From Ectothiorhodospira sp. BSL-9 (GTDB lineage: Bacteria > Pseudomonadota > Gammaproteobacteria > Ectothiorhodospirales > Ectothiorhodospiraceae), in assembly GCF_001632845.1 (NCBI RefSeq), contig NZ_CP011994.1:3172001-3236000 (forward strand): DNA of 64,000 nucleotides, in the 5' to 3' direction. Positions 1-64,000 of this stretch are shown piece after piece (the first letter of the stretch is position 1; each line of letters starts with the position of its first letter). Below the pieces are notes generated by a model. That model was not told the DNA's origin. It searched no databases and saw only the letters and a program-made list of their open reading frames with translations. Made by a program: the position numbers and the translations under genes.

Positions 1-480
1 GGCCAGCATGCGATGCACCACCCTGGACAACCAACGTCGGCGATCATCCGTATCGATGATGCGCTCGCTGAGCCACAGGCTCCAGGTGGCGGCATTCACG
101 AAGAATGGCCGATCACGCCCCAGGTGGGCATCCCAATGGGAGGCGGTGAGCTTGTCGTGGATCAGTCGGTCCGCCGTGGCTTTGTCCGGCACCCTGAGCA
201 GGGCCTCGGCCAGGCACATGAGGGCAATGCCCTCATCGCTGGAGAGATCATATTCCTGCATCAGCGCCGCCATGCCGGACTGGCGCTTCTGGGCGAGGAT
301 CATCCCCTTGACCAGACCACGGGCCAGGTACCGGGTACGGGTGCCGCTCTCCTCATCCTGGGGCAGACGTTCGAGCAGCATCCTCGCCGCCACGGCCTCA
401 TCGGCCCGATACAGCTTGCTGATGGATTGTCGATCGCGGTGCGGCAGAGAGTCGGGGTCGGCGTAGACAAATCGGCTCAT
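1..480 (-). CDS. putA: Bifunctional proline dehydrogenase / glutamate-semialdehyde dehydrogenase, N-terminal part
   Basis: This gene reads off the left edge of the window, so only about the first 160 residues are visible. The start ATG is at 480, preceded by an AGGA-type ribosome site. The stretch beginning SISKLYRADEAV, followed by MCLAEALLRVPDKATADRLI, is typical of the region just before the proline dehydrogenase barrel of PutA. PutA oxidises proline to glutamate in two steps at the membrane, using FAD and then NAD. The protein starts directly in this region and has no ribbon-helix-helix DNA-binding domain, so it should be the non-regulatory PutA type. Its aldehyde dehydrogenase half lies outside the window, so the bifunctional form is inferred. 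Confidence 0.85.
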   Translation of the reverse strand, partial: MSRFVYADPDSLPHRDRQSISKLYRADEAVAARMLLERLPQDEESGTRTRYLARGLVKGMILAQKRQSGMAALMQEYDLSSDEGIALMCLAEALLRVPDKATADRLIHDKLTASHWDAHLGRDRPFFVNAATWSLWLSERIIDTDDRRRWLSRVVHRMLA

Positions 481-624
481 GCTGTTGTCCTGTCTTCCTG
501 GCAATCGCATGAGGATAGCGCCAACACCCTTGGGGAATCCATGGATGTGCGGACGGGCGCAGGGCTATGGGCGTTGATTCATGGGTTGGGCGCAGGCGAT
601 GGGGGAGCAAACTGCCGGGCCCCA

Positions 625-646
625 CCCCTGCCGGGAGTTGCAGGGG
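625..646 (-). terminator. Hairpin downstream of the small exported-protein gene
   Basis: Perfect 7-bp inverted repeat, CCCCTGC at 625-631 and GCAGGGG at 640-646, with an 8-base loop. It lies just after the stop of the 666-1040 gene on the minus strand. There is no T-run, so it may be only a weak terminator or an RNA 3' end. Confidence 0.35.
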
Positions 647-665
647 CAAGGTAACAACTCAGTAT

Positions 666-1040
666 TCAGCGAGCGATCTTGTTGGCCACATCCAGATACT
701 TGCGGCCTTCTTCGCGGATTCTTTCCACATCGTTGACTTCCGATGCCAGGTGCACCTCTTCCAGGGTATCGGCCAGTTCGGCCAGATCCTGTTTCATGCG
801 CTCCAGCGCGTTTTCCAGGGTGTAGGTGAGTTCGTGGATGTGAGCCACGGCCTCCGGGGTCAATTCATCCCCGGCCAGCGCCGCTTCCAGTTTGCGGTTG
901 TATTCCACGAAGTTTTCCAGCGCCTGCTCCAGGGTATCGGCGGACTTGCCTTTGAAATGATCAACCCGATCCGCCAACGCTGCGGTGGAGGACATGGCCA
1001 TTCCGGCCGTGAGAGCAGCGATCATCAAGTATTTCTTCAC
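666..1040 (-). CDS. Small exported helical protein (DUF6746-like)
   Basis: A 124-aa protein read from GTG at 1040, chosen because AAAGGAG lies just upstream and the product then starts with a clean signal peptide (VKKYLMIAALTAGMAM... ending near ALA). The mature part, beginning RVDHFKGKSADTLEQALEN, is almost wholly alpha-helical and acidic, with heptad-like spacing, suggesting a small helical bundle in the periplasm. It resembles the uncharacterised family that I recall as DUF6746; this assignment is from memory of the motif. No cysteines or catalytic motif are visible. The function is unknown. It stands alone between putA and a decayed gene. An AT-rich imperfect palindrome lies about 100 bp upstream. 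Confidence 0.6.
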   Translation of the reverse strand: MKKYLMIAALTAGMAMSSTAALADRVDHFKGKSADTLEQALENFVEYNRKLEAALAGDELTPEAVAHIHELTYTLENALERMKQDLAELADTLEEVHLASEVNDVERIREEGRKYLDVANKIAR

Positions 1041-1352
1041 AGGAGACTCCTTTGGGGATACAGGATGGAAAAGGGTCCGGGGCGAAATCTCCCGGGGGCC
1101 GTGTTCGGGCCCAATTCTACCGTAACTGAACCTTAATGCATTCAATAATAATTCTTATTGGCTTTCCATGGCGAGGTCATTTCAGCGCATTGACCCGGGT
1201 CAAGTTCAAGGGATTCTGTTCTGCCGCTATTGACCATGCCGCACCTGCGATGATCGATATAAGGCTTTGATTTATTTGATCTGCGCCAGCGTATCGCCCA
1301 TTTTCTATCACCCGGCTATTGCCGATAGGGCGCGCTTTGTCCGATAGCCCAC
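1041..1352. other. Intergenic region with an AT-rich Fur-like site
   Basis: No supported gene. TTCAATAATAATTCTTATT at 1141-1159 is AT-rich and partly palindromic; its reverse strand matches roughly 11 of 19 positions of the Fur consensus by eye. It could control the exported-protein gene starting at 1040. The rest contains only short repeats of CCGATAG near 1320-1345 of unknown meaning. Confidence 0.25.
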
Positions 1353-1851
1353 TCATGACACCGCCCAGTAGCGCCGCCAGCGCTTGTCACCCGCAAAGCG
1401 CACCTCGCCCTTCTCGATCAGACCATCCAGCGTACGCTTGACCTGCCTTGGGTGGATTTCGCTGCCGATGCGCTGGCGGATATCGCCGATCGCGGATTCG
1501 GGGTAGCGCTTGAGGTCTTCCAGAATCAGGGCCGCGAGGCGGTGCGGTTCGATCCGCTTCAGGGTCGTTTCTCCGGCAAAATCGAGATGGCGTAGCAACC
1601 CCGGATCGACGAAATAGCGCGTAGCTTGCGTGCGCCCCGCGCTCTGGATCAGATCCCACTCCAGCAGCCGTTTGATCCAAGGTTGCAGCGTTTCGACGGA
1701 AGGCAGTTCCAGTACGTTGGCCAGTTCGCGGGCGGTCCATGGCGTCGTGCTGCGCCAATAGGCCCAGGGCGATGCGTTCGCGCTGGGTGAGCTGGTAGGT
1801 CTGGTCCGCCTTGGCAATGAAGTCGGCCGGTTTTGGTCGGGCGGATACCAA
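1353..1851 (-). pseudogene. Decayed C-terminal piece of an AlbA_2/AAA_4-type regulator (RecG-like)
   Basis: Two overlapping minus-strand frames join into one protein tail. The first reads ADFIAKADQTYQLTQRERI and the second TPWTARELANVLELPSVETL, continuing to KRWRRYWAVS. They meet near 1738, where one extra base breaks the frame at the MTARELA position. The joined tail has winged-helix character and looks like the C-terminus of the ATP-binding, AlbA_2-domain putative transcriptional regulators. The N-terminal nucleotide-binding part is missing, so this is a 5'-truncated and frameshifted remnant. The family assignment rests on remembered motif similarity. Confidence 0.55.
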
Positions 1852-2001
1852 TCACTGTGCGCATGCTTCGATTTCCCCGATGTGGCTTCGGGATGCTATC
1901 AGATGGGGATACTATCTGTCGGTGGCAGTGATCTTCTGGGCACACGGGAAATGGGGCTCGAGCGACTGTCATTCCTCATTGTTCTCAGGATTACCCTGCG
2001 C

Positions 2002-5000
2002 TCAACGTGGACCAAACTTCGTGATGGCCTCCATCAGGGTGGCCATGTCATCCACCACCTCGGGGATGGACCTACCCCCTGTGAGCCGCTCGATCTCCCG
2101 GGTAGCCGAGATGGGGTCCATGCCGTTCTCACCGAACCGCTCCAGCACCTCATGTACTTGCCCCCAATGCTGACGAGACTTGCGCAAAGCAGCTTCCGAA
2201 GCAGCTGACGAGGCAGTCACCGGGGGGAGCTTGTGGAAGTCCTTCGCGGCCGTGCGGCTCACTTCCTGAAGCTTCGTAAAGCGGTCCAGGCGCGGGTCAT
2301 TCAGGGTGTGAAAAGCCTTGTAGCGGGTCACATCCGAGGCCTGCTGCCCCCAGCCCCGGGAGATGTTCGATCGATTCGAGGACAGCCAGGCCACATCCCG
2401 ATAACTCTCCGCATGGACGCTGGTGGTCACGTTCTCCCAGGCCTGGGCGGCGGGCCGTCCAGTCACCTTGCGATAAGCCTGATCCCAGCTTCGCTGTGCG
2501 TCCGTTTGCCATTGATTCAGGTTGGCACGCTGGCCACCCTTGCGCAGGGTCCGGGCCATGCGCTCATCCAGCCCGATGTCGAAATCCATGCCCACCGATC
2601 CGGCACTGGCGGCATTGCGGAATTCCCTGAGTGGTTGCTGATTCCATCCCCGCGATTGCATGCCCGCATGGAAATTCGCCTCCACCTCAGCGTGCACCGA
2701 CCTGAGATGGGCGTTGTAGGCCGACTGGGTGCCGTAGGCTCCACGAAACTTCAGGAAGTTCTTGGCGTGGGGATTGCCATTGATAGCCGTCGCGTGATGC
2801 CGGACCCGGGACTGCAACAACAGGATCTCCTCAGCGGAGCGCCCCGCCCGTCCGGCTGCCTGAAGTTGCTGCTGGGTATTCTGGAAGTCGCGCACCAGCT
2901 TTTCCCCTTGCTGACGCCCCCGGCGAAACTCTGCCAGCGCCCGACTCTCGGCCGCCGTCACCCGGGCCCCAGGTGCCTGCGAACCCGTCCGCACGGGCTG
3001 AGCCCGCTGAGTCGGCGTTGCCCGGGATCTGAGCACCTGACTAAAGCCGTATTCCATGGCCTTGGATGTTGCAAAGGACACGGAACCGCGCCACAAGGCC
3101 CCCTTGATCCCCTCTTCCCGATAACCGCGCATGGCCTCCGCTGCCGCAGTCACCTTGGGCCCCATGTAGGTGGCCGTCTGCAGCACCGCCTCCATGGGCC
3201 CACCGGCGATATAGCCGGTCACCGACTGGTAGGCCAGATTCACGGGGCGCCCGCCAAACAGCGAGGCTACCATCATGCTGTGGTTCGCGCCCTTGCGGAT
3301 ATTGTCCACGGCATCGTGGGCCAGTTCAGCCCAGGCCTGGCTCTCCTCGGCGGCGGCCAGTTCAGCCTCGCGATACCCCTGCACCTGGTTGCCCAGGGCC
3401 GAGGCCATACGTTGCAGGGTGTCATGGTCTAACTCACGGCGGACCTCAGGGGTAAGCTGATTCTCGATGAAACTCAGCGCCCGCTCATGCTCCGTTTCGG
3501 GCAGCATCGTGGCCAGCTGGTACACCGAATCCACAGCCCGATCGAAGTCCTCCAGGCGCCGCTGGGTCTTGCGGATGTTGGCAATCATGCCCTGATGAGC
3601 ATAGTCGTCAAAGACGCTGCGGGTGTGCACCGGCTGGCCGGTCTGGATGGAGGCGATCCGGTCTTGTTCGGATTGCAGATCGGCCATGGCGGTGATGATG
3701 CGAAACTCCAGTTCAGCTCGCCGATCCGGATCCTCCTCCACGGCCAGCGCCTCCTGGTCGCGCTCCAGAGTGCCTTCGATAAAGGCAATATTGGTCTCGT
3801 GAGTCTCGATGCGGGCCCTTTGACGGACTGCCTCCAGTGCCGCTTCGGCTTCGACCTCGGCCTGCGCTTCCGCAGCGGCACGGGCTTCTCGCAGGGCCTC
3901 CCGCGCCTTGGCCAGATCCGCCAGCAGTACATCCACCGGGTCCTCCTGAGGTGGATCGAGGGGAGGAGGCACATCACCGAGCGCTGAGGCGAAAAGGGTC
4001 TGGAAACGGGCCAGATCCTGCCGCACATGACCGTGCTCATCCCAGGGCCGAGTCTCCAGCCACTCCCGGGCCGCCCGCTGGAACGCGGGGGTATGCTGGA
4101 AGATCATGCGGGCATCGTTATAAGTGCTTTCAGTGATCCGCATCAGGATGCGCTGGATCACCCCCGAGCGAGACACCAGGTCCGCCGCATCTTCGGCCGC
4201 ATCTCCACTGCGCTGTGGCGCAGCCGCCTGAACCTCATCCTTGCGCTCCTGCAGCTTGGCCATTCTGTCATTGAAGGCGGTTTCGAAGGCTGCCGGACTC
4301 ACCACCGATGGATAATCCAAGGGAGTATCCAGGCGACTGGCGCGAGAAGCCTGCATTACCAGGATGGCCGGTTCTTCGTCATCCTCATCCATCAACTCCG
4401 TACGGATGCGGAAACGGTCTTCCCTGAAGCCATGTCCCAGGCCAGGAAGATAATCATGCTCGCCCTGCTGCATGGGGAACACATCCACCAGAACCGGTGG
4501 ACCCTCGTCATCGTCCCCTTCCTGAAGAAAAAAAGCGCGATATTCAGGGGCCTCCGCCGGGCCTACTGCATACACCAGGAAAACCAGGGGCATACCCGGC
4601 AACGCGTCGAGTATGGAATTCCCCTCCACCCCCGCATAACCAACCCATACCCCCTCGTAAGGGGCCGGTGGCGCCACCGCATCCAGCATGGCATCGATGG
4701 CCGCCTGGTGCCGTTGTGCCGCCGCCTCCTTGGCCTGAACCGGGTCCGGCGCGTCCCCCAGTGCCTGGATGGCCCCTGCCAGCTCGTCGGCCCGCTGTTG
4801 CAGGGCAGCCATGTAATCCTGCTGCATCAAGGCTCGGTTGAGTGCTGCCCGGGTATGAGATTCGCTGTCGTACTCGGCGGCAAACACGGCCTCCTCCCAG
4901 GCCTCATCAAAGGCCTCAGCTGCCTTGTCCAGTGCCTCACGCACATTGATGAACTCCGACAGCAACGGCGTCATCTGCCGAAAGTGTTCGATGATGGACC

Positions 5001-5607
5001 CATCGGGAAAATCGAAATAGGGCCCCCAATAAGCGGCAAAACGTTCCTCTTCCTCAGGTGAAAGGGGCCCCATCAACACCCGAGTCGCCTCCATGGCGGT
5101 GGTGATCATGCCGGTGTACTGAGCCTCACTCATCTGCTCCACGGGAAATTCCGGCGGCATGGGCATTGGGGGCAGCGGCCTGAACGCTGGTGGCAAGATC
5201 GCGTCAGCAACATCCACGGCATCCTCTTCCAGCAGACCGCGCATCTCAAAGAGCAATTCATCCAGCGCGACCCTCACCGCCGGTTCCAGATCCCGTGCTG
5301 AGCCCTGACGGATCTCGCGCAGCTCCACCAGCGTCAGCCCCAGCAGATCCACCCCCCCTTCCCGCAGGACCCCCAAGGCCGCCACGGATGAACGGGGAAT
5401 GATCTCGAAGGCCAGCAGGGCACGCAGGGTGAGCCTTTCAGGGTCACGCAATTCCGCGGGCAAGCCGGCCCATGGGTCCATGGGAACCGTGTCGTCACCC
5501 TGAACCGACACCGGCACGCCTGAGACAGCCAGGGCAACCCCCAGCCACAGGACGCGACGCGCAAACCGGCCGCCACCTGGACGACGAAAACCGCTCGCTC
5601 CGCTCAT
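2002..5607 (-). CDS. Large secreted protein of unknown function (1201 aa)
   Basis: Starts at ATG 5607 with AGGGG upstream. Residues 1-37 form a signal peptide (basic FARR, then VLWLGVALAVSG). Next come an acidic, proline-rich N-terminal region, a beta-rich segment starting near GVWVGYAGVEG, a long Ala/Glu/Arg coiled coil around residues 565-665, and a Gly/Ala-rich mildly hydrophobic stretch (SVTGYIAGGPMEAV to FATSKAMEYGF). A C-terminal helical domain follows, carrying GMDFDIGLDE and a closing LTGGRSIPEVV. The layout (signal, coiled coil, hydrophobic linker, distinct C-terminal domain) recalls secreted polymorphic toxins or large adhesins, but no known toxin domain is recognised. It sits 23 bp after the 98-aa secreted protein gene and is probably co-transcribed. 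The function is unknown. Confidence 0.7.
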   Translation of the reverse strand: MSGASGFRRPGGGRFARRVLWLGVALAVSGVPVSVQGDDTVPMDPWAGLPAELRDPERLTLRALLAFEIIPRSSVAALGVLREGGVDLLGLTLVELREIRQGSARDLEPAVRVALDELLFEMRGLLEEDAVDVADAILPPAFRPLPPMPMPPEFPVEQMSEAQYTGMITTAMEATRVLMGPLSPEEEERFAAYWGPYFDFPDGSIIEHFRQMTPLLSEFINVREALDKAAEAFDEAWEEAVFAAEYDSESHTRAALNRALMQQDYMAALQQRADELAGAIQALGDAPDPVQAKEAAAQRHQAAIDAMLDAVAPPAPYEGVWVGYAGVEGNSILDALPGMPLVFLVYAVGPAEAPEYRAFFLQEGDDDEGPPVLVDVFPMQQGEHDYLPGLGHGFREDRFRIRTELMDEDDEEPAILVMQASRASRLDTPLDYPSVVSPAAFETAFNDRMAKLQERKDEVQAAAPQRSGDAAEDAADLVSRSGVIQRILMRITESTYNDARMIFQHTPAFQRAAREWLETRPWDEHGHVRQDLARFQTLFASALGDVPPPLDPPQEDPVDVLLADLAKAREALREARAAAEAQAEVEAEAALEAVRQRARIETHETNIAFIEGTLERDQEALAVEEDPDRRAELEFRIITAMADLQSEQDRIASIQTGQPVHTRSVFDDYAHQGMIANIRKTQRRLEDFDRAVDSVYQLATMLPETEHERALSFIENQLTPEVRRELDHDTLQRMASALGNQVQGYREAELAAAEESQAWAELAHDAVDNIRKGANHSMMVASLFGGRPVNLAYQSVTGYIAGGPMEAVLQTATYMGPKVTAAAEAMRGYREEGIKGALWRGSVSFATSKAMEYGFSQVLRSRATPTQRAQPVRTGSQAPGARVTAAESRALAEFRRGRQQGEKLVRDFQNTQQQLQAAGRAGRSAEEILLLQSRVRHHATAINGNPHAKNFLKFRGAYGTQSAYNAHLRSVHAEVEANFHAGMQSRGWNQQPLREFRNAASAGSVGMDFDIGLDERMARTLRKGGQRANLNQWQTDAQRSWDQAYRKVTGRPAAQAWENVTTSVHAESYRDVAWLSSNRSNISRGWGQQASDVTRYKAFHTLNDPRLDRFTKLQEVSRTAAKDFHKLPPVTASSAASEAALRKSRQHWGQVHEVLERFGENGMDPISATREIERLTGGRSIPEVVDDMATLMEAITKFGPR

Positions 5608-5630
5608 GTCGACCCCTGCTTGATCAGGTA

Positions 5631-5927
5631 TCAGTTACAGCTGCCCCGACGGGGCAAGTTGGTGCGCCAGTTGCCTGGAGAGGGAGATTGGGACTGGCTG
5701 CAGAAGCGGCTCACGATCTCGTCATAGGAGCGGGGGCCGTTGATTTCGCTGGCATTGCGGTTCTGGAGGATACCGCGCCCGGTGAGGGCCGCCGTGTCGC
5801 AGGCCACGTGGTAATCGCCATTGGGGAGTTTGCCCCAGTAACAACGATTGGAATCCAGGGCATGAGCCGGTGAGGCCATCAGAAAGCCAGCGCCGAAAAA
5901 GATCAGGCTCAGAAGATATCGAGACAT
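5631..5927 (-). CDS. Small secreted cysteine-containing protein (98 aa)
   Basis: Starts at ATG 5927 (MSRYLLSLIFFGAGFLMA), giving a clear signal peptide cut after AHA. The mature protein is about 75 residues with four cysteines (RCYWG, HVACDT, RFCSQ, GSCN), which could form two disulfides in the periplasm or outside the cell. The sequence NGDYHVACDTAA is not one I recognise. Its stop is 23 bp before the 1201-aa gene, so the pair looks like an operon with this gene first. It could be a partner, chaperone or inhibitor of the large protein, but this is inference from position only. Confidence 0.6.
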   Translation of the reverse strand: MSRYLLSLIFFGAGFLMASPAHALDSNRCYWGKLPNGDYHVACDTAALTGRGILQNRNASEINGPRSYDEIVSRFCSQSQSPSPGNWRTNLPRRGSCN

Positions 5928-6053
5928 GAGAATCACCTGTAAGGTCTTGGTATGGAACACGCTCGGGTTCTACCCGAACCACGTACCCAGATTTGTGCAG
6001 GACCCAGCAGATGACAAGTCGACCAGTTGTCGACCAAGGGACAACCGGAGCCA

Positions 6054-6695
6054 TCAAGGCGCCGGTTCAACGCGCCAGCGCGACCAGACCGGTTGCCCCC
6101 TCACCTCCAGGCCCAGATCCCGCAACCAGTCGGCCACCATCCCATTGGAATTGGAGTTCAGGCTGTAATCCCGGGGGTGCTCCACGAATTCCAGGTCGAA
6201 TCGGGCGTTGTAGAGGCGGGTGGACAGTTGCTCTTCGTACACTGCGTCCAGTGCTTGTTGCAGGGAGCGTGCCTCGCCGGAAGCCACCTCCAGGGGGATG
6301 ACCTCGGCAATGCCCACGCGCACTCGGGAGCGCACCGTTGTCTCATCCGGCGGGCCTTCAAGCACACGACGCCCCAGAGTGGCCTGGGTAGGCCACATCA
6401 GTGCCCTGAATCCGCTCTTCCAGCCCATCTCGGCCTCGGCATAGTAGGACCAGTCGCCGTAGGAATATCGGGTCATGGTGGAGTCGTCGGGCCCCGGCAG
6501 GACCAGACTGGAGTGACGCCCATGGTCCAGGAGCAGCACCGTGACCGGGTCCTCGGGCGGTGAATCCGGCTTGACGATGGTGGCGCCGCAGCCGGTGAGC
6601 AGGGCCAACATCAGGCACAGACTCATCACCCGTCCCGCGAGTGCCCAACCTCGCTGCCCGGCGTTCCACGGCTCACGGTTCATGCCTGCCCACAT
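6054..6695 (-). CDS. Lipoprotein related to the DUF2459 (TIGR02117-like) group
   Basis: The start at 6695 (MWAGMNREPW) follows a GGGAG ribosome site; a longer reading from 6797 lacks one. The product of 213 aa has a lipobox, LALLTGC, with the acylated Cys in the first quarter. The mature part, starting TVLLLDHGRHSSLVLPG and including YSYGDWSYYAEAEMGW, resembles the uncharacterised DUF2459 proteins, in which a short beta strand is followed by His and Ser near the N-terminus. That similarity is moderate. Expected location is the inner face of the outer membrane. No functional partner is apparent. Confidence 0.55.
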   Translation of the reverse strand: MWAGMNREPWNAGQRGWALAGRVMSLCLMLALLTGCGATIVKPDSPPEDPVTVLLLDHGRHSSLVLPGPDDSTMTRYSYGDWSYYAEAEMGWKSGFRALMWPTQATLGRRVLEGPPDETTVRSRVRVGIAEVIPLEVASGEARSLQQALDAVYEEQLSTRLYNARFDLEFVEHPRDYSLNSNSNGMVADWLRDLGLEVRGQPVWSRWRVEPAP

Positions 6696-6797
6696 CGGCT
6701 CCCTACCCCCGTCATGAAACATGGCAACCAGCCTGCACCAGCCCCACCCCCGTGGCAACGCAACGGGTCTGCGCCAGAGAAGCCTCCAAACCCCCAC

Positions 6798-6818
6798 TAT
6801 CCACAGAACCTGTGGATA
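6798..6818. promoter_or_regulatory. Inverted pair of DnaA-box-like sequences
   Basis: TATCCACAG at 6798-6806 and CTGTGGATA at 6810-6818 form a perfect 9-bp inverted repeat with a 3-base spacer. The right arm extended by one base gives, on the minus strand, the consensus DnaA box TTATCCACA; the left arm differs by one base. An AT-rich stretch lies about 80 bp to the right. Confidence 0.45.
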
Positions 6819-7081
6819 ACATTGTGGACAGACTGTACGAAACCGTCGTGAATGCCCGTGCTGTGGTCCTTGTGTTCAAGTTGTACGAAAATTGGCCACT
6901 AGATTTAAATCAATTATTTTCAAAGAGTTAGAATTAGAGGAAATAACAGGCCGGAAATCTTGACAACCCCTGCGGGGATACGATAGGCGCGTGCTGCCGT
7001 GTGCATAACCACTGTGTTAGGAGCGTCTGAGTGGTGCAAAAAACCCTGGACACAGTGCCGCCCGCACCCCCTCATCCCCAG

Positions 7082-7107
7082 CCCTTCTCCCCCTCAGGGG
7101 AGAAGGG
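7082..7107. repeat. Perfect hairpin, REP-like element
   Basis: CCCTTCTCCCC (7082-7092) and GGGGAGAAGGG (7097-7107) form an 11-bp stem with a CTCA loop. The flanking CCCCCTCATCCCCAG is typical of short dispersed palindromes found in many proteobacterial genomes. No second copy was seen in this window. Confidence 0.5.
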
Positions 7108-7253
7108 GGCAACATTGTCCTTGAGTATGTCTCATCCATAAGGGAGTCAGGCTACCACGTGAGGCGCGATGGGCAACCCAACCTCTGTCCATTCATCCAG
7201 CTTTGATGATAACATTCTGAATGAATGCGATTTTTAATAACAACAAACACTAA

Positions 7254-7946
7254 ATGGCCAATTTCGCAACGCATGTAAGTGTCGCCGGGATGTTCGCGAC
7301 GGGGCTGGCCGGCGCCACCCTGGCCACAGGGCGGCTGGATGGCTGGGAATCCCTGGGATTGATGCTCTTCCTGGTGGCCGGCACCCTTCTGCCCGACATC
7401 GACGTGGATGGCGGGCGGCCCCAGCGAGCCCTGTTCGGGGCGCTCTCGCTGGTGGCTGCCACCGCAGTGGTCGCAATACTGCCCGCTTCCTACAACCACC
7501 GGGTGGACTGGCTTCCCCAGATCGAGCCCATTGGATGCGAGATCTTCGCCCTGGCCCTGCTGGCCTGGTTTGTGGTGCGTTATCCCCTGGCCATGCTTTT
7601 CCAGCGTCTCAGCCGACACCGCGGACTGTGCCACAGCCTCGTGGTCGGCCTGTGCTGGAGCCTGGGGTGGGTTTACGTGGGGCTGCAGTGCCTGACGGCG
7701 GACGTACTGGTGATCTGGCTTCAGGGCGTCGCCATCTTCCTGGGGTTCCTGATCCACCTGGTACTGGACGAGCTGTACAGTGTCGACATCAACAATGCCC
7801 GCATCCGGCGCTCCTTCGGCTCAGCCCTCAAGGTCCTGCAGCCGGATTTCCCACTGGGCTCCATTGCCGCTTGCATCCTCCTGGGGGTACTGATCTGGCT
7901 GCTGCCCTATCCCGAGGAATTGCTGCAATGGCTGGTTGCGCTTTGA
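7254..7946 (+). CDS. YdjM-like membrane-bound metal-dependent hydrolase
   Basis: A 230-aa integral membrane protein with about five hydrophobic segments. The family's metal-binding signature is present: LLPDIDVDGG near residue 45, SRHRGLCHSL near residue 120 and a His/Asp pair in GFLIHLVLDELYSVD near 165. These Asp/His motifs are those of the YdjM (LexA-regulated, DUF457) group of predicted inner-membrane hydrolases. The physiological substrate is not established for the family. The gene stands alone, convergent with the btuB remnant to its right. No LexA box was noticed at its start. Confidence 0.75.
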   Translation: MANFATHVSVAGMFATGLAGATLATGRLDGWESLGLMLFLVAGTLLPDIDVDGGRPQRALFGALSLVAATAVVAILPASYNHRVDWLPQIEPIGCEIFALALLAWFVVRYPLAMLFQRLSRHRGLCHSLVVGLCWSLGWVYVGLQCLTADVLVIWLQGVAIFLGFLIHLVLDELYSVDINNARIRRSFGSALKVLQPDFPLGSIAACILLGVLIWLLPYPEELLQWLVAL

Positions 7947-8010
7947 GGCTCCTGCTCCATTGGGGCAAACACCCACTTGCCAGCACATACAAAGATCAGA
8001 GCGCCACCAT

Positions 8011-9003
8011 TTAACCCCAGAATTTCACCCCGGAATGTATCCAGTTCAGAAACGTGACCTCCCGTAGTCCGAATTCACTATCGGCTGCGGGCGCAAATCC
8101 AAAGCCGACCGGATCCAGAAACTCGTTGGAGCGATTCAGCTTGAACCGGCTCTCGTAGATCTGATAGCGAATTTCCAGGGCATCGGTGACCAGCCAATCG
8201 GCGGTCGCTGCCAGATCCCGGCGGCCACTGTCTTCGCTGCGGCGGGCGGGGAAACTGCCGGCCTTGACGGTTTCACCACTTTCCTCGAGTCCGGTAGAGA
8301 CGGGAGGCGTATCGTGCAGGAACCGTGTCTGCCGCTCCTCCTGCATCCATCCCCCTTCAATCTCAACCTGCAGATTGTCCGTCAACCAGTGGTTGACCCC
8401 AGCCCGAAGGTTATAGACGTCTGCCTGTTCCCGATGGTCCTGATCAAAGTTGTAGGCTGCCACATCAACGGGCGGCCGGGTGTCCACGTTTCCTGTGGCC
8501 CGCTTATGGTAGGCATACCGTTCCATGACGTCGGCAAACAGGCGCACTCGGGTATCCCGCGTACCGCCCCCCAGATACAACGTACCGTGGCGACGCTGAC
8601 CACCCTCAGCATGGGTGGGTACTCCGACCTGGGCCTCCATGCCGCCCTCAAACCCGGACTCGGGGCGTCGGGTAATGATATTGATCACACCGGCAAGGGC
8701 ATCGGCACCGTACACCACGCTGGCCGGTCCTTTGACGATCTCGATCCGCTCAATGTGACTGACCGGCAGGCGGTTCAACTCCCCGCCACGACCAGACGTG
8801 CCGGCAACACGGCGACCGTCGATGATGACTTGCGTACTGGCCGGCGTGCGTTCGACCCTACGCTCAGTGCGGGTGGCAGCCGTCACGGTCATCTTGGGAA
8901 GGGTATATGCGGAATCCTCGGCAGATGCGGTGGAGCCGACAGCAAGCAAGGACAAGGTCGTGGCGCTACTCATCAGCGCCATCATCAGGGCTCGATCACT
9001 CAT
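8011..9003 (-). pseudogene. btuB: Truncated BtuB-like TonB-dependent receptor with a deleted plug segment
   Basis: The 330-aa product starts at ATG 9003, has a signal peptide (MSSATTLSLLAVGSTASA) and a TonB-box-like KMTVTA. In intact BtuB-type receptors about 45 residues of plug lie between the TPASTQVI segment and the IDGRRV segment; here the two are fused directly (TPASTQVIIDGRRVAG), so part of the plug is missing in frame. The rest of the plug (IERIEIVKGPASVVYG, GVINIITRRP) is intact. The barrel stops at 8011, giving about half the usual 600 or more residues. The upstream cobalamin riboswitch supports vitamin B12 as the original substrate. Loss of half the barrel should abolish function. 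Confidence 0.8.
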
Positions 9004-9167
9004 TAAAGCTGACTCCTTGGCGCGCACGACCCCGTGCGCGCAGGGAAGGTCCATGGGCCGCGGGGAGTCAGCAAGGGGGGAGTATCAGGCAGGACACAAC
9101 CACACAACGGCGGCGCGCACTTAGCACCCACACCGGCTTGCCGCGCCCCGCGGTACTCGGGTACGCC

Positions 9168-9400
9168 ATAGGCCGGTATCCGGGCTTGTGGGTCTGAGGC
9201 ATCGATGCCTCAAGGTCGCAGTCCGCCTTCCCACGAAGCCCGCCCTTGAAGGACGAGAACTTCGCAGTGGCTCATCGGGTCTGCAACAACCCACCTACCG
9301 TTGCGGGGGCAGCGCCGGCTTGATCATCGTCGGACGATTGAACCGGTCTTCCCGTTTAACCCACCGGGGGAGACGATCCCAGCAGGCACCTGTAGCGAGG
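9168..9400 (-). ncRNA. Cobalamin (AdoCbl-type) riboswitch
   Basis: On the minus strand the region carries the cobalamin riboswitch elements in order: CTACAGGTGCC near 9400, CGGGAAGACCGGT near 9345, the B12-box core GCTGCCCCCGCAAC near 9310-9297, GAGCCACTG near 9262, GTGGGAAGGCGG near 9228, and a closing CCCGGATACCGGCC near 9172. It is followed by about 165 bases of leader before the receptor ATG at 9003. Such RNAs shut off downstream expression when cobalamin is bound. The aptamer looks intact although the gene it controls is broken. Boundaries are approximate. Confidence 0.9.
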
Positions 9401-9446
9401 CGAAGGATGGCACGAATGGAAAGGAGACCTATTTGCCAAAAATCAA

Positions 9447-10376
9447 TCAACTGGACTCGCGCAACTGATGCAGTTGATCTCTCGCAATGCCGATGAAGTC
9501 CCGCAGATAGCTCAGTTCCAGGTCTGCACGACGCAAGCCCACCCGCAAGACACTCCAGAGACCTTTTGGTCCCAGCGGTCGATCGATCACACCTGACCCG
9601 CTGGAGAGTCTCGGGGCCTGGGAATGTCCCGTGAACTCCCTCAGGGCCCAATCGGGCAGGCTGGCCACACCCCGCCGACTGGCCACCAGTTGCACAAGCA
9701 TGGCGGTCAGTTCCGTTGTGCGCCTGGGCAGATCCAGGCCAGCAGGCCATAGAAAACGATGGCAAATGTCCAGTCGCTCCGGCTCCACCGGATAGGTGAT
9801 CAAAGTCTCCCCGGACAAATCCTCAGGTTTGATGAACGGCGCGTCCGCCAAAGGATGTCCGCAGGGGACGATCAATCGATTTTCGTACTCGAACAGCGCC
9901 AGATACTCGATAGCCGGATCCTCCACAGGATCAGCACTCACCACCGCATCAATCTCACCTTCCCGAAGAGCCTGAATGGGGGCGAAACCGTGGCTCAGGG
10001 TCAGATCCAGTTCCACTTCCGGCCAGTGTTCCCGAAAGGCCGCCAGGGTAGGCATCAACCACTGAAAGCAGCTATGGCATTCCAGGGCCAGGAATAGCCG
10101 GCCACCATGCCCCTGCCGCATGCGCGCCAGATCCCGCTCCACCGCCGCCAGTTCGGGCAGGATCTGCTCCGCCGCCCTCATCAAGCGCTGCCCGGCGGCT
10201 GTCAGCCGCACGGGTCGGGACTTGCGCACGAACAACGTCATCCCGAGATGCTCCTCCAGTTGGCGGAACTGATGAGACAGGGCGGACTGGGTCACGCATA
10301 AGGTCTGCGCAGCCACGGTGATGCTGCCGGTGCGCTGCACTTCCTTGAGCGCGCGCAGGTGACGAATATCCAGCAT
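9447..10376 (-). CDS. metR: LysR-family regulator of methionine biosynthesis
   Basis: MetR activates met genes, with homocysteine as co-inducer in the studied relatives. The start at ATG 10376 (MLDIRHLRAL) follows a GGAG site. The product of 309 aa is the normal MetR length: winged helix in residues 1-60 (QRTGSITVAAQTLCVTQSALSHQFRQL), then a periplasmic-binding-protein-like effector domain with ECHSCFQWLMPTL, characteristic of MetR. It is divergent from metE and a MetR box lies 14 bp upstream of its start, fitting both activation of metE and autoregulation. Confidence 0.9.
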   Translation of the reverse strand: MLDIRHLRALKEVQRTGSITVAAQTLCVTQSALSHQFRQLEEHLGMTLFVRKSRPVRLTAAGQRLMRAAEQILPELAAVERDLARMRQGHGGRLFLALECHSCFQWLMPTLAAFREHWPEVELDLTLSHGFAPIQALREGEIDAVVSADPVEDPAIEYLALFEYENRLIVPCGHPLADAPFIKPEDLSGETLITYPVEPERLDICHRFLWPAGLDLPRRTTELTAMLVQLVASRRGVASLPDWALREFTGHSQAPRLSSGSGVIDRPLGPKGLWSVLRVGLRRADLELSYLRDFIGIARDQLHQLRESS

Positions 10377-10389
10377 GATGATCTCCACA

Positions 10390-10402
10390 TGAACATAATT
10401 CA
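10390..10402. promoter_or_regulatory. MetR box
   Basis: TGAACATAATTCA is a perfect TGAA-N5-TTCA dyad, the established MetR operator. It lies in the 110-bp region between the divergent metR and metE genes, nearer metR. Confidence 0.75.
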
Positions 10403-10486
10403 TGATGATGCCAAATTTAACTCGTTTGATTCATCCAGATGGTCGCCCCAAACTCTTTGGCATCGATTCAATCCAAGGAGCCCGTC

Positions 10487-12808
10487 ATGTCATCCGTTCA
10501 AACCCATGTCCTGGGATTTCCCCGCATCGGTGCCCGCCGCGAGTTGAAACACGCCCTGGAGTCCTACTGGCGTGGGGACATTCCTCGCGAAGAACTGCTC
10601 GATACGGGGCGGGCGTTGCGGCAACGTCACTGGCAATGGCAGGCCCAGGCGGGGATGGACCGGGTAACGGTGGGCGACTTCAGCTTCTATGACCATGTGC
10701 TCGACATGGCGCAGACCCTTGGGGTACTGCCCTCAAGATTTCAGAACGCCGCCACACAGCATCGCCTCGATCAAGGCTTCTATATGGCCCGTGGGCGATC
10801 CAGTGATCCCACTCTGCCGGATGTCCCTGCCCTGGAAATGACCAAATGGTTCGATACCAATTATCACTATCTGGTACCGGAACTGACGTCGGACCAATCG
10901 TTCTTCTGCCAACCCCATACGCTGGTCGAGGAGATTCGCGAAGCGCAGGCGTTGGGCCTTGAGCCCAAACCGGTAATCCTCGGACCCTTAAGTTTCCTCT
11001 ACCTTTCACGAGTCAAGGGCCAGGGGGATCGGCTGGACCTTCTCAACAAGCTGATTCCGATCTATCAGGAATTACTCGAACACATCGCCACCCAGGGCGT
11101 CACCTGGGTGCAGGTGGATGAACCCATCCTGGCCCTTGATCTTACTTGTGCCTGGCAGAGGGCCTTCGAAACGGCTTACCAAGCGCTCAAGGGCGGAGGC
11201 CCACGCATTCTCCTGGCCAGCTATTTCGGTTCGCTGGGTCAGCACCTCCCCTGGGTACTGCAACTGCCTGTAGCGGGACTGCACGTGGATGCGGTTCGGG
11301 GGGCAGGAGAACTCGATCCGGTTGTCGCCGGATTACCGCTGGACAAGGTGCTGTCGGTCGGCATCGTGGACGGTCGTAACGTATGGGCCAATAACCTGGA
11401 AACCAGCCTGGGACGCCTGGCACCTGTGTCCGAAGAACTCGGACAACGACTTTGGGTGTCCTCCTCCTGTTCGCTGCTGCATGTGCCGCTGGATCTGGAC
11501 CTAGAAAGCGAGCTGGATGGCGAGATCCAAGGCTGGCTGGCCTTCGCAAAACAGAAGCTGCAGGAGATTCAATGGCTGCGTTTGGGGCTGGTGGAAGGCA
11601 GGGAGGCAGTGGTCGGCCCGCTCGCCAGGCGTCGTGCTGCCCTGGAGGCGCGCTGGCGCTCCACTCGGGTTCATCACTCAGAGGTGCGGGATCGCGCCCG
11701 GCGAGTCACCGAAGATCAGACCCGCCGTCAATCTGCATACCCGCTTCGTGCCGCCGCGCAACGAGCGCGCCTGAATCTGCCTCCATTACCCACAACAACC
11801 ATTGGCTCCTTCCCACAAACCCATGATATCCGCCGTATTCGCAAGGCCTTCCGTAGTGGAAAATGCACGTCAGCGGACTACGAGCAGGCCATGCAGGCTG
11901 AAATCGAGCGGGTGATCCGCTATCAGGAACAGGTGGGCCTGGACCTGCTGGTTCACGGCGAGCCAGAGCGCAATGACATGGTGGAGTACTTTGGTGAGCA
12001 GCTGGCCGGATACGCCTTTACCCGCCACGGCTGGGTGCAAAGCTATGGCTCCCGCTGCGTCAAGCCGCCCGTGATCTATGGAGATGTCCATCGCCCCCGC
12101 CCGATGACCGTGGAGTGGAGTCGCCAGGCTCAGTCACTCACTAACCGACCGGTCAAGGGCATGCTCACCGGCCCGGTGACCATGCTCCAATGGGCCTTTG
12201 TAAGGGATGACCAGCCCCGGTCAGAGACCGCCCTGCAGATCGCACTGGCCCTGCGTGACGAGATCAATGACCTTGCCGCAGCCGGGATCCCGGCGATCCA
12301 GGTGGACGAGCCCGCCTTTCGTGAGGGTCTTCCACTGCGCCGCGGGGACTGGGACGCCTACCTGACATGGGCCATCCGAGTCTTCCGCCTGGCCACCGGT
12401 GGCGTAGGCGACGATGTACAGATCCACACCCATATGTGCTACTCCGAGTTCAACGACATCATGGACGCCATCGCCGGATTGGACGCGGATGTGATTACCA
12501 TTGAAACGTCCCGTTCGGACATGGCGCTGCTGGATGCCTTTGAGCAATCCACCTACCCCAACGAGATCGGACCCGGTGTCTACGACATTCACTCTCCCAG
12601 GGTGCCGGAGACCAGGGACATGATCGAACTGATGCAAAAAGCCATGGCTCTTATCCCCGCGGAACGCCTCTGGGTCAATCCAGACTGCGGGCTCAAGACC
12701 CGCGACTGGGACGAGGTGAAGCCAGCCCTGGCTCGCATGGTGGAGGCCGCCAAGGTGTTGCGTAACCAGGTCTCGCGTGAGGCTCTAACATCCGCTGAGG
12801 CCTCCTGA
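10487..12808 (+). CDS. metE: Cobalamin-independent methionine synthase
   Basis: MetE transfers a methyl group from methyl-tetrahydropteroyl-triglutamate to homocysteine in the cytosol. The 773-aa reading starts at ATG 10487 after AAGGAG; the upstream in-frame ATG at 10439 has no ribosome site. The N-terminal half opens with LGFPRIGARRELK and the catalytic half has TTIGSFPQTHDIRR. Zinc ligands are visible in HTHMCYSEF and in NPDCGLKTR near the C-terminus. The gene is divergent from metR. Because it needs no B12, its presence fits with loss of the neighbouring B12 receptor, though that link is inference. Confidence 0.97.
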   Translation: MSSVQTHVLGFPRIGARRELKHALESYWRGDIPREELLDTGRALRQRHWQWQAQAGMDRVTVGDFSFYDHVLDMAQTLGVLPSRFQNAATQHRLDQGFYMARGRSSDPTLPDVPALEMTKWFDTNYHYLVPELTSDQSFFCQPHTLVEEIREAQALGLEPKPVILGPLSFLYLSRVKGQGDRLDLLNKLIPIYQELLEHIATQGVTWVQVDEPILALDLTCAWQRAFETAYQALKGGGPRILLASYFGSLGQHLPWVLQLPVAGLHVDAVRGAGELDPVVAGLPLDKVLSVGIVDGRNVWANNLETSLGRLAPVSEELGQRLWVSSSCSLLHVPLDLDLESELDGEIQGWLAFAKQKLQEIQWLRLGLVEGREAVVGPLARRRAALEARWRSTRVHHSEVRDRARRVTEDQTRRQSAYPLRAAAQRARLNLPPLPTTTIGSFPQTHDIRRIRKAFRSGKCTSADYEQAMQAEIERVIRYQEQVGLDLLVHGEPERNDMVEYFGEQLAGYAFTRHGWVQSYGSRCVKPPVIYGDVHRPRPMTVEWSRQAQSLTNRPVKGMLTGPVTMLQWAFVRDDQPRSETALQIALALRDEINDLAAAGIPAIQVDEPAFREGLPLRRGDWDAYLTWAIRVFRLATGGVGDDVQIHTHMCYSEFNDIMDAIAGLDADVITIETSRSDMALLDAFEQSTYPNEIGPGVYDIHSPRVPETRDMIELMQKAMALIPAERLWVNPDCGLKTRDWDEVKPALARMVEAAKVLRNQVSREALTSAEAS

Positions 12809-12825
12809 CGACTTACGGCAACCCG

Positions 12826-12848
12826 CCCCTGCCGGTGATCGGCAGGGG
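12826..12848 (+). terminator. Hairpin after metE
   Basis: CCCCTGCCG (12826-12834) and CGGCAGGGG (12840-12848) form a perfect 9-bp stem with loop GTGAT, 18 bp past the metE stop. There is no clear T-run, so termination strength is uncertain. Confidence 0.55.
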
Positions 12849-12887
12849 CTGCGTTAGTCAGAAGGCCTCAGCAGCAAGAAGGCCATT

Positions 12888-12934
12888 GCACAAAATATTG
12901 TGTCTGATAGAGTGCGCAACACCATATATAGACC
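12888..12934 (+). promoter_or_regulatory. Pair of NrdR boxes upstream of nrdD
   Basis: Two 16-bp palindromic sites, GCACAAAATATTGTGT (12888-12903) and ACACCATATATAGACC (12919-12934), match the NrdR-box pattern ACAC-AT-rich-GTGT. They are spaced 31 bp start to start, three helical turns, as in known NrdR operators. The second ends 18 bp before the nrdD ATG. NrdR represses ribonucleotide reductase genes when dATP is plentiful. Confidence 0.75.
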
Positions 12935-12952
12935 CTCACAGGATCATTCCCC

Positions 12953-14989
12953 ATGGAACCCCTTCCTTCCCACCTCCCCGGGTTGCCCACCCAGGTCGTC
13001 AAGCGCGACGGTCGTCGTCTGCCGTTTGATGCCGCCCGCATCGAGTCCGCCATCCGCCGGGCTGGTCAGGCCACTGGGGAATTCGGGGACCACGAAGCCG
13101 CCCTTCTCACCTCTCAGGGCGTGAAGGTATTGGCACATCGCTTTGCCCAGGGTCAGTGTCCGGACATCGAGAATATTCAGGATGTGGTTGAACAGACTCT
13201 GATCAGTGCGAACCACCTGCGCACCGCACGGGCCTACATCGTCTACCGGGAACAGCACAAGGCCCTGCGGGCCGACCGCCGCACCCTGGTGGACGTGGAC
13301 GCCTCCATCAGCGAATACCTGGACCGTTCCGACTGGAGGGTGGCCGCCAACGCCAACCAGGGCTATTCCCTGGGCGGTCTGATCCTCAACACCTCCGGCA
13401 AGATGATTGCGAATTACTGGCTCAACCACGTCTATCCGCCGGAAATCGGCCAGGCTCACCGGGACGGCGACTACCATATCCATGATCTGGACATGCTGGC
13501 CGGCTACTGCGCCGGCTGGTCCCTGCGCACCCTGCTGGTGGAGGGCTTCAACGGTGTGCCGGGCAAGGTGGAGGCCGCCCCGCCCCGTCACTTCTCATCC
13601 GCCATAGGTCAGATCGTCAACTTCCTGGGCACCTTGCAGAACGAATGGGCCGGCGCCCAGGCCTTTTCCAGCTTCGACACCTATATGGCCCCCTTCATCC
13701 GCGTGGACCGGCTCGGCTACGCCCAGGTGAAGCAGTACATGCAGGAACTGATCTACAACCTCAACGTGCCTTCCCGCTGGGGCTGCCAGACGCCCTTCAC
13801 CAATCTCACCTTCGACTGGGTCTGCCCGGAAGACCTGCGCGAACAGGTGCCCATCATCGGCGGCCAGGAGCAGCCTTTCTGTTACGGGGATTTGCAGGAA
13901 GAGATGGACATGATCAACCAGGCCTACATCGAGGTGATGACAGAAGGAGATGCCCGGGACCGAATCTTCACCTTCCCCATCCCCACCTACAACATCACCC
14001 CGGATTTCCCCTGGGAGAGCCCCAATACGGAACGGCTATTCGCCATGACCGCCAAGTATGGCCTGCCCTACTTCCAGAATTTCCTCAATTCGGAGTTGTC
14101 TCCAAACATGGTGCGTTCCATGTGCTGCCGGCTGCAACTGGACCTGAGGGAACTGCTCAAACGGGGCAATGGCTTGTTCGGCTCGGCGGAACAGACCGGT
14201 TCCCTGGGGGTGGTCACCATCAACTGCGCCCGCCTGGGCTTTACACATCGAGGCGACGAGGTCGGCCTGCTGGCCCGCCTGGATCAGCTACTGGAACTGG
14301 CCCGCAATAGCCTGGAGATCAAGCGCAAGGTCATCGCCCGACATATGGAGGACGGCCTGTTTCCCTATACCCGGCGTTATCTGGGCACCCTGCGCAACCA
14401 TTTCTCCACCATCGGCGTCAACGGCATCAATGAGATGATCCGCAACTTCACTGATGATCTTGAGGACATCACCAGCGAGGAGGGTCACGCCATGGCCCTG
14501 CGCCTACTGGATCACGTGCGCCAGCGTATGGTCGAATTTCAGGAAGAAACCGGTCATATGTACAACCTGGAGGCCACACCGGCGGAAGGCACGACCTACC
14601 GCTTTGCGCGAGAGGATCGCAAGCGCTATCCAGGCATCCTCCAGGCCGGTAGCCCGGAGGCACCCTACTACACCAACAGCTCTCAACTACCCGTGGGCTT
14701 TACCAACGACCCCTTCGAGGCACTCGCCCGCCAGGAAGATCTGCAGACCCGCTACACCGGCGGCACCGTATTGCATTTGTACATGAGCGAACAAATCTCT
14801 TCCCACCAGGCCTGCAAACGCCTGGTTCGCCGATCCCTGGAGAATTTCCGCCAACCCTACATCACCATCACCCCGATCTTTTCCATCTGCCCCAAGCACG
14901 GCTACATCGCCGGTGAACACGCCTTCTGTCCCAAGTGCGACGCAGAGATCATCGCTCGCAAACAGGCCCAGGCCGCATCGGTGAGCTGA
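12953..14989 (+). CDS. nrdD: Class III anaerobic ribonucleoside-triphosphate reductase, catalytic part
   Basis: NrdD reduces ribonucleotides to deoxyribonucleotides without oxygen, using a glycyl radical. The 678-aa product has an N-terminal ATP-cone (residues about 13-105, VVKRDGRRLPFDAARIESAI), the barrel with DYHIHDLDMLAGYC, and the finger-loop cysteines in MVRSMCCRLQ (C391, C392), one of which should form the thiyl radical. It ends with the zinc-binding pair CPKH and CPKC near residues 650-668 and then stops. The RVxGY glycyl-radical motif that normally follows the zinc site is absent. It appears instead in the next small gene, 29 bp downstream. Expression is probably under NrdR. Confidence 0.95.
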   Translation: MEPLPSHLPGLPTQVVKRDGRRLPFDAARIESAIRRAGQATGEFGDHEAALLTSQGVKVLAHRFAQGQCPDIENIQDVVEQTLISANHLRTARAYIVYREQHKALRADRRTLVDVDASISEYLDRSDWRVAANANQGYSLGGLILNTSGKMIANYWLNHVYPPEIGQAHRDGDYHIHDLDMLAGYCAGWSLRTLLVEGFNGVPGKVEAAPPRHFSSAIGQIVNFLGTLQNEWAGAQAFSSFDTYMAPFIRVDRLGYAQVKQYMQELIYNLNVPSRWGCQTPFTNLTFDWVCPEDLREQVPIIGGQEQPFCYGDLQEEMDMINQAYIEVMTEGDARDRIFTFPIPTYNITPDFPWESPNTERLFAMTAKYGLPYFQNFLNSELSPNMVRSMCCRLQLDLRELLKRGNGLFGSAEQTGSLGVVTINCARLGFTHRGDEVGLLARLDQLLELARNSLEIKRKVIARHMEDGLFPYTRRYLGTLRNHFSTIGVNGINEMIRNFTDDLEDITSEEGHAMALRLLDHVRQRMVEFQEETGHMYNLEATPAEGTTYRFAREDRKRYPGILQAGSPEAPYYTNSSQLPVGFTNDPFEALARQEDLQTRYTGGTVLHLYMSEQISSHQACKRLVRRSLENFRQPYITITPIFSICPKHGYIAGEHAFCPKCDAEIIARKQAQAASVS

Positions 14990-15018
14990 CACACACCATA
15001 CTTCAAGGAGTCCCCACC

Positions 15019-15210
15019 ATGAACAGCAACAACCAAACCCCGGCCGGCATCACCCTGAGCGACGAGGAACGTACCCCATGTGAAATCTGGACCCGGGTGA
15101 TGGGCTATCACCGCCCTGTGTCCGCTTTCAACAGGGGCAAGCAATCCGAGCACACCGAACGCTGCCAGTTCATGGAACCGAGTCCCGAGGCTCATGCGTC
15201 AAACCGCTGA
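15019..15210 (+). CDS. Separate glycyl-radical tail of the anaerobic ribonucleotide reductase (63 aa)
   Basis: The start ATG at 15019 follows a strong AAGGAG site with 8-base spacing, so this is a real independent gene and not a simple read-through. The 63-aa product contains ERTPCEIWTRVMGYHRPV and FNRGKQSE. This matches the extreme C-terminus of thermotogal and bdellovibrio-type NrdD proteins, where the RVxGY glycine carries the radical (here G29). The frame differs from nrdD, and nrdG starts inside its last codons (17-bp overlap). I infer that it binds the NrdD barrel and is activated by NrdG, so that the reductase is a split enzyme. It might alternatively serve as a spare tail, as GrcA does for pyruvate formate-lyase. 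Confidence 0.75.
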   Translation: MNSNNQTPAGITLSDEERTPCEIWTRVMGYHRPVSAFNRGKQSEHTERCQFMEPSPEAHASNR

Positions 15211-15790
15211 GTCGAACCTGCGTATCGGCGGTCTCACACCTCTGACCACCATCGACTATCCCGGACAGTTGGCTGCTGTGCTCTTCTGCCAGGGTTGTTC
15301 CTGGCGCTGCCACTACTGCCACAATGCCCACCTGCAGCCCATGACAAGTGAAAATATCATGCAGTGGGATCAGGTTCGGGCATTTCTGGATCGGCGGCGA
15401 GGCCTGCTTGATGCGGTGGTCTTCAGTGGCGGAGAACCCACTTTGCAAGCGGGATTAGCCGACGCCATGGCCCAGGTACGGGCGATGGGATTCAAGGTAG
15501 GGCTGCATACGGCCGGAGCCTATCCAAAACGCTTGGGCCGGGTACTGCACGTCACCGATTGGGTGGGCCTGGACATCAAGGGCCTGCCTTCGGACTACCC
15601 TCGAATTACCGGCGTACCCGGTTCCGGTGAAGCGGCTTGGGAGAGCCTTGATCGCATCCTGGCTGCCAACGTGGCCCTGGAAGTGCGCACCACCATGGTG
15701 CCCGAGTTGGAAGCATCCCTGCCCTCACTGAAGACCCGACTGGAGCGAGTCGGTGTCCGGCACCACCGCCTGCAAACGGTCAGGGCCTGA
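15194..15790 (+). CDS. nrdG: Anaerobic ribonucleotide reductase activating enzyme (radical SAM)
   Basis: A 198-aa radical SAM protein with the cluster motif CQGCSWRCHYCHN (CxxxCxxC) near residues 33-45 and the SAM-binding VVFSGGEPTLQ. It uses S-adenosylmethionine to make the glycyl radical on NrdD. It overlaps the small glycyl-radical gene by 17 bp, which indicates tight co-expression. The C-terminus (GVRHHRLQTVRA) is slightly unusual: the stop falls just where a recombinase fragment begins, so the last few native residues may have been replaced at the junction. Confidence 0.9.
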   Translation: MRQTAESNLRIGGLTPLTTIDYPGQLAAVLFCQGCSWRCHYCHNAHLQPMTSENIMQWDQVRAFLDRRRGLLDAVVFSGGEPTLQAGLADAMAQVRAMGFKVGLHTAGAYPKRLGRVLHVTDWVGLDIKGLPSDYPRITGVPGSGEAAWESLDRILAANVALEVRTTMVPELEASLPSLKTRLERVGVRHHRLQTVRA

Positions 15791-15870
15791 TCGGTGGCAA
15801 TCCACAGGAGTACGACACCCACTCACTGCGCCGAACCAAGGCCACACTGACCTACTCACGGGTGAGTCGG
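15784..15870 (+). pseudogene. Fragment of a tyrosine recombinase (catalytic core)
   Basis: In the frame starting at 15784 the DNA reads LIGGNPQEYDTHSLRRTKATLTY, which is the box II region (HxLRR) of the widespread short phage-type integrases. Nothing else of that gene is left here: no start, no N-terminal half and no catalytic tyrosine. It overlaps the last codons of nrdG. A fragment matching the N-terminal half of the same integrase type lies at about 19485-19613. Confidence 0.7.
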
Positions 15871-15886
15871 ATGAGCGTCCGTTCCC

Positions 15887-16618
15887 ATGGACGAGCTGGT
15901 CAGAGCCGAAAGCCGATTGAACAAAGGCACCCTGGTGATGAACGCCGTTGCACGGCAATTGATCTCCTTCGCAGTGCGTGCGCCATCCGGACATAACACC
16001 CAGCCGTGGCAGTTCTCGGTGGAACAGGACACGATCCGGATCTACCCCGACCTGTCCCGACGTCTGCCGGTGGTCGACCCGGACAATCACGCACTGTTCA
16101 TCAGCCTCGGCTGCGCGCTCGAAAACCTCGTCGTCGCCGCCTCACAACACGGCCTTGCGGCCAGCGTCGACTACTTCCCCTCCGATGAACCACAGGAGTG
16201 TCTGCGGGTTCGGCTGTCGGCGGGCGCTGACGCAGGCGAAGATACAGGTGTATTGTTCCGAGCGATTCCCGAACGGCAGTCGAATCGGGGGACCTACGAC
16301 GGGCGAGCGATCGTTGCTTCCGATCTTGCCCGGATTCTGGCGGCTAGCCGCCGCGATGCCCTGGAAGTACGCGCGTTCAACGTCGGCGATCCGGACGTCG
16401 AGCCGATGATCCGCTTCGTCCGGGAGGGCAACATCGCCCAGTTCAACGATCCAGCCTTCATCGCGGAGCTCGTGTCGTGGATACGCTTTTCCCGGGGCGT
16501 CGAAGAGGGACGAGCACAGGAACATCACCAGATAGAGCAGCCGGGCCGACATCCATCTCTAGAAGGTAGCCCGCCACTCTACCCCAATGGCTGCCCCCCC
16601 TCATCCTGGGCCATGTAA
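15887..16618 (+). pseudogene. Truncated nitroreductase-like protein (Acg family)
   Basis: The N-terminal part matches the Acg-type FMN-binding nitroreductases: AVRAPSGHNTQPWQF, RLPVVDPDNHALFISLGCALENL, RAIPERQSNRGTYDG. A better start may be ATG 15938 (MNAVARQLIS). The homology continues to ELVSWIRFSRG near 16500 and then breaks into unrelated low-quality sequence running into the end of the next gene. The family is usually over 300 residues, so roughly the last third is missing. It lies in a scarred region next to a recombinase fragment and is probably inactive. Confidence 0.6.
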
Positions 16619-18523
16619 GCATGGACGGCACCCATGACCTCGTCGATATCAAAGGGTATGCCGATGTAACGATCAAAGCCGGCTTCAAGGCCTTTGCAAA
16701 CATCATTAGCCGAGGCTCGGGCCGTCAAACCCACCACCGGGATATGACGCGTTGCCGCCATGGACTTGAGACGTTCGAGCACCTCGAAGCCATGCATATC
16801 GGGGAGCTCGAGGTCGAGAAAGATCAGGCGGGGCTTGTAGGCAGTGGCCAGATCCAGCCCCAAAGACGCCGTCGGCGATCCCATGTAATCCACATCCTTC
16901 AAGCGCGACAGCACACGCTGCAACAGCCTGAGATTGGTCATGCTATCGTCAATGTGCAGAACCAGCCCCCGGGCCTTTTCGGCATTGACAGTCACCGATC
17001 GCGTCGCATGCATGGAGGACTGAGTGCCATCTGCCAGGGGCATGGTAATGGAAAACCGACTGCCCACCCCCTGGACGCTTTCCACGGATAGGCTACCGCC
17101 CATGGCTTCCACCAGCTTCTTGCTGATGACCAGGCCGATACCGGTGCCTTCTACATGCTCCCGCCCCAGTCGCTCAAAGGGCCGAAACACATCGGCTATT
17201 CGGTCCTGCGGAATGCCAATCCCCGTATCCTTGACATCAATCCGTATGCTTTCCTGCTCGCCATCACCCTGCCGCCGGACACTGACACTTCACCTCGCCG
17301 TTGGGGCGATTGTATTTGATGCCGTTGGACAACAGATTAACCATGACCTGACGCAGCCGGGTGGGATCACAATCCACCGCAACATGATCCTCCAGATCCA
17401 ACTCCAACCTCACGCGGCGCGCCTCCGCGAGGGCGGTGACCAAGCTGAAAGCTTCCTCCGCAAGGGCCTTGCAGTCTTCGGTCGAGGTGGAAAGCTCTAG
17501 GCGCCCCGCTTCCACCTTCGACAGATCCAGGATCTCGTCGATCAGCCCCAGCAGATGCTGGCCTGCCCTCTGGATCTCCTCCAGGTTGGCGGCCTGCTCG
17601 GGCGTCAGGTCGGGGTCGTACTGGAGCAGTTGACCAAAACCCAGCACGGCATTGAGCGGCGTGCGCAGCTCATGACTCATTCCGAGCACAAAATCCGACT
17701 TGAACTGGTTCGCTCGATCTGCCGCCTTCTTCGACTCAATCAGGGTCTGTTCGATCCGTTTGCGCTCTGAGATGTCCTGCGTCGTGCCGAAAATCTGTAC
17801 AGGCTCACCATCTTCATCGAAGCGAACCCGGGCCCAGTGGTTCACCCAGATGAATTCACCATCGGATCGGCGGATACGGTATTCAATGGGTTTGATCCCG
17901 GGTCGTCTGGTCTGCAAAGCGCTCTCATGATTTGCCTTCACGCGCTCCAGATCATCAGGATGGACACGCCCCCAGTACTCTTCAGCCGTGGGCTTGAAAT
18001 CAGACGTATCGTGCCCAAGCATCTCGAAGGTGGCGTCGCACCACCACACATCATCGTTTCGCAGGTCCACTTCCCAGTGACCTAGCTGAGCCAATTCGCT
18101 GGCTTCCCGCAGCCGTGCGCGACTGAGGGAAAGTTCAGACCCCAGGACCTTGAACTCCGTGATATCAACAACCTGCCCATGCCAGAGCACCGACCCATCG
18201 GGTAACGACTCGGGCTGGGCATATTCTTCGACCCAGAGCAAGCCTTGTTCCGGATGGTGGACTCGGTATTGATAGCGGAGGGGGGTTTGGGTGGCGGCGG
18301 AATGACCGTAATAGCGTCGTGCTTGGGAAGCATCGTCAGGATGCATCCGGTCCAACACCTTCATCGGATCATCCAGGGCCTGACCAGGGGTGAGCCCGAA
18401 GATCGCCTCGATGGCCTGGTTCACATACTCGTACCGACAAATCCCATCCGGGTTCATTCGGTACTGAAAGATCATCGACGGCAGACACGACACGCTGCGT
18501 GCTAAAGAGTGCGACTCCTGCAT
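16579..18523 (-). pseudogene. PAS hybrid sensor kinase with a one-base frameshift (paralogue 1)
   Basis: The probable start is ATG 18523 (MQESHSLARSV), which has AGGGG upstream and aligns with the start of the paralogue at 21620. Domains in order: two PAS domains (the first with VLWHGQVVDIT, the second with IFGTTQDISERK), a HisKA box with MSHELRTPLNAVLGFG, an HATPase domain and a receiver with IFLDLELPDMHG. The reading frame breaks at about 17287, just after NLLSNGIKYNRPNGEVK, where one extra base separates the N box from the GTGIGLV and receiver part. Removing one base restores a full hybrid kinase. It is either a recent pseudogene or a sequence error. No output regulator is adjacent. Confidence 0.75.
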
Positions 18524-19280
18524 CCCACCTACCCCTTCGGTCATCTGCATGCACGCATGCATGTCTTGCCCGAGCCCATAATGAACCCCGCACGGCATGG
18601 ATATCATTGCGAAAACACAATAACCACAATTTTTGTTGGGAAATCCTAAAGGAAGCGGAACTGGTGGCTCTGCCCACGAGCCCCGGCCCTTGGTGTAAGA
18701 CGCATTGAAGCGCCTCATCACCCTTGGTGATGACACCAGTGCGACAGCCAACGCTTCATCAAGGCTGCTCTGCTTCCCAAGACGTAGCCAGCTGAACTGC
18801 CTTATCTTGACAAGGATGACGGTTAGCTCGACCACCGACATGATCAGCAGGATGGGCCACCACGGGCCACGCAGATCAACCGCAGACTGCAGACCATGGA
18901 GAATCCCGCTGGGTGCTGTATTGTCTGGATTCGTGGGCAGAATCTCACGGAGCCCATATGCGGCCAGAAGAATAAAGAAGGAATGGTAACGCTTTTGCAA
19001 CTCATTCGCTATAAATAATCAAAGCGGAATCCGATCACCCCACGTCGCAATCAGGCTCACCCTTGCCGGTGAGGGCCGAGCGCAGGAGGCCGGACAAGGC
19101 GAGGCGCACATCAGGCGAAACCCCATGATGTACACACGGTGTGCAACCTTCCGGGACGTCCGGAAGCTGGACCAGCCCCTGCTGCGTAGTTCTGGCACCA
19201 GGTAGGTCTGCCTGCCATCCTGGCCCCGTTCCTGCACTTCGGCTTGGCCCGCTTTACCTGCAGATGCCACACTCATGCTG
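18524..19280. other. Region upstream of kinase 1 with a possible membrane segment
   Basis: On the minus strand the frame of kinase 1 stays open back to a TTG at 19000. The far part reads MQKRYHSFFILLAAYGLREI and WWPILLIMSVVELTVILVKI, which looks like two membrane segments. The middle (about 18540-18700) looks non-coding. This may be the remains of another membrane protein rather than part of the kinase, since the paralogue has no such extension. Between 19020 and 19280 no credible gene is seen. Confidence 0.3.
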
Positions 19281-19469
19281 TCAAGGTTCGATACGCGTCC
19301 CAAGGACTTCCAGGAAGCGGGCCAACCAGGCGGGATGCGCGGGCCAGGCGGGTGCCGTGACCAAGTTGCCGTCCACGTGTGCGTCATCCACCGCGATATC
19401 TATATAGTGGCCGCCAGCCTTGGTGACTTCAGGCCCACACCGGGTAAAGAGTACTGAACCAACCCGAGT
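19281..19469 (-). pseudogene. C-terminal fragment of a DJ-1/PfpI-family protein
   Basis: The minus frame ending with the TGA at 19283-19281 reads HVDGNLVTAPAWPAHPAW followed by LARFLEVLG, the characteristic C-terminus of PfpI/DJ-1 class-I glutamine amidotransferase-like proteins. Only about 60 residues remain. The catalytic nucleophile elbow and the N-terminal two thirds are gone, lost at the junction with the recombinase fragment at about 19485. Confidence 0.6.
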
Positions 19470-19484
19470 ATTCTGGAGGCGGGT

Positions 19485-19613
19485 TATCGAGAGATCTGGG
19501 CCCTACGCACTCGACTGGAACTGGCGGGGAAAATCCGGGAACTCGCCCTGTTCAACCTGGCAATCGACAGCAAGCTCAGGGGCTGTGACCTGGTCCAGTT
19601 GCAGGTGGAAGCG
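19485..19613 (+). pseudogene. N-terminal fragment of a tyrosine recombinase
   Basis: The plus-strand frame beginning at 19485 reads YREIWALRTRLELAGKIREL then ALFNLAIDSKLRGCDLVQL. This is the conserved N-terminal and box I start (the R of KLRGCDL) of a common short integrase, the same type as the box II fragment at 15784. The reading degenerates after LQVEATLP. It is a remnant only. Confidence 0.7.
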
Positions 19614-19673
19614 ACGTTACCCCGGCCCCACTTCAGTCCCCTGATGGATCCCCCGGCCTCTCCATGGCAGGAT

Positions 19674-21620
19674 CTAGTCCCTCGGCCCATGGGTTGTCAC
19701 GTCACAAGTGAATTCGCCGATGATCGCCACCACTTCGTCGAAATCGAACGGCATCGTCAGATAGCGATCAAATCCGCACTGGAGCCCTTCGCGCATCTCT
19801 TCTGGCGACGCCCGTACCGTCAGGCCCACCACTGGGATCTGACGCGTGGACGGCATGGATCGCAGACGCTTGAGAACCTCCAATCCACTCATGCCCGGCA
19901 GGTTGAGATCCAGAAAGATCAGCCGGGGCTTGTAGGCGACCGCAAGGTCGATGCCCAGCGACGGCGTAGGGGCGCCCATGAAGTCCAGTTGCCCCAGCCT
20001 CAACACAACACTCTGCAGCAGTTTCAGGTTGGATGGATTGTCGTCGATATGAAGCACCAGTCCCGATGCTTGACTGAGGTCAGACACGGTCTTGTGCTGC
20101 CTTTGCTGTGACACCCCTGGCATCCGAGTTACGGGTAACGCGATACGGAAACAAGTGCCCTGTCCTGATGAACTCGCCACCGACAAGGTGCCTCCCATGG
20201 CCTCGACCAGTCGTTTGCTGAGCACCAGGCCGATCCCTGTGCCCTGCACGTCTTGCCTGCCCAACCGTTCAAAAGGCCGGAAGAGCCGATCGATCTTGTC
20301 CTGGGGAATGCCGAAACCCGTGTCTTCCACATCGATGTGCACCGAGCGGCTTTCGCTATCGTGGGATCGATGGGCCTGGACTCGTACCACCCCATGCGGG
20401 CGATTGTATTTCACTCCATTGGATAGGAGGTTGATGATGACCTGGCGCAGACGCGTGGCGTCACAGACCAGGGGAATCCCCGGCTCCACATCCAGTTCCA
20501 TCCGGATATCCCGCTTCTGCGCCATGAGCGACACCAGGCTGATGCATTCCTCGGCCAGTTCCCGACAGTCAATGGTGGACATGGCCAATTCCACCCGTCC
20601 TGCCTCCACCTTGGACAAGTCCAGGATCTCATCGATGAGTATCAGCAGATGGTTGCCCGCCTTGCGAATCTCCTCGACGTTCGACTGCTGCTCAGCGTTG
20701 AGGTCCCCATCGTGTTCCAGCAACTGACCAAAACCGATAATGGCGTTGAGGGGGGTCCTCAGCTCGTGACTCATGCCCAGGATGAAATCCGACTTGTGCT
20801 GATTGGCCCGATCCGCAGCCGCCTTGGCATCCAGAATCGCCTGTTCCAGTGCCTTGCGTTCCGTGATGTCCTGAATGGCCCCGAAGATCTGCACCGCATG
20901 GCCGTATCGGTCGAAACGCAGGCGCGCCTTGCAGTTCACCCAGAGCTCAGATCCATCCGAGCGCAGGATCCGGTGTTCGATGGCCTCGATATCCGCCCGG
21001 CCTGCCTGACGTGCCAGATCCTGAGCCGCCCTCACCTTGGCGATATCCTCCGGATGAACGTGCCTCCAGAAATTGTCCAGGCTCGGTGAAAAGTTGGATG
21101 GGTCATAGCCGAACAGGTCATAGGTGATATCACACCACCACAACTCACCGGTCGTCAGATCGGCCTCCCAATGCCCCAGACGTGCCAGCCGACCGGCCTC
21201 CTGCAGTTTGGCGCGACTGATGGAAAGCTCGGTCTGCATGGTCTTGTGGTCGGTGATGTCGAACACCTGGCCATGCCAGAGTATCTCCCCCGAAGCCAAC
21301 GCCTCTGGTTTGGCATGCTCTTCCACCCAGAGCAAGCCATGATCTGGATGATGGATTCGGTACTGATGTTGAAAAGGGGTCAGCGTGGTGGCTGAGTGAT
21401 GTAATCGATGACGGACCAGGTCTCGGTCATCTGCGTGTATCCGAGAAAAAACCGCCTCAACATCTGCCATAGCCTGGTCCGATGACAGGCCAAAGATCTC
21501 CTCGATCCCCTCGCTGATATAGCGGAAATGAAAATCGCCATCATTTCCAAGTACGTATTGAAAGATCACCGAAGGTAGGTGGGCTGCGCTATGAGCCAGA
21601 TGGTGGGCGCCGTCTTTCAT
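19674..21620 (-). CDS. PAS hybrid sensor histidine kinase (paralogue 2)
   Basis: A 648-aa cytoplasmic kinase starting at ATG 21620 (MKDGAHHLAH) after a GGGAG site. Order: PAS (about 15-125, ending GQVFDITDHK), PAS/PAC (140-255, ending IFGAIQDITERK), HisKA with the phospho-acceptor H285 in MSHELRTPL, HATPase (N box NLLSNGVKY, G boxes DTGFGIP and GTGIGLV), and a receiver domain with probable D571 in IFLDLNLPG. It has no membrane segment, so it should sense a soluble or redox signal. It is a close relative of the frameshifted kinase at 16579-18523 and probably arose by tandem duplication. No partner regulator is nearby. Confidence 0.88.
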   Translation of the reverse strand: MKDGAHHLAHSAAHLPSVIFQYVLGNDGDFHFRYISEGIEEIFGLSSDQAMADVEAVFSRIHADDRDLVRHRLHHSATTLTPFQHQYRIHHPDHGLLWVEEHAKPEALASGEILWHGQVFDITDHKTMQTELSISRAKLQEAGRLARLGHWEADLTTGELWWCDITYDLFGYDPSNFSPSLDNFWRHVHPEDIAKVRAAQDLARQAGRADIEAIEHRILRSDGSELWVNCKARLRFDRYGHAVQIFGAIQDITERKALEQAILDAKAAADRANQHKSDFILGMSHELRTPLNAIIGFGQLLEHDGDLNAEQQSNVEEIRKAGNHLLILIDEILDLSKVEAGRVELAMSTIDCRELAEECISLVSLMAQKRDIRMELDVEPGIPLVCDATRLRQVIINLLSNGVKYNRPHGVVRVQAHRSHDSESRSVHIDVEDTGFGIPQDKIDRLFRPFERLGRQDVQGTGIGLVLSKRLVEAMGGTLSVASSSGQGTCFRIALPVTRMPGVSQQRQHKTVSDLSQASGLVLHIDDNPSNLKLLQSVVLRLGQLDFMGAPTPSLGIDLAVAYKPRLIFLDLNLPGMSGLEVLKRLRSMPSTRQIPVVGLTVRASPEEMREGLQCGFDRYLTMPFDFDEVVAIIGEFTCDVTTHGPRD

Positions 21621-21832
21621 GTCTGCTCCCGATCCTAATGACTGGCGGAATCGACCATCTACGAATAAGAACGAGCCGGAACCCAATCACGATCCATTGA
21701 CGCTGACGCCCAGAACGAGGCACCTCAGCTGTTTTAGTTATCGCCCAAGCACCACGGAGGATAATAGATATACCATGCAAACTGTAGAACCATTTGTCGG
21801 CGTCGAAGTGCCGGCCAACACTTCTGTTACAC

Positions 21833-22471
21833 CTACGCGGCTGAACCGCGGGAAAGCAGCTTGAGGCCGTCTGGCCGCAGATCCCCCTTTGGCGACACAT
21901 GCCGGTAGAGAGTTTGCCGGCTAATCCCAAGTTCTTTGCAGAGATCGCCGACCTTTGTTTCCGGTTGCCCCATGCTGGCCACTGCCAGCCGAAGCTTGGC
22001 GGCTGTCATCTTGTATGGGCGCCCCCCCTTTCTGCCGCGTGCTCGTGCCGACACGAGCCCGGCCACCGTTCGCTCAGAAATCAACTCACGCTCAAATTCG
22101 GCCAGCGCAGCAAAAATTCCGAACACGAGCTTGCCGGCGGCAGTGGTTGTGTCGACTGCGGCGCCGTGACCGGTCAAGACCCTCAATCCCACGCCACGGG
22201 CAGTCAAGTCGTGTACGGTGTTGATCAGATGACGCAAATCACGGCCAAGCCGATCGAGCTTCCACACGATTAGCGTATCCCCTTCGCGAAGTGCCTTCAG
22301 GCAACCTGCCAGCCCTGGTCGATCATCACGCCTACCTGAGACCAGATCCTCGTAGAGATGAGCAGGGCTGACTCCCGCGGCGAGGAGTGCATCACGCTGT
22401 AAATTGGTGGACTGAGATCCATCCACCTTCGATACCCGCATGTAGCCTATCAGCACCTTTTCACCCGTCAC
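21833..22471 (-). CDS. Serine recombinase (resolvase/invertase)
   Basis: A 212-aa protein with the resolvase catalytic domain: IGYMRVSKVDGSQSTNLQ carries the nucleophile Ser14, and LIVWKLDRLGRDLRHL holds the conserved Arg residues. The linker ELISERTVAGLVSARARGRK is typical of the E helix. A C-terminal helix-turn-helix (VGDLCKELGISRQTLYRHV) binds DNA. Length and order are normal for Tn3-type resolvases and Hin-like invertases. It marks the left part of a mobile region. No transposase is nearby, and direct repeats upstream could be its binding sites. Confidence 0.92.
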   Translation of the reverse strand: MTGEKVLIGYMRVSKVDGSQSTNLQRDALLAAGVSPAHLYEDLVSGRRDDRPGLAGCLKALREGDTLIVWKLDRLGRDLRHLINTVHDLTARGVGLRVLTGHGAAVDTTTAAGKLVFGIFAALAEFERELISERTVAGLVSARARGRKGGRPYKMTAAKLRLAVASMGQPETKVGDLCKELGISRQTLYRHVSPKGDLRPDGLKLLSRGSAA

Positions 22472-23026
22472 TTATACGTTCGATTATGTGACAGTGTGAT
22501 CCAGATCACCCCGACCGTCAAAAAGTGTCCCTTAACCTGTCCCGTATTCTATGGCATGCAAAGGGTGCCTACAGGTAGTTATGTGACAACCACTCCGGGA
22601 AAAACCCTTCGGAACGCATGGGTACTTGAAGTAGTCTCAAAAACGGTCGTTTTTAAGTCAACCTCACCAAGATTAAGGTGCCCCAAAAGGAACAAAGGAA
22701 CAAAGGAACAAAAGGCTGGAATGGAAGGGGTCATGAATGGCAAGGGACCTACCCAAAAGGGCTACGCACACATCTAGTGTTTGTGAAAGGGCCTTCAAAG
22801 GGAACCTCACTAAACCACCCATCAAACGCCGCCGCCACACCTCAGGGTCTGATTTTCCGGACATACCCAGTCATAAGACGTGTCCGCCAGCCTCCTAAGT
22901 CATATCTTCGAGGGGCCTGCTCCAGTGCAGCAAAAAACACTCATGCCGATCTTTATAATCCAACCGGTAAGACCAAAGTGGTACTACAACAACCCAACGC
23001 ATGGTGCTCCATAATCCCCACTAATG
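22472..23026. other. Non-coding region upstream of the recombinase
   Basis: No supported gene. It holds a direct repeat TTATGTGACA at 22484-22493 and 22579-22588, 95 bp apart, next to the recombinase start and so candidate recombination subsites, and a short tandem array at 22689-22712. Base composition is visibly more AT-rich towards 23026. Confidence 0.4.
22689..22712 (+). repeat. Three tandem copies of GGAACAAA
   Basis: GGAACAAA repeats exactly three times at 22689-22696, 22697-22704 and 22705-22712. It lies in non-coding DNA of the mobile region. Copy number could vary between strains. Confidence 0.8.
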
Positions 23027-23692
23027 TCAGTCCTTTTTTTGAAGGGGGTGCCTGCATGCAAACTTACTCGCATCACCGCTTTCGATAATATCAAAAACAT
23101 GCTCTTTAGCAGAACTCTCAGAATTGAAAAGCTTTTTCCCACCCACACTATTGATATAAATTATATACGCACCACTTTTTTGGCGTATTTCGATTTCCAA
23201 AAAACGCCCTTGCTGAATTAACATTCCATTTGGAGTACACCTCCATCGCTTAGAATTAATAAAACGCTTTCTCCTACCAAGCATTTTTCTATAATTCGTA
23301 GCCACAGAAGTACCAGTCAAATTATCACAACAGTTTGTACCAACAGCCATTGGCTCCCAATTCGGGTGCTGGATATAGAAAATATACCTTAGAGACGTAC
23401 CACAACATTCACATTCTCCGTATAACCCACCAAGATCGCTTTCATCATATAGCGACCATCCTTCATTGGGTCGAATCTTCCCATGCTCTCTTGCGTGGCA
23501 TCCTTTACAAAGAGTTTCACACAATCCCGGGGCATAATCCCAGGGTGGCTTACCGGGCTCATAACGTTTATGGTGAACCTGCAATACCACTTCCGGGATG
23601 GATCGATTGCATTTCACGCACGCATATCCATCCATCTGAAGAATAGATTCACGAAAATCCACCCATCGCTTATCCCGGTAATTTTGCATCAA
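23027..23692 (-). CDS. HNH endonuclease-like protein with a second zinc-binding module
   Basis: A 221-aa protein. Residues about 20-70 form an HNH nuclease fold: YACVKCNRSIPEVVLQVHHK, then LCETLCKGCHAREHG, with two CxxC pairs and the central HH. A second cysteine-rich part follows (GECECCGTSLRYIFYIQHP, then GTNCCDNLTG), which looks like another zinc-bound unit, then a basic stretch GRRKRFINSKRW. The DNA is more AT-rich than the chromosome around it, pointing to horizontal origin. It lies between the recombinase and the RM gene. A role in defence or in processing of mobile DNA is plausible but not shown. Confidence 0.7.
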   Translation of the reverse strand: MMQNYRDKRWVDFRESILQMDGYACVKCNRSIPEVVLQVHHKRYEPGKPPWDYAPGLCETLCKGCHAREHGKIRPNEGWSLYDESDLGGLYGECECCGTSLRYIFYIQHPNWEPMAVGTNCCDNLTGTSVATNYRKMLGRRKRFINSKRWRCTPNGMLIQQGRFLEIEIRQKSGAYIIYINSVGGKKLFNSESSAKEHVFDIIESGDASKFACRHPLQKKD

Positions 23693-23791
23693 TATCTCTC
23701 CCTAATACCTTTTTATCTTCCCAGATGCATATGCCAGTAATACAAACGAATGAACTACGTTATCTTAACAAAAGACCGCTACAAGGAATCC

Positions 23792-26700
23792 CTAAACCAA
23801 CCGCCACACCCCATCCACCTCCTGCGCTTGACCCAGCACTTCCAAAGCTGCCAGTACCTGATTCACCGACTTGCTCGGCTTGCGCTTGAACTGACCAGCC
23901 AGGGCCTCGGTGGTCTGCGGCCCCACGGCCAATTGACGACGCACAGCTTGCACTTGGTCGGCCATCCCCTTGGGCCAAGTGGGCTTGCTGGCCGGCTCGG
24001 CTGCAGCCCCCTTCTCTAAATCAGGTCGATCCACCAGGATGGCGCTGGTCTGGGCGGCATCCGGCGCTTGGTACTCAGGACGCAGCCAGCGGACATGCCC
24101 ACGGGCCTCCTCCGCAGCGCGTTCGGCATTGAGTGCCACCAAGCGGGTCAGCAGTTCCTCCTCGGCCTCTGCTTGATCCGCTGGCTTATCTATCAACGGA
24201 GCGGTCGCGCCGGGCCTGCCCACCAAAGAATCAGCCAGATCCTCCCAGCCATAAGCCTCAAACACGGCGCGGTCCAGATCATCGTGTATTTCCTGGAGGA
24301 TAGAGGCCAGGCCCTGCTCGTGTATCTTGCGCTCCTTGGGCGTAAGGGTCGCGCCGGAGCGGATCTGCTCCAGGACGTTGTACATACCGGTCAGGGTCAG
24401 GTCCGGATGCTCAGCCTGTTGACGCTTGCGGTGTGCATCCAGACGCTCTGCCAGATCACGAATGCGAGAGATAAGTTCGGGAGTGGCCTCGGGAAATGGG
24501 AAGGTCTCAAAGCAGCGTGTTTTGGCATACACCGAATCGTTCCCAACTCCAAGCCAGCTTCCCGCAGACATGGCCCACCGACCATGGATGCGACTCGACA
24601 AAACGCCAAGATAAAAAGCATCGGACAATGCGATGTTGATGAGCTTGTTATCCGGCAGGATATCGGCGGCTAGGAACGTGAAAACGCGGTGCTTTGTGGT
24701 TTCAACAGTGGCGATGTAGCGGGTAATGCCCCTCAGCATGCTTCGCAAGTCCTCACGTAAACGACGATGCAGCCACCACCTCTCTCTGAGCCTCGGATCG
24801 CGATTGTGCTCACGTTCGGGCTTAACCCGCTCCAATATCCACTGATACACACCGGGGTATCGTTCGCGGACTTCGTCGAGGGACCACCCAAACAGGTCGA
24901 TCACCATAACCCCGCGTGGACTCTGAGTGAGATCCCGACCATTACGATACGCTCGGATGACTTCTGTGATAGGTAAATGGCCACCGCAGCACAATGATTT
25001 GGCCTCGTCAGGGGTTACAATAAAGCCGGAGTTTCCCAACTCGAACCCCCTTTGACTCACGATGCCATTGGCGTGCAAAAACACTGCCCCTGCCACATTC
25101 GCTCCAATGGTCAGGTCCGCAAATACTCGGCCATCTCTATGGGACAGGCTCACGCTCCGGGCATCTTCATCGGTCTCCTGCTCCTGTGTCACCTGCCGCA
25201 ATACGCCTGCCCGTTCCCCATATGCACCAACCGTCATAGCGATCCGCACCGCCGCCCCATCGCTGCTGTCCACCCACGGGTGGTCAGGAATGGCAAACAG
25301 CAGCGAAAGGGGCTTTTTGGCGTCATTCAGGTGCGGCTCCAAGACACGCCGGTTGAAGGTCTGCCGCAGGCTGTTGGTGGTGATGAAGCCGAACCGCTGG
25401 GCCTGCCCCTGGCGCACTTTTCCTGCGGCGATATGCCACCAGTACATGACGAAATCCGCCGAATCCGGCACCCCACCCTTGTAGACGGCCCGCACGGCAT
25501 CAACATAGCCATCTCCCAAGGCACGGCGCATGGTCGAGGCACCAATGAACGGTGGATTCCCCACGATGTACTCCGCATCCGGCCATTGGGCCTTGCGGGG
25601 ATTGTGGTAACGGTAGACTTGGGTGCGTCCGGTCTCGTCGGGGATCAATTCCCCGGTGGTGGGGCTCTCCTTGTAGCTGATCCCATCCCAAACGGACACC
25701 GGCTGGCCCTGCTCATCCAGGAAGGGTTCCCGACTGTCATAATCTATCAGCGCATCCCGCGCCTCGATGTTCTTGAAGTCGCGCAGGATCGGCTCGGGCA
25801 AGGAAAGCCGGCCATGCAACCGGTAGTGCCACTGCAGGTAGCCGATCCACAGAACCATCTCGGCAATGGCTGCGGCCCGGGGGTTCAGCTCCATCCCCAG
25901 GAACTGATGTGGATCCACGGTGAAGTCTTCCGTATCAAAAGTCGCCTGGCCGCCGGAGAGATCGCTGATCAGGTTCAACACCTCCCCTTCCAGGCGCTTC
26001 ATGTGCTCCATGGCCACATAGAGGAAGTTGGCGCTGCCACAGGCGGGGTCCAGCACCCGGGTTTGGCACAAGCGGTAGTGGAACTCCCGCAGTTCCTTGA
26101 GCGCCTTGTTCGGCTTGTTCTGCTGCAGCCAGGCTTCTGCCGCCACCTGAACCGTGTTCCACTCCTCTCGCAGCGGCTCAATGATGGTGGGCATCACCAA
26201 GCGCTCCACATAGGCCCGGGGCGTGTAGTGAGCACCGAGCTTGTGACGCTCCCGGGGGTCCAAAGCACGTTCCAGAAGGGTGCCGAAGATGGCTGGCTCC
26301 ACGAACTTCCAGTCGGCTTTGGCTGCCTGGATCAACAGGCCGATCTGCTTGGCGGAGAGCGGGATGGGATTGATGTCCTGGAACAAGCCGCCATTGAACC
26401 GCTGCAGCTTGTGCATCAACTGGCCTTCGTAACCCCGGTGTTCATGGTCTCCCAGAGAGAGCGCATGGCATCGGGGAACACCTCGGGGTTCTGCTCCAGA
26501 CGCTCCAGGAGAGCGGTGAATTTCCCTTTGGGTAGCAGTTCCACGTCCTCGGCGAACATGGTGAACAGGCACCGCTTGAGAAAGTGGGCTACCCGATCCA
26601 CCTCATACCCCTCCTGCTCCAAGGATTTGGCCAGGATCGCCAGCTGGGCACTGACCTCGCGTGTGACACGGGCAGCGTGCTTGCTGGCATCGAGCTTGTC

Positions 26701-27228
26701 CGGGCTGATCCATGCCCACTGCAACCGCTTCTGGATCTCTGGATCATTCAGATCCTGGAGCCGGATGCGGTGACTGCTGGGGTCGGGGAACGGGACGTAG
26801 GTGCCCCCGGAGCGGGTGAACTCGGAGTACATCTCAATCGAGCGGCCCACATCCACGATGATGATGAAGGGCGGACGCCCCTCATCCTGGGGTAACGAGC
26901 GCACGTAGCGGTCGGCCTGGGCATGGGCTGCCAGCATGGCCTTGTCCCACCCGTGGGAGTCCAGGGCCTTTGTCGTGCCTTTGGCCTCCAGGACGAAACA
27001 ACCGCGTTTGTAGAGGTCTATCCAGCCGAAGCCCTCAGTGCCATCCGGGTTGCAGATCCGAACCCGACGTTCAAACACGTAGGCGTTGTCGGCGGTGTCA
27101 TCACTGGAGGGGTCGGGCTGAGGGAGGCTGAGCAGCGCGCACAATTCGGTGAGGAACAGCTGGTAGTTGGCCCGTTCGCTCCCCCCGGTGCCGGTCCAGC
27201 GGGTGATGAATGCGTCTACCTCGGTCAC
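23792..27228 (-). pseudogene. MmeI-like combined restriction endonuclease/N6-adenine methyltransferase, frameshifted
   Basis: Two frames make one protein. The first (27228 down to 26416, MTEVDAFITRW) has a PD-(D/E)XK nuclease core with D71, E81 and K83 in GWIDLYKRGCFVLEAKG, as in MmeI. The second, from about 26433 to 23792, has the SAM motif LDPACGSANF, the catalytic NPPF of N6-adenine methylases, and a long target-recognition and C-terminal part. The join is at a run of four Gs (26433-26436, minus strand) in the codons for MNTGGYEGQ. One added G would give a single frame of 1145 residues, the family's usual size. The enzyme would cut and methylate DNA by itself. In the given sequence it is broken, through mutation, phase variation or sequence error. 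Confidence 0.8.
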
Positions 27229-27333
27229 TGACGATCCTTGTACTTACGTGGATTGTTGGCGGCGAAAACCGATACTCCGTAGATATACCTTAAACGATTC
27301 CGGTTATGCGGGCCACGGGGTAGGCTACCCGCT

Positions 27334-29187
27334 ATGCGCGCACTGATGGCTTGGCTTCGGCAACCCATGGCCCACGGGGCAAAGCGGCCCAACACCCCCA
27401 CCGCTCCTGCCAGTGGGGCCATTCCCATTCAGGACGCGGGCACCCTACTCGCCCCTCCTCATCGGCGGGAAATACTCCACCAGATCGAAGGGCTCACAAG
27501 GCTTCCCCCCCGCCACCACGCCGCCTTGGTGCGCGCGGCCATCCAGAATTATGCGGTGTTCGTGCAGCAGCTGCCGGCTTCAGAAGCGCATCACCACGCA
27601 AGCCTCGGGGGTATGCTTGAGCACGGACTGGAGGTGCTGTGTCAGGCGCTTTTGATCCGTCGCGGCCGATTACTACCCATTGGCGGCAAACCCGAGCAGA
27701 TCGCTCAGCAGCAAGATATCTGGACCTATGCAGTGGCTACCGCCGCCCTGCTTCATGATCTGGGTAAGCCGGCCGTGGACCAGAAGGTGACGCTCTACCA
27801 CAGCAACGGAGAGAGCGCGGGTACCTGGGATCCGTGGGCAGGCCCCATGACCCGCCTGGATGACTGCCACAGTTACACGCTGGATTACCTGCGGGGCCGG
27901 CAATACCGCTTCCATGAGCGCGCCGCCCCTTTATTGGTTCATCACATCGTGCCGCCGCGAGGGCTGTCCTGGATCGCATCGGAACGGCAGGTGTTCGCGC
28001 AATGGCTGGCCGCCATTGGCGGGAACATGGATGAGGCAGGACCTCTGGGAGAGATCATTCAGGAGGCGGACGGACTGTCCGTCGCCAGAAACCTTGGCGC
28101 TGATGCATCTAGCAGGGCTGCCCCATCGCGGGCCAGGTCGCTCTGGGAACGACTGCTGACAGGTTTGCGACACCTGATTCTGGAGGGAGAACTACCGCTG
28201 AATCGCAACGGTGCAGCGGGGTGGACCCTCGGGGATGACCTTTGGATGGTGTCCAAACGCACGATTGACGCGCTGCGTGCCCACCTGGTCGCCGAGGGGC
28301 ATTCAGGGATCCCCTCCTCCAATGATCGGATCTACGACACCCTGCAGGAACATGGCATCTTGACCCCATGCGGGGACCGAGCCATCTGGCGGGCCACAGT
28401 ATCCGGTGACGGCTGGTCCCACGAACTCACCCTGATTCGACTCCCTATCCACCGCATTTGGCCACAATCGACAGATCGACCTGCGGACTTCGCAGGCCAA
28501 GTGAAGCCCACCGAGACACCCACGCCATCAGGGCCAGAAGAAGCATCGTCTGATCCAGAAATCGAGGCGACACCTGGCGTTGTGCCAGAGACAGCCGCCG
28601 TTGCCAACGCCCAGGCTGCAAGCGATGAAGAAGATGCGCTACCCCTGCCCGATCTCCCAGTGTCCGAGACCCAACCCACGGATGACACTGGGCACCACGA
28701 CGTATCCTCCTTGGACAGTCATAGCGCCCAACCGTCCCTCCCGACACATGAAACCACGGATGCGCCAACGCCACCGAACGCCCCCGAAACAACGACCCAT
28801 TCAGAAATCCACAGCTCGGACGCGGGCCATCGGTTCCTCTCATGGCTTCAGCAACAAGCCAAGCAAAAGCAACTTGCGGTCAATCACCCCACCGCCCGGT
28901 TGCACGTGGTGGAAGAAGGCGTATTGCTGATCAGCCCGGCCCTGTTCAAGGACTATGCGAATAGTTATCCCGCCGACGGGGACTGGGGGCATGTGCAGAA
29001 GCGTTTCATGAAAATGAAGCTACATCAACGACTTGAAAATGGCACCAACATACATCGGTACGTGGTCAGCGGCGAGCGAAACACATCGCACGTCAAGGGA
29101 ATTCTGCTCCCTGACCCATCGGTCATCTGGGGCGCAGACCAACAAGTACCGCCTCCGAATCGCCATCTGAAAGCTGCCAATTCGTGA
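27334..29187 (+). CDS. MobH/TraI_2-family relaxase
   Basis: A 617-aa protein of the type used by integrative and conjugative elements to nick the origin of transfer. The N-terminal TraI_2 domain (about 35-350) has HD-like metal motifs HHASLGGMLEHGLEV and ATAALLHDLGKPAVD, with a further VHHIVPPRG. A low-complexity Pro/Glu/Thr-rich linker (about 385-500) leads to the C-terminal TraI_2_C domain (HRFLSWLQQQAKQKQ, GILLPDPSVIW). It is divergent from the RM gene and is followed by the integrase. No coupling protein or mating-pore gene is in the window, so the element would need a helper. Confidence 0.82.
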   Translation: MRALMAWLRQPMAHGAKRPNTPTAPASGAIPIQDAGTLLAPPHRREILHQIEGLTRLPPRHHAALVRAAIQNYAVFVQQLPASEAHHHASLGGMLEHGLEVLCQALLIRRGRLLPIGGKPEQIAQQQDIWTYAVATAALLHDLGKPAVDQKVTLYHSNGESAGTWDPWAGPMTRLDDCHSYTLDYLRGRQYRFHERAAPLLVHHIVPPRGLSWIASERQVFAQWLAAIGGNMDEAGPLGEIIQEADGLSVARNLGADASSRAAPSRARSLWERLLTGLRHLILEGELPLNRNGAAGWTLGDDLWMVSKRTIDALRAHLVAEGHSGIPSSNDRIYDTLQEHGILTPCGDRAIWRATVSGDGWSHELTLIRLPIHRIWPQSTDRPADFAGQVKPTETPTPSGPEEASSDPEIEATPGVVPETAAVANAQAASDEEDALPLPDLPVSETQPTDDTGHHDVSSLDSHSAQPSLPTHETTDAPTPPNAPETTTHSEIHSSDAGHRFLSWLQQQAKQKQLAVNHPTARLHVVEEGVLLISPALFKDYANSYPADGDWGHVQKRFMKMKLHQRLENGTNIHRYVVSGERNTSHVKGILLPDPSVIWGADQQVPPPNRHLKAANS

Positions 29188-29293
29188 ATTGACTCACATA
29201 TCCTATAATCAATGGCGCCAGGGTCCCTTTAGTCATCGTCCACCTTACCGATATATCTATTCGCGTAAGGTAACGGATACAAGGAGATACCTG

Positions 29294-30292
29294 ATGCACA
29301 AACCGATTTTAATCAATATTGGACAAGGACACACAGTCAAGGAGCTCTTGGAGCTACACATTGGCGAAACCCTATTGCGCCCAGACTCCATCAAGTCCTA
29401 CCGGAGTGCAGCTAATGTATTTATTCAGTACTGCGGGAATGGAGGCGACGATATTTACCTAACTGATATCACGAAGGAATTAACCCTGCAATGGCGCCAG
29501 AAGGTACTCGACACTCATGCACCCACGAGTTGGAACTCGTACCGAACCAGAATGTGCTCCCTATTTAATCACGGAGTCGCAGCTGGATGGATCGAGCAAA
29601 ACCCCTTGAGACACGTCAAGACCACCCGAGTTGGCAGGAGACCAAAACGCACCATTTCTTACGATCAGCGCAAGATTATCGTAGATTTTATTGAGAAAAT
29701 ACCTGACTATCCGAGCCCTGGGCAAACCGGACACATAGCCTTTATGCCTGGTTGGTTTTGGTTAGCGCTCTTCAAAACTCTCTACTTTACAGGTATGAGA
29801 AGAAGGCAGCTCGTCAATCTACGTTGGAAAGACATCAACTTCAATACTGGAGTGATGCGGCTTTCATTAGATGGGAGCAAGACAAATCAAGAATGGTCAA
29901 TTCCGATACTACCAACACTCGATGAACAACTACAAATAGTCTACGGAAAAACCCTGGAAATCACTAACGCTACCGAAGTCGATTTAATGAACCGACAGGT
30001 GTTTGCGATCGGCTTATTCAATCCAAAATACCATGCTACCAATTCTCTTGGCGAGATCTATGAAGATCAAATCTCGGGATTCTTCGGCCGCTTATCCAGA
30101 AAGCTTGGTTTCAGGATAACTGCCCACGGCATGCGCCATACATTTGCCACCGAACTCATGCGCGCACCCAATCCTGACATCAAGGCCATTCAGGAGCTTT
30201 TAGGTCACTCACATATCAGGATGACGCTGCAGTATATGGAGACGAATATGCAACAACTCCGCCGTTCCACAAACTCTCTACCTTCCCTTTAG
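29294..30292 (+). CDS. Tyrosine-type integrase of the mobile element
   Basis: Read from ATG 29294, which follows a strong AAGGAG; the upstream frame to 29189 has no such site. The 332-aa product has an N-terminal SAM-like domain (VKELLELHIGETLLRPDSIK) and a catalytic domain with the conserved Arg in GMRRRQLVNLRW, HGMRHTFATEL (HxxR), GHSHIRMTLQYME (second His and the nucleophile Tyr). It is clearly more AT-rich than the flanking chromosome. It lies at the right edge of the element, where integrases usually stand next to the attachment site. No tRNA is adjacent, so the target site is unknown. Confidence 0.93.
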   Translation: MHKPILINIGQGHTVKELLELHIGETLLRPDSIKSYRSAANVFIQYCGNGGDDIYLTDITKELTLQWRQKVLDTHAPTSWNSYRTRMCSLFNHGVAAGWIEQNPLRHVKTTRVGRRPKRTISYDQRKIIVDFIEKIPDYPSPGQTGHIAFMPGWFWLALFKTLYFTGMRRRQLVNLRWKDINFNTGVMRLSLDGSKTNQEWSIPILPTLDEQLQIVYGKTLEITNATEVDLMNRQVFAIGLFNPKYHATNSLGEIYEDQISGFFGRLSRKLGFRITAHGMRHTFATELMRAPNPDIKAIQELLGHSHIRMTLQYMETNMQQLRRSTNSLPSL

Positions 30293-30449
30293 CCTGACAG
30301 GCTTGCCCACAGCGCACTTTTCGGCTGGGGGTAGGTTGCGTAGGGCGCCAATTTGGTGTAGATATGACACAGGCCTCTGTCCGGGGCCTATGGGTTAGCG
30401 TTCGGCGCTTATTCTGAAAAAACGGCTGACACTATAAAGGTTAAAGGCT

Positions 30450-30498
30450 GGGGAGGGGGTACTAGGCCCCTCCCCAAAGACCCGAGAGCTTTCGGGTC
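30450..30498. terminator. Two adjacent hairpins at the right end of the mobile region
   Basis: GGGGAGGGG (30450-30458) pairs with CCCCTCCCC (30467-30475), and GACCCGA (30479-30485) pairs with TCGGGTC (30492-30498). The integrase stops at 30292 and the next gene ends at 30586. They may stop transcription from both sides or be part of the attachment region. Between 30293 and 30585 no gene is seen. Confidence 0.45.
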
Positions 30499-30585
30499 TG
30501 TCCCTGGCTCGGTTGCATGTCGCCCCCCTGTTTCAGGCAGGCGACTGAGGTTTGCGGTTGAAGTTGAGCACGGAACTCAAGTTCG

Positions 30586-31929
30586 CTATGGCTTTTCCAG
30601 GCCCAGGTAAGGCGACATCATCCTGCCGATATCCACCCGCGCCCGCAGCTTGCGGCACAGCAGGAACATGCCCATGAACTTGCGATGCAGGAACAGGGTG
30701 GCCGGTTCGGGCATGTGGCGGAAACGCTCGTCCAGGAACAGGTCCTTGCCCCGGTAATACACCCGCTCGAACAGGTCCGAGGCACCAAAATCATAGGGGC
30801 CTTCATGGCGCAGCGGCTCGCCGGAGAGCAGCAGCAGATCCAGCATCTCGTTCACGTCACCGGAATCCGAGTCCTCCTTGAGATACCCCAGTTCGATGCA
30901 CGCCTGGCGCATGTCCTCCCGATCCTGTGAGTAGGCCGCCTGACCCAGGTGGCGGTAAACCTCTACCCAATGGGGCTGCACCCGATGGGCAGCACCGAAG
31001 TCCAGCAGGGACACCCGCCCGGACTCCATGTCGTAGAGATAGTTGCTGAAGTTGGGGTCGGTCTGCACCAGCCCGAAATCGAACAGTTCCCGGAAACCCA
31101 GGCGGCTGAGCAGGGTGGCCACCCGATCACGGTCTTCACGGGGATAGTCGCCGGAGATCATCCGGTCCACCGGCTCGCCGGGGGCAAAGTCCATGGCCAG
31201 GATATTCTCCGTGGACAGGTCATCATGCAGACGGGGCACGAACAGGTTCGGATCATCCCCCACCATGGCGCCATAGGCCTTCAGGGACTCGGCTTCGGCC
31301 TGGTAATCGGTCTCCCGGTGCAGTTGCAGACGGGCCTCTTCGAACAAGGGCCCCAGATCCACGCCGGCGGGCATGATGCGGAACTGGCGGAACAGGAAGG
31401 CCAGGTTGTTGATGTCGCTATCGATACTCTCGCGCACGCCGGGAAACTGGATCTTCAGCGCCAGGGTGCGGCCGTCGCGGGTTTGGGCCTTGTGCACCTG
31501 ACCGATGGAGGCCGCCGCAATGGGGGTGAGATCCATGTGCTTGAACTGCTGCTCCCAGCCCTTGCCGTATTCCCGGTTGAGCACGCCACTGAGCTGCCCC
31601 AGGGGCATGGGCTCCGCGCCCTGGCGCAGGGCACCCATGATCTCCGAGGCCTCCTCACTGAGCAGGTCCGTGCCATCCATGGACATGAGCTGCCCCATCT
31701 TCATCACCGCCCCCCGCATGCGCGCCAGGCGATCGGTGAAACGCTGCGCATGCTTGCCCGGCAGATTGATGCGTGCCGGGCGACTGCCGTTGCTCTTGCG
31801 AGTGAGCTCCGTCAGACCCTTGAAGCCTATCCCGGCCGCAAGCGTGCCGGAGGCCATGCCCAGGTGCCAGAGGCGACCAAAACGGGAACTGGGGACGGGA
31901 TTGGAACGGCGTTTGCCATGATCGGACAT
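30586..31929 (-). CDS. ABC1/UbiB-family kinase-like protein
   Basis: A 447-aa member of the ABC1/ADCK/UbiB family. Residues near 75-85 hold the KxGQ motif (GAVMKMGQLMSMDG). The Ala-rich loop AAASIGQVHKAQ replaces the normal P-loop, followed by the Lys of LALKIQFPGV, with DFGLVQTDPNFSNYLY and SLLDFGAAHR as catalytic and metal sites. Some homologues help ubiquinone biosynthesis by ATPase activity, but this one is not next to ubi genes and lacks an obvious C-terminal membrane anchor. Its exact role is open. Confidence 0.85.
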   Translation of the reverse strand: MSDHGKRRSNPVPSSRFGRLWHLGMASGTLAAGIGFKGLTELTRKSNGSRPARINLPGKHAQRFTDRLARMRGAVMKMGQLMSMDGTDLLSEEASEIMGALRQGAEPMPLGQLSGVLNREYGKGWEQQFKHMDLTPIAAASIGQVHKAQTRDGRTLALKIQFPGVRESIDSDINNLAFLFRQFRIMPAGVDLGPLFEEARLQLHRETDYQAEAESLKAYGAMVGDDPNLFVPRLHDDLSTENILAMDFAPGEPVDRMISGDYPREDRDRVATLLSRLGFRELFDFGLVQTDPNFSNYLYDMESGRVSLLDFGAAHRVQPHWVEVYRHLGQAAYSQDREDMRQACIELGYLKEDSDSGDVNEMLDLLLLSGEPLRHEGPYDFGASDLFERVYYRGKDLFLDERFRHMPEPATLFLHRKFMGMFLLCRKLRARVDIGRMMSPYLGLEKP

Positions 31930-32028
31930 GAAGGATTCAGCCTTGTGGGCGATGCAAGTGTTTATTAGAGACTGCTAATTATGCCGAATGTTCACCTTGA
32001 CGGCATCCCGACCACCGGTTCATCACGA

Positions 32029-32691
32029 TTACTCCAGCACCCGCCGAAGCCCGGACTCGTCCAGCAGCACCAGGGTTTCCCCCTGCACCTCCAGCAAACC
32101 CCGCTCCCGCAGGCGGGCCAGGATGCGGGACAGGGTCTCCGGCTTCATGGACAGCCGCGACGCAATCACCTGCTTGGGGATGGACAGGCGCACCTGTCCG
32201 GCCTGGGAGTGGGCCTGGGCCAGCAGGTAGGACACCAGGCGATAGGTGGCGTTGTGCAAGGTGAGTTCGTCGATCTGGCTGAGCAATCCGTGCATGCGGC
32301 GGCTCAGGCCACCCAGGAGTTTCAGGGCCAGATCAGGGGATTCCCTCAGAAGCTGCAGGAAGCACTCGGTGTCGAAGATCACCAGATGGGTGTCCGACAG
32401 GGCCGAGGCGTTCACGGGATAACGCCGCTCATCCATGAACATCACCGCCTCGGCGAACAACTGCCCGGACTGAATCACCTCCACCACCTTCTCGTCGCCA
32501 TCCCTTGAGAGCAGGTACAGCTTCATGGCCCCGGTCTTCACCAGGAAAAAGTGCGGTGCCGGATCACCCTGGGAAAACAGCGCCTCCCCGGCCCGGCAGT
32601 GGCGTTCCCGCGAGGTGGACCGGATACGCGCCAGCTGATCATTGTTCAGGGGCTCGAAAAGGTGAAGGCGTTGCAGTTCCTGCAAGGTCAT
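32029..32691 (-). CDS. Crp/Fnr-family transcriptional regulator
   Basis: A 220-aa regulator with a cyclic-nucleotide-binding-like beta-roll (residues 15-125, GEALFSQGDPAPHFFLVKTG) and a C-terminal winged helix whose recognition helix is in IASRLSMKPETLSRILARL. The N-terminal cysteine cluster of FNR is absent, so it should not carry an iron-sulfur cluster. It resembles the DNR/NnrR-type or general Crp-like groups that respond to nitric oxide or to redox conditions, but the effector cannot be told from sequence. It lies 31 bp after the SLC13 transporter gene on the same strand and may share its transcript. Confidence 0.88.
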   Translation of the reverse strand: MTLQELQRLHLFEPLNNDQLARIRSTSRERHCRAGEALFSQGDPAPHFFLVKTGAMKLYLLSRDGDEKVVEVIQSGQLFAEAVMFMDERRYPVNASALSDTHLVIFDTECFLQLLRESPDLALKLLGGLSRRMHGLLSQIDELTLHNATYRLVSYLLAQAHSQAGQVRLSIPKQVIASRLSMKPETLSRILARLRERGLLEVQGETLVLLDESGLRRVLE

Positions 32692-32722
32692 GGGGCAATG
32701 TGTCCTGTCGGGAGGATCTGGC

Positions 32723-34489
32723 TCACCAGCTCCAGATGAGTGGCACCAGCAGGATCACCAGGGCGCCGGTGATCACCGTCATGGGGATGCCCGCGCGCAG
32801 ATAGTCACTGAACCGATAGCCCCCCGGGCCGTAGACCATCAGGTTGGTCTGATAGCCAAACGGCGTGGCAAAACTGGCGGAGGCAGCGAACATGATGGCC
32901 ACCGCGAAGGGCATCAGGCTCACCCCCAGATCCTGGGCCACAGCCCAGGCAATGGGGAACATGAGCACGGCAGCGGCGTTGTTGGTGATCAGTGCCGTGA
33001 AAAGCGCGGTGAGCAGATAGATCAGCAACAGGTTCGCCCAGGGCTGATCACCGGCCAGCCCGGTCACGTTCAAGGCCACGGTCTGGGCCAGGCCGGTATT
33101 GTTCATGGCGGCGGCCACGCCAAAGGCTGCGGCGATGGTCAGCAGCACCGACCAGTCCAGACTGCCACGGGCAGTGAACATGCTCACGCAACCACTCAGG
33201 ATCATCAGCCCCGCCGCCGCCAGGGCCGCCTCCAGCATGCTGAGCACGCCCAGGCTGGCGCTGGCCACCATGGCCACAAGAATCCCCATGGCCACCAGGG
33301 CACGATCATGGCGGGGCGTGGCGGAATCCTGCACCTGGGTCATGAGGAAGAAGTCCCGGCGATTGCGGTTCTGGGCCAGGAAGCTCGAACCCGCCTCCAC
33401 CAGCAGCGTATCCCCCGGGCGCAGCACGATGTCGCCGATCTTGCCCCGCAGTCGCTCACCATTGCGGGCCACGGCGATCACCACCGCGTTGTAGCGGTTG
33501 CGGAATCCCCCATCGCGGATGGTCATGCCCACCACCGGGCAGGTATTGGACACCACCACCTCCAGGAGCGCCCGGTCGGAGCGCCGGCCATCCAGCTTGA
33601 ACACCTGCCCGGTGGCCGGGGTGAGACCACGGATGCGCTGCAGGTCGGCCATGGATTCCACCACGCCCACGAAGATCAGCCGGTCGCCCGAGCGGAGCCT
33701 TTCCTGGGGCGACACGGCGGGGATGAGGGTGCCCTGGCGGTCCAGTTCCATGAGATACCCCCCAGGCAGGTGCCGCAGACCGGCCTCCTCGATGCTCCGG
33801 CCCACCAGAGGACCATCGTCCTCCACCAGCATCTCCAGAGTGTATTCCCGGGGATCGTCGATGTGGCTCATGGGCGGACGGCGATCGGGGAACAGATACC
33901 GCCCGAAGACCAGCATGACCACCAGACCCAGCAAGGCCACGGGCACGCCCACCCAGGCGATATCGAACAGCCCCAGGCCGGTGCCGGTCTGATCGATCAG
34001 CAGGCCATTGACCACCAGGTTGGTACTGGTGCCAATCACCGTGATCGTGCCTCCCAGGATGGCGGCAAAGGACAGGGGCATCATCAGGCGCGACACCGGC
34101 AGATCCAGCTTGCGGGCCCATTCGTTCACGGCGGGGATGAGCATGCCCACCACGGGGGTGTTGTTCAAAAAGGCGCTCATCACCGCCACCGGCGTGGTCA
34201 GTCTTACCTGCGCCCGCCACAGGGAACGCGGCCGCCCGAGCAAGGACTGGACGATCCACTGGATGCCTCCGGTCTCGCGCAGGCCGGCCACCACCACGTA
34301 GAGGGCCGCCACGGTGATCACGCCCTCGTTGGAGAAACCGGCAAAGGCCTCCCGTGGGCTGACGATACCTGCCAGCAGCAGGATCACCACAGCGCCCACG
34401 AATACCAGATCCGGGGCCGCACGCGTGAAGGTGAGCACGGCCAGCATGCCCAGGATCAGCAAGGCGGTAAACCAGGCCTCAAGGATCAT
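32723..34489 (-). CDS. SLC13/DASS-type transporter with two TrkA_C domains
   Basis: A 588-aa inner-membrane protein with about ten membrane helices, split by two soluble RCK_C (TrkA_C) domains at roughly residues 205-375 ([18 protein letters not shown] and [17 protein letters not shown]). The transport motifs [11 protein letters not shown] and [12 protein letters not shown] sit in re-entrant loops typical of divalent-anion sodium symporters, with TSTNLVVNG and [14 protein letters not shown]. This architecture occurs in sulfate and other anion transporters. The substrate cannot be assigned. A Crp/Fnr-type regulator gene follows immediately. Confidence 0.87.
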
Positions 34490-34555
34490 GAATCAGGGAT
34501 TTCCAGTGGGTCGTCCGGGATGGATAGATTATTCTCAATCTTCTCATGCCTGGCG

Positions 34556-37500
34556 TTACGTGCCCAGTTCGCGCGTCAGCGCCTCCACCTGAGGCAGTCC
34601 ATGGCGCACGGCAGGCTCATTCACGGGCATCCCCGCCAGCACGCCCTTGAGGGCGGCGGGGGTGCCTTGGTAGATGCGGTGCAGTTCGGCCATGATGCCG
34701 CTCAGCCGGGATTCCGCCTGCCGAAAATCATCCCTACGCACCAGCGTCTCCAGGGCCTCGATCAGCGCCGCTGCCCGTTGGGCGCCAATGGTAGCCAGAT
34801 GCCCCTTGAGGGTATGCGCGATCCGTGCGGCGGTGTCGCCGTCTTCATCACTCAGGGCCTGGGTCAGTGCGCCCATTTTTCCAGGCAGGTCCGGGAGGAT
34901 CGTGAGCAGCATCTCGATGAGCAGTTCCTGATCCCCGCCCAGACGCTGCATCACCAGTGCCAGATCCACGCTGGGCACAGTGGACTGGGGGTCGGAGGCC
35001 CCTGACCTTGCCAGTGCCCCTGTATTGCAGTGACCCATCACATGGTCAATGGTCCGCCCAAGCTCACCGAGGCTGATGGGCTTGAAGATGTAGTCATCCA
35101 TCCCCGCGTCCAGGCCCCGCTCCCGATACTCACTGAGCGCGTGTGCGGTCAGTCCGATGATGGGCAACATGCGGTTGCCCTCCCCGGCACCGCCATCGCG
35201 GATATGCCGGGTGGCATCAAAGCCGTTCATGCCGGGCATCTCCACATCCATCAGCACCAGGTCAAAACGTTCAAGGCTCAGTTGCTGAAAGGCGGACTCA
35301 GCATGGGTCACCGAAACCGTCTCATGTCCCAGACGCTTGAGCAACTGTTCGGCCACCACCACGTTGGCAGGGGTATCCTCCACCAGCAGGATTCGCCAGA
35401 CACGGGACCTGGCGGCATTCTGGAATGCCGCCAGGTGAGCGCTCTCGGTCATGGGCACTTTCTCGGGATCGCCGAGTTCAAGCACCACGTTGAAACCAAA
35501 GGTACTCCCCTGCCCAGGGCAACTGGCCACGTTGATGCACCCACCCATCTTCTCCACCAGTTGGCGGGTGATGGCCAGTCCGAGCCCGGTACCTCCATAG
35601 CGTCGTTTTGCCGAACCATCCACCTGAGTGAAGGTGTCGAAGATTTCTGCCTGGCGGTCCTCGGGAATCCCCTCGCCGGTATCCATCACCTCGAAGCCCA
35701 GATCCACCTGTGTCCCGCTGGCACCCAGAACCCGGACCGTCACCCGCACACCGCCTTCTGCAGTGAACTTGATGGCATTCCCCACCAGGTTGATGAGTAT
35801 CTGCCCCAGACGGTGCATGTCCCCGCGCAGATAGCGAGGCACATCGGATGCCATTTCCAGGGCCAGGTCCAGATCCTTGTCCTGGGCAGAAACCGTCAGG
35901 GTACCCACCATCTGTTGCAGGGCATGGTGCAGATCGAAATCGGACTCCAGCAACTCCATCCGCCCCGCCTCGATCTTGGACAGATCCAGGATGTCGTTGA
36001 TCACCGTGAGCAGATGACGGGCCGAGTGCTGAATGATCTGCATGAACTCGCGGGATTGCCCCTGAACGCCTTCCAGCATGACCAGTTCACTGAGGCCCAG
36101 GATGGCATTCATGGGCGTGCGGATCTCATGACTCATGCGGGCCAGGAACTCGCTCTTGGCCTGGTTGGCCGCCTCAGCCACCTCGCGAGCCGCAATCAAC
36201 TGACGTTCAAGGGCACGCAGATCGGTGATGTCCGAGTAATACACCATGCCACCGATGACCTCGCCCTGGTCGTCCAGGATGGGACCATTGAAGATCTGCA
36301 TGGAACGGCCGCCGAATCGTGCCTCCTCTTCAGGCGTGGAGTAACGCACCATGGGCTGCCGGGTTCGAAAACACTCTTCCAGTGCACACTGCTGGCAAGG
36401 CCTGGCCTGCTCCCAGGCCAGTTGATAACAGGGCTGATGCAGCACCTTTTCCAGATCGTCAATGCCGAACACCTCCAGCAGACTCTGGCTGGCACTGACA
36501 ATCTGGTATTGCCGATCAATGATGACGATGTAGCCCGGGATATTCTCGAAGAAGGCACGCAGCCGGCTGGTGGTCTGATCCAGTTCAGCCGTGCGCTCGG
36601 CCACTCGCTGCTCGAGCAGGCGGTTCTGTTCCTGGATCTCCTCAGACTGCTCCTGAACACGCTGGAACTGGTCACGCAACTGCCCCGCCATGGCCTGGAA
36701 GGCCCGGTCCAGTTGATTGTATTCCCGAATCGTCGTCCGGCGAGGCTCGCGGTCCCATTGCCCCCTGGCGAGTTCGTCGGCGTCCCGCCCCAGGCGCTGC
36801 AGGGGTGCAGCCAGGCGACCGGCCATCAGCACCCCCAGCAAGGCTGCCAGAAGGAGCACGGCAGCAATGATCATCACGGTGACACGGGTCTGATCCTGAA
36901 TCCCGCCCATGAAATCACGCTCCGGGACCACCACGGCCAGGAGCCAGTCCAAACCCGGGGCCGGAGAGAACGCCCTGATCTGAAGGTATTGTTCTTCTCC
37001 CGCCAGGGAGAAGTTCAGGAACTCGTCTTCCAGGATGGCCGCCAATCCACCCGGGCGCTGCTCAAGCAACTGTGCCGCAGCCTCCACGGAGGCCACCCCG
37101 GATTCGGCAGCGGATATGGGCAGGAACCGGCCTTCCTCCTCCCGGAAAAAGCCCCCTTCCGGTGCCGTGGAAGCCGCCACCAGATGACCGTCACCCTGAA
37201 TGACGAATACCTGGGCGTTGGGTGTCAGATCCAGCGATCGCAGAAAATCATGGACCTGAGTGAGGACGTAATCCACGGCGAAAACGCCCAGCAACTGCCC
37301 ATCGGCATCATAATGGGGCCGGGACGCGGTCAGGGCCAGGTCGTGAAGGACGAAGTGACGATAGATGGGTGTCCAGGTAGGCTGGCCTGCGGCCACGCCA
37401 GCCTGGTACCAGGGTCGGGCGCGGGGATCAAAGCCCGGGTAGACCTGCTTCAGTTCCAGGGCATCGCCCAGGTCGTTGGTGGCAAAGTTGTGGGAATCGC

Positions 37501-37969
37501 CCCCAGTGACTTCTCCCGCACGCACCACCTGCACACCGCCATCGGCCACCCGACGCGCGCCGTAGAACTCACCCTCAGTGGTGCCAAAAAAGGAATAGGC
37601 CAGCGATGGCTGACTTTCGATCACCCCATGGAAATAACGCTGCACCGTGGTGGAATCATCCAGATCCAGGATTCCATTGCGTAGTGCACGGGCATTGTTT
37701 TCATTCACTTGAGCCGGGATGCTCAGGTAATGGCTGAGTCTATCCTCCACCCGGGTAAGTACATCGGTACGCAATTGCCGGGCAATGTCGTTCACGGCCG
37801 CCCGGCCATCCACAATGGCCAACCAGGCCACAAAGCCTGCGGAGATCACGGTGATCAGCACCATGGGGATGCCGATCAGCCAACGCAGGGAAAACGCAGC
37901 CCGCCGTCGTAGAGGAGATGTGAATGTCGATGCGAGTGGGGTCTCCCGCGTATGGCCACCCATGAGCAT
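34556..37969 (-). CDS. Membrane hybrid sensor kinase: dCache-HAMP-PAS-HisKA-HATPase-REC-Hpt
   Basis: The 1137-aa protein has a first membrane helix at about 28-53, a periplasmic dCache-like sensor (55-355, with DPRARPWYQAGVA and FAVDYVLTQVHDFL), a second helix at 364-385, a HAMP and coiled coil to 465, a PAS domain at about 468-580 with clustered cysteines (C514, C525, C528, C533), HisKA H614 in MSHEIRTPM, HATPase (735-835), a receiver with D908 (LMDVEMPGMNG), and a C-terminal Hpt with H1052 (AHTLKGHL). It is thus a complete internal phosphorelay. No response regulator is adjacent. The PAS cysteines could bind metal or sense redox. Confidence 0.93.
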   Translation of the reverse strand: MLMGGHTRETPLASTFTSPLRRRAAFSLRWLIGIPMVLITVISAGFVAWLAIVDGRAAVNDIARQLRTDVLTRVEDRLSHYLSIPAQVNENNARALRNGILDLDDSTTVQRYFHGVIESQPSLAYSFFGTTEGEFYGARRVADGGVQVVRAGEVTGGDSHNFATNDLGDALELKQVYPGFDPRARPWYQAGVAAGQPTWTPIYRHFVLHDLALTASRPHYDADGQLLGVFAVDYVLTQVHDFLRSLDLTPNAQVFVIQGDGHLVAASTAPEGGFFREEEGRFLPISAAESGVASVEAAAQLLEQRPGGLAAILEDEFLNFSLAGEEQYLQIRAFSPAPGLDWLLAVVVPERDFMGGIQDQTRVTVMIIAAVLLLAALLGVLMAGRLAAPLQRLGRDADELARGQWDREPRRTTIREYNQLDRAFQAMAGQLRDQFQRVQEQSEEIQEQNRLLEQRVAERTAELDQTTSRLRAFFENIPGYIVIIDRQYQIVSASQSLLEVFGIDDLEKVLHQPCYQLAWEQARPCQQCALEECFRTRQPMVRYSTPEEEARFGGRSMQIFNGPILDDQGEVIGGMVYYSDITDLRALERQLIAAREVAEAANQAKSEFLARMSHEIRTPMNAILGLSELVMLEGVQGQSREFMQIIQHSARHLLTVINDILDLSKIEAGRMELLESDFDLHHALQQMVGTLTVSAQDKDLDLALEMASDVPRYLRGDMHRLGQILINLVGNAIKFTAEGGVRVTVRVLGASGTQVDLGFEVMDTGEGIPEDRQAEIFDTFTQVDGSAKRRYGGTGLGLAITRQLVEKMGGCINVASCPGQGSTFGFNVVLELGDPEKVPMTESAHLAAFQNAARSRVWRILLVEDTPANVVVAEQLLKRLGHETVSVTHAESAFQQLSLERFDLVLMDVEMPGMNGFDATRHIRDGGAGEGNRMLPIIGLTAHALSEYRERGLDAGMDDYIFKPISLGELGRTIDHVMGHCNTGALARSGASDPQSTVPSVDLALVMQRLGGDQELLIEMLLTILPDLPGKMGALTQALSDEDGDTAARIAHTLKGHLATIGAQRAAALIEALETLVRRDDFRQAESRLSGIMAELHRIYQGTPAALKGVLAGMPVNEPAVRHGLPQVEALTRELGT

Positions 37970-38072
37970 GCTCCCGGAGAAGGGGCAGGATCCCCCTGAA
38001 ACCGCCCAAGTATAGAGCCGGTGACCGGATGATCAACGCCTCCCATCCGGGAATACTATAGGAGAGTCGAAA

Positions 38073-38105
38073 AACCGGCCCAACGGATTCTCCGTCGGGC
38101 CGGTT
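38073..38105 (-). terminator. Rho-independent terminator of pckG
   Basis: AACCGGCCCAACGGA (38073-38087) and TCCGTCGGGCCGGTT (38091-38105) form a 15-position stem with one mismatch. On the minus strand the stem is followed by a run of T. It starts 10 bp after the pckG stop. Confidence 0.85.
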
Positions 38106-38114
38106 GGAATGGCT

Positions 38115-39989
38115 TCAGTTCTCCCGTTCGGGGGCCAGGTGCCAATGCTCCGGAGAACGCCAAAGCCCCGAAAGCAACAACTCGCGCATGAAGAAGAACT
38201 CCTTGGGCAACTTGTCATAGAGCTTGGAAAACAGTTGCTCGTGGCCCATGAGTTCCTCCTTCCAGGCCTCCCGATCCACCTCCATCACGGTATCGAAGTC
38301 CTTGTGCGAGAAGTCCAGACCCCGCATGTCCAGGTCCTCATAGTGAGGCATCCAGCCCACCGGGCTCTCCACCGCCGATATCTGGCCGCGTGAGCGCTCG
38401 ATGATCCACTTGAGCACGCGCATGTTCTCGCCGAAACCGGGCCAGACGAAATTGCCGTATTCATCCTTGCGGAACCAGTTCACACCAAAGATCCTTGGCG
38501 GATTGGGGAGATTGCGGCCGAACTGCAACCAGTGGTTGAAGTAATCAGCCATGTGATAGCCGGCAAACGGCAGCATCGCAAAGGGATCGCGCCGCACCTG
38601 GCCCACATTGCCAAAGGCAGCCGCCGTCATCTCCGACCCCATGGTGGCGGCCAGGTAGACACCGAAGTTCCAGTTGAAGGACTGATAGACCAACGGGATG
38701 GTGGTACTGCGCCGCCCGCCGAAGATGAAGGCGCTGATGGGCACACCCTTGGGGTTCTCCCACTCGGGATCCACACTCGGGCACTGATGGGCAGGCGCGG
38801 TGAAGCGCGCATTGGGATGAGCCACAGGCGTGGTGGAAGTCTGCTCATGTACCTGTCCCTTCCAGTTCAGGGTGCCTTCGGGCGGGGTGCCCTCCATGCC
38901 TTCCCACCAGACATCACCATCGGGGGTCACGCCCACATTGGTGAAGATGGCGTTTTCCTTCACCGATTCCATGGCATTGGGGTTGGTCTTGTAGTTGGTG
39001 CCCGGTGCCACACCGAAATAGCCCGCCTCGGGGTTGATGGCATGGAGCTGGCCGTGCTCGTCCGGCTTGATCCAGGCGATGTCATCACCCACGGTGGTGA
39101 TCTTCCATCCGCCCAGCTCCTCCGGGGGAATCATCATGGCAAAGTTCGTCTTGCCGCAGGCGCTGGGGAAGGCGGCTGCCAGGTAGGTCTTCTCACCTTC
39201 CGGAGACTCCGCGCCCAGGATCAGCATGTGCTCCGCCAGCCAGCCCTCGTCCCGGGCCATGGAAGAGGCAATGCGCAGGGCGAAGCACTTCTTGCCCAGC
39301 AGGGCATTGCCGCCATAACCACTGCCGTAGGACATGATGGAACGCTCTTCCGGGAAGTGGACGATGTACTTCACATCCGGATTGCAGGGCCAGGGGGCAT
39401 CCTTCTGTCCCGGCTCCAATGGTGCGCCCACCGTATGCAGGCATTTCACGAAGTCGCCATCCCCCAGGGTATCAATGACCTTCCTTCCCATGCGGGTCAT
39501 GATGCGCATGTTCACCACCACGTAGGGGGAGTCGGTCAGTTCCACGCCGATCTGGGAGATGGGTGAGCCGATGGGTCCCATGCTGAAGGGGATCACATAC
39601 AGGGTGCGCCCGCGCATGCAGCCATCGTACAGACCATTGAGCGTCTGCTTCATGGCGCGGGGCTCTTCCCAGTTGTTGGTAGGGCCCGCATCCTCCTTGC
39701 GCAGACTGCAGATGTAGGTGCGATCCTCCACCCGGGCCACGTCGCTGGGGTCGGAGAAGCAGGCGAAGCTGTTGGGCCGCTTTTTCGGGTTCAAGCGAAT
39801 GAACGTGCCCGCATCCACCAGCTGCTGAGTGAAGAAGTCGTATTCCTCCTGGGAGCCATCACACCAATACACGGCATCGGGCTTGCACAGGGCCACCGTC
39901 TCTTCCACCCATTGCAGCAGCGCCTGGTTGGTCACCTGGTCGGAGTAATCGGGCCCTGGGAGGGATTGGGTTCTCGCTTGATCGTTCAT
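38115..39989 (-). CDS. pckG: Phosphoenolpyruvate carboxykinase (GTP)
   Basis: A 624-aa GTP-dependent enzyme converting oxaloacetate to phosphoenolpyruvate in the cytosol, the first step of gluconeogenesis. ATG 39989 was chosen because GAGAGG lies upstream and the product then has the family's length. The P-loop [13 protein letters not shown] with the catalytic Cys, the metal-site region [14 protein letters not shown] and the guanine-pocket region FNHWLQFGR with [12 protein letters not shown] match the GTP family and not the ATP-type PckA. It is divergent from glnS, with 235 bp between the starts, and has its own terminator. Confidence 0.97.
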
Positions 39990-40224
39990 GGGACCTCTCG
40001 CGTTGGTGAGTGAAAACAGCATACTCAATATTGCAGGGGATTGTCCCCCAGCCGGCAAAATGCGTGCTTGCCCTATGGGACTGCCCCTTCCTGAAGGCGT
40101 TCAACCGAGGTATTTTCATCACCTGCCAGTCCATTCAGCGCCCTTCGCGAACGGCCTGCGCTGGCCCCTGGTTGGCCGGACACTTATAATCCGGCCCTGA
40201 CTTACTCATAACGCATTGGACCCC

Positions 40225-41913
40225 ATGACCACACCCGAACCCCAGGCCCCCAGCCACTTCATTCGCAACCGTATTCGCAAGGAACTGGAGGCTGGGCAAT
40301 GCCAGCAGGTGATCACCCGTTTCCCGCCCGAGCCCAACGGCTACCTGCACCTGGGCCACGCCAAGTCCATTGCCCTGAACTTCAGCATGGGCGAGGAGTT
40401 CGGGGGCTACACCAACCTGCGCTTTGACGACACCAACCCGGCCAAGGAAGAGCAGCGCTATATCGACGCCATCAAGGAAGACGTCCAATGGCTAGGCTAC
40501 ACCTGGAAACACGAGCGCCACGCCTCGGATTACTTTGAGCAACTCTACGAGTGGGCCTTGTACCTGATCGACCATGGGCTGGCCTATGTGGACAGCCAGG
40601 ACGCCGACACCATCCGCCAGCAACGGGGCACCCTGACCGAACCGGGCACCGAAAGCCCCTTCCGCGACCGCCCCCGGGAGGAGAGCCGGGATCTGTTCGA
40701 GCGCATGCGTGCCGGAGAGTTCGAAGACAGCGCTCACGTGCTGCGGGCACGCATCGACATGGCCTCGGGCAACATCAACCTGCGCGATCCGGTGATCTAT
40801 CGCATCCGCCGGCTCACCCACCCGCGCACAGGGGATCAATGGTGCATCTACCCCAGCTACGACTTCGCCCACGGTCAGAGTGATGCCATCGAGCACATCA
40901 CCCATTCCCTGTGCACCCTGGAGTTCGAGGATCACCGCCCCCTTTACGACTGGCTGCTGGAGCATCTGCCGGTCCCCTCGCGGCCCGTGCAGATCGAGTT
41001 CTCGCGGCTGAACCTGGATTTCACCGTGCTCTCCAAGCGTCGTCTGACCCGGCTGGTGGACGAAGGCCATGTGTATGGCTGGGATGATCCGCGCCTGCCC
41101 ACCCTGGCCGGCATCCGTCGCCGGGGTTTCACACCCCAGTCCATCCGCCAGTTCTGCCAGGAGATCGGTGTCACCAAGGCCGATTCCATCATTCCGTTTG
41201 GTGTACTGGAGAACGCGCTGCGCAACGACCTGAACGAGCGGGCCCCGCGCACCATGGCCGTGCTCAAGCCCCTGAAGCTGGTTCTGACCAACTTCCCCGA
41301 GGGTGAGACGGAATGGCTGGAATCCGCCGTGCATCCCCAGAAACCGGAGATGGGCACGCGACAGGTGGCCATGACCCGGGAGATCTACATCGAGGCGGAT
41401 GATTTCATGGAAGAGGCCCCCAAGAAGTTCTTCCGGCTCAAGCCGGGTGGCGAGGTACGTCTGCGCAATGCGTTCATCATCCGCTGTGACGAGGTGATCA
41501 AGAACGAGACTGGCGAGGTGGTGGAGCTACGTTGCAGCCTGGACCCGGAAACCCGTTCCGGTCAGCCCGGGGCGGATCGCAAGGTAAAGGGGACCATCCA
41601 TTGGGTATCGGCGGAACACTCGGTACCCACCCAGGTGCGCCTGTACGATCGGCTGTTCCAGGTGCCCCATCCGGCGGGCGACAAGGACAAGGATTTTGTC
41701 GAACACATCAATCCCGAATCCCTGGTCACCCTGGAACACGCCCGCCTGGAGCCGGCGGCGGCCAAGGCCGGGCCGGGTGAGTGCTTTCAGTTCGAGCGCC
41801 TGGGGTATTTTGTGCCAGACCCGGACGGCACGCCGGAGCGGCCGGTGTTCAATCGGGCGGTGACGCTGCGGGATACCTGGGCCAAGCTGGAGAAGCAGAT
41901 GGGGGCCCGATAA
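40225..41913 (+). CDS. glnS: Glutaminyl-tRNA synthetase
   Basis: A 562-aa class I aminoacyl-tRNA synthetase charging tRNA-Gln. The start ATG 40225 follows TTGGA; an in-frame ATG at 40216 is also possible. HIGH-type signature: PPEPNGYLHLGHAKS; KMSKS-type: VLSKRRL. FIRNRIRKELEAG is the normal bacterial N-terminus, and the C-terminal anticodon-binding barrels are present. The last 65 bp overlap the 3' end of a truncated kinase gene on the opposite strand, so that neighbour probably lost its end through a deletion that stopped at glnS. Confidence 0.97.
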   Translation: MTTPEPQAPSHFIRNRIRKELEAGQCQQVITRFPPEPNGYLHLGHAKSIALNFSMGEEFGGYTNLRFDDTNPAKEEQRYIDAIKEDVQWLGYTWKHERHASDYFEQLYEWALYLIDHGLAYVDSQDADTIRQQRGTLTEPGTESPFRDRPREESRDLFERMRAGEFEDSAHVLRARIDMASGNINLRDPVIYRIRRLTHPRTGDQWCIYPSYDFAHGQSDAIEHITHSLCTLEFEDHRPLYDWLLEHLPVPSRPVQIEFSRLNLDFTVLSKRRLTRLVDEGHVYGWDDPRLPTLAGIRRRGFTPQSIRQFCQEIGVTKADSIIPFGVLENALRNDLNERAPRTMAVLKPLKLVLTNFPEGETEWLESAVHPQKPEMGTRQVAMTREIYIEADDFMEEAPKKFFRLKPGGEVRLRNAFIIRCDEVIKNETGEVVELRCSLDPETRSGQPGADRKVKGTIHWVSAEHSVPTQVRLYDRLFQVPHPAGDKDKDFVEHINPESLVTLEHARLEPAAAKAGPGECFQFERLGYFVPDPDGTPERPVFNRAVTLRDTWAKLEKQMGAR

Positions 41914-43486
41914 GGGCATCCGCCCGCAAAATACTCACCGCAACCCCTGTCGGCAACGGCGCAGGATACCCAGCGCGGTCGGATGCTCGAGCCCCCGTGT
42001 CACGTACCTCAAAGCGGACCCGGAGCCCACGGTCGTCCTCGTCCATGAGGCGTACACGCAGATGAATGCCGCCGTGCTCGGTGAACTTGACCGCGTTTCC
42101 CGCCAGGTTGAGCAGGGCCTGGCGCAACCGGGCTGGATCGCCGCGTAGCCATTGGGGCACGGATGCGCAGTCCGTCTCCAGCAGCAAACCCTTGGCACGG
42201 ACAGACTCGGAAATCACCGATGCCACGTGATCCAGCACGGAAGAGAGGTGGAAGTCCCTGCTCTCAAGGACAAAGCGGCCCGCCTCGATCTTGGAGATAT
42301 CCAGGATATCGCTGATGATGGACAGCAGGTGCCTGGCGGCGCTGTCCACCTTACGGAGCTTTTCATCCTGCCCGGCGGCCTTCTCGCCGGTGCGCAACAG
42401 GTGCACCAGTCCGACGATGGCGTTCAGGGGGGTACGGATCTCATGGGTCATGTTCGCCAGGAAGGCGCTCTTGGCACGACTGGCCTCCTCCGCCCGCTGC
42501 CGTGCCTCTTCCAGCTGCGCGGTGCGGGTGCTGACCAGGGTCTCCAGATGGTCACGATGTTGCCGCAATTCAGCCTCGGTGCGACGCCGCTGCACCAGAT
42601 GCCAGATCTGCTCGGCCATGAGGCGCAGGGTTTCAATGTCCATGGCGGTGTAATCCTGCGGCTTGTTGCCCACGCCAAGGACCATGACCACCCGCCCCTC
42701 CTCGATCACGGGCACCGCTGACAGACGCGTAAGGGGGGGATAGGCCTGCGCCTGCGGAAAGCATCGTGCCAGGGCTGACTCATCATTGATGGTCAAAGGT
42801 TCGCCATCACCCAGAAGATCACGCCACGCCCACCCCTCATCCAATGGACAAAAGGCCTGAAAGCTGAGGTTGCCGGCCTCGTCCACGTCACGACGACACC
42901 AGGCCACCCGCTCGCGCCCGGTCGCGTCATCATCAAGGAACTGGATGAGGCCGATGTGGCTATTGGTCAGGTCCTCGGCAGACTCCAGGCCGTACCGCAT
43001 CAGGCCCGCCTCTCCCCGGACCTCGGCCTCCCGCGGCATGGCCAGCATGGCTTCGGCACGGCGCGCCTGCAGGCGCAGCATCAGGGCATTTTCATGGCGC
43101 TCGGTAATGTCCTCGGAGAGGATCATGATACCTCCCACGCCGCCGTCCGCCCGGTACCAGGGGCGTACCTCCCAGCGCAGCCATTGCACCACGCCGTCGG
43201 CGCGTTCGAAACAATCCTCTTCGGAACGCAGCACCTCGCCTGCCAAGCCACGACGATGCACCTCTCGCCACCGCTGACCAATCTCCGGGAAGATGTCGTA
43301 ATGACATGCGCCTGGCACTTCCCGATCACCCCGACCATACGTCTCCCGCCAGCGTCGGCTGGTGGCCAGGTAGCACATCCGGTCGTCAAACATGGCCAGG
43401 GCGGCCGGGGCATGCTCAATGAACTGCCCCAGAAGCTCTTCCCGTTCGCGCAGACGGGCCCCGGGATCTCCAGGCCTCATGGTCAT
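41849..43486 (-). pseudogene. PAS-GAF sensor histidine kinase truncated in its ATPase domain
   Basis: The 545-aa product has an N-terminal PAS domain (GQFIEHAPAALAMFDDRM to IMILSEDITERH), a GAF domain (about 150-310, SHIGLIQFLDDD), a coiled coil and a HisKA box with LANMTHEIRTPLNAIVG. The ATPase domain has its N box (NLAGNAVKFTEHGG) and reaches EVRDTG, but the following glycine-rich boxes are missing and are replaced by about 47 unrelated residues that run 65 bp into glnS on the opposite strand. Without the G boxes it cannot bind ATP properly, so it is probably inactive. A deletion at the 3' side is the likely cause. Confidence 0.75.
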
Positions 43487-43501
43487 CGCATCGAACTCCA
43501 G

Positions 43502-45055
43502 TTAGAGACAGTTTCGGGGAATGGCCTGGCACACACCGCCGCGCCGGGGATCACCCACTCCGCGAAATTGGCCGTCGCGACGCTCCACGCAGTGGGCCCC
43601 GCCAAAGAACAGATTGAGATCCTGCCACACCTGACAGGATCGCCCGGTATCCGCCAGGGCCTGGCAGACCGAGGCGTCCAGTCCGCCCTCCAGATTCAGT
43701 AGACCTGCCTCATAATGCACGCGCGGTGCACTCACCGCCGACGCCAGGGGCAGGTCGTGATCGATACAGTGCACCAGCACCTGCAGGATCGCGTTGCGCA
43801 AACGGTTGGATCCACCGGACCCCAGGGCCAGGAGGCGGCCATTGCGCCATCGGGCCACGGTAGGGGCCATCATGGAGGTCATGCGACTGTCCGTGGGCCA
43901 GGCATGAAACCCCTTTGGATTCAGATCCTGCTCACCGAGCATGTTGTTCATCATCACGCCCGTGTCGGGGACTACCCAGCCGCAGCCCTCTCCATTGGAC
44001 AGGGTCATGGCCGCGGCATTGCCCGATTCATCCAGTACACTCACATGGGTGGTGCCCCGATGGGCCGGCGGCAAACCAAGGAGCCGGTCGGCGTAAGACC
44101 GCAGGGAGGACGGCGCCAGCACGTTTTCGTCCAGAGGCCCTTGGCAATCGTCACGCAGGCGCTCGGTCAGCTCCATCACCTGCACCAACCGATCCACATG
44201 AGCACGAGAACCGGGGGGCGCCAGGGCCGGCTCCTGGGCTTCCAGCAGGTGCAGCGCAAAGGCCAGGAGGAGCCCCCCGGAAGACGGAGGCGGATTGATG
44301 AGCAGGTGGACGCCCCGGTAGGTCCGGGCGATGGGTTCACGCCATATCGGCCGATAGGCCGCCAGATCATCCCGGTGCAGATGCCCTCCCTGCTCCCGGC
44401 TGGCCTCATGGATCTGGCGAGCCACCTCGCCGTGGTAGAAAAGGTCGGGGCCGTCGCGACCCAGGTTCTCCAGCAGGTCGGACAGGGCAGGATTCACGTA
44501 CCGGTCGCCCGATTGGAGCATGGTGACCCCATCGGAGGTGAACAGGGTCCGAGCGCCGGGGGTGGACTGATAAATGGGCGCGACGATGGAGAAGATATAC
44601 CCCTGAAGCGGGTTGATCTCCACGCCCTCTCGGGCCAGTTGCACCGCGGGCGCCAGCACCTCCGTCATGGGCAGGAGGCCGTAGCGCCCATGTAGTTCAA
44701 ACAGGCCAGCCACCAGCCCAGGTGTGGCCATGGACCCAAGGCCGATGTGAAAGTCCTGGGTGGTGGTGCCAAAGTCCGCGGTGATGGGATAAAAATCCAG
44801 CTCTTCCACCGCCCGCCGCTGCCGGGGTGTCTGCACGAAACAATCCAGTGCCAGGGGCTTACCCTCGCTGCGCTGCCCCACCAGAAACCCACCGCCGCCC
44901 AGGGAGGCCAGGACCGGCTCGGCCACACAGGCTGCGAACACCGCGGCCACGGTGGCGTCAAAGGCATTGCCGCCGGCTTCCAGGATGCTGGCGCCGGCCT
45001 CCACCGTGCCGGGGTGACCGGCGGCTACGACGCCGCGCATCAACCGCCCTCCCAT
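43502..45055 (-). CDS. ggt: Gamma-glutamyltransferase family protein
   Basis: An Ntn-type hydrolase that cleaves or transfers the gamma-glutamyl group of glutathione and related peptides. It starts at about ATG 45055 (MGGRLMRG); ATG 45040 has a better ribosome site (GGGAGGGCGG) and is also possible. The autoprocessing and nucleophile Thr lies in RGTTHVSVLDESGNA. The large-subunit features GGNAFDATVAA, GSMATPGLVAGL and the PPPSSGG loop are present. The usual GSPGG of the small subunit reads GSGGSNRL, a small departure. No clear signal peptide is seen, so the location may be cytoplasmic, which is unusual for classic Ggt. It follows the DksA-type gene by about 10 bp. Confidence 0.85.
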   Translation of the reverse strand: MGGRLMRGVVAAGHPGTVEAGASILEAGGNAFDATVAAVFAACVAEPVLASLGGGGFLVGQRSEGKPLALDCFVQTPRQRRAVEELDFYPITADFGTTTQDFHIGLGSMATPGLVAGLFELHGRYGLLPMTEVLAPAVQLAREGVEINPLQGYIFSIVAPIYQSTPGARTLFTSDGVTMLQSGDRYVNPALSDLLENLGRDGPDLFYHGEVARQIHEASREQGGHLHRDDLAAYRPIWREPIARTYRGVHLLINPPPSSGGLLLAFALHLLEAQEPALAPPGSRAHVDRLVQVMELTERLRDDCQGPLDENVLAPSSLRSYADRLLGLPPAHRGTTHVSVLDESGNAAAMTLSNGEGCGWVVPDTGVMMNNMLGEQDLNPKGFHAWPTDSRMTSMMAPTVARWRNGRLLALGSGGSNRLRNAILQVLVHCIDHDLPLASAVSAPRVHYEAGLLNLEGGLDASVCQALADTGRSCQVWQDLNLFFGGAHCVERRDGQFRGVGDPRRGGVCQAIPRNCL

Positions 45056-45065
45056 CCCAGCCTGA

Positions 45066-45416
45066 TCAACCCTCGGCCTTGGAGGCACACTGAATGCACA
45101 GGGTCACGGCCGGATTGGCCTCCAGCCGGCCCCGGGCGATGGGTTCCTCACACGCCACGCAGTCGCCGTAACTGCCTTCGTCCATGCGCCGCAGGGCCGC
45201 CCGGATACGTCTCACCTGCTGTTCCGCCCGCGCCTGGGTTGCCTTGGCCATGGCCTGGCCCTGCAGGGCATCCATGCGCGACAGACGCCCGGTGCGGGTC
45301 TGGTCCAGCTCCACGGCATCCGTGCCGGAACGTCGGGTATCGGCGTGGCCCTCGAGCTGGGCCAGCTCCTGCTCCAGACGCTGCCTGAGGGCCTGGATCT
45401 CATCGTCTGTCAGCAT
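45066..45416 (-). CDS. DksA/TraR-type zinc-finger protein
   Basis: A 116-aa protein from ATG 45416 (MLTDDEIQALRQRLEQEL). An N-terminal coiled coil with acidic residues (SGTDAVELDQTRTGRLSRMD) leads to a C4 zinc finger, CVACEEPIARGRL then CIQC, at the C-terminus. That arrangement matches the short DksA/TraR-like proteins that bind in the RNA polymerase secondary channel. The classic DksA tip motif is altered, so effects on transcription are uncertain. It precedes the gamma-glutamyltransferase gene by about 10 bp and is probably in one transcript with it. Confidence 0.82.
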   Translation of the reverse strand: MLTDDEIQALRQRLEQELAQLEGHADTRRSGTDAVELDQTRTGRLSRMDALQGQAMAKATQARAEQQVRRIRAALRRMDEGSYGDCVACEEPIARGRLEANPAVTLCIQCASKAEG

Positions 45417-45569
45417 GGATGAATACCTGTCAATTGTGTCTTCCTCACCCCCTTGTCCCCGTCCATTTTCCCCGTGGCGGGGAGACTGGAGCCTGCCGTT
45501 TTGCCTGGATCGATCATCGGCCCAAGGATGCAGCGAAACCGGGATGGTATTCCACCGCACCCAAGGGGC

Positions 45570-46565
45570 TCAAGGCAGAGCCGGGAAGGTCACCTGGGGC
45601 ATCTCGCCGGTCAGGGCGTGCAGGAAGGTGGTGATGTCGTCCACCGTGTCTTCTTCCAGTTTGCGGCCCAGCATCTGCTCACCCATCAACTGCACTGCAT
45701 CATTCAGGTTGTCCACGCTGCCATTATTGAAGTAGGGATAGGTCACCGCCACGTTTCTCAGGGTGGGGGTACGGAAGGCAAAACGATCGCTTTCCTCGCC
45801 GGTGACCACAAAACGGCCTTCATCGGTGGAACCGGGCAGCTCGAAACGATGGAACCGGCTGTCGGTCATGTTGGGGCCTCGGTGACAGGCAATGCAGCCA
45901 CTGTTCACAAAGGCCACCATGCCCCGCTTCTGCTGCTCGCTCATGGCCTGATCATCCCCTCTCAGGTAGCGATCAAAGGGTGAGTTGGGGGTATTCAGGG
46001 TACGCTGGAAAGTGGCCAGGGCCTTGGCCACGCTGTCGGCCTCAAGAGGCTCATCCTTTTCCGGGAAGGCCTCGGCAAAGCGTTCAACATACTCATCGAA
46101 CCTGGCCAGCTCTTCGAGGGCGTCATCCAGATCCATCGCCATCTCCACATCCGCCTCGATGGGCCCCAGGGCCTGCCCTTCCAGATCCGGCTCACGCCCG
46201 TCCCAGAACTGGGCCTCCAGGAACCCGGAGTTCAGCACTGTGGGGGTGTTGCGCTCACCCACCTGCCCTCCGTGCCCCACGGCCAGGGGGATGCGATCCG
46301 CCCAGCCCAGAGCGGGATTGTGGCAGGAGGCGCAGCTGATCACGCCACTGGCAGAGATGCGTGGCTCAAAAAACAGCATCTTGCCCAGCTCGATCTTCTC
46401 GGGGGTAAGGGAGTTGTCGGCCGGGATGGGCGGCAACGCCGGCAGTGGTTCAAAATAGTCCCGATAGCTTTCAAAATCCTGTGCAGTGGCAGTCTGCAGG
46501 GCGGCAGCCCCCATCAATAACGCCGCCGGTAGAACCCCAGCCATCGTGCGTGCCCATGTTTTCAT
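45570..46565 (-). CDS. Di-haem cytochrome c peroxidase (MauG/CcpA family)
   Basis: A 331-aa periplasmic protein. The second of two adjacent ATGs (46565) has the better spacing to AAAAGGAG. A signal peptide ends near ATA. Two c-type haem sites are present: CASCH near residue 80 and CIACH near 225. The layout LGKMLFFEPRISASG, GERNTPTVLNSGF, FDRYLRGDDQAMS and RTPTLRNVAVTYPYFNNGS is that of bacterial di-haem peroxidases, which reduce hydrogen peroxide with electrons from cytochrome c. It is divergent from msrPQ, with an AATTAG palindrome between them. Confidence 0.92.
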   Translation of the reverse strand: MKTWARTMAGVLPAALLMGAAALQTATAQDFESYRDYFEPLPALPPIPADNSLTPEKIELGKMLFFEPRISASGVISCASCHNPALGWADRIPLAVGHGGQVGERNTPTVLNSGFLEAQFWDGREPDLEGQALGPIEADVEMAMDLDDALEELARFDEYVERFAEAFPEKDEPLEADSVAKALATFQRTLNTPNSPFDRYLRGDDQAMSEQQKRGMVAFVNSGCIACHRGPNMTDSRFHRFELPGSTDEGRFVVTGEESDRFAFRTPTLRNVAVTYPYFNNGSVDNLNDAVQLMGEQMLGRKLEEDTVDDITTFLHALTGEMPQVTFPALP

Positions 46566-46604
46566 CATGATCTCCTTTTACTTCACCTGTTGTGCTGTCG
46601 ACTG

Positions 46605-46626
46605 AATTAGACTAATTCTAAATTAG
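46605..46626. promoter_or_regulatory. Overlapping AATTAG palindromes between peroxidase and msrP
   Basis: AATTAG (46605-46610), A, CTAATT (46612-46617), CTA, AATTAG (46621-46626) gives two interlocked inverted repeats that share the middle arm. It lies 40 bp upstream of the peroxidase start, in the 165-bp region shared with msrP. It looks like an operator for a dimeric regulator. The regulator is unknown. Confidence 0.5.
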
Positions 46627-46730
46627 TTTTACGACGAACCCCGGGCCTCTTCAACGTATTCCGCCCACTGATGGTCAAAGCCATGAGCCTGATCAACTAA
46701 CCGCCCACTTCAACGCGAGGGGTGCCATGC

Positions 46731-47678
46731 ATGGCCCGTTACCGCTATCCCGTTCCTCCCAGTCACGAGATCACACCCAGGGAGCTCTACGCCCAACGCA
46801 GACGTTTCATGAAACAGGCCGCGGCCATGCTGGGCGCCGCCGCCCTCCCCGGCTTGTTCCCGAGCAGTGCCCTGGCCTGGCGCGACCAGGTGGCCGACGC
46901 CGAATCAGGGCGCTTCGGCACTGATGAGGCTCTCACCGATCGCGAGACGGCCATGAGTTACAACAACTTTTTCGAGTTCGGCACGGGCAAGGAAGACCCC
47001 AGGAAGCATGCTCAGCAGTTACGCACTGATCCATGGTCGGTGCGCATCGAAGGCGAGGTGGACCGACCCGGCGTCTACACCCTGGAGGACATTCTCAAGC
47101 CCCATGATCTGGAGGAGCGCATCTACAGGCTACGCTGCGTGGAGGCCTGGTCCATGGTGATCCCGTGGGTGGGTTTTCCCCTGAGGAATCTGCTGCAGCG
47201 TTTTGAACCCACTTCACGCGCCCGATTCGTGGCATTCGAGACCCTGCATGACCCCGAGCAGATGCCGGGCCAGCGTCGGGACATCCTGGACTGGCCCTAT
47301 CGTGAGGGCCTGCGCCTGGACGAGGCCATGCATCCGCTGACCTTGCTGGCGGTGGGCATGTACGGCGAGGTGCTGCCGAACCAGAACGGGGCGCCGCTGC
47401 GCCTGGTGGTGCCCTGGAAATACGGTTTCAAAAGCATCAAATCCATTGTTGCCATCCGTCTGGTAGAGGAACAGCCGGTGGGGTCCTGGGAGGCCAGCCA
47501 ACCCCGCGAATACGGCTTTTACGCCAACGTGAACCCGAATGTGCGCCACCCGCGCTGGCACCAGGCCACGGAGCGTCGTTTGGGTGAGCGCGGGCGCCGG
47601 CGTACGTTGATGTTCAACGGCTACGAGGAACAGGTTGCCGCCCTGTACACCGGCATGGATCTGGAGAAGCATTTCTGA
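46731..47678 (+). CDS. msrP: Protein-methionine-sulfoxide reductase, molybdopterin subunit
   Basis: MsrP repairs oxidised methionine in periplasmic proteins. The start ATG 46731 follows GCGAGGGG; in-frame GTG 46722 is less likely. A Tat signal begins at [13 protein letters not shown]. The Moco-binding Cys lies in [11 protein letters not shown], with further cofactor contacts in [20 protein letters not shown]. The length (315 aa) and the end ([19 protein letters not shown]) are normal. msrQ follows with a 1-base overlap (TGATG), so both come from one transcript. Confidence 0.96.
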
Positions 47679-48301
47679 TGCAGCCACAGCGCGCGCCCTC
47701 GATTCCCTGGCACACCCTGGCGCGACTCGCCGTAATGGCCTGCGCGCTGACGCCGCTGGCCTGGCTGGCCTGGGCCTGGCATGCGGATCATCTGGGGGTG
47801 TTCCCGGAGGAGACCCTGCTGCATCACCTGGGTCGCTGGGGGCTCTACTGGCTGCTGGCCACCCTGGCCCTGGGACCCGCGTTTCGCCTGACCGGGTGGG
47901 CGGCCTTCATGACCGTGCGCCGGCAGATGGGCCTTTGGGCCTTCACCTACCTGAGCCTGCACCTGCTGGTCTGGCTCGGCCTGGAACAGGCCTGGTTCTG
48001 GGACTTCATCGTCGAGGAGATCGCCCGCATGCTGCACCTGCAGGTGGGGCTGATCGGCCTGCTGCTGCTCATCCCGCTGGTGCTCACCTCATTACGCCGC
48101 GCCCAGACACTCCTGGGACTGCCACGCTGGCAATGGCTGCATCGCCTGGCCTATCTCTCCGCGGCCTTTGGCATCTTGCATTTTGCCCTGCTGGACCGGG
48201 GCGATCGACCCGAGGTTGTGGCCACCGCCGCCGTGCTGGTGGGCCTGATGGGCTTTCGTCTGGGGGATGCGCTGATCACCTGGCTGGGGAAGCGGGCTTA
48301 A
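47678..48301 (+). CDS. msrQ: Haem-binding membrane subunit of the MsrPQ system
   Basis: A 207-aa inner-membrane protein with about six helices that passes electrons from the quinone pool or cytosolic flavin reductase to MsrP. Haem-ligand histidines are in TYLSLHLLVWLG and LPRWQWLHRLAYLSAAFGILHF. The motif LGPAFRLTGW and the RRQMGLWAFTYL segment are typical of the family. It is translationally coupled to msrP. Nothing unusual is seen. Confidence 0.95.
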   Translation: MQPQRAPSIPWHTLARLAVMACALTPLAWLAWAWHADHLGVFPEETLLHHLGRWGLYWLLATLALGPAFRLTGWAAFMTVRRQMGLWAFTYLSLHLLVWLGLEQAWFWDFIVEEIARMLHLQVGLIGLLLLIPLVLTSLRRAQTLLGLPRWQWLHRLAYLSAAFGILHFALLDRGDRPEVVATAAVLVGLMGFRLGDALITWLGKRA

Positions 48302-48752
48302 GCGCGGAGGCATCCTGCGCTTCACATGCGGTGGACTTGAGGTTATCATTTGTGCGCTGCCGCGTGTTTGTGCGCGGGGCATTTGTCTAGCAACAGAGGC
48401 GTTTTTCAACGATGGACAGTTGTTGTAGATGCATGCGCGCTGAGGCCCTCGCTGGCCCGCGACTGGCATGCCACGACGTCCGTCAGGGTCGGCCCTCCAC
48501 GCGGTAACTCCCTACCGCTCCCGGGCTTCCTGATGTGTCGCGGCAGTCGGCGCAGTCAGGGAGCTTGAAATCCCCGCAGGCATTCACCCGCACGTTTGAC
48601 CTCGATTCAGGTTCGCGTGCAGGAGATCGCGTCTGCTCGTGTTTTCCCTCGACCGTTCTTCGAGGTCCTCTCGTGCATGCCCATACGGCCAAGGCCGTAA
48701 CGTACCCCATGCATCGTCAACCCGTGCTGCCCATGGCAGCCAGGAGAGGCCC
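48302..48752. other. Intergenic region without a supported gene
   Basis: About 450 bp between msrQ and a small gene. No reading frame looks real. TACGGCC at 48684-48690 and GGCCGTA at 48693-48699 form a 7-bp palindrome about 55 bp before the next ATG, which might be an operator. Confidence 0.4.
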
Positions 48753-49070
48753 ATGAACCGGATCGCCCATAACCTCACCCGTCTTCTCAATCGTGCCCTG
48801 CTGTCGGTGGATTTTCCCAACACGCCCGGCACCACCCCTACTGGCCGCCCCGTCAGCCCGAAGGTCGTTTATCGCGCCTGTTGCCACGGTGAATTCGGCT
48901 CCGCACGCCTGAACTTCCTGCAACTGGCGGAGAAGTCACAGATCCTTGTGCTACGCAGCCTGGATGACCACACCGCGCGCCGTCTCACCCGGGGCCTGCC
49001 GGAGAGCACACTGGCCCGCCTGAATCGGCACATGCCAGCGCAGGCGAAGAGCCGCCAGCCACAGCCCTGA
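48753..49070 (+). CDS. Small protein of unknown function (105 aa)
   Basis: The start ATG 48753 has AGGAGAGG upstream. The product begins MNRIAHNLTRLLNRALLSVD, is basic (MPAQAKSRQPQP at the end) and contains two adjacent cysteines in YRACCHGEF. No signal peptide or membrane helix is seen. It is not recognised. Its stop codon abuts the end of the convergent 632-aa gene, with no spacer between them. Confidence 0.5.
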   Translation: MNRIAHNLTRLLNRALLSVDFPNTPGTTPTGRPVSPKVVYRACCHGEFGSARLNFLQLAEKSQILVLRSLDDHTARRLTRGLPESTLARLNRHMPAQAKSRQPQP

Positions 49071-50969
49071 TCATGGCAGGATCCGGCGGGCCTGGGCCAG
49101 CGCCCGGTACCAATTGCGCCTGGGCGCCGGAACCACCGGGGGACGCTGACTCAGCAGGTTCATGCGGGGCATCTCCTCGGCCTGACTTTGGGAAATCATG
49201 CTCAACACCTGCTCTCTGGCCCCGTAGGTCTCCTTGAGAAACTCACACGCATCATCCGTGAGTTGTACCCGGTAGTGCTTCACCAGGACCAAGGCCAGCC
49301 GTTCTGCCGGCTGGCTCATGTCCTGCTCCACATCCTGGGCCATCGCCTCACCCAGGGCACGCTTGTCCTGAGCGCTCATCCCCGGCTCCAGCCCCCCCAG
49401 GTAACTGGCATTGGTGGCACCCACACCCCGCTGCACTTCCGCCCGTGACAGTTGCACGTGGGGCTCCAGCGCCAGGGCCACTTCCACGGCCAATTGCCGG
49501 GCTCCCTCCAGGGTCAGCGCACGACGACGCCCGTCCTGACGGGTGAAAAAGCGCCGGCCACGTTTCTCCAGATGTTCACCATGAAGATAATTGACGATGT
49601 GGCTGCAAAAGGCCTCCCGGGCATCCTCATCCAGACTGACCACCTTCTCGACAATCCGCAGGCCCTTGCTGCCTGGCCCGAGACGCAACTGACCGGTCTC
49701 TTCGCCAAACTGTGAAACGAACCGCTCCCATTCCTCCGCTGCCTTGAGGAATTCCGCGTGCACGCGACCGATATCCTTGAAGGCCTCATGGGCCATGCGA
49801 TACAGCCGTACCGCGTTGGCCAGGATGTCGCCCTGGCGGCGAACATCACTCAAGGTGACGCCATTGGGAAGATGATCGGCCCGGCCACTCAGTTCGGAAA
49901 GGTCCCTTGTGATGCCATCCAGCGCCTTGAGCACACGCTCCACCAGCACAGGTGTCGACAACCCTTCCGGCACCTCCTCATACGGCAAGGCTTCCACTTC
50001 CACCAGCCAGGAGGCCAGCGCGCGGATCCGGTTGCCCCCCGCCGCCTGGGCAATGCGATAGCGGCTGCGCCGTTCCTCCAGTCGGTCCAGTGCCGCAGCC
50101 AGACGCCACTTTCCCCGGTAACTGAACAGCAGCAGGGGAATCTCACGACCATTGATCAGCTCGAAAGCCAATACCAGCATGGCCTCCACGTCGGCTGCCG
50201 TCATCAACAGGGGATTATCCTGCTCGATGGCGGCCATCACGCGTTCCACAAAAAAATCATCCCTGGGCGTGCCATGCTGCAATTTGGGCGCCCCGCCCAT
50301 GTAACGCTCGCGCAGGATGGAGGCAGCGATGGGGGCCACCGGTTGAAGCTCCGAAAGGGCCTGGTCAAAACGCTTCCCATGCTCCTGATGCAGGTCACGG
50401 ATACGACTGTACAGTCCCGCCCGACGAAGATGATCGATATGGGCCAGTGTCTGACCCAACGCCTGATCTCCGATCAGTTCCTCGCAGGCAAAGGCCACCC
50501 CATCCGGCGACAGATCCACGCGCTGCAACAACTGGACAGCCGCCTCCCGGCGGCGAACATCCACTTCAAAACCCTCCATGGAGAGATCACGGACAGCCAG
50601 GATGAGGTCACCGAGAATATCAATGGTTTCCAGCACATCCGCCCGGGCCTGCTCCTTGGACATGCCGTGGGTGCTGTCGTAAACGATCGTGGCAAGCAGA
50701 CCGATCAAGCCCGAGAGAATGGTAAAGCTGATGAAATAAGTGAGAAGCTGAGGGGACGGCGGTTGTCCGTAGCCGATGTAGTAGCCGCCGTAGAGGCCCA
50801 GGCCGGTCACCGGCCCGGCGGTCCAGACAAGCTTGAGGAGATTACGGGAAACGCGCACGCGCCTGACGGCCCGCGTAACGCGCTCCACCTTTTCATTTTC
50901 CGCCCGCCCCAGGGAGACACCGTCCTGCTGTCTCGGCCGGCGGAACCGACTGAACTGGCTCCATTTCAC
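49071..50969 (-). CDS. Membrane-anchored protein of unknown function (632 aa)
   Basis: Begins MKWSQFSRFRRPRQQDGV, a basic N-terminus, followed by two membrane helices at about residues 47-65 and 77-97 (AGPVTGLGLYGGYYIGYG, TYFISFTILSGLIGLLATIV). The rest, over 500 residues, is soluble, mainly helical and rich in Glu, Arg and Leu, and should face the cytoplasm. Segments such as RDLHQEHGKRFDQALSELQP and DDACEFLKETYGAREQVLSM do not match a family I can name. No nuclease, kinase or P-loop motif is visible. It stands between galU and a small unknown gene. The function is unknown. Confidence 0.7.
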   Translation of the reverse strand: MKWSQFSRFRRPRQQDGVSLGRAENEKVERVTRAVRRVRVSRNLLKLVWTAGPVTGLGLYGGYYIGYGQPPSPQLLTYFISFTILSGLIGLLATIVYDSTHGMSKEQARADVLETIDILGDLILAVRDLSMEGFEVDVRRREAAVQLLQRVDLSPDGVAFACEELIGDQALGQTLAHIDHLRRAGLYSRIRDLHQEHGKRFDQALSELQPVAPIAASILRERYMGGAPKLQHGTPRDDFFVERVMAAIEQDNPLLMTAADVEAMLVLAFELINGREIPLLLFSYRGKWRLAAALDRLEERRSRYRIAQAAGGNRIRALASWLVEVEALPYEEVPEGLSTPVLVERVLKALDGITRDLSELSGRADHLPNGVTLSDVRRQGDILANAVRLYRMAHEAFKDIGRVHAEFLKAAEEWERFVSQFGEETGQLRLGPGSKGLRIVEKVVSLDEDAREAFCSHIVNYLHGEHLEKRGRRFFTRQDGRRRALTLEGARQLAVEVALALEPHVQLSRAEVQRGVGATNASYLGGLEPGMSAQDKRALGEAMAQDVEQDMSQPAERLALVLVKHYRVQLTDDACEFLKETYGAREQVLSMISQSQAEEMPRMNLLSQRPPVVPAPRRNWYRALAQARRILP

Positions 50970-51094
50970 CTCAGGAGGTTCCGCAGAGGCCTGCGGGCGA
51001 CGCCCTCAGGGAGACAGCACACAGCTTCGCGGGCGTGGACCGCCCGCGCACAACAACACATTGTTGCAGGGGGCACGGTCCTGCCAGAGACGCG

Positions 51095-51988
51095 TCAGCC
51101 CAGGATGCGCTTGCACACGTCGTTTTGTAGATAAGCACGGAAATCATCTGCCAGTTCCGGGTGCTTGAGGGCATATTCCACTGTGGCCTGGAGATAGCCC
51201 AGCTTGCTGCCACAGTCGTAACGGGTCCCCTGAAAACGCTGGGCCAGCACGCGCTGCTCACCCAAAAGGTCTGCGATGGCGTCCGTCAACTGGATTTCAC
51301 CCCCTGCCCCCTTACCTGTGCTTTCAATCAGATCAAAAATCCGTGGCGTGAGGATGTAACGACCCACCACCGCCATATTGGAGGGTGCATCGGCCGGGTC
51401 CGGCTTCTCCACGATGGCCTTCACATCCCAGAGGCGATCGGTCACACGCTCCGGGCTGACCACACCATATTTGTGCGTCTCGTCCTTGGGTACATCTTCC
51501 ACACCCAGGATGCTGCAGCCATATTCCTCATAAACGTCCACCATCTGCTTGAGGGCGGAACCGCCCCCCTCCCCGTCGATGAGGTCGTCTGCCAGGATCA
51601 CCGCAAAGGGCTCGTCCCCCACCACAGGGCGGGCACAGCCCACGGCATGACCCAGACCCAGGGCCTCGGCCTGACGGATATACACACACGTCACGTTCGG
51701 TGGCAGGATGTTGCGGACGATCTCCAGCATCTTCTCCTTGCCGCGCTCCTCCAGCTCCGTTTCCAGTTCATAGGCCTTGTCAAAGTGATCGGGGATGGAG
51801 CGCTTGTTACGGCCCGTGACGAACACGAGAACATCGATCCCGGCCGCCACGGCCTCCTCGGCGGCGTACTGGATCAACGGCTTATCCACCACCGGCAACA
51901 TTTCCTTGGGATTGGCCTTCGTGGCCGGAAGGAAACGCGTTCCCATGCCTGCCACGGGAAAGACGGCCTTGCGAATCTTCTTGTGCAT
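51095..51988 (-). CDS. galU: UTP-glucose-1-phosphate uridylyltransferase
   Basis: A 297-aa nucleotidyltransferase that makes UDP-glucose for polysaccharide, LPS and osmolyte synthesis. The nucleotide-binding start [20 protein letters not shown] is followed by [14 protein letters not shown], the active-site Lys and Asp region [12 protein letters not shown], and [20 protein letters not shown]. Length and motifs are standard. Upstream a strong terminator isolates it from comEA. Confidence 0.96.
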
Positions 51989-52046
51989 AATGAGTCTTCA
52001 GCGTCCAGTTGAGTGGTAGTGGAAGCATGCGCGACCGCCCCACAAA

Positions 52047-52079
52047 AAGACAAGGGGCAGCGCTGCTGCCCCTTGTCTT
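52047..52079 (-). terminator. Rho-independent terminator after the comEA-like gene
   Basis: AAGACAAGGGGCAGC (52047-52061) and GCTGCCCCTTGTCTT (52065-52079) form a perfect 15-bp stem with loop GCT. On the minus strand the stem runs into a T tract (complement of the A run at 52044-52048). Confidence 0.9.
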
Positions 52080-52105
52080 CGTCGCCGGGTTTGGGTTACC
52101 GGCTT

Positions 52106-52393
52106 CTATTGGGTGATTGCCACATCCTGATCCAGCGTAATCACGTCCAGATTGATCTCCACAGTCCGGGCACCGATGCCGACGACCTGTGTCAATTCAT
52201 GGACCGACCGGAACGGCCCATGGGTTTCGCGGTACTCCACGATGGCCTGCGCCTTGGCCGGCCCCACACCCTGCAGGGCCTGCGAGAGGGCCTGGGCGTC
52301 CGCGCGGTTGATGTCCACGGGGCCGCTGGCCTGCAAACCGGCCACGGTGAAGGTGCAAAGAAAAAACAGGATCAAAACGGAGAGATGTTTCAT
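52106..52393 (-). CDS. ComEA-family helix-hairpin-helix protein
   Basis: A 95-aa exported protein. ATG 52393 (MKHLSVLILFFLCTF) follows AAGGAGG and gives a clear signal peptide ending near LQA. The mature part holds two helix-hairpin-helix motifs, VDINRADAQALSQALQGVGPAKAQAI and the following VVGIGARTVEINLD. This is the DNA-binding unit of ComEA, which binds incoming double-stranded DNA in the periplasm during natural transformation. Other competence genes are not in the window. It has its own terminator downstream. Confidence 0.85.
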   Translation of the reverse strand: MKHLSVLILFFLCTFTVAGLQASGPVDINRADAQALSQALQGVGPAKAQAIVEYRETHGPFRSVHELTQVVGIGARTVEINLDVITLDQDVAITQ

Positions 52394-52493
52394 GACCAAT
52401 TGCCTCCTTGGCATATCCATGGTGTGTCGTGAGCCAGTCTGTCCTGCCTTCCTGCGGCTCACGCTCACTATCTTACCCAAGTTTGCCGGTTCT

Positions 52494-53210
52494 TCAAGTC
52501 TCCATGCCCAGCAGCTCCTGATGGATGGCAGCAAGTACTGCAGCCGGATCCTGCGCCCGTGTGATGGGACGGCCAATAACCAGGTGCGTAGCCCCATCAC
52601 GGATGGCATCTGCAGGCGTGACGATGCGCTTTTGATCCCCCGCCTCGCTACCGCGAGGGCGAATACCCGGGGTCACCTTGAGGAACCCGGTACCCAGTTC
52701 CTGTCGCAGACCGGGGGCCTCGCGAGCCGAACACACCACTCCATCCAGGCCGCTCTCCTGGGTTAAACGGGCCAGAAAACGTGCCTGGTCATTCACACCG
52801 CGCCCGATGCCACAGGCCTCCAGCTCCGCATCATCCATGGAGGTGAGCACCGTCACCGCGATCAGCAAAGGACGCTTGCCCCCTCCTTCCAGCGCCTCCC
52901 GCGCGGCTTCCATCATGCGTCGGCCGCCGCTGGCGTGCACGTTGATCATCCACACCCCCAAGGCTGCGGCCGTGCGGCAGGCGCCTGCCACCGTGTTGGG
53001 GATGTCATGGAATTTAAGATCCAGAAAGACCTCAAAGCCCTGTGCCTGCAGGGCTTCGACCAGCGCCGGACCAGCGGCCACGAACAACTCGAAGCCCACC
53101 TTGAGACGGCATTGGGCAGGATCCAGGGGCTTCACGAACGACAGTGCCGTATCGGCATCGGGAAAGTCCAGGGCGATGATGATGCGGGGGTCAGGGTTTT
53201 GAGTCAGCAT
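52494..53210 (-). CDS. pyrF: Orotidine 5'-phosphate decarboxylase
   Basis: A 238-aa enzyme converting OMP to UMP in pyrimidine synthesis. The catalytic Asp-Lys-Asp set is in [13 protein letters not shown], and the C-terminal phosphate site is in [21 protein letters not shown] and [14 protein letters not shown]. Length and start ([18 protein letters not shown]) are normal. It follows lapB on the same strand, the order also seen in other gammaproteobacteria. Confidence 0.96.
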
Positions 53211-53297
53211 GTCGGCAACGGAGGTTCAGGTAAGGGATGAAATGGATAGGGGCGAGGCGAATGCACGGGCGCGCATCGTCCCTGATGGCACTCATGG

Positions 53298-54506
53298 TCA
53301 AGTACCTGCCGGAGGTGTGAGGGAGGTTTCCGGACGGGTCATCTGAGGTCGTTCCAGGGGCCGGATACTGCCCCAGGCATGGCAGCTTGGACAATGCCAG
53401 AAATGGTTACGGGACTGAAAGCCGCAACGCACACAGCCAAATTGAGGGCGCTCCCGCAGGAAGGCGTCCAGGGCCCGGGCCACCTTATCCAGCGCATCCA
53501 CATCGGCGGCCTCGCCGCGGGCAGACATGATGAGCAGGTACTCCTTCACCAGCCGCAAGGGCACCCGATCCCGTCCCATCTCTTCAGTCAACAACTGGTC
53601 CAGGGGCTCGCGCTGATCCTTGTCGTGGAGCAGACGTGCCAGAGCCAGGGCCGAACTGACCGAGACGTCATTCTCCCGCACCGATTGCAGGAAACTCTCA
53701 TAGCCCGCCGTATCGCCCAGCGTCTGGAATGCCTCCCTGGCCTGCTCCAGTACCAGCGTGACGAACCCCGCATCCTGACGCATCACCCGGCTGTAATGCT
53801 CGATGGCCAGGTGGGGGTGATCTTCTTCCCGCGCCAGATCACCCATGAGAATGCTGGCCCGGGCGCAATGCTGATCAAAGCTCAGCGCCCTGCGCGCGCA
53901 CCGCCCTGCTTCCGCGAGATCGCCTCGCGCACGGGCAATCTCGCCCAATTCGCAGTGATAGTGGGCGATGCGACGGTTCTGAGGTTCGCTGGAGAATTCG
54001 CAGAGCTGTTCGCTGGCCCAGATGGCCTGGAGCCAGTCCTTTTCCTGCTCGTAGAGGGACCTGAGACGCTGGTAGGCTTCTGCCTGGAGGTAGCCAAGCC
54101 CGACCAGCTCCTTGAACAGGTGTTCTGCCTGATCAAGTACGCCAGCCTTCATGTAGTCACGCCCCAGTTCCATCAAGGCGTTGGCCCGCTGGGCCGGCTC
54201 GAGCCCGGGGCGTTCCATGAGGTTCTGGTGTATCCGGATAGCCCGGTCCACCTCGCCCCTTCGCCGGAACAGGCTGCCCAGAATCAGGTGAGTCTCCACC
54301 GTCTCTGGATCCACCTCCACCATATCGATGAAGACTTCCAGGGCACGATCAGACTGCTCACTGAGCAGGTAATTGAGGCCCTGGATGTACTCGGACGAAA
54401 AGGCAGCGCCCCGACCCGGGGCCTTGGACCCCTTTTGGGCACGGCGCGCTGCTAGCCATCCCGAAGCTGCTGCTACGGGGAGCAGCAGCCACAGGAGTTC
54501 GAGCAT
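53298..54506 (-). CDS. lapB: Lipopolysaccharide assembly protein B
   Basis: A 402-aa protein with one N-terminal membrane anchor (MLELLWLLLPVAAASGWLAA), a cytoplasmic array of tetratricopeptide repeats (about 40-350, beginning YIQGLNYLLSEQSDRALEVF), and a C-terminal rubredoxin-type metal site with CVRC and CPSC. LapB directs FtsH to degrade LpxC and so sets lipopolysaccharide output. It follows lapA by 6 bp. Confidence 0.95.
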   Translation of the reverse strand: MLELLWLLLPVAAASGWLAARRAQKGSKAPGRGAAFSSEYIQGLNYLLSEQSDRALEVFIDMVEVDPETVETHLILGSLFRRRGEVDRAIRIHQNLMERPGLEPAQRANALMELGRDYMKAGVLDQAEHLFKELVGLGYLQAEAYQRLRSLYEQEKDWLQAIWASEQLCEFSSEPQNRRIAHYHCELGEIARARGDLAEAGRCARRALSFDQHCARASILMGDLAREEDHPHLAIEHYSRVMRQDAGFVTLVLEQAREAFQTLGDTAGYESFLQSVRENDVSVSSALALARLLHDKDQREPLDQLLTEEMGRDRVPLRLVKEYLLIMSARGEAADVDALDKVARALDAFLRERPQFGCVRCGFQSRNHFWHCPSCHAWGSIRPLERPQMTRPETSLTPPAGT

Positions 54507-54512
54507 GCAGGC

Positions 54513-54806
54513 TTACACCTTCCCGCTACTGGGCAACTGGCGCAGTCTGGCGATTTCGTCTTCGGCACGCTTGCAGCGCTTGCGCATCTGCCGTACTTCG
54601 CGGCCCCGACTCATCACCATACCGGACGTGGCCAACCCCCCAAGGATGGCCCCCAGCAGCAGACTCACGAATACCACGATGGACAGGGGCACCTGGTAGG
54701 TCTCCAGGTACAGGTTGACATCCACGTCCCCCGCGTTGATGACCGTGAAGCTGGCTCCCAGCACAACGGCTACGATAACAAACAAGATAAGTATCAATCG
54801 ACTCAT
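54513..54806 (-). CDS. lapA: Lipopolysaccharide assembly protein A
   Basis: A 97-aa DUF1049 protein with two membrane helices (LILILFVIVAVVLGASFTVI and VPLSIVVFVSLLLGAILGGL) and a basic cytoplasmic tail (RGREVRQMRKRCKRAEDEI). The start at ATG 54806 is preferred because GGGA lies 9 bases before it; ATG 54815 is too close to that site. It is co-expressed with lapB. Confidence 0.92.
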   Translation of the reverse strand: MSRLILILFVIVAVVLGASFTVINAGDVDVNLYLETYQVPLSIVVFVSLLLGAILGGLATSGMVMSRGREVRQMRKRCKRAEDEIARLRQLPSSGKV

Positions 54807-54845
54807 GGGCTGCATTCCCGATTGTGGACATTGGTTGTTGCCACG

Positions 54846-55154
54846 TCAGCGGATCGCCACCTTGTCAGGCTTTTCCGGCTCGTTCACCCGCTCCCGCAGT
54901 TCCTTGCCAGGCTTGAAATGAGGCACGTACTTCCCGGGAAGAGACACGGTCTCGCCCGTCTTCGGGTTGCGCCCCACCCGCGGCGGGCGGAAGTGTAAGG
55001 AAAAACTTCCGAAACCACGGATTTCGATGCGATCCCCAGTCGCCAAGGCCTGGCTCATCTGTTCGAGGATGGTCTTCACAGACAGCTCGACATCTTTGTA
55101 CGCGAGATGGCTTTGTTTGCGAGCTAGTATATCGATGAGTTCCGATTTCGTCAT
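54846..55154 (-). CDS. ihfB: Integration host factor subunit beta
   Basis: A 102-aa DNA-bending protein of the HU/IHF family, read from ATG 55154 ([11 protein letters not shown]). The beta-arm has [20 protein letters not shown] with the Pro that inserts into the minor groove, and the end [17 protein letters not shown] is standard. It pairs with IhfA, which is not in the window. It lies downstream of rpsA as in most gammaproteobacteria. Confidence 0.97.
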
Positions 55155-55239
55155 CGTCCTGCCCTGTTGCACGTTACACCACCATGACAATCCCTGGCTG
55201 GTTCGCCGGGTGCCTTCGAGCGCGGAGTCAGCGGCCCGA

Positions 55240-55259
55240 TGGAGCCATCCCTGGCTCCA
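55240..55259. other. Hairpin between rpsA and ihfB
   Basis: TGGAGCCA (55240-55247) and TGGCTCCA (55252-55259) form a perfect 8-bp stem with a 4-base loop, 21 bp after the rpsA stop. There is no T-run. It may attenuate or process the rpsA-ihfB message. Confidence 0.4.
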
Positions 55260-55280
55260 GCGTGCTTGGTGCCCTCCCGA

Positions 55281-56963
55281 TTATTTCTTGTCCGGATCGT
55301 TGCCGGCCAGCTGTTCCTTGAGGATGTCACCCAACGAGGTGGTGGCAACCGAGGAGCTGCTGTAGTCCTGCATCATTTCCTGCTCTTCATCGGTTTCCTT
55401 GGCCTTGATGGACAGGCTCACGGTGCGGTTCTTGCGATCCACGCCGACAAACTTGGCATCAATCTGGTCACCCACATTCAACATGGTGCGGGCGTCTTCA
55501 ACGCGATCCCGGGAAAGTTCGGAAGCACGCAGCACGCCGTCGACACCATCGCCCAGATCAATGATGGCTGCCTTGGCGTCCACTTCCTTGATCACACCCT
55601 TGACGATGCTGCCCTTGCTGTGCTCGGCCACGAAGTTGGAGAAGGGATCCTTGTCCAGCTGCTTGAGACCCAGGGAGATGCGCTCGCGCTCGGGATCCAC
55701 GGACAGGACCACTGCGTCGATCTCTTCGCCCTTGCGGAAGTTGCGCACGGCTTCTTCGCCAGGCATGTTCCAGGACAGATCGGACAGGTGAACCAGACCG
55801 TCGATTCCACCGTCCAGGCCCACAAAGATGCCGAAGTCCGTGATGGACTTGATGACACCCGTGACCTTTTCGCCCTTGTTGTGCATGGCGGCGAACTCGT
55901 CCCACGGATTGGGCTGGCACTGCTTCATGCCCAGGGAGATGCGGCGACGTTCCTCGTCGATATCGAGGATCATCACTTCCACTTCCTCGCCCACGGTCAC
56001 GACCTTGGCGGGATTGACGTTCTTGTTGGTCCAGTCCATCTCGGAGACGTGCACCAGGCCCTCGACGCCGTCTTCCACTTCCACGAAGCAGCCGTAGTCG
56101 GTGATGTTGGTGATCTTGCCGAACAGGCGGGTGCTGACAGGGTAGCGGCGAGTGATGTTCTCCCACGGATCCTCACCCAGCTGCTTGAGGCCCAGGGACA
56201 CACGGTTGCGCTCGCGATCAAACTTGAGCACCTTGACGTTGATCTCGTCACCGATGTTGACCACTTCGGAGGGATGCTTGACCCGCTTCCAGGCCATATC
56301 GGTGATGTGCAGCAGGCCGTCGATACCACCCAGATCCAGGAACGCACCGTAGTCGGTGAGGTTCTTGACGATACCGGTGAGCATCATGCCTTCCTGCAGG
56401 TTCTGCAGCAGGGCCTCGCGCTCGGCACTGTATTCCTTTTCCACCACGGCACGGCGGGACACCACGACGTTGTTGCGGCGACGATCCAGCTTGATGAGCT
56501 TGAATTCCAGCTCCTTGCCTTCCAGGTAGGCGGTGTCGCGCACGGGGCGAACATCCACCAGGGAGCCGGGGAGGAATGCGCGGATATCGCCAAGTTCGAC
56601 AGTGAAGCCGCCCTTGACCTTGCCGCTGATCATGCCGGAGATGGTCTCGTCCTTCTCCATCGCTTCTTCCAGGCGTTCCCAGGCCTTGGCCCGCTTGGCC
56701 TTCTCGCGGGACATGCGGGTCTCGCCAAAGCCGTCTTCGGGGGTTTCCAGGGCAACTTCAACTTCGTCACCCACCTGGATTTCGACTTCTCCCTTGTCGT
56801 TGTAGAACTGCTCGATCGGAATCACACCTTCGGATTTCAGACCGGCGTTCACCACAACCATGTCGTTGCGGATGTCGATGACGGTGCCGTGAAGGATGGA
56901 GCCGGGCCGCATCTGGGTGCTGGCCATGCTCTCCTCGAGCATTTGCGCGAAACTTTCTGTCAT
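55281..56963 (-). CDS. rpsA: 30S ribosomal protein S1
   Basis: A 560-aa protein made of six S1 RNA-binding repeats, for example [40 protein letters not shown] and [20 protein letters not shown]. It carries mRNA to the 30S subunit. The start ATG 56963 ([13 protein letters not shown]) and the length are normal. It lies between cmk and ihfB. Confidence 0.98.
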
Positions 56964-57041
56964 GGGTTAGTTGAACCTGCATTGATTAAGGCTTGCAATA
57001 AGTCCGTTTGCAAACCGGTTGTTTTTAAAAGAATCCCTGGC

Positions 57042-57734
57042 TTACCTGCCGGGGACGGTATTTAAGCCGCGCTTGGCCGCCAATGAGAAAATCTCATCGA
57101 GCACCGCGTCGATGCTCATGTGGGTGGAGTCCACCTCAACGGCATCCTCCGCCGGTTTGAGCGGGGCCACTGCCCGCTCGGTGTCACGCCGGTCACGTTC
57201 GGCAAGCTCGTCTAAAAGGGACTGAAGGTTAGCACTAAGTCCTTGTTCCATCAACTGCTTGTAACGTCTCTGGGCGCGCTCTTCACGACTGGCTGTAAGA
57301 AAGACCTTCAACTGTGCGTCGGGGAAGACAACCGTACCCATGTCCCGGCCATCGGCGACCAATCCCGGGGCCACGCGAAAGTCCCGCTGGCGGGCCAGCA
57401 GTGCCTCGCGCACCGGCGGCAGGGCCGCCACCTGGGAGGCGGCGTCGCCACAGGCCTCGGTACGCAGTTCCGAGGCCACGCGCTGGCCGTCAAGAAAGAT
57501 CTGCGGACCCTCTTCACCCCCGGTTTCAAAATGCACATCCAGGTTGCGGGCCAGATCGAACAGGGCATCAGCATCATTCAGGGGCAGTTCGCGGCGCAGT
57601 GCAGCCAGGGCCACCAGACGATACAGTGCACCACTATCAAGAAAGCCCCAGCCCAGCCTTTCGGCCACCTGACGACTGATGGTGCCCTTGCCCGAACCGC
57701 TTGGCCCGTCCACGGTGATGACAGGCGCATTCAT
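57042..57734 (-). CDS. cmk: Cytidylate kinase
   Basis: A 230-aa kinase that phosphorylates CMP and dCMP. The P-loop is [17 protein letters not shown]; the nucleotide site [20 protein letters not shown] and the lid [10 protein letters not shown] are present. Its ATG overlaps the aroA stop (ATGA), so the two are translationally coupled. Confidence 0.97.
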
Positions 57735-59059
57735 GCCTCACCCTCCTGCTGTTGGATATTGAGCCCCATGCGCCCCGCCAGCTGTACAAAGCCGGGAAAG
57801 GACGTGTTCACATTGGCACAGTGGCGTATCCGGATCGGTGCCTGGGCCCGCAGGCCCGCCATGGCAAAGGACATGGCCACCCGGTGGTCGCCGTGACTGT
57901 CAACGGTTCCCCCGGTGAATTGCCCGCCTTCGATAACAATCCCATCCGGCGTGGGACGAGCCCGAATACCCAGCGTGGCCAGGCCTTCAGCCATCACCTG
58001 GATCCGGTCACTCTCCTTGACCCGCAATTCCTCGGCATCGGTGAGCACGGTCTCGCCCTGGGCACAGGCCGCTGCCACGAACAGCGCCGGGAATTCGTCA
58101 ATGGCCAGGGGCACCAGCTCAGGGGGGATACGCACACCGTGCAGTGGCGCCGAGCGCACCCGCAGATCCGCCACCGGCTCGCCCCCGACCTCACGAGGAT
58201 TCTCCACCTGAATATCGGCGCCCATGAGCTTGAGGATGTCGATGATGCCTGTTCGTGTGGGGTTCATGCCCACGTGCTCCAGTCTTAGCTGGCAATCCGG
58301 CGCAATGCTCGCCCCCACCAGGAAAAACGCTGCTGAGGAAATATCTGCCGGGACATCAATCACTCCCCCCTGGAGCTGCCCTCCCCCGCGCAGGCACACA
58401 CACCCATCATGACGCTGCACCCGGTAGCCAAAGCCGGCCAGCATGCGCTCGGTGTGATCGCGGGTCGGGGCCGGTTCAGTCACGCAGGTCTGCCCCTGGG
58501 CATACAGCCCTGCCAGCAACAGGCTGGACTTCACCTGGGCGCTGGCGATAGGCATGCGATAGTCGATCCCCTGGAGCAGCGCGCCACCCTCGATGAAAAG
58601 AGGGGGCGTGCCATCATCGCTGGTGCGGATGCGTGCGCCCATGCGAGCCAGGGGCTCGGTGACCCGGCGCATGGGACGGCGGGTCAGGGAGGCATCGCCG
58701 GTGAGGGTGGAGTCAAAGGCCTGCCCGGAGAGCAGCCCGGCCATCAAACGCATGGAGGTGCCCGAATTACCTACGTCCAGGGGACCCGCAGGCGCCTTGA
58801 GGCCATGCAGGCCCACGCCACGCACATGCACCTCCCCCTTTTCGGGGCCATCGATTTCCACCCCCATGGCACGGAAGGCCTTCAGGGTGGCCAGGCAATC
58901 CTCGCCTTCGAGGAATCCGGTAATGCGGGTTTCACCCTCGGCCAGGGCACCCAGCATGATGGCCCGATGGGAAATGGACTTGTCCCCGGGCACCCGGCAT
59001 TGGCCGTGCAGCCGGCCGCCGGGCTCCACCTGCAGTGTCACCTCCTGTGGGTCAGTCAT
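57731..59059 (-). CDS. aroA: 3-phosphoshikimate 1-carboxyvinyltransferase (EPSP synthase)
   Basis: A 442-aa shikimate-pathway enzyme joining phosphoenolpyruvate to shikimate 3-phosphate. Signatures: [37 protein letters not shown] and [15 protein letters not shown]. The sequence looks like the class II type (Ala-Leu in the first motif, NSGTSMRL) rather than the E. coli type. It lies between tyrA and cmk and overlaps cmk by 4 bp. Confidence 0.96.
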
Positions 59060-59152
59060 GCATGCTCTCCTCGGCAGCGGCCAACCGGGTCATCTCGGAC
59101 ATATCAGGTAGCCTTCGGTCTTGAAAACGAAAAACGGTGATGGATGCCACCC

Positions 59153-60010
59153 TCATGGGCAGAAACGGTCACGGGCACCCTTGGCACGCTGGAAGATCTC
59201 CAGCAGGGAATCGCCATCGCCCTCTTCGATGGCCCGGGTGATCATGCCCAGATCTTCCTGGTAGCGGCCCATCACCTTCAGGATGGCCTCCCGATTGGCC
59301 AGACAGACATCCCGCCACATGACCGGGTCGCTGGATGCAATGCGGGTGAAATCCCGAAAACCGCCCGCGGCGTAACGAAAGATCTCCTCTCGCTCGCCCA
59401 TGCGCGCCAGGCTGTCCACGAGGCCAAAAGCCAGCAGATGGGGCAGATGGCTGGTGGCGGCCAGGACCTCGTCGTGGTGTTCCACCGACATGGTCTCAAC
59501 CACCGCACCGGCCTCCTCCCACATGGTCCGCACTCTAGCCAGGGCACCCAGATCAGTGGTTTCCAGGGGCGTGAGGATCACCCGTCGCTCATGGAACAGG
59601 GTGGGAAAGGCAGCCGATACGCCGCTCTTCTCGGTGCCAGCGATGGGATGCCCCGGAATGAACCCCAGCGGCATTTCGCCGAATCCCTCGCGCACGGCCT
59701 CGACGACGCTGGCCTTGGCACTGCCCACATCGGTGAGGGAGGCATCCGGCTCCAGATGGCCGCGTATGGCCTCGCAAACACCTCGCATGGCACCCAGTGG
59801 TACGGCCAGCACCACCATATCCGCACCCTTGACGGCCTCCACCGGGTCCAGGGTGTAGCGGTCGATGACGCCAAGATCCTTTGCCTCGCGCAGATGGCTT
59901 TCCGAGCGGGAGCAACCCACCACTTCCTGGCAGGTACCCGCGGCCCGCAGGGCCAGGGACAGTGAGCCGCCGATGAGGCCCACCCCAAAGATGGTCAGAC
60001 GACGGATCAC
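59153..60010 (-). CDS. tyrA: Prephenate dehydrogenase
   Basis: A 285-aa NAD-dependent enzyme for tyrosine synthesis, without a fused chorismate mutase. The Rossmann start is IFGVGLIGGSLSLAL; the active-site His is in FIPGHPIAGTEKSGV, and HHDEVLAATSHLPHLLAF is conserved. Its start overlaps the hisC end by 4 bp. Confidence 0.95.
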   Translation of the reverse strand: MIRRLTIFGVGLIGGSLSLALRAAGTCQEVVGCSRSESHLREAKDLGVIDRYTLDPVEAVKGADMVVLAVPLGAMRGVCEAIRGHLEPDASLTDVGSAKASVVEAVREGFGEMPLGFIPGHPIAGTEKSGVSAAFPTLFHERRVILTPLETTDLGALARVRTMWEEAGAVVETMSVEHHDEVLAATSHLPHLLAFGLVDSLARMGEREEIFRYAAGGFRDFTRIASSDPVMWRDVCLANREAILKVMGRYQEDLGMITRAIEEGDGDSLLEIFQRAKGARDRFCP

Positions 60011-61128
60011 CGGTTCAGCACCTGGTCCAGGGCGTCGATGAAACGCCGGTTCTCATGGGCACGCCCCACAGTGACGCGCAGATGACGGGGCAAGCCATAG
60101 CCGCCCACAGGCCGGACGATCACCCCTTGGTGAAGCAGTGCCTGATAGACCGGCTCGGCCTCGCCACCCACGTCCACGCAGATGAAATTACCCACGGAAG
60201 GGATATAACCCAGACCGCGTTCATCGAAGGCCTGACTGAGCTGCTGCAAGCCCTCGCGGTTCACCTGCACCGACTGACGCACATGGGCGTCATCATCAAG
60301 GGCCTCCAGGGCCGCCGCCTGAGCTAGGCTATTGGTATTGAAGGGCTGGCGCACACGATTGAGGATATCTGCCACCTGCGGGTGCGAGACGGCATAGCCA
60401 ATGCGCAGTCCGGCAAGGCCGTGGATCTTGGAGAAGGTCCGGGTCACGATCAGGTTGGGGAATTCGGCCAACCAGCGCGTGGTATCCGGGTAATCCGGTT
60501 CCTCCACATACTCGCAATAGGCCTCGTCGACCACCACCAGGGTATCGGCCGGCTGGGCAGCAATGAAATCGTGCAGGCTCTGACCATCCACCCAGGTACC
60601 CGTGGGGTTATTGGGATTGGCCACGAAGATCACGCGGGTGGTATCGGTGACCTGATCCGCCATGGCAGCCAGATCATGCCCCCAGGGCATGGCATGGTCT
60701 GGCGCATGGGCGGCGGCCACCCGGGCTTCTGCGCCCACGGCCTGTACAGCCAGTGGATAGACGGCAAAGGCGTGGGCGGAAAACACCGCGCTGCGTCCCG
60801 GCGCCAGATAGGCGCGGGCGATGAGCTCCAGCACATCATTGGAGCCATTACCCAGGGTGATGCACTCAGCCTCCACACTCAGCTTTTCTGCCAGGCGGTT
60901 ACGCAGCGCAAAACCGTTACCATCGGGGTACTGCGCCAGCTGATCCAGCAGGCTTCCCAGGGCCTGGATGGCACGGGGGCTGGGGCCGAGGGGGTTCTCA
61001 TTGGAGGCCAGCTTGATACTCTCGGAGATGCCCAGCTCACGCTCCAGCTCTTCCACCGGCTTGCCGGGTTGATAGGGCATCAGCTTCTGCACCCCGGCGT
61101 TGGCCAGGGCCTGGAAATCACAACTCAT
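60007..61128 (-). CDS. hisC: Histidinol-phosphate / aromatic aminotransferase
   Basis: A 373-aa PLP enzyme. ATG 61128 is chosen for its AGGAGAGAG site; the longer frame to 61224 is not supported. LASNENPLGPSPRAI at the N-terminus and the PLP Lys in RTFSKIHGLAGLRIGYA are diagnostic. Lying inside an aromatic amino-acid operon between tyrA and pheA, it probably serves phenylalanine and tyrosine synthesis at least as much as histidine, as with the hisC2 copies in other gammaproteobacteria. Confidence 0.94.
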   Translation of the reverse strand: MSCDFQALANAGVQKLMPYQPGKPVEELERELGISESIKLASNENPLGPSPRAIQALGSLLDQLAQYPDGNGFALRNRLAEKLSVEAECITLGNGSNDVLELIARAYLAPGRSAVFSAHAFAVYPLAVQAVGAEARVAAAHAPDHAMPWGHDLAAMADQVTDTTRVIFVANPNNPTGTWVDGQSLHDFIAAQPADTLVVVDEAYCEYVEEPDYPDTTRWLAEFPNLIVTRTFSKIHGLAGLRIGYAVSHPQVADILNRVRQPFNTNSLAQAAALEALDDDAHVRQSVQVNREGLQQLSQAFDERGLGYIPSVGNFICVDVGGEAEPVYQALLHQGVIVRPVGGYGLPRHLRVTVGRAHENRRFIDALDQVLNR

Positions 61129-61195
61129 ACTCTCTCCTGATTGTGTCGATGGGCGCCCCGTCCCCTGGGAGCGGTCCGGCCACCGATGGCCAGAA

Positions 61196-62287
61196 CTACA
61201 GCACTGCCTTGGGATAAGAGCCAAGCACCTTCACCAACTCCGCCGCCTCCCGCAATTCCTGCAGTGCCCCAGCCACCGGGGGGTCAGCGGCGTGTCCGAC
61301 GATGTCGATGAAGAAGACATACTCCCAGTTCACACATTGGGACGGGCGGGATTCGATGCGTGTCAGACTGACATCGTGATTGGCAAACGGTGACAAAAGG
61401 GCAAACAGGGAGCCCGGACGATTGCGCGCAGACAGCAGCAGCGTGGTCTTGTCATGGCCGGAAGGGCCGCTGGAGCGCGGCCCGATCACCAGAAAACGGG
61501 TGGTGTTATCGGGGGAGTCCTCGATATTGGCAGAGAGCACACCCAGGCCGTACAACTCCGCCGCCGCCTCGCTGGCGATGGCCGCAGTGCCCGGTTCGCG
61601 CGCGGAGCGGCGCGCGGCCTCGGCGTTACTGCTCACGGCGACCCGCTCCACATGGCTCAGGCGCGCATCCAGCCATTCCCGGCACTGGGCCAGGGACTGC
61701 TGATGGGAGTAGACCCGCTCCACCTGAGCCAGATCCCTTTCGGTGGACAGCAGGTGGTGGTGAATGCGCAGCTCCACCTCACCGCAGATACTCAGCGGAG
61801 ACTGCATGAAGCGATCCAGGGTATGGGTCACCACGCCTTCGGTGGAGTTCTCTATCGGCACCACACCATAGTGGGCGCTGCCGGATTCCACCTCCCGGAA
61901 CACCTCGTCGATGGCGCTCATGGCCACCGTCTTCACGGAATGACCAAAATGCTTCAGCGCCGCTGCCTGGGTGAAGGTGCCCTCCGGCCCCAGGAAGGCC
62001 ACCGACAGTTGCTGCTCAAGGGCCAGACAGGCAGACATGATTTCCCTGAACAGCCGCGTCATCTCCTCGCTATCCAGGGGGCCGGGGTTCGACTGGTGGA
62101 TACGTCGGAGCACCTGGGCCTCGCGCTCCGGCCGATAGAACTCTGCCTGCTCGTCGGCCTCCCGCTTGATGCGGGCGACTTCCTGGGCACAGGCGGCACG
62201 ATCACTGATCAGCGCCATGATCTGCGCATCCAGCGAATCAATACGCTGACGGATATCAGCGAGCGTTGTCTCGTCCCCGGCACTCAT
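61196..62287 (-). CDS. pheA: Bifunctional chorismate mutase / prephenate dehydratase
   Basis: The 363-aa product makes phenylpyruvate from chorismate. Residues about 10-90 form the AroQ mutase (IRQRIDSLDAQIMALISDR); 95-275 form the dehydratase (SVAFLGPEGTFTQAA, VPIENSTEGVVTHTLD); the end is an ACT domain for phenylalanine feedback (LFALLSPFANHDVSLTRIES). Start ATG 62287 is preferred over the TTG just before it. It lies between serA and hisC. Confidence 0.96.
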   Translation of the reverse strand: MSAGDETTLADIRQRIDSLDAQIMALISDRAACAQEVARIKREADEQAEFYRPEREAQVLRRIHQSNPGPLDSEEMTRLFREIMSACLALEQQLSVAFLGPEGTFTQAAALKHFGHSVKTVAMSAIDEVFREVESGSAHYGVVPIENSTEGVVTHTLDRFMQSPLSICGEVELRIHHHLLSTERDLAQVERVYSHQQSLAQCREWLDARLSHVERVAVSSNAEAARRSAREPGTAAIASEAAAELYGLGVLSANIEDSPDNTTRFLVIGPRSSGPSGHDKTTLLLSARNRPGSLFALLSPFANHDVSLTRIESRPSQCVNWEYVFFIDIVGHAADPPVAGALQELREAAELVKVLGSYPKAVL

Positions 62288-62317
62288 CAATCAATCTGCC
62301 CCGCCGTCTCGGCCCCG

Positions 62318-63481
62318 TTAGAGGACGCGCACACGCAACACGCCATCAATACCCGCGATACCCCGTGCGGCCTCTTCATCAACCTCATCCTCCACATCTA
62401 TGAGATTGTAGGCAATGCCATTGCGGGATTCATTCACCATGTGCACGATGTTGATATCACTCTGCCCCAGCACATGGGAGATCTGCCCCACCATGTCCGG
62501 ACGATTGCGGTTCATGACCGCCAGCCGCGCCTTGCCGGCGCGCGGCAGCGTGACCTCGGGCAGGTTCACGGAATTGCGCACGTTGCCGTTCTCAAGATAA
62601 TCCCGCAACTGCTCTCCCACCATGATGGCGCAGTTCTCCTCTGCCTCGCTGGTGGAGGCACCCAAATGTGGCAGTGCGATGACCCTGTCCTGCCCCTTGA
62701 GACCATTGCTGGGAAAATCGCATACATAGGCGTGCAATTGCCCGGAGGCCAGGGCCGCCAGCACTGCCTGCTCGTCAACAATTTCGTCCCGAGCGAAATT
62801 CAGTACCACCGAGCCACGCTTCATGTTGTGCAGCCGATCGCTGTTGATCAGGTGACGGGTGTGATCATTGAGGGGTATATGGAAAGTCACCATGTCGCAG
62901 CGGTTGAGCAGGTCATCCACGCTCACGGCCTGCTCCACGCCGGCATTGAGCTGCCAGGCCCGGTTCACGGTCATGTGGGGGTCGTAGCCCACCACCCGCA
63001 TGCCCAGCAGGCGGGCGGCATTGGCCACCTGCACGCCGATGGCACCCAGGCCCACCACACCCAGGGTGCGACTGGGCAGTTCGAAGCCGGCATATTTTTT
63101 CTTGCCCGCCTCCACCTGCTTGTGCACGCTGGCATCATCCCCTTCCAGCTGCCGCGCGTAGTCCCAGGCCTGGGGGATATTGCGTGCTGCCAGCAGCATC
63201 CCCGCCAGCACCATCTCCTTGACGGCATTGGCATTGGCGCCCGGTGCATTGAACACCGCCACGCCCCGTTCGCTCATGGCATCGATGGGGATGTTGTTCA
63301 CACCGGCACCGGCGCGGCCCACAGCCTTGAGGCTACCGGGAATATCCATGTCGTGCATGTTGGCTGAGCGCACCATGATGGCATCCGGCTGGGACATCTC
63401 CGAGGCCACTTCATAGTGCTCGTGCCCGAACTGGTCCAGGCCCTTGGGGGAAATATTATTGAGCGTGAGAATCTTGTACAT
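62318..63481 (-). CDS. serA: D-3-phosphoglycerate dehydrogenase
   Basis: A 387-aa NAD enzyme, first step of serine synthesis. Start ATG 63481 (MYKILTLNNISPKGLDQFGH). VGLGAIGVQVANAARLLG is the NAD fold; the catalytic Arg, Glu and His lie in SVVLNFARDEIVD and ALPHLGASTSEAEEN. A C-terminal ACT domain (NIVHMVNESRNGIAYNLIDV) is present. It starts 1 bp after the serC stop and is coupled to it. Confidence 0.95.
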   Translation of the reverse strand: MYKILTLNNISPKGLDQFGHEHYEVASEMSQPDAIMVRSANMHDMDIPGSLKAVGRAGAGVNNIPIDAMSERGVAVFNAPGANANAVKEMVLAGMLLAARNIPQAWDYARQLEGDDASVHKQVEAGKKKYAGFELPSRTLGVVGLGAIGVQVANAARLLGMRVVGYDPHMTVNRAWQLNAGVEQAVSVDDLLNRCDMVTFHIPLNDHTRHLINSDRLHNMKRGSVVLNFARDEIVDEQAVLAALASGQLHAYVCDFPSNGLKGQDRVIALPHLGASTSEAEENCAIMVGEQLRDYLENGNVRNSVNLPEVTLPRAGKARLAVMNRNRPDMVGQISHVLGQSDINIVHMVNESRNGIAYNLIDVEDEVDEEAARGIAGIDGVLRVRVL

Positions 63482-63482
63482 G

Positions 63483-64000
63483 TCAGGCCTTGCGCTGTTC
63501 GAAGTCCACCATGAATTCCACCAGTGCATCCACGCCAGCCTCTGGCATGGCGTTGTAGATGCTGGCCCGCATGCCGCCCACGGAGCGGTGACCCTTGAGG
63601 GTGGTCAGCCCGGCCTGCTCGGCCTCCTTGAGGAAAAGGCCGTCCAGTTCGGCATCCGCCAGGGTGAAGGGCACGTTCATCAGTGACCGGGCGGACACCT
63701 CCACCGGGTTGTGATAGAAGGCGGAGTTATCGATGGCAGTGTAGAGCTTCTCGGCCTTGCGGCGATTGATCTGCTCCATGGCTTCCAGCCCACCCAGTTC
63801 CTTGAGCCACTGGAAGACCAGACCGGCCAGATACCAGCCATAGGTGGGGGGGGTGTTGGACATGGAGTCCGCATCTGCCTGGACCTTGTAGTCCAGGATA
63901 CTGGGCAAGCCGGGCATGGCATCACCGATCAGATCATCCCGCACGATCACCAGGGTGAGACCGGCAGGGCCGATGTTCTTCTGGGCGCCGGCGTAGATCA
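63483..64000 (-). CDS. serC: Phosphoserine aminotransferase, C-terminal part
   Basis: This gene runs off the right edge, so about the last 172 residues are seen. The PLP-binding Lys lies in [20 protein letters not shown], typical of Ser[21 protein letters not shown] and [20 protein letters not shown] match the family's C-terminal half. SerC converts phosphohydroxypyruvate to phosphoserine, the step after SerA. Nothing suggests a defect. Confidence 0.96.

Follow-up and report, generated by a model that had tools for sequence, protein, structure and literature searches.

The anaerobic (class III) ribonucleotide reductase of Ectothiorhodospira sp. BSL-9 is very likely an enzyme of two chains, in which the glycyl radical resides on a small, separately encoded subunit; binding, EPR or activity data are not available. 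The gene layout, the complementarity of the two pieces, their conservation, the occurrence of unlinked genes and the presence of extra copies are direct observations. The window, a stretch of 64,000 nucleotides (positions 3,172,001 to 3,236,000 of contig NZ_CP011994.1), contains the following features, numbered from its first nucleotide:

12953..14989, + strand: nrdD core, 678 aa, 76.7 kDa, with ATP-cone, barrel domain and zinc ribbon; stops short of the glycyl-radical loop
14123..14128, + strand: Cys391-Cys392 of MCCRL, supposed catalytic thiyl radical site
14888..14938, + strand: zinc ribbon, C646-x2-H649 ... C659-x2-C662 (sequence positions), last conserved element of the core
15005..15010, + strand: AAGGAG ribosome-binding site of the tail gene, read from the sequence, 8 nt before the ATG
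15019..15210, + strand: separate glycyl-radical tail gene, 63 aa, 7.2 kDa, matching the end of PF13597 and kept in bacterial and viral relatives
15103..15105, + strand: Gly29 codon of the tail, in RVMGY, predicted radical site
15194..15790, + strand: nrdG, encoding an NrdG2-type radical-SAM activase; shares 17 nt with the tail gene

The core, tail and activase genes

The core has the catalytic domain of a class III ribonucleotide reductase, as it matches PF13597 (NRDD) over profile positions 2–529 of 562 with 574.1 bits and NF006126 with 1128.7 bits, and it additionally contains an ATP-cone (PF03477). Its C-terminus reads ...CPKHGYIAGEHAFCPKCDAEIIARKQAQAASVS. The four ligands of the NrdD zinc ribbon are present in the core sequence, from which metal binding is inferred by family membership only. 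Cys391 and Cys392 were invariant across 52 aligned relatives. Their role in thiyl radical formation is inferred by analogy with Thermotoga maritima NrdD, which has an identical CCRL string; this string is visible in the phmmer alignment, yet was not superposed on the CCRL of Cys391-Cys392. No RVxGY motif occurs in the 678-aa core, whose four GY dipeptides are QGY, AGY, LGY and HGY.

The 63-aa protein holds CEIWTRVMGYHRP, the glycine of which is residue 29, and it matches PF13597 at profile positions 532–562 of 562 (31.3 bits, cut-off 26.2). Since the core covers positions 2–529, the two proteins are complementary pieces of one family, and the RVxGY signature of NrdD is met only by the pair and not within the core chain. 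The RVMGY glycine fell into a single alignment column in the 24 rows having it, 13 of which are naturally fused NrdD, and Gly29 was invariant among 18 aligned tails. In a search of the 63-aa protein against Pfam at E-values up to 1, PF13597 was the sole match and PF01228 (Gly_radical) was not detected; among chains of solved structures, no match to the tail was obtained at E-values up to 10. The adjoining activase expected for an NrdD is present as well, with nrdG matching TIGR02495 (NrdG2) at 200.2 bits (cut-off 131.15).

A whole-genome search returned the core and the tail as the only NRDD matches. No match to PF01228, the family of glycyl-radical domains of the pyruvate formate-lyase (PFL) type, was found across the genome, and a partner of the tail other than NrdD was rejected for this reason. 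The tail gene is under purifying selection, with dN/dS values of 0.19–0.27 against four congeneric copies (L073, L075, L076 and L079; the congeneric loci L071 and L078 were left out), compared to 0.07–0.09 for the core and 0.14–0.16 for nrdG. At the same four loci, the tail was less conserved than the core (70–74% versus 93% identity).

The earlier note, made from the sequence alone, had claimed that the 678-aa NrdD ends after its zinc site without RVxGY, that a 63-aa gene with its own AAGGAG seems to encode the missing radical tail, with the radical predicted on G29, and that nrdG overlaps this gene; all three claims held at the level of sequence. A radical motif elsewhere in the core, named as a possible refutation, was looked for and none was found. 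The resulting proposal of a split glycyl-radical enzyme is well supported by sequence, without bench data.

Distribution of the split among bacteria

At least 118 genome loci had the tail motif; 90 of them were split, 17 fused, 3 orphan and 8 unresolved. The assignment of L234 was changed by hand, and the search motif includes RVMGY, so that conservation of these letters is partly given by construction. At 88 measured loci, the tail frame lay in phase 0, 1 or 2 relative to the core in 28, 35 and 25 cases, and the core ended with TGA, TAA or TAG in 54, 25 and 9 cases. In one genus, represented by two sister genomes, tail and nrdG lie together but unlinked from the core in both. The three-gene layout was also found on pHG1 of Cupriavidus necator, where it comprises proteins of 676 aa (computed mass 76.19 kDa) and 66 aa and nrdG, and on two other plasmids. 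The 66-aa protein of pHG1 is the product of H16_RS32675, and its predicted radical glycine is Gly36. Single-chain NrdD was nevertheless the commoner form in a phylum sample (44 of 57 matches). Equal open-frame lengths had hinted at natural fusions in the genomes G002 and G289, but these were rejected, with a stop codon lying between the pieces.

In a quick tree, fused forms were nested among split ones, requiring a minimum of 5 changes; as far as such a tree can indicate, this suggests that the split is old and was followed by several re-fusions. Loci with a core frame below 500 aa or with too many gaps were omitted from the tree, as were L112, L114–L116 and L327, and labels were assigned manually to L217, L319, L326 and five distant fused rows. 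Six traced genomes each contained a split NrdD together with 1–3 extra tails.

Tail genes on viral DNA

New here are viral contigs carrying the tail without the core. We counted 92 non-redundant tails with neither core nor nrdG on the sequenced stretch. This count leaves out near-copies (300-nt flank), the two loci without the strict motif (L023 and L037) and the one fused row, L062. The orphan viral tails had a dN/dS of 0.12 (218 pairs, 37-residue block). For all 92, the nearest bacterial tail belongs to a split NrdD, which is only mildly informative because 120 of the 138 bacterial rows used for comparison were split and the viral rows are mutually related. The strict motif was missed by 2 of 151 viral loci, both of which kept the glycine (RVMGYC in L023, RCMGY in L037). 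In the viral locus L016, the 37-residue block is identical to that of the alphaproteobacterial locus L240.

Isolated phages yielded no clear loose tail when 50,697 phage records were searched with the tail by tblastn; the 17 matches were weak (best E-value 0.008), several lay inside annotated NrdD and none exceeded 80% of the query. The loose tails come from viral contigs, prophage-like stretches and one plasmid, plus a Magnetospirillum fulvum copy next to nrdAB. Some viral tails adjoin an integrase. A zinc module was recognized in none of the 92 viral tails by a first regular expression and in 9 of 92 by a looser one.

Structural model

The pair from Pseudomonas fluvialis was modelled with AlphaFold as a read-through product, with both chains joined artificially and 13 naturally fused relatives present in the alignment; pLDDT values were 80–90 for the tail and below 50 for the preceding linker. 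The model superposed on Prevotella NrdD (8p2s_B) with a Z of 35.7 (554 aligned, 2.8 Å, residues 89–722 of 725), and structural matches extended beyond NrdD to other glycyl-radical enzymes and class I reductases. The catalytic-cysteine loop was poorly modelled (blocks 371–400 at 64, 53 and 49). The model therefore supports binding in trans only weakly and is uninformative on the Gly-Cys distance.

Proposed mechanism

Binding of the chains, the radical site and catalysis (glycyl radical, NTP reduction) are inferred. The large chain would contribute the zinc ribbon, the ATP-cone for allosteric control and a barrel housing the catalytic cysteines, and the 63-aa chain would be the usual NrdD end, consisting of glycyl-radical loop and C-terminal strap, supplied from its own gene. 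The tail is expected to dock in the barrel like the covalent tail of an ordinary NrdD, NrdG would install the radical on Gly29, and in every turnover the radical would be handed on to a large-chain cysteine. With less confidence, we further infer that oxygen may cleave the tail and spare the large chain, making repair a cheap swap of the tail, and that loose phage tails may be spares or extra radical carriers for the host enzyme. Our high confidence covers the two-chain enzyme and not this spare-part role. In a bolder reading, which may equally well prove right or wrong and for which data on exchange after oxygen damage are lacking, the tail would be a disposable cartridge replaced after oxygen damage, and many phage lineages would carry the cartridge alone, using the large chain and activase of the host to sustain dNTP synthesis.

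If true, keeping the radical of a glycyl-radical enzyme on a small subunit encoded by a separate gene would be the regular arrangement in many bacteria, pseudomonads and Cupriavidus among them, and a viral gene as short as 42 residues would serve a central host enzyme. Radical proteins of 42–66 residues would represent a natural reagent with which to study how a radical is installed and transferred in trans, and the spare-part idea becomes testable for ribonucleotide reductase. To our knowledge, no earlier spare-part system for a ribonucleotide reductase exists, and the cartridge would be the first. A phage tail gene can escape surveys built on whole NrdD, and enzymes studied as "NrdD" without the tail may deserve re-examination.

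Comparison with known systems

With class III NrdD (PF13597, TIGR02487; T4 1h78, T. maritima 4u3e, P. copri 8p2s), the system shares the core domain, zinc ribbon, ATP-cone, neighboring NrdG and RVxGY tail, but the radical tail is a separate gene product and is unlinked from the core in two genomes. The spare parts of pyruvate formate-lyase, GrcA/YfiD and T4 Y06I, are likewise small autonomous proteins with a glycyl-radical domain, the tail would complete a large enzyme as they do, and they can be phage-borne too. In contrast to these, the tail described here belongs to NrdD rather than PFL and is the regular tail of a split NrdD rather than a back-up, and the 63-aa protein does not meet the PF01228 criterion of GrcA/YfiD. 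The comparison with GrcA made in the earlier note thus held in part, as it fits how the tail would work but not family membership; repair of an oxygen-cut enzyme in trans, as by GrcA/YfiD, is only inferred. YfiD and Y06I are the only validated spares, and spares for other such enzymes were considered possible (PMC8683613). The split class II reductase NrdJa + NrdJb of Pseudomonas aeruginosa also has its C-terminal domain encoded by a separate gene (PMC5704485). However, NrdJb is a zinc-finger domain rich in cysteines, belongs to a B12-dependent class and stores no protein radical, whereas our 63-aa chain matches the C-terminal end of NRDD and not a cysteine-rich reduction domain.

The NrdD of Alcaligenes eutrophus/Cupriavidus necator H16 pHG1 (Siedow et al., 1999) has the same three-gene layout. 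That study reportedly gave a mass of 76.2 kDa, which fits the value computed for the 676-aa protein, and is reported to have treated the system as a two-gene nrdD-nrdG. In a later genome paper, C. metallidurans NrdDG was listed as Rmet_5137 + Rmet_5139 (PMC2864759). Whether the split was already described, a question left by the earlier note, is partly answered: neither an NrdD tail with a gene of its own nor tails carried by phages were found described in the literature searched, which did not include subscription papers such as the 1999 Alcaligenes study, yet the NCBI annotation already names the small gene "nrdD".

Alternative explanations

The alternative that survives best is a non-adaptive split, i.e. 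a tolerated old gene fission whose halves bind tightly without exchange of the tail after oxygen exposure. Several fused forms lie among split ones on the tree and therefore the split is not indispensable, but extra tails per genome and phage tails make more sense if free tails are put to use, and we lean slightly against this explanation. Less plausible, and in our view unlikely, is a role of phage tails as decoys or inhibitors rather than spares: by sequestering the NrdG of the host or blocking the barrel, they would deprive the host or competing phages of dNTPs. A tail that comes with neither core nor activase would suit a competitor as well as a spare, and tails adjoining an integrase resemble cargo genes. 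Against this, purifying selection acts on the block surrounding the radical glycine, and the glycine is kept even in L023 and L037, although a blocker would not need a functional glycine. Our search patterns favor intact motifs, which weakens the argument from glycine retention.

It is very unlikely that the radical resides on Gly650 of the core zinc ribbon (CPKHGY), with the small protein acting as a regulator. HGY is similar to xGY, the 1999 study of the A. eutrophus enzyme reportedly named Gly650, and residue 650 of the pHG1 protein is the zinc-ribbon glycine. However, the fused L221 and L263 have the ribbon HGY followed by RVMGY in one chain, indicating that HGY is no substitute, and the C-terminal end of the NRDD profile matches the small protein. 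An ordinary NrdD that was broken by sequencing error or recent mutation, or is joined by programmed frameshift or stop read-through, is suggested by the tail lying directly 3' of the core and by the prevalence of single chains in the phylum sample, but is all but excluded because the split is conserved at 90 of the 118 sampled loci, each of the three phases and each of the three stop codons is represented, core and tail are unlinked in both genomes of one genus, and the tail gene comes with a ribosome-binding site and a start of its own. The continuous frame that would have refuted the earlier note is excluded by the same observations.

Additional tails in individual lineages

In Magnetospirillum fulvum, a second tail adjoins nrdAB, and no counterpart of it was present in the 5 other NRDD-bearing genomes among the 55 of the family. 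At least 20 of 101 sampled relatives of genome G300 had three or more NRDD matches, some of which are second cores or core pieces and not tails. Three of these relatives (G744, G779 and G830) possess a core-adjacent tail in addition to a distant one.

Results

The core, i.e. the large chain of the class III ribonucleotide reductase NrdD, and the tail, a separate small protein with the RVMGY glycyl-radical motif, are encoded directly ahead of the activase gene nrdG:

before nrdD, B12-independent methionine synthase gene
12953-14989, nrdD core
15019-15210, small (tail) gene, 63 aa
15194-15790, nrdG

The zinc ribbon is the last element before the end of the 678-aa NrdD, and no RVxGY motif is present in its sequence. 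The earlier note had read the small protein as the missing radical tail, and this reading held: of the 562 positions of the Pfam NRDD profile, 2-529 are matched by NrdD and 532-562 by the small protein, both above the curated cut-off. In the whole genome, NRDD has no matches beyond these two and there is no Gly_radical match of the pyruvate formate-lyase (PFL) type, while the large subunit of class I/II reductases is matched once. Compared with four congeneric copies, the small gene is constrained (dN/dS 0.19-0.27), albeit more loosely than the core (0.07-0.09). An Acg-type nitroreductase-like ORF at 15887-16618, of which residues 25-208 match positions 2-190 of a 319-position profile just below the cut-off, is possibly truncated.

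It is very unlikely that the split of nrdD is an artefact. The same three-gene arrangement appears in the annotation of Cupriavidus necator pHG1 (a 676-aa protein, a 66-aa 'nrdD' and NrdG), Bradyrhizobium diazoefficiens pNK6c and Sulfuricystis pSTJ2, whereas Acidiphilium pACMV3 carries a single fused gene instead. Scanning GTDB genomes with the pattern WTRVMGYHRP yielded at least 118 loci, which tblastn sorted into 91 split, 16 fused, 3 orphan tails with more than 2.5 kb of upstream DNA examined, and 8 unresolved loci with short upstream DNA; one locus (L234) was moved to fused by its sequence, giving a final count of 90 split and 17 fused. Among the 88 split loci with a placeable zinc ribbon, phases 0, 1 and 2 of the tail relative to the core account for 28, 35 and 25, and the core stop codons TGA, TAA and TAG for 54, 25 and 9. 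The first in-frame ATG, accepted no further than 60 nt ahead of the core stop, lies at a median of 27.5 nt from it. Among the hosts with a split NrdD are Pseudomonas fluvialis, P. brassicacearum, Stutzerimonas stutzeri, Thiobacillus thioparus and Allochromatium palmeri.

Core and tail genes can also be unlinked. In genome G602 the core lies about 9 kb from the only tail, which adjoins nrdG, with opposite-strand ORFs in between; in its sister G840, no tail was found in 14 kb around the core, and tail and nrdG are on a different contig. These are both of the two available genomes of their genus and family.

To estimate frequencies, a core match ending near position 530 plus a separate tail match was scored as split. 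NRDD matches occurred in 28 of 274 genomes of a class sample (20 split, 6 fused, 2 partial or weak) and in 57 of 398 genomes of a phylum sample (12 split, 44 fused, 1 weak), so that the split form is common in some groups and a minority in others.

For structural prediction, the P. fluvialis core and tail were joined by reading through the stop codon and aligned with 51 further rows (10 read-through pairs, 13 fused chains and 28 cores). The mean pLDDT was 84.5; the linker 666-679 remained below 50, blocks from 681 to 725 averaged 80-90, and the blocks covering 371-400, with the CCRL cysteines, reached only 64, 53 and 49. Over 554 residues the model superimposed at 2.8 Å on Prevotella copri NrdD (8p2s_B), pairing model residues 89-722 with 85-735 of the chain; the radical residue Gly711 (PMC11226230) lies inside this range. 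With T. maritima 4u3e_B the alignment reached model residue 724. Since core and tail were modelled as one chain, alongside naturally fused relatives, the model shows no more than that the tail can take the place of a covalent tail, and has no bearing on the glycine-cysteine distance.

Of the genome loci classed as orphan or unresolved (11 in total), nine were traced to genomes, and one plasmid was included as well. Six genomes combine a split core and its own tail with further tails, three each in G298 and G300 and one each in G296, G301, G302 and G303; G297 has a fused NrdD, a two-piece core with tail and one more tail. Tails without core were found in G299 and G304, which are possibly incomplete metagenome assemblies, and on the Allochromatium plasmid, A. 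vinosum pALVIN01, where a lone tail gene annotated nrdD (L065:3510-3719) is the only NRDD match. One extra tail of G300 sits between a phage-type integrase and, at its other flank, genes for a tail protein and a reverse transcriptase; a second has an identical ORF layout. In Magnetospirillum fulvum (G296), class I nrdA and nrdB are immediately preceded by a second tail gene, which starts with GTG (L351:7928-11220) and resembles the nrdD-linked tail of this genome over its whole length. A spare made alongside the aerobic enzyme would suit repair when anoxia returns, but a second tail is absent from the family's other genomes with NRDD. Elsewhere, nrdA and/or nrdB matches share stretches with split nrdD (L238, L355, L357), so that some genomes have class I genes close to those of class III.

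Loose tails also occur on viral contigs. Searching these with the 63-aa protein recovered 60 loci, of which 59 lack a core or NrdG match within the available DNA of up to 4 kb per side, and an exact-motif scan gave 92 stretches, some on the same contigs. Across all 151 viral loci (1.19 Mb, overlaps included), a core match was present only in L062, and no NrdG match at 1e-4 was found within the limited flanks; the 148 core-less rows have more than 2.5 kb of upstream DNA in 96 cases and less in 52. L062:868-3762 encodes a viral fused NrdD in a 964-aa frame with an intein-like insertion before the C-terminal part.

Removal of near-copies left 92 viral tails with 79 distinct 37-aa blocks. The radical motif is present in all by construction; beyond it, R-11, N+9, K+12, E+15 and R+19 are invariant in 92/92, and dN/dS of the block is 0.12 (218 pairs). 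The closest bacterial tail came from a split NrdD for all 92, in a comparison set with 120 split rows among 138, and the block of viral L016 is identical in 37/37 residues to that of an alphaproteobacterial MAG locus (L240). PHROGs were scanned with one large flanking ORF per locus, picked by size, for 20 viral loci only: 15 matched families of virion, packaging, lysis or integrase proteins, 2 a DNA polymerase or helicase, and 3 nothing but endonuclease or ATPase families. With the ATG nearest ahead of the motif taken as the start (84 tails have one), the median length is 59.5 residues and the minimum 42.

On one viral contig (tail at L060:4001-4123), frames are long only with TGA as sense (longest 1005 vs 157), and TGA stands where the conserved glycine of NxGK belongs. 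By sequence alone, this points to a TGA = Gly code, the one that Gracilibacteria-type hosts use. An N-terminal module PCxH...C...C-x2(3)-C precedes the radical loop in 9/92 viral tails (L004, L014, L025, L027, L118, L125, L159, L178, L184) and in bacterial L213; judged on the same basis, it might replace the zinc ribbon.

Discussion

In the NrdD family, NrdG generates a radical on the tail glycine that is passed to a barrel cysteine and returned in every cycle (PMC11226230), and oxygen cleaves the chain at the radical glycine (PMC3019208). In split NrdD, such a cut would hit the 7.2-kDa tail and leave the 76.7-kDa chain intact; by inference, cut tails may be replaced by fresh ones, and phages may supply tails. 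The only validated spare parts are YfiD and Y06I, which serve PFL, with other enzymes speculated on (PMC8683613).

NCBI annotation already calls the small gene nrdD, and we found no description of a separately encoded NrdD tail in the literature searched. NrdDG of Cupriavidus metallidurans is listed as Rmet_5137 and Rmet_5139 (PMC2864759); the gene between them we take to be the tail. A survey of phage reductases describes nrdD split through introns or fragmentation (PMC3653736), and its sections bearing on split nrdD do not mention lone tails. Siedow et al. (1999) reportedly placed the radical at Gly650. Residue 650 of the pHG1 protein falls within the zinc ribbon, so this assignment, if it was indeed the one made, should be revisited.

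Built by quick search under LG+G4 without mixture model and rooted at the midpoint, a tree for 123 cores (101 split, 22 fused) requires at least 5 changes between split and fused, compared to a mean of 20.6 with shuffled labels; counting starred branches alone, only 2 changes are forced. The split group excludes the fused rows that belong to other NrdD types or to four Rickettsiales; interspersed in it are those of six Actinomycetota, two Maricaulis, Acidiphilium with L221, L092 and L326. The tree suggests a single old split followed by several re-fusions, with reservations due to the midpoint root, some long branches and weak inner branches (42/119). In the fused NrdD of L326, a Bifidobacteriaceae MAG, the zinc-ribbon cysteines are replaced (SPEHGY...DPIYD). 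In genome G157 (L116 / L112), an in-frame intein-like insertion of about 310 residues interrupts NrdD at core position 279/280, and a separate tail is present as well.
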